Positions 1 to 14,216 of a DNA stretch of 14,216 bases are shown one piece after another. Origin of the DNA: a bacterium (GTDB lineage: Bacteria; UBP14; UBA6098; JAFGQG01); the NCBI GenBank assembly GCA_016930435.1, contig JAFGGQ010000111.1, forward strand, positions 1-14,216. The letters are read 5' to 3'. Under the pieces are notes generated by a model that was not told where the DNA came from, made no database searches, and saw only the letters and a list, made by a program, of their open reading frames with translations. Each line of letters starts with the position of its first letter. Within the stretch, counting starts at the first letter, position 1. Position numbers and translations under genes: made by a program.

Positions 1-3000
1 AAAAGTAAATCGGTAATAGTCGTGGGAGGCGGAGTTGCGGGTATTCAGGCAGCACTTGATCTTGCTGACATGGGAGCAGATGTTCATCTGATCGAACAAT
101 CTCCTTCTATTGGCGGCAGGATGGCTCAACTCGACAAAACCTTTCCCACAAATGATTGTTCTCTCTGTATTCTCTCTCCAAAAATGAGCGAATGCTCCAG
201 ACATCCCGGCATAAAAATTCATACCTGTTCTGATCTATTGGCGGTAAGCGGTGAACCCGGTGACTTCAAGGTAAAAATACTGGAAAGGGCAAAGTATGTA
301 GATACCACTAAGTGCGTCGCCTGTGGTATATGTGAGGAAAAATGCCCGGTAAAGGTAGATGATGTATTCGATACTCAGCTTCGCAAAAGGAAGGCAATCT
401 ATCGTTATTTCCTTCAAAGTGTGCCCTCTAACTTCGTTATAGACGAGGAACACTGTCTTTATCTGAATAAGGGCGCCTGCCGCTTATGCGAAAAGGAATG
501 TCCCGCTGATGCTATAAATTTCGATGATACTGACCGGATAGTTGAGCAAAGCGCCGGTGCAATTATACTATCGACAGGTATTGATGCCTTCAACCCTATC
601 GGTTATGCTCAATTTGGCTATGGTAAATTCAAGGACGTTTACACCTCCCTGGAATTTGAACGATTGCTTTGCGCTTCGGGACCCCATCGCGGTCACGTGG
701 TTACAAGATCCACGGGTAAGGAACCCCGTAAAATCGCCTTTTTACAGTGCATAGGTTCACGTGATGTGGATTGCGGCAAAGATTACTGCTCGGCAGTCTG
801 TTGTATGTATGCCATCAAAGAAGCTATCATTGCCAAAGAACATATCAAAACGCTGGAACCCACCATCTTTTTTATGGACATACGCGCCTATGGTAAAGAG
901 TTTGACAAATATTATTATCGTGCCGAAAAACAATTCGGAGTGAAGTTCGTCCGGGCCAAAGTTGCAAAAATAACCCAGGTATCCAATGATCCGCAGAGTG
1001 ATGATTACGGGAAGCTGCGCGTGCATTTTACCCAACCCAACGGGAAACATGATAGCGAAGATTTCGATATGATATCCCTTTCCGTTGGATTGGAAGCCCG
1101 TAAGGATCTGGAACCTCTGGCGGATAAACTTGATATAAAATTGGATCAATACGGGTTCTGCCGCACTGACCTGTTCAACCCCTTGAACACTTCCCGGGAA
1201 GGGATATTTGTGTGTGGGCCTATGAGCGGCCCGAAGGATATTCCGGAATCTGTAATGTCCGCTTCAGGGGCAGTTGGACGTTGCGCCAGGTTGCTGGGAC
1301 TGGAACGCCAGGAGAAGGTCTCCAAAAAGGAATTTCCACCAGAAAAGGATGTCATAGGTAACCGCCCCCGTATCGGGGCTTTCATCTGCCATTGCGGTAT
1401 AAATATCGCCGGAGTTGTTGATGTCAAGCAGGTTGCCGAATTCGCAAAAACCCTCCCCAACGTGGAATATGCCGATACCCTCCTCTATGCCTGTTCCCAG
1501 GATTGCATGGATGATATCAAGGATAAGATCGAAAAATATAAACTCAACCGGATACTGGTAGCCGCCTGCACTCCCCGCACCCATGAACCTTTATTCCGTG
1601 AGACCTTAAGGGAAGCCGGCCTCAACCAGTATCTCTTCGAAATGGCAAATATCCGGGACCAATGTTCATGGGCTCACATGAACGAACCGGAGCTGGCCAC
1701 CTTAAAATCCAAGGAACTTGTTGCTATGGGCGTTGCCAAGGCACACGACCTTGTACCGCTGGAGCGACTCCCCATCCCAATTAACCCTAATGCCCTGGTA
1801 ATCGGAGGCGGTATCGCCGGGATGACAGCAGCACTTGCGTTCGCCGAAAGCGGATTCCAAACCTACTTGGTGGAACGGGAAGGGGAACTGGGAGGCCATC
1901 TACGCACAACGTTCTTTACACTGGAAGGGGAAAACCCCCAAAAATTACTGAAGGATACTATTAAAAAGGTAAAAGCTCATAAACTCATCGAGGTCTATTC
2001 GGATTCCGAGATTAAAACCATTAAAGGTTACGTTGGAAATTTCAAAACTAATATACAATCCGGGAATAAAGACCCTATCGAGGTGGAGCATGGGATTGTC
2101 GTGGTTGCCACCGGAGGAAACGAGCACAAAACATCCTCTTACCTTTATGGTGAGAATCGCAATGTGTTAACCCAAAAGGAATTTGAGAGGATGATGACTC
2201 AGGAGGATTTCAAAAACCACCATTTAAGAAATGTAGTCATGATCCAGTGTGTTGATTCCCGGGAACCTGAAGAATATACCAGTTGCGAAGGCGACCGTCT
2301 GTATTGCAGCCGGGTTTGTTGTAGCCATGCGATAAAAAACAGCCTTGTACTAAAGGGGAAAAAGCCTAAAACCGATATCTTCGTCCTGTACCGGGATGTT
2401 CGCACCTATGGCCTGAGAGAAAAATTCTACGGGGAAGCCCGTGATAAGGAAGTTATCTTCATTCAATATGATCTGGACAGAAAGCCGGATGTGAAACCCC
2501 TTGACCCCGAAGACCCAAACTCCAAACTGCTGGTTACCGTTTTCGATCCTATTCTTGACAAAAAGGTCCAGATAGAAGCTGATCTTCTGGTTCTTTCCGT
2601 GGGAATAGATCCCCCCGCTCAGAATGAGAATCTTGGTAAAATGCTGAAGGTTCCTCTGAATAAGGAGGGTTTCTTTCTGGAGGCTCACATGAAATTAAGG
2701 CCGGTAGATTTCGCCACCGAAGGTATATTCATGGCCGGATTGGCACACTGTCCCAAGAGTATTGATGAGTCTATAATTCAAGCTAACGCTGCGGCTTCGA
2801 GGGCAATGACCATACTCAGCAAAATGGTGATCGAGGCGGAGGGTACCATCTGCCATGTGAATCCAGAAAAATGCACTGCCTGCGGGACCTGCGTAGAGGT
2901 ATGCGCTTACGCAGCTACATCAATAAATGAGGAAACCGGAGTAGCCGAAATCAATGATGCCCTTTGCAAGGGATGTGGCGCCTGCGCTGCCTCCTGTCGT

Positions 3001-3069
3001 TGCGGTGCCATTGACCTGCGCGGCTTTACCGACCAGCAAATCTATCAGGCAATAACTTCATTGGAGTAA
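1..3069 (+). CDS. hdrA: Double-length HdrA-type FAD/Fe-S electron-bifurcation subunit (5' end outside window)
   Basis: The reading frame is open from base 1, and the residues before the GTG at 22 form the first strand of a Rossmann fold, so the true start lies just upstream. The visible 1022 residues hold, in order: a FAD fold with GGGVAG near residue 9; an FPTNDC region (C53, C56, C65); an inserted ferredoxin (C105/108/111/115, then C152/160/163/167); an HdrA cluster motif (C250, C263, C267, C268); the CHCG domain that begins methanogen HdrA (C463, C465, C498, C502, C523); a second FAD fold (GGGIAG near 602) with its own cluster motif (C750, C769, C773, C774); and a C-terminal ferredoxin (C958/961/964/968, C989/992/995/999). 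HdrA carries the bifurcating FAD and passes electrons to ferredoxin and HdrB/C. Methanogen HdrA is about 650 residues; long forms like this occur in anaerobic bacteria. The next gene, mvhD, is its usual partner. The family is certain; the physiological substrate is not. Confidence 0.95.
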   Translation, partial: KSKSVIVVGGGVAGIQAALDLADMGADVHLIEQSPSIGGRMAQLDKTFPTNDCSLCILSPKMSECSRHPGIKIHTCSDLLAVSGEPGDFKVKILERAKYVDTTKCVACGICEEKCPVKVDDVFDTQLRKRKAIYRYFLQSVPSNFVIDEEHCLYLNKGACRLCEKECPADAINFDDTDRIVEQSAGAIILSTGIDAFNPIGYAQFGYGKFKDVYTSLEFERLLCASGPHRGHVVTRSTGKEPRKIAFLQCIGSRDVDCGKDYCSAVCCMYAIKEAIIAKEHIKTLEPTIFFMDIRAYGKEFDKYYYRAEKQFGVKFVRAKVAKITQVSNDPQSDDYGKLRVHFTQPNGKHDSEDFDMISLSVGLEARKDLEPLADKLDIKLDQYGFCRTDLFNPLNTSREGIFVCGPMSGPKDIPESVMSASGAVGRCARLLGLERQEKVSKKEFPPEKDVIGNRPRIGAFICHCGINIAGVVDVKQVAEFAKTLPNVEYADTLLYACSQDCMDDIKDKIEKYKLNRILVAACTPRTHEPLFRETLREAGLNQYLFEMANIRDQCSWAHMNEPELATLKSKELVAMGVAKAHDLVPLERLPIPINPNALVIGGGIAGMTAALAFAESGFQTYLVEREGELGGHLRTTFFTLEGENPQKLLKDTIKKVKAHKLIEVYSDSEIKTIKGYVGNFKTNIQSGNKDPIEVEHGIVVVATGGNEHKTSSYLYGENRNVLTQKEFERMMTQEDFKNHHLRNVVMIQCVDSREPEEYTSCEGDRLYCSRVCCSHAIKNSLVLKGKKPKTDIFVLYRDVRTYGLREKFYGEARDKEVIFIQYDLDRKPDVKPLDPEDPNSKLLVTVFDPILDKKVQIEADLLVLSVGIDPPAQNENLGKMLKVPLNKEGFFLEAHMKLRPVDFATEGIFMAGLAHCPKSIDESIIQANAAASRAMTILSKMVIEAEGTICHVNPEKCTACGTCVEVCAYAATSINEETGVAEINDALCKGCGACAASCRCGAIDLRGFTDQQIYQAITSLE

Positions 3070-3118
3070 CATAATTATAATAATTTGTCAATAATTCAAA
3101 CTATAACAAGAATTTACT

Positions 3119-3574
3119 ATGGAACAAAATCAGGAAACTAAACAAACCACCAAAAGCGAGAATTGGGAACCCAGGATTATGGCTTTTCTCTGTAACTGGT
3201 GTTCTTATGCTGGTGCGGACCTGGCTGGAGTATCAAGAATTCAGTACCCACCCAATATCCGTGTAATCAGGGTACCCTGTTCCGGCCGCATCGACCCCAT
3301 ATTTGTATTACGATGCCTCCAGAGCGGTTATGACGGGGTACTGGTTTCAGGCTGCCATCCAGGGGACTGTCATTATATCTCAGGGAATTACGTAGCTCGC
3401 AGAAAGTTCGTTGCACTCCGCGCTATCCTTAACTTCCTGGGCATCGAACCGGGAAGAGTCCAGTTCTCCTGGGTCTCCGCCGGAGAGGGAGAAAAATTCT
3501 CCGAAGTGATTAAAAAAGTAACTGACGACGTAAAAAAACTTGGACCCGCTTCCAGGTTAGTAAAGAAAGATTAA
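3119..3574 (+). CDS. mvhD: MvhD/FlxD-family [2Fe-2S] electron-transfer subunit
   Basis: This 151-residue soluble protein belongs to the MvhD family (also called FlxD, or hydrogenase iron-sulfur subunit delta). The motifs are FLCNWCSYAGADLAG (C25, C28), VPCSGR (C54), C66 and GCHPGDCHY (C79, C84). These cysteines hold the [2Fe-2S] cluster that links an electron-input module to HdrA. The length is normal for a stand-alone MvhD. The first 18 residues or so are polar and look like a flexible tail. The gene lies 49 bases after hdrA and 4 bases before the next gene, so it is very probably co-transcribed with both. The ATG at 3119 has only a weak purine-rich sequence ahead of it, but the next possible start falls immediately before the first cluster motif. 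With no hydrogenase large or small subunit nearby, the donor is more likely the Flx-type NAD(P)H module encoded just downstream. Confidence 0.95.
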   Translation: MEQNQETKQTTKSENWEPRIMAFLCNWCSYAGADLAGVSRIQYPPNIRVIRVPCSGRIDPIFVLRCLQSGYDGVLVSGCHPGDCHYISGNYVARRKFVALRAILNFLGIEPGRVQFSWVSAGEGEKFSEVIKKVTDDVKKLGPASRLVKKD

Positions 3575-3578
3575 TATT

Positions 3579-4565
3579 ATGGGAACTATCAACGAAGACT
3601 TAAGGAAACAAGCCCAGAAGCTCCTGGCCAATAAGGAAATCGATTATTTTGTGGGCTGCAGACAAGGCACCATCCCCTTCCGCTCCGCCCCTCACGCTTT
3701 CCGGACTGAAGCGGAGTTGGACCAGTTGACTTTCGATATGACCTGCAGCAACAACCTGGCTCAATTTCTCCATAAGAATTACAAAAAAGGTGACAAGATT
3801 GGGATCGCCGCTAAGGGTTGCGATGCCCGTACCCTGATCCAGCTGATGGCTGAAAACCAATTCCCCCGGGAAGCTATCAAGATAATCGGGGTTCCCTGCT
3901 GCGGGGTTTTGGACCAAAAGAAAATAAGGGATAAATTAGGGGGCAAACCGGTACTCAAGTATTCCCTGCCTTCTATGGAGGAGATACTCTCCGGGAAAAA
4001 GGATACCCTTACCGTGGAGGGTAAGGATTTTAAGGAGGAGATCAAACTTGCTGATGTGGTCTCCAACAACTGCCTGGTCTGCGAATATCCTTCCGCCCCC
4101 CTGGCTGATACATTTATCCAGGAGGGCCTCAAACAGGAAAAAGCTAGCGGCTCTATGAATTGGTTGGAGAAATTTGAGAAAATGAGTTCTGACGAGCGAT
4201 GGGAATATTTTTCCAAGCAATACTCCAAGTGCATCCGCTGTTATGCCTGCCGCAACGCTTGCCCCTTCTGTTATTGCGAACAGTGCATCGTTGATGACAG
4301 TCAGCCACAGTGGTTCGGGAAGAGTACCAATCTCTCGGATACAATGGTCTTTCACATCATTCGTACCCTGCATGTAGCCAGCCGGTGCATAGGTTGCGGA
4401 GCCTGCACACGGGCATGCCCTACCGGCGTGGACCTCGTTACACTGGGGCTTTATCTGGATAAAGAAATCAAGGAAAGATTCGGTTATACTCCCGGTCTGG
4501 ACCCCGGGGAATTACCCGCTCTCTGTACTTATAAAGAAGACGAAAAACAAGACTTCATAATGTAA
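3579..4565 (+). CDS. FrhB-like/ferredoxin iron-sulfur protein (FlxC-like position)
   Basis: This 328-residue iron-sulfur protein has an N-terminal region resembling the beta subunit of F420-reducing hydrogenases and dehydrogenases (FrhB/FdhB type). It shows AAKGCDART around residue 81, GVPCCGV at 107-108 and an NNCLVCEYP pair at 165 and 168. The C-terminal part has two [4Fe-4S] motifs, C218/221/224/228 and C270/273/276/280, in the arrangement typical of HdrC-like proteins. Extra cysteines (C231, C233, C236) follow the first motif. No signal peptide or membrane segment is seen. It starts 4 bases after mvhD and ends 2 bases before the next gene. In FlxABCD-HdrABC clusters two iron-sulfur proteins connect the FAD/NAD(P) subunit to the MvhD-like subunit, and this gene and its neighbour fit those roles. 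The match to FlxC is by position and domain type only. FrhB-like does not imply F420 here, because many bacterial members use ferredoxin or flavin. Confidence 0.8.
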   Translation: MGTINEDLRKQAQKLLANKEIDYFVGCRQGTIPFRSAPHAFRTEAELDQLTFDMTCSNNLAQFLHKNYKKGDKIGIAAKGCDARTLIQLMAENQFPREAIKIIGVPCCGVLDQKKIRDKLGGKPVLKYSLPSMEEILSGKKDTLTVEGKDFKEEIKLADVVSNNCLVCEYPSAPLADTFIQEGLKQEKASGSMNWLEKFEKMSSDERWEYFSKQYSKCIRCYACRNACPFCYCEQCIVDDSQPQWFGKSTNLSDTMVFHIIRTLHVASRCIGCGACTRACPTGVDLVTLGLYLDKEIKERFGYTPGLDPGELPALCTYKEDEKQDFIM

Positions 4566-4567
4566 TC

Positions 4568-5578
4568 ATGAAAAAATTAAAGCTAAAAAAGAAAAATTTG
4601 GGTGATTTCATCAATGAATTAACCCGTGACTATGCTCTGTACGCACCCCAAGAAAAGGAAGGAACTATCTCCTTTAGCCTTGTGGAAAAACCCGAAGAGA
4701 TAACTCTTGATTATCACAACAGTGATACATCCCCAAAAGAGATATTCTTCCCTCAAAAAGAGGTTATACTGACCTATCAGGATGGCAACTCTCAACCGGT
4801 TTTCTACGAGGGAAAACCATTCGCATTGTTGGGAGTCCGTCCCTGCGACGCCAAAAGCTTCCAGCTTTTGCATCAGGTCTTCAGCACCAAAAAATTTGAA
4901 GATCCATATTGGTTAACCCGCTTTAAGAATGCCCTGATCATCGGATTGGCCTGCAATGATACGCTCCCTACATGTTTCTGTAACTGGTTGGATGGCAGCC
5001 CTCATGGAAAAGAGGGGATGGACATTCTACTAACCGACCTGGGTGAAACCTACCTTGCAGAAGCTGTTACCGAAAAGGGTGAAAGTCTTCTGAAACAACA
5101 AAAAGATTGGGAGGAAGCTTCCGAGGCCGATCTGAAACAGGCCAGTAAGTTAGAAGAAACCGCCTTGAAAAGTTTACCCCCGAAGATCGAAAGCGCTAAA
5201 CTCAAGGAAAAACTGGATGGGATGTGGGATGACCCTCTCTGGGAGGAAATCGCCCAACGGTGCCTGAACTGCGGAGCATGCGCATACCTTTGCCCAACCT
5301 GTCATTGCTTCGACATACAGGATGAAGGAAATGAGAAAAATGGAAAGCGTATCCGGTTGTGGGATTGCTGCATGTACCCCTTATTCACCAAGGAGGGCTC
5401 CGGGCACAATCCCCGGAAAAACCCCGCTGATAGGGTCAAGCAAAGGTTCATGCATAAATTCAACTACATCATCCAGAACTTCGATAAATATGGCTGCATC
5501 GGATGCGGCAGGTGTATTACCTATTGCCCGGTCAACATAGATGTTCGGGAAGTGCTTAAACAGATATTGGAAACTTAG
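4568..5578 (+). CDS. AsrA/sulfhydrogenase-beta-like 4Fe-4S protein (FlxB-like)
   Basis: This 336-residue protein resembles anaerobic sulfite reductase subunit A and the beta subunit of archaeal sulfhydrogenases, the group to which FlxB belongs. It shows GVRPCDAKSF (C93), CNDTLPTCFCN (C129, C136, C138), a first [4Fe-4S] motif C232/235/238/242 followed by a CHC pair (C245, C247), DCC at 267-268 and a second motif C310/313/316/320. The middle, about residues 160-225, is charged and probably helical. The gene begins 2 bases after the previous stop with no clear Shine-Dalgarno sequence, so translation is probably coupled. Proteins of this family sit between a FAD/NAD(P)H reductase of AsrB type and a catalytic module. 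The following gene is exactly such a reductase, so this protein most likely receives electrons from it and passes them to the FrhB-like/MvhD pair. The family is well supported; the path of electrons is inferred. Confidence 0.85.
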   Translation: MKKLKLKKKNLGDFINELTRDYALYAPQEKEGTISFSLVEKPEEITLDYHNSDTSPKEIFFPQKEVILTYQDGNSQPVFYEGKPFALLGVRPCDAKSFQLLHQVFSTKKFEDPYWLTRFKNALIIGLACNDTLPTCFCNWLDGSPHGKEGMDILLTDLGETYLAEAVTEKGESLLKQQKDWEEASEADLKQASKLEETALKSLPPKIESAKLKEKLDGMWDDPLWEEIAQRCLNCGACAYLCPTCHCFDIQDEGNEKNGKRIRLWDCCMYPLFTKEGSGHNPRKNPADRVKQRFMHKFNYIIQNFDKYGCIGCGRCITYCPVNIDVREVLKQILET

Positions 5579-5634
5579 ATATTATATTAGGATTATAATA
5601 AAGAATACTTATTAACTTTTTAGAGAGTAGAGTA

Positions 5635-6477
5635 ATGGTAGAATCAACAAAAACTTATATACCCATACCGGTAAAGGTTTCCCGGATAAATGAGGAATCC
5701 CCGGATCGCACCCTTAGAACTTATGATCTTGAGTTCGTCAACAAGGAGGATCGGTTCGATTATATGCCCGGTCAGTTCTGCCAACTTTCCATTTTCGGGA
5801 AAGGTGAATCGCCCCTGGGTATAGCCTCTTCTCCAACCGAAACCGATTTTTTACGGTTCACGGTCAACCGGGTTGGAGTGGTAACCACGGCCATTCACTA
5901 CCTGGAGGAAGGCGATGAATTGGGAGTGCGGGGCCCACTGGGCAACTACTACCCGGTAGAAAAATTCAAGGGCCAGAACGTGGTCATCGTTTCCGGCGGC
6001 TTCGCCTTTACAACACTTCGATCCCTTGTTGTATATATGCTGGATCCCGCGCACCGGGGTGATTATAAGGACATTACCGTGATTTACGGAGCCCGGACTC
6101 CCGATCTCCTTATTTATAAGGATGAACTGGAGAAATGGGAAACAAGAAAGGATATCAACGTCCATTTGACAATCGATAAGGGCATTCAAGGGTGGAAAAA
6201 ACATGTAGGATTTGTCCCCTCGGTAACCAAGGAAATCGCTCCAGCCTCAAAAGACGCCTGGGTTGTTGTCTGCGGACCGCCCATTATGATAAAATATACC
6301 CTGCCCGTACTCACCGAATTGGGATTCCCTTCAGAACGGATCTATACATCCCTCGAGCGAAGAATGAAATGCGGAATCGGTAAATGCGGACGATGTAATA
6401 TCGGAGCGAAATATATCTGCCTCGACGGTCCGGTGTTCTCGCTGGCAGAACTGGAAGATATCTCCGAACCGTACTAA
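5635..6477 (+). CDS. flxA: FlxA/AsrB-type FAD, NAD(P)H and [2Fe-2S] reductase
   Basis: This 280-residue protein has the ferredoxin-NADP-reductase-type architecture of FlxA, AsrB, sulfhydrogenase gamma and dihydroorotate dehydrogenase electron-transfer subunits. The FAD barrel contains MPGQF (44-48) and PLGIASSP (60-67), with VRGPLGNYY near 98-106. The nucleotide fold begins at VVIVSGG (116-122) and ends with VVCGPPIM (211-218). The C-terminal [2Fe-2S] cluster uses C246, C251, C254 and C262. It is expected to oxidise NADH or NADPH in the cytosol and feed the two iron-sulfur proteins encoded just upstream. The glycine-rich nucleotide motif reads GGFAFTT rather than the GGGIGIAP seen in many relatives, so cofactor choice should not be assumed. 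The start at 5635 has a purine-rich GAGAGTAGAG just ahead of it. It follows a 56-base AT-rich spacer and is the last gene before a 116-base gap, so it may close the first operon section. Confidence 0.9.
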   Translation: MVESTKTYIPIPVKVSRINEESPDRTLRTYDLEFVNKEDRFDYMPGQFCQLSIFGKGESPLGIASSPTETDFLRFTVNRVGVVTTAIHYLEEGDELGVRGPLGNYYPVEKFKGQNVVIVSGGFAFTTLRSLVVYMLDPAHRGDYKDITVIYGARTPDLLIYKDELEKWETRKDINVHLTIDKGIQGWKKHVGFVPSVTKEIAPASKDAWVVVCGPPIMIKYTLPVLTELGFPSERIYTSLERRMKCGIGKCGRCNIGAKYICLDGPVFSLAELEDISEPY

Positions 6478-6593
6478 ATACCAAAAGGATGAATATAAAT
6501 TACTTTAATTGTAAACAGTATTTTTACCCTATTGAATATGTGAATGACAACTATTATATCAGATATAATTTTAGAGGCTTATAAGGAGAAAAT
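6478..6593 (+). promoter_or_regulatory. AT-rich intergenic spacer before hdrC, possible promoter
   Basis: This 116-base spacer is the longest gap in the window and is much richer in A and T than the genes around it. It contains TTGAAT at 6532-6537, and TATAAT at 6564-6569. The two are 26 bases apart, too far for a normal sigma-70 pair; TATATC at 6555-6560 is at 17 bases but is a poor -10. No convincing hairpin or terminator was found. It could hold an internal promoter for the hdrC-onward genes, but this is a weak call. Confidence 0.2.
6583..6588 (+). promoter_or_regulatory. Strong Shine-Dalgarno site for hdrC
   Basis: AAGGAG lies 5 bases ahead of the ATG at 6594. It is one of the two strongest ribosome binding sites in the window and settles the hdrC start. 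It contrasts with the weak sites ahead of the genes in the first block. Confidence 0.75.
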
Positions 6594-7064
6594 ATGGAAG
6601 AAATCAGGTTAAAGGACCTCGACCAGAAGTTCAAATATGACATTGCCACTAGACCCGGGGCTGGCAACTTTACAAGATGCTTTACCTGTGGGACCTGCAC
6701 CGCGGTTTGCCCCGTTGCCGAGGTCAATGAAGATTACGATCCCCGCAAACTTATCCGCATGTCCATTTTGGGAATGCGCGATGAAGTGCTTTCTTCTGAC
6801 ATAATCTGGATGTGCCAGAGATGTTATGCCTGTTATGCCCGTTGTCCACAGAACGTAAAATTCGCGGATATTCTGGGTGTGCTCAGGGATATGGCCATCG
6901 AGGAAGGCCATGCTGACAAGGCCATGAACGATCGCATCGAAAATCTGGACCGCTTTGTACAGGATGTTAGATGCAAAATGGTCGCGAATATGCTGCATCC
7001 ATCCGACGACCAGAAAAAAAAGGTTCGGAAAATGGTAGAGGAAGAATTAGTCAGAAATGAGTGA
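6594..7064 (+). CDS. hdrC: HdrC-type 2x[4Fe-4S] subunit
   Basis: This 156-residue protein is a typical HdrC, the small iron-sulfur subunit that wires HdrA to its catalytic partner. It contains CFTCGTCTAVCP (C29/32/35/39) and CQRCYACYARCP (C74/77/80/84), the two [4Fe-4S] motifs of the family. A charged helical tail follows, with RDMAIEEGHAD near 98. The length is normal and no membrane segment is present, so it is the soluble form rather than HdrE-linked. The start is fixed by a strong AAGGAG site. The gene overlaps the next one by 8 bases. HdrC is normally encoded beside HdrB, the subunit carrying the CCG-motif non-cubane clusters, but none follows here. The partner is therefore either encoded elsewhere, possibly upstream of this window, or replaced by another subunit of the cluster. 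Confidence 0.93.
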   Translation: MEEIRLKDLDQKFKYDIATRPGAGNFTRCFTCGTCTAVCPVAEVNEDYDPRKLIRMSILGMRDEVLSSDIIWMCQRCYACYARCPQNVKFADILGVLRDMAIEEGHADKAMNDRIENLDRFVQDVRCKMVANMLHPSDDQKKKVRKMVEEELVRNE

Positions 7065-7494
7065 AAGTACCCTTGACAAATTTGCACGAGAACTGCAGGA
7101 AGAAATATTAGAAGATGTAAGAAGGAATTACAGTGAAACGGTTGTTGATCACTGGATGCAGCCTCGCCACCTGGGTTTTTTGCCCCAGCATAATGGTTAT
7201 GGCCGGCTTACCGGAAGCTGCGGAGACACCATGGAGTTCTTTTTGGATATAGAAAATGAGAGGATCACCAGGATCGGATTCGATACTGACGGGTGCGGAA
7301 CCAGTATCGCATCTGCAAGCATAACCGCTGAATTAGCCCTGGGTAAACCTTTGAAAGAGGCAAAAATGATTACCAATCTGACCGTACTGGAAAAAGCCGG
7401 TGGATTACCCGAAGAGGATCAACACTGCGCCCTTCTTGCGGCAAACACCTTACAAGAGGCAATTAAAAACTATGAAGAAAGATCCAAAGGATAA
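7057..7494 (+). CDS. NifU/IscU-type iron-sulfur cluster scaffold protein
   Basis: This 145-residue protein matches the N-terminal U-type scaffold domain on which Fe-S clusters are built. The three ligand cysteines are present: GSCGD (C55, with the conserved D57), [11 protein letters not shown] (C80) and QHCALLA (H123, C124). ALGKPLKEA near 94-102 is also typical of the fold. An N-terminal extension of about 25 residues precedes the usual start and looks helical. There are no NifU middle or C-terminal domains. The gene overlaps hdrC by 8 bases and the next gene by 23 bases, so its production is tied to these iron-sulfur-rich subunits. It probably supplies clusters to this complex. No cysteine desulfurase gene is in the window, so sulfur must come from a desulfurase encoded elsewhere. 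The scaffold assignment is secure; dedication to this complex is inferred from position. Confidence 0.88.
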
Positions 7495-8377
7495 AAAACT
7501 GGGAAGTGTCCTCATCGTGGGTGGCGGTATTGCCGGTATTCAGTCATCATTGGACCTTGCTAACTCTGGATATAAGGTCTATTTGATGGAAAAAGGGCCC
7601 TCCATTGGCGGGATCATGGCCCAGTTAGATAAGACCTTCCCCACCAACGACTGCGCAATGTGTATAATGGCCCCCAAATTAGTGGAATGCGGAAGACACC
7701 CAAACATCGAACTGATCACTAATAGTGAAATCCAGGACCTGGCCGGACACGCCGGAAATTTCAAGGTAAACATTACCAAAAAACCCCGCTATGTCGATGA
7801 AGATAAATGTACCGGTTGCGGCGCATGTATGGAAAATTGCCCGGTCCGGTATGAAATCCAGCCACCCGATGAAAAAGTCGAGATAAAACTGAGTCCGGAA
7901 GAACTGGAAAAAATAACCAGGATTATCAAGGATTACAAGGATAAAAAAGGAAACCTGCTTCCCGCACTCCACGATGTCAACATTAGCTATAATTATTTGC
8001 CTGAAAATATCCTCCGCTATATATCCGAGGAACTGGATATCCCCCTGAGCCTTATCTATCAGATCGCTACCTTCTATAATGCTTTCAGCTTGAAGCCGAA
8101 GGGCAAATATACCATTAATGTATGTTTGGGTACAGCCTGCTACATAAAGGGCGCAAACCGGATTTTAGAAGCATTTCAAAATCTGCTCAGGATCAAAGTA
8201 GGTAATACTACCGAGGATTTAATGTTCGGATTGGAAACTATCTCCTGCTTTGGGTGTTGTGGACAGGCACCAGTAGTTACCGTCAATGAGGATATTCACG
8301 GCCACTTCCGGATAACAAGAGTTCCCAAGATCATTAAAGATTACAAGGAGGGCTTATATGCAGAAACTGAAGCCTGA
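7472..8377 (+). CDS. Fusion of an HdrA N-terminal stub with a NuoE-type [2Fe-2S] domain
   Basis: This 301-residue protein joins two families. Residues 1-130 closely resemble the start of the long HdrA in this window: GGGIAGIQ at 17-24, [13 protein letters not shown] with C61/C64/C73, and one [4Fe-4S] motif at C113/116/119/123. The remainder of the HdrA flavoprotein is missing. Residues 141-298 form a NuoE-like (24 kDa, thioredoxin-fold) domain with [15 protein letters not shown] and [2Fe-2S] ligands C218, C223, C259 and C263 (CLGTAC and CFGCC). The ATG at 7472 is chosen because it sits just before the Rossmann strand; the in-frame GTG at 7400 would add 24 residues lying out of frame within the scaffold gene. 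The gene overlaps both neighbours. NuoE passes electrons to or from the NuoF FMN, so the stub probably docks this module onto the Hdr part. The truncated FAD fold may not bind FAD alone. Confidence 0.9.
8345..8352 (+). promoter_or_regulatory. Shine-Dalgarno site inside the HdrA-NuoE gene
   Basis: AAGGAGGG lies within the last codons of the fusion gene, 5 bases ahead of the ATG at 8358. It fixes the start of the small downstream protein and allows it to be translated independently of, or coupled to, the fusion gene. Confidence 0.75.
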
Positions 8378-8741
8378 AGACCTGGAGAAAATAACCCAGA
8401 AAGTAAAACAAACCATGCTTCTTCGGGAGAGTACCGGTAAAGCAAAAATCATTGTACATATGGGGACTTGCGGGATTGCAGCTGGTTCCCGTAAAATAAT
8501 GAGCGCTGTGCTTAAAGAGATCGAGGATAATAAACTCGAAGATATCATTGTTACAACCTCCAGTTGCGCGGGGCTTTGCAGCAGGGAACCAATGATAACC
8601 GTAGAGATAAAGGGACAGCCTCCGGTCAAATATGTGGATCTGACCCCACAGAAAGTTGCTGAAATTATTCAAAGACATATTATCGGCGGCGAAATCGCTA
8701 AGGAATATGCACTGGCTTTTGGCAGCGAGAGAGTGCCTTAA
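8358..8741 (+). CDS. HndB-like thioredoxin-fold (2Fe-2S ferredoxin-like) protein
   Basis: This 127-residue protein resembles HndB of NADP-reducing hydrogenases and the thioredoxin-like ferredoxin domains fused to NuoF in other bacteria. It has MGTCGIAAG (C38), [13 protein letters not shown] (C70, C74) and [19 protein letters not shown], followed by a helix at about 97-108. Only three of the four cysteines of a full [2Fe-2S] thioredoxin-like ferredoxin are present, since the position five residues before C38 is valine; HndB relatives often look like this. It overlaps the preceding gene by 20 bases and has its own strong ribosome binding site. The order NuoE domain, HndB-like, NuoF matches hndABC-type operons, so it probably belongs to the NAD(P)H-oxidising module. 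Its exact role in HndB systems is not well established. A gap of 88 bases follows. Confidence 0.85.
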
Positions 8742-8829
8742 ACTGAATTGTACTTTTATACCAGAAAGACCCGAACAAATATGATCGTGTCTTTAATTTG
8801 AAATAATCTTTGCGATAAGGAAACCTAAG
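8742..8829 (+). promoter_or_regulatory. AT-rich spacer ahead of the NuoF-GltD gene, with a ribosome binding site
   Basis: This 88-base gap interrupts an otherwise compact gene set. AAGGA at 8817-8821 sits 8 bases before the ATG at 8830 and serves as its ribosome binding site. TTGTAC at 8748 has no suitable -10 at the right distance, and no clear hairpin was found. A promoter or processing site is possible but not shown. Confidence 0.3.
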
Positions 8830-11800
8830 ATGGCTTATAGGACTAATTTATTATTATGCACCTGTACTATGTGCGTTTCAGTGGGTGCCTTGAAAGTCAA
8901 AAAAAAATTGGAAGAGGAACTCAAAAAGCACAACCTGCAGGATGAGATTCAGATTGTCCCTACCGGCAGCAGCTGGTTATGTACCCGGGGCCCGACCCTG
9001 ATCGTCCAACCCGACGATGTGGTTTATCAATTTCTGAAAGAAGATGACATACCTTATTTGGTCGAGGAACACCTTCTCAAGGGTAGGCCTGTTAAAGCCC
9101 TGATGTACCAGCATCCGGAAGCCCTGGTCCCTATTGAAAAGCTGCACGAAATACCTTTTTACCGGGACCAGCGTCTGATCGCCCTGTGGAACCGGGGCAT
9201 TATCAACCCCGAGAATATCGATGAGTATATTGGCCGGGAGGGTTACCAGGCCTTAGCCAAGGTGCTCAGCGGGATGAAACCCGATGAGGTGATCCAGGTG
9301 ATTAAGGATTCCGGATTGCGCGGCAGGGGCGGGGGAGGATTCCCTACAGGAAGAAAATGGGAGTTTGCATTTAATAATCCCGAAAAACCAAAGTACTTGA
9401 TTTGCAACGCAGATGAAGGCGACCCCGGAGCATTTATGGACCGCTCCATCATCGAAGCAGACCCCCATTCACTGATCGAGGGAATGACCATCGCAGGTTA
9501 CGCTATCGGGGCAAATAAAGGATTTGTTTATGCACGTATCGAATACCCGCTTGCCATCAAACGGCTTCAGCAGGGCATCGAATCAGCACGGGAATATGGT
9601 TTATTGGGTAAAGGGATATTCGGTTCCGACTTTGACTTTGACCTGGAGATATTCCGTGGCGCCGGAGCATTCGTCTGCGGTGAGGAAACATCCTTGATCC
9701 ACTCTATTGAAGGCCAACCCGCTGAACCCAGGCAAAGACCACCATTCCCGGTGCAGCAGGGTTTGTTCGGCCAGCCTACCGTTATTAACAATGTCGAAAC
9801 ATTGGCAAACGTTCCCCGTATAATCAACTTCGGGGCAAAATGGTTTTCCAGTATCGGGACTGAAACCAGTAAGGGCACCAAAGTTTTCTCACTGGCTGGA
9901 GATATAATCAACGCCGGACTGGTAGAGGTACCTATGGGTATCACCCTGCGTCAAATGGTTTACGATATAGGGGGAGGCCTTCCCAACGATAAAAAATTTA
10001 AGGCTGTGCAAACCGGCGGGCCATCCGGGGGCGTCATTCCCTCCACCCTGCTGGACCTCCCCGTAGATTATGAACGGCTCCAGGAAGCCGATGCCATCAT
10101 GGGTTCCGGCGGAATGATCGTTATGGATGAGGATAATTGCATGGTCGATGTGGCCAAGTATTTTCTCAAATTCACCAATGATGAAAGCTGCGGCAAATGT
10201 ACCAGCTGCCGCGAGGGAAGCAAGGTCATGCTGGATATCCTGACCCGAATCACCCGGGGCGAAGGCCGGGAAGGAGATATCGAATTTCTGGAGGAACTAT
10301 GCTATGCCATCCGTGACGCATCCCAATGCGGATTAGGCCAAACCCTTCCCAATCCGGTACTATCCAGCATAAAACATTTCCGAAAAGAATATGAAGAGCA
10401 TATCAAGTTCAAGCGCTGCAATGCCGCGATCTGTACCGAGATAATCTCCTCACCCTGCCAGCATACCTGCCCCATTGAAACAGAAGCGGCCACCTATATC
10501 GCTTTGACTGCCCAACGGAAGTACCGCGAGGCTCTGGAGATCGTCCGTAAGGACAATCCACTCCCAGGTGTATGCGGAAGGGTATGTCATCATCCCTGTG
10601 AATCAAAGTGCAGGGCCGGAGAAGGCGGACAGCCTATCGCCATCCGGGACATCAAACGCTTCCTGACCGATTATGGCAAGGAGCATAATTTCGAGCATAC
10701 TTTAAAGCCCCTGAAAAAGCGCACTGAAAAGGTAGCCGTAGTAGGTTCCGGCCCGGCGGGTCTGGCGGCGGCTAACAGCCTGGCCATTGAAGGTTACCAG
10801 GTAACCGTGTTTGAAGCACTCCCTATGATCGGCGGGATGCTAAGGGCAGGCATCCCCCCGCACCGCTTACCCCGCGATATCCTGGATTATGATCTCGAAC
10901 CGATCAGGAAAATCGTTGATTTCAAGACCAATACCAGACTGGGTAAGGATTTCAATCTGGAGGATCTCTTTGAGCAGGGATACAAGGCGGTATTTTTAGC
11001 GCTGGGAGCACATAAAAGCACCATGCTCGGCATTCCCGGCGAGGAGTCCGAAGGAGTACTTGGTTCCATGCCCTTCCTGACCATGGTTAACCTGGGTCAT
11101 GAAGTGAATATTGGAAAAAGAATCGGGATCATAGGCGGAGGTAACTCGGCAGTGGATGCCGCGCGAGTAGCGCAAAGGCTTCCTGAAGTCGAGGAAGTTA
11201 CTATTATTTACCGGCGTACCCAGAAGGAAATGCCAGCTTATGCAGAAGAGGTTGAACAAGCTCTTGAGGAAGGTATCAAGATAGTATTCCTGGCAGCACC
11301 CACCAAGATAATCACTAAAGATGGCAAACTTAGCAAGGTTGAATGTATCCGGATAGAACTGGGCGAAATGGACAATAGTGGTCGTAGGCGGCCGGTCCCC
11401 ATTGAGGGCTCTGAGTTTACAATGGAGCTGGACACCTTGATCCGGGCTATCAGCGAACAGCCGGAAACTGGTTTCATCAGCGATAAGGACGGGCTCGAGT
11501 TAACCCGCTGGGGCACTATCGTTGTCAACGAGGAGTATCTCTCTACCCCTCGCCAGGGAATATTTGCAGGCGGAGATGTAGTCACCGGGCCAAATACCGT
11601 GATCGAAGCCATCGCCGCCGGAAAACTGGCTGCGGAAATGATAGGCAAATATCTCGATGGACAAGAACTCAACAGGACCTATACTATTACCAGACCATCC
11701 CAATATCCCGAACCCGTGGAGTTGTCAGAGGACGAACTTGACGAAGCCACCCGGCCGGAAATGCCTTTGATCCCGCCTTCTGAAAGGGCCAAGAACTTCA

Positions 11801-11910
11801 AGGAAGTAGCCCGGGGATACACGGAGGAGATGGTAATCAAGGAAGCCCGGCGATGCCTCCGTTGCGACCTTGAAACCGAAGATGGGAAAAAAGCAGTGGG
11901 GAGATCATGA
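8830..11910 (+). CDS. NuoF-GltD fusion: FMN/NADH subunit joined to FAD/NAD(P)H oxidoreductase
   Basis: This 1026-residue protein has three parts. Residues 1-95 are a thioredoxin-like domain (C10, C12, C15, C51). Residues 110-525 are a NuoF/HydB-type FMN and NADH subunit with GRGGGGFPTG (165-174), CNADEGDPGAF (192-202), GAGAFVCGEE (277-286) and the [4Fe-4S] ligands C454, C457, C460 and C500. Residues 530-1015 resemble GltD, NfnB and dihydropyrimidine dehydrogenase: an N-terminal iron-sulfur helical region (C543, C547, C582, C586, C590, C594), a FAD fold (VVGSGPAGLAAA, 637-648), an NAD(P)H fold (GIIGGGNSAVDAA, 766-778), IYRRTQKEMPA (793-803) and the closing FAD motif IFAGGDVVTGP (911-921). The two ferredoxin motifs often found at the C-terminus of HydB/HndC are replaced by the GltD part. 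It may exchange electrons between NADH, NADPH and the Hdr module. Its stop overlaps the next start by 4 bases. Domains are clear; direction and substrate are inferred. Confidence 0.92.
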   Translation: MAYRTNLLLCTCTMCVSVGALKVKKKLEEELKKHNLQDEIQIVPTGSSWLCTRGPTLIVQPDDVVYQFLKEDDIPYLVEEHLLKGRPVKALMYQHPEALVPIEKLHEIPFYRDQRLIALWNRGIINPENIDEYIGREGYQALAKVLSGMKPDEVIQVIKDSGLRGRGGGGFPTGRKWEFAFNNPEKPKYLICNADEGDPGAFMDRSIIEADPHSLIEGMTIAGYAIGANKGFVYARIEYPLAIKRLQQGIESAREYGLLGKGIFGSDFDFDLEIFRGAGAFVCGEETSLIHSIEGQPAEPRQRPPFPVQQGLFGQPTVINNVETLANVPRIINFGAKWFSSIGTETSKGTKVFSLAGDIINAGLVEVPMGITLRQMVYDIGGGLPNDKKFKAVQTGGPSGGVIPSTLLDLPVDYERLQEADAIMGSGGMIVMDEDNCMVDVAKYFLKFTNDESCGKCTSCREGSKVMLDILTRITRGEGREGDIEFLEELCYAIRDASQCGLGQTLPNPVLSSIKHFRKEYEEHIKFKRCNAAICTEIISSPCQHTCPIETEAATYIALTAQRKYREALEIVRKDNPLPGVCGRVCHHPCESKCRAGEGGQPIAIRDIKRFLTDYGKEHNFEHTLKPLKKRTEKVAVVGSGPAGLAAANSLAIEGYQVTVFEALPMIGGMLRAGIPPHRLPRDILDYDLEPIRKIVDFKTNTRLGKDFNLEDLFEQGYKAVFLALGAHKSTMLGIPGEESEGVLGSMPFLTMVNLGHEVNIGKRIGIIGGGNSAVDAARVAQRLPEVEEVTIIYRRTQKEMPAYAEEVEQALEEGIKIVFLAAPTKIITKDGKLSKVECIRIELGEMDNSGRRRPVPIEGSEFTMELDTLIRAISEQPETGFISDKDGLELTRWGTIVVNEEYLSTPRQGIFAGGDVVTGPNTVIEAIAAGKLAAEMIGKYLDGQELNRTYTITRPSQYPEPVELSEDELDEATRPEMPLIPPSERAKNFKEVARGYTEEMVIKEARRCLRCDLETEDGKKAVGRS

Positions 11911-12263
11911 CCATTGAAGATATCAAAAAAATACTGAAAGCCGAAACGTTGACTGGAGAAAAGCTCCTGGATCGTGAAGTAAAAAGGGTTTGCGCCTCCG
12001 ACCTTATGAGCGATGTGCTGAGCTTCACCCTGGAAGATGCCCTGCTCCTGACCGGCCTGACCAATATCCAAACCATCTATACCGTGGAGATGGCTGACCT
12101 GTTGGCAGTTTGTTTCGTAAGGGGCAAAAAGCCCGATGAACGCACTATCCAACTTGCCAGGACTAAAAACATACCAATTCTTACTACAAATCTATCCATG
12201 TTCGAAAGCTGTGGCTTGCTTTTCGCTGAAGGTTTCATCGATTCTTTCAAAAAAGAACCTTAG
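11907..12263 (+). CDS. DRTGG-family small protein, first copy
   Basis: This 118-residue protein belongs to the DRTGG family, recognised from VCASDLMSDVLSF (about 28-40), a central ALLLTGLTN stretch, and PDERTIQLARTKNIPILTT near 75-93. The name motif itself is degenerate. These domains are found in phosphotransacetylase-like and CBS/pyrophosphatase proteins, where they are thought to bind ligands, and as stand-alone genes beside [FeFe]-hydrogenase operons. The start codon overlaps the stop of the NuoF-GltD gene (ATGA), so translation is coupled. A second copy follows at 13196-13540 beyond the CBS-ATPase gene. A sensory or regulatory role is likely but unproven. No catalytic residues are evident. 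Confidence 0.8.
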   Translation: MTIEDIKKILKAETLTGEKLLDREVKRVCASDLMSDVLSFTLEDALLLTGLTNIQTIYTVEMADLLAVCFVRGKKPDERTIQLARTKNIPILTTNLSMFESCGLLFAEGFIDSFKKEP

Positions 12264-12276
12264 CGCACTCTGATTG

Positions 12277-13209
12277 ATGGAAAAAAATAATTCAATTTCA
12301 AAACTCCAGGAACTGGCCTACGAACTGAAGATCAGGGATATAATGACTACCAGGGTTACTACTGTATTGCCAACTCAGAACATCAAAGATCTGCGGAAGA
12401 TAATGCACGATTCCAGCATCTCCGGCACCCCGGTAATGGAAAACGGTAAGCTGATCGGTATCATCTCTATCGAAGACTTTATCAGATCCCTCGTTAGAGG
12501 TGAAAATAACAAGACCGTCCAGGATATCATGACCCATCACGTTGAAACACTGTGCGCTGACGAACCGGTTATACATGCTGTAGCAAAATTCGAGAAGTTC
12601 GGTTACGGCCGGTTTCCCATTGTCGAGAGAAAGACCGGTGAACTTGCGGGGATAATTACAAAAAGCGATATCATCAAGGGAATGCTCAGGAAGCTGGAAA
12701 TAGACTATCGTGAGGAGGAAATCCACCGTTACAGGGCCAGTCATCTTTTCGAGGACGTGGTTGCTGATCACATTAATCTTACTTTGGAGTATAACGTTCA
12801 AGGCCAGAATTTTCACCATGCTGGTGAAGCCTCCAGCCGTTTAAAGAAAACCCTTCAGCGAATGGGACTACCGCTTGAGATCGTGAGAAGGGCGGCTATT
12901 GCATCCTATGAAATAGAGATGAACATAGTTATTTACACTAATGGGGGCAAATTAACCGCTTCCCTCCTCCCCGGGATTCTTAGTATAACCGCGGTAGATA
13001 AGGGCCCGGGGATACCGGATATACAACAGGCCATGCAACCAGGATTTTCGACGGCTACTACAACCATACGGGAAATGGGTTTCGGTGCCGGAATGGGACT
13101 CCCTAACGTAAAAAAATATACGGACGATATGCAAATTACATCTACACTCGGTAAGGGTACGGAAATAATAACAAAAATTTACCTCAAAGACCAAAATGCT
13201 CAAACTTAA
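12277..13209 (+). CDS. CBS-pair protein with RsbW-like HATPase domain
   Basis: This 310-residue protein begins with a pair of CBS domains (about 17-72 with SISGTPVMENGKLIGIISIEDF, split here as SISGTPVMENGK and LIGIISIEDF; and 80-137 with FPIVERKTGELAGIITKSDI as its core). These usually sense adenine nucleotides or S-adenosylmethionine. After a linker comes a GHKL ATPase domain (165-305) of the anti-sigma factor or RsbW type: an N-box around EIEMNIVIYTN, a G1 box DKGPGIPD and a G2 box GFGAGMGLPNVK. There is no histidine phosphorylation domain, so it is not a classical sensor kinase. The ATG at 12277 is preferred to the TTG at 12274. It lies 13 bases after the first DRTGG gene and overlaps the second by 14. 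The family commonly lies beside [FeFe]-hydrogenase genes. It may sense energy state and control this cluster; no target is visible here. Confidence 0.88.
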   Translation: MEKNNSISKLQELAYELKIRDIMTTRVTTVLPTQNIKDLRKIMHDSSISGTPVMENGKLIGIISIEDFIRSLVRGENNKTVQDIMTHHVETLCADEPVIHAVAKFEKFGYGRFPIVERKTGELAGIITKSDIIKGMLRKLEIDYREEEIHRYRASHLFEDVVADHINLTLEYNVQGQNFHHAGEASSRLKKTLQRMGLPLEIVRRAAIASYEIEMNIVIYTNGGKLTASLLPGILSITAVDKGPGIPDIQQAMQPGFSTATTTIREMGFGAGMGLPNVKKYTDDMQITSTLGKGTEIITKIYLKDQNAQT

Positions 13210-13540
13210 GGACATTATCCCGGAGCTGGAACTTAAACCAGCTTCCCAAAATTTTGATTCTAACCATGAGGTTACCGGTGGCTACGCCTCCGACCTGCTC
13301 AGCGATGTTATCGCTAACGCCGAAAAGAACTATCTATGGATTACCTTGCAGACTCATGAGAATATAATCGCGGTGGCTGTTTTGAAAGAGCTGGCAGGGA
13401 TCATACTGATAAATGATAGGGAACCCGATCCAAACACACTTAGCAAAGCAGAAAAAGAGGGCATTGCCCTGTTGCTAACCCCATTGCCTGCTTTCGAAGT
13501 AGTGGGCAGATTATATCAAATGGGTCTCCGCGGTTTGTAA
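13196..13540 (+). CDS. DRTGG-family small protein, second copy
   Basis: This 114-residue protein shares with the first copy the motif GYASDLLSDVIANA (about 29-42), a hydrophobic strand ILLTP-like stretch (LLLTPLPAFEVVGRL, 91-105) and PDPNTLSKAEKEGI in the same place as the first copy's PDERTIQLARTKNI. The two are therefore diverged paralogs. It overlaps the end of the CBS-HATPase gene by 14 bases, so translation is coupled. No cysteines or catalytic motifs are seen, which fits a binding or signalling role. It may partner with the other DRTGG protein and the ATPase. The PHP gene follows 17 bases later. Confidence 0.8.
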   Translation: MLKLKDIIPELELKPASQNFDSNHEVTGGYASDLLSDVIANAEKNYLWITLQTHENIIAVAVLKELAGIILINDREPDPNTLSKAEKEGIALLLTPLPAFEVVGRLYQMGLRGL

Positions 13541-13557
13541 TTAAATTGCTCTATGAA

Positions 13558-14216
13558 ATGCTGAAAAAATTTAAAATGGATCTGCACCTCCACACTTGCC
13601 TGTCACCCTGTGGGGATATCGCCATGCTTCCATCCAGAATAGTCCGGAAGGCGCAGGAACTTGGCCTGGATGCCATTGCCATTTCAGACCATAATTCTGC
13701 TGAAAATGTGAACGCGGCGCAAATGGCAGGGGACGAAATCGGAATAACAGTCATCGGCGGAATGGAGATCACATCCCGGGAAGAGGTACATATCTTAACC
13801 CTATTCCCCGATTACAAAAAACTCATGGAAATGCAACATATCGTCTATCAGCATTTGCCCGGTGAGAATGATCCTGACGCATTTGGCGACCAGATCGTAG
13901 TGGACAGTAACGACCAGGTGATCGACCTGAATTTCCGGCTGTTGATCGGTGCAACCGAGTTATCCGTGGAGGAAATCGTAGATCGTACCCATGCCCTGAA
14001 TGGTCTGGTCATTGCATCTCATGTTGACCGGGAACGATTTGGCATTATAGGTCAACTGGGTTTTATTCCACCTGGATTAGAACTGGATGCACTGGAGATA
14101 TCTCCAAGATCTGCACTGGAAATGGAAACCCTGGTGTTTGCTCCCGGTAATCAGTACCCCCTGGTTACCTTCTCAGACGCGCACTACCTGGAGGACATCG
14201 GCAAAATATACACCAG
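13558..14216 (+). CDS. PHP-domain metal-dependent phosphoesterase-like protein (3' end outside window)
   Basis: The reading frame stays open to the window end, giving 219 visible residues. PHP metal-binding motifs are clear: DLHLHTCLSPCGD (H10, H12, D20), ISDHNSAEN (H45), GGMEIT (E70), H78, ASHVDRERFG (H155) and FSDAHY (D207, H209). The domain is thus nearly complete and only a short tail appears to be missing. Such proteins bind two or three metal ions and hydrolyse phosphoesters, as in PolX/YciV-type proteins. Stand-alone PHP proteins of this kind recur beside DRTGG and HATPase genes in [FeFe]-hydrogenase clusters, although the substrate there is unknown. The ATG at 13558 is chosen; TTG at 13546 and ATG at 13576 are alternatives, and none has a strong ribosome binding site. 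The gene follows the second DRTGG gene by 17 bases. Confidence 0.88.
   Translation, partial: MLKKFKMDLHLHTCLSPCGDIAMLPSRIVRKAQELGLDAIAISDHNSAENVNAAQMAGDEIGITVIGGMEITSREEVHILTLFPDYKKLMEMQHIVYQHLPGENDPDAFGDQIVVDSNDQVIDLNFRLLIGATELSVEEIVDRTHALNGLVIASHVDRERFGIIGQLGFIPPGLELDALEISPRSALEMETLVFAPGNQYPLVTFSDAHYLEDIGKIYT

Follow-up and report, generated by a model that had tools for sequence, protein, structure and literature searches.

Introduction

Why should the first part of HdrA be attached to the front of a NuoE subunit? The question is raised by a single gene in the window, by which we mean the whole 14,216-nucleotide stretch of bacterial DNA that was analysed, corresponding to contig C150 of the source genome. 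A sequence-only reading had taken the HdrA part of this gene for a stub that had lost the rest of the flavoprotein and that serves as a docking or electron-bridge module. Our analysis leads us to a different answer: the gene product is very probably one half, the N-terminal one, of a split HdrA that is rebuilt on an assembly of NuoE, NuoF and NuoG.

Results

The HdrA–NuoE fusion protein and its gene cluster

The open reading frame at positions 7472–8377, on the forward strand like the Hdr, Mvh, Flx, ferredoxin, Nuo and DRTGG-to-PHP genes described below, has a stop-free translation of 301 amino acids (P0001). Residues 12–127 match the HdrA2 profile NF040770 (E 2.6e-53, model positions 141–257 of 777), residues 13–126 align without gaps to residues 146–259 of the solved HdrA 5odc_A, a second solved HdrA chain, 8rvv_A, is also matched (E 2.2e-48), and residues 149–292 cover the NuoE domain in full (PF01257, E 2.8e-47, model positions 2–145 of 145). 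The in-frame joining of an HdrA N-terminal part to a complete NuoE, first noticed from the letters alone, is thus borne out. From the ungapped alignment with 5odc_A it follows that the HdrA part (amino acids 9–128, hereafter half 1) starts at the first FAD-binding strand and stops shortly after the first CxxCxxCxxxC motif of the inserted ferredoxin. It contains the GGGIAG FAD-binding loop (amino acids 17–22; 7520–7537), the DCxxC motif with C61 and C64 (7652–7663), of which C64 aligns with Cys197 of 5odc_A, and the four cysteines of the first [4Fe-4S] motif (C113, C116, C119 and C123; 7808–7840), just behind which half 1 terminates. A linker of low conservation (amino acids 129–148; 7856–7915) leads into the NuoE (BfuC/HydC-type) [2Fe-2S] domain (7916–8347), which displays the thioredoxin fold type and the four invariant cysteines (C218, C223, C259 and C263) that define BfuC. 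AlphaFold models of single chains were of low confidence (mean pLDDT 64 for P0001 with 8 sequences, and 44 for a fragment of the partner protein from locus L013 with 4 sequences) and carry no information on contact between chains; when the weak P0001 model was used in Foldseek, NuoE-type chains were among the 50 matches listed, with HydC the nearest.

Upstream, the window encodes a complete double HdrA (1–3069, first codons lost at the contig end) with the order half 1, half 2, N-terminal domain, TrxR-like domain and C-terminal ferredoxin, followed by MvhD/FlpD (3119–3574; PF02662, E 2e-54), an FlxC/FrhB-like Fe-S protein (3579–4565; PF04432), an FlxB/HydB(sulfhydrogenase)-like Fe-S protein (4568–5578; PF17179, NF040829), an FlxA-like FAD/NAD(P)H reductase (5635–6477; PF00175, PF10418) and an HdrC-like Fe-S protein (6594–7064; TIGR03290, E 5.8e-26). 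Neither the window genes nor the syntenic contigs L180 and L181 gave a match to HdrB (CCG domains). An IscU/NifU-like scaffold gene (7057–7494) overlaps the fusion gene and is absent from these two contigs. Downstream lie a thioredoxin-like [2Fe-2S] ferredoxin (8358–8741; PF01257, E 3.3e-7), a NuoF–GltD fusion (8830–11910) combining the NAD(H) FMN subunit with an NADP(H)-type FAD domain, and DRTGG, CBS/HATPase, DRTGG and PHP genes (11907–14214), which accompany NuoEFG cassettes and of which the last, PHP, runs off the contig. GltD takes the place of the two C-terminal [4Fe-4S] motifs of HydB/BfuB, which are accordingly lacking on NuoF in the window and are present in L009, L105 and L181. The same replacement at the NuoF C-terminus was also seen in L010, L183, L211, L215, L217 and L218.

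The missing part of HdrA is carried by a NuoG-like protein

In the loci that encode the fusion, the gene after NuoF usually specifies a NuoG/HydA-like Fe-S module fused to precisely the HdrA part that is missing from P0001. In this half 2, the HdrA sequence sets in shortly ahead of the second cluster motif of the inserted ferredoxin. In the source genome half 2 is found near the start of contig C173, in a protein of 1094 amino acids (P0003) composed of a NuoG module, HdrA half 2 and a second HdrA, the latter with the N-terminal domain, an FAD domain lacking Cys197, and a C-terminal ferredoxin (the NuoG–half 2–HdrA2 type). P0003 possesses the N-terminal [2Fe-2S] plus [4Fe-4S] module typical of BfuA (PF13510 and cysteine motifs); a linker of about 45 residues leads from it to half 2, against about 20 between half 1 and NuoE in P0001. 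Contig C173 opens with the matching C-terminus of PHP (AELKKALMNEQGRSILKY, stop), followed by HATPase and then P0003; because of the split PHP gene and the synteny, the sequence indicates that C173 directly continues the window contig across an unsequenced gap of about 33 nt. In L181 (G050:C60) and L180 (G048:C239) the whole cluster lies on one contig, in the order HdrA, MvhD, FlxC, FlxB, FlxA, HdrC, half 1–NuoE, thioredoxin-like ferredoxin, NuoF, DRTGG, CBS, DRTGG, PHP, HATPase and NuoG–half 2. The first HdrA of L181 is cut at the contig end, as is NuoG–half 2 of L180, where the thioredoxin-like ferredoxin was not called. Behind P0003, a HycI hydrogenase maturation protease gene follows directly (L113, G000:C173, 4114–4605); no [NiFe] hydrogenase was recognised beside it at that locus.

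By itself, P0001 does not contain the complete TrxR-like FAD domain that HdrA carries on a single polypeptide; the domain is complete only together with half 2 on C173. Hence the view that the rest of the flavoprotein is lacking holds for the polypeptide and not for the gene cluster. Half 1 shares only 56% identity with the beginning of the long HdrA in the window; the HdrA–GltD protein on contig C113 is closer, at 75%.

The two halves fit without loss or overlap

When half 1 and half 2 were joined in silico, the alignment with intact HdrA extended across the entire FAD domain region, with nothing lost and nothing duplicated at the joint and with all conserved FAD-motif and Fe-S cysteine positions present. 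The eight cysteines of the inserted 2[4Fe-4S] ferredoxin are divided four to half 1 and four to half 2, so that neither chain has all of them. Conservation is high on both sides: GxGxxG is present in all 26 half 1–NuoE proteins with a complete N-terminus, DCxxC and the first CxxCxxCxxxC motif in 28/28 fusions, and the FAD motifs as a set, namely GxGxxG in half 1 and YCS..CC and PKDIP in half 2, in nearly all copies.

A further constraint concerns the HdrA N-terminal domain. In the solved HdrA dimer, the N-terminal-domain cluster of one copy receives Cys197 as a ligand from the other copy, and fused or tandem HdrA proteins of ANME divide Cys197 and the N-terminal domain between units (PMC9012536). 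In each of 26 same-locus pairs (26/26), exactly one partner carries the HdrA N-terminal domain: short half 1 is paired with the long NuoG–half 2–HdrA2, and long half 1 with a short NuoG–half 2 ending in a C-terminal ferredoxin (NuoG–half 2–CtFd). The window pair obeys this rule, with C64 in P0001 and the N-terminal domain on the C173 protein, and thus distributes Cys197 and N-terminal domain over paired units as HdrA does.

The halves occur together across genomes

Fusions of half 1 with NuoE were found at 74–79% identity in MAGs of Stahlbacteria, Neomarinimicrobiota and WOR-3, and at about 55% identity in an archaeon of the Thermoplasmata; the source genome holds two further copies, on contigs C51 and C131, both of which carry the HdrA N-terminal domain. 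In total, 28 distinct fusion sequences with conserved residues span several phyla and the one archaeon, all named records being MAGs. The spread across phyla and the two additional copies in the source genome show that the fusion is neither chance nor a sequencing error.

Among 386 genomes, half 1–NuoE is present in 11, each of which is also among the 16 with NuoG–half 2 (Fisher p 7e-18, a guide only since the genomes are related). The five genomes with NuoG–half 2 only (G081, G147, G155, G189 and G322) have a free half 1 with N-terminal domain between HdrB and NuoF. Within the window's phylum the two kinds of gene, 10 of each, match genome by genome, and 11 genomes have neither. Of the 11 genomes reached via loci in other phyla, only G043 was found without the NuoG–half 2 partner, and its contig (L011) breaks off immediately behind HATPase; G041 (L009) has the partner on a separate contig and not downstream of HATPase. 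Fused pairs on the same contig number 21, spaced 0.9–7.5 kb apart. In L111 (8552–11700) and L192 (870–4023), the latter with EtfA upstream, NuoG–half 2 directly follows half 1–NuoE; there is no NuoF between the halves, and the NAD site would have to come from elsewhere or be absent.

The fusion thus pairs with NuoG–half 2, and not in every case with a long HdrA and NuoF–GltD: GltD on NuoF is variable, and loci such as L110 and L211 lack both Flx genes and a long HdrA of the kind seen in the window. Free half 1 genes (L016, L028, L189, L211–L215 and L218) are intact and conserved, which disposes of the idea that relatives encode the two parts separately and that an error joined them here. At L016 (2255–2665) and L028 (8950–9360) the free half 1 has 137 amino acids, no N-terminal domain, and a separate NuoE gene behind it; L028 also has a NuoG-like protein without a fused half 2.

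Probable repeated grafting at a shared joint

A tree in which all 34 half 2 sequences form one clade was rejected (delta lnL 748, AU p 4e-168; two-tree test, quick tree), as was one in which the NuoG–half 2–CtFd type alone forms a clade (p 3e-8), the groups for the AU test having been named after viewing a first tree. Half 2 sequences on NuoG being not monophyletic, a single origin was rejected, with the reservation that later recombination could also break clades. For half 1 and half 2 alike, sequences of the short type fall among those of double HdrA, and sequences of the long type among those of canonical HdrA. These sequence relationships make it likely that at least two graftings took place at the same joint, from canonical and from double HdrA; we say only likely because the groups were named post hoc and because recombination could mimic the pattern.

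At L107 (G000:C113, 4806–9467) an HdrA of 1554 amino acids, with many relatives, carries GltD in its inserted ferredoxin, at this very joint. A cassette without HdrA was found at L112 (G001:C157, 3507–10361), with a NuoE bearing an N-terminal Fer2 domain and a free NuoG N-module of 187 amino acids; this arrangement is likely the form that preceded HdrA grafting.

Discussion

Mechanism and alternative explanations

In the mechanism that we propose, the break in HdrA falls within its inserted ferredoxin domain, after the first [4Fe-4S] motif and before the second, such that half 1, with the first FAD-binding unit, the DCxxC/Cys197 region and the first cluster motif, sits on the front of NuoE, and half 2, with the second cluster motif and the remaining FAD domain, on the end of a NuoG/HydA-type [2Fe-2S]/[4Fe-4S] module. 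Upon assembly of NuoE, NuoF and NuoG the halves would meet, the bifurcating FAD site would be completed, and two clusters would be built with ligands from both chains. As the inserted ferredoxin would be assembled from chains that run into NuoE and NuoG, its clusters would join the NuoG–NuoF wire. In HdrA this ferredoxin is the low-potential outlet (PMC9012536; see also PMC12350162), and in Bfu enzymes a third redox domain, the place of which half 2 would occupy, feeds the NuoEF core via the BfuA clusters (PMC9304861). The low-potential arm of HdrA would thereby exchange electrons with NAD(H) at NuoF, and not only with free ferredoxin, and GltD in the window would add a probable NADP(H) site; the direction of this flow, like the partner reactions considered below, is what we infer. 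In the short type, including the window, Cys197 of half 1 would serve the second HdrA on the NuoG–half 2 chain, as a ligand for its N-terminal domain. The window's own long HdrA is unneeded as a partner, since it contains a half 1 of its own.

It is hardly credible that the fusion is an assembly or sequencing artefact, or the relic of a decayed HdrA gene: the source is indeed a fragmented MAG, yet the genome holds three copies, and many independent assemblies contain conserved ones, for which reason we rejected error and pseudogene alike. Half 1 might, as the sequence-only reading had it, be a docking or electron-bridge module that has no FAD role, tethers NuoE to an intact HdrA and uses its cluster as a relay. 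In solved dimers its Cys197 region contacts the second HdrA molecule, and the gene cluster does include an intact double HdrA; moreover, the physical link between NuoEF and HdrA that this reading proposed is well supported. We nevertheless regard a purely docking role as quite improbable, because it leaves unexplained why exactly the missing half is found on the neighbouring NuoG, why the two halves co-occur, and why the FAD loop is retained, and because the pair also exists in L110 and L211, where there is no long HdrA like that of the window. With a complementary NuoG–half 2 adjoining in nearly all testable relatives and, judged by contig order, in the source genome, a stub that lost its remainder is not the best description of half 1.

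Finally, the halves might restore the fold and the clusters as an electron wire only, with no bifurcating FAD bound or used. The P0001 AlphaFold model, weak overall, is unsure exactly in the FAD-contact loop (amino acids 44–65) and in the half ferredoxin (104–135), and a relay could suffice; however, the retention of GxGxxG, YCS..CC and PKDIP in nearly all copies makes a mere wire very improbable. A split HdrA, reconstituted with its flavin site, agrees best with these data.

Relation to known systems

Jointly, the halves carry the same domains and ligands as HdrA of HdrABC–MvhAGD and its ANME paralogues, and they follow the same rule that the N-terminal domain and Cys197 lie on complementary units (PMC9012536). 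In those proteins, however, the FAD domain is one polypeptide; in the split HdrA it is divided within the inserted ferredoxin, and the resulting halves are borne by different Nuo subunits. ANME-1 HdrA, in which an NfnB-like domain interrupts the inserted ferredoxin (PMC9012536), and the HdrA–GltD of C113 both have a foreign redox domain at this ferredoxin, but their chain is whole, while the split HdrA is open at the joint and continues there into two different subunits. With Bfu/HydABC (PMC9304861) the unit shares NuoE (BfuC), NuoF (BfuB), the NuoG-like N-module (BfuA) and a further redox domain after the Fe-S motifs. The Bam-Bfu complex (BamGHI with an HdrA-like subunit; PMC9304861) also combines a NuoEFG-type module with HdrA, but there the HdrA module stands alongside separate BamGHI subunits instead of being split over BfuC and BfuA. 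The Stn/Nfn-Bfu transhydrogenase (PMC7483475) shares the combination of NuoE, NuoF and GltD; its GltD is on the NuoG-like StnC and no HdrA is described, whereas in the window GltD is on NuoF. FlxABCD–HdrABC shares FlxA-, FlxB-, FlxC-, MvhD-, HdrA- and HdrC-like genes, and differs in that the window has no HdrB and has a second, split HdrA with NuoEFG. In the open-access literature searched, we found no description of a split HdrA or of HdrA–NuoE or HdrA–NuoG fusions, a scope within which novelty is unproven.

Genomic partners and significance

The unit occurs in varied settings: beside Mvh-type [NiFe] hydrogenase genes (L013, L211, L213 and L219), mostly with HdrBC; beside a fumarate-reductase-like flavoprotein with HdrBC; beside EtfAB and acyl-CoA dehydrogenase (EtfBA on C131, also at L221); and beside Flx genes (the window, L180, L181 and L220). 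The locus on C51 (L105, G000:C51, 3300–13613) reads fumarase, Fe-S protein, fumarate-reductase-like flavoprotein, HdrC, HdrB, half 1–NuoE with N-terminal domain, NuoF and NuoG–half 2, and possibly encodes an NADH-linked fumarate reductase. That on C131 (L106, G000:C131, 350–13563) reads acyl-CoA dehydrogenase, CCG Fe-S protein, EtfB, EtfA, half 1–NuoE with N-terminal domain, NuoF, NuoG–half 2 and MeaB, and an Etf-linked confurcating complex is possible. HdrA-like matches were also noted on G041:C38, G042:C105 and G050:C86; their in-frame TGA codons may encode selenocysteine.

We think it probable that these loci represent an enzyme class in which a bifurcating HdrA is complemented from NuoE- and NuoG-borne halves, with inter-chain [4Fe-4S] clusters, at least two origins and varied partners. 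The finding bears on the connection between HdrA and NADH modules of the NuoEFG/HydABC type, which has been proposed for the benzoyl-CoA reductase Bam complexes, as the covalent links predict that the inserted ferredoxin of HdrA meets the N-terminus of NuoE and the NuoG Fe-S module at its end. From the position of the unit beside EtfAB/acyl-CoA dehydrogenase, a fumarate-reductase-like protein and Mvh hydrogenase, one can derive testable routes connecting NAD(P)H, ferredoxin and high-potential couples in anaerobes, fatty-acid oxidation included. If our interpretation is true, a bifurcating flavin site would be complete only upon assembly, and two electron-splitting machines would be hard-wired together.
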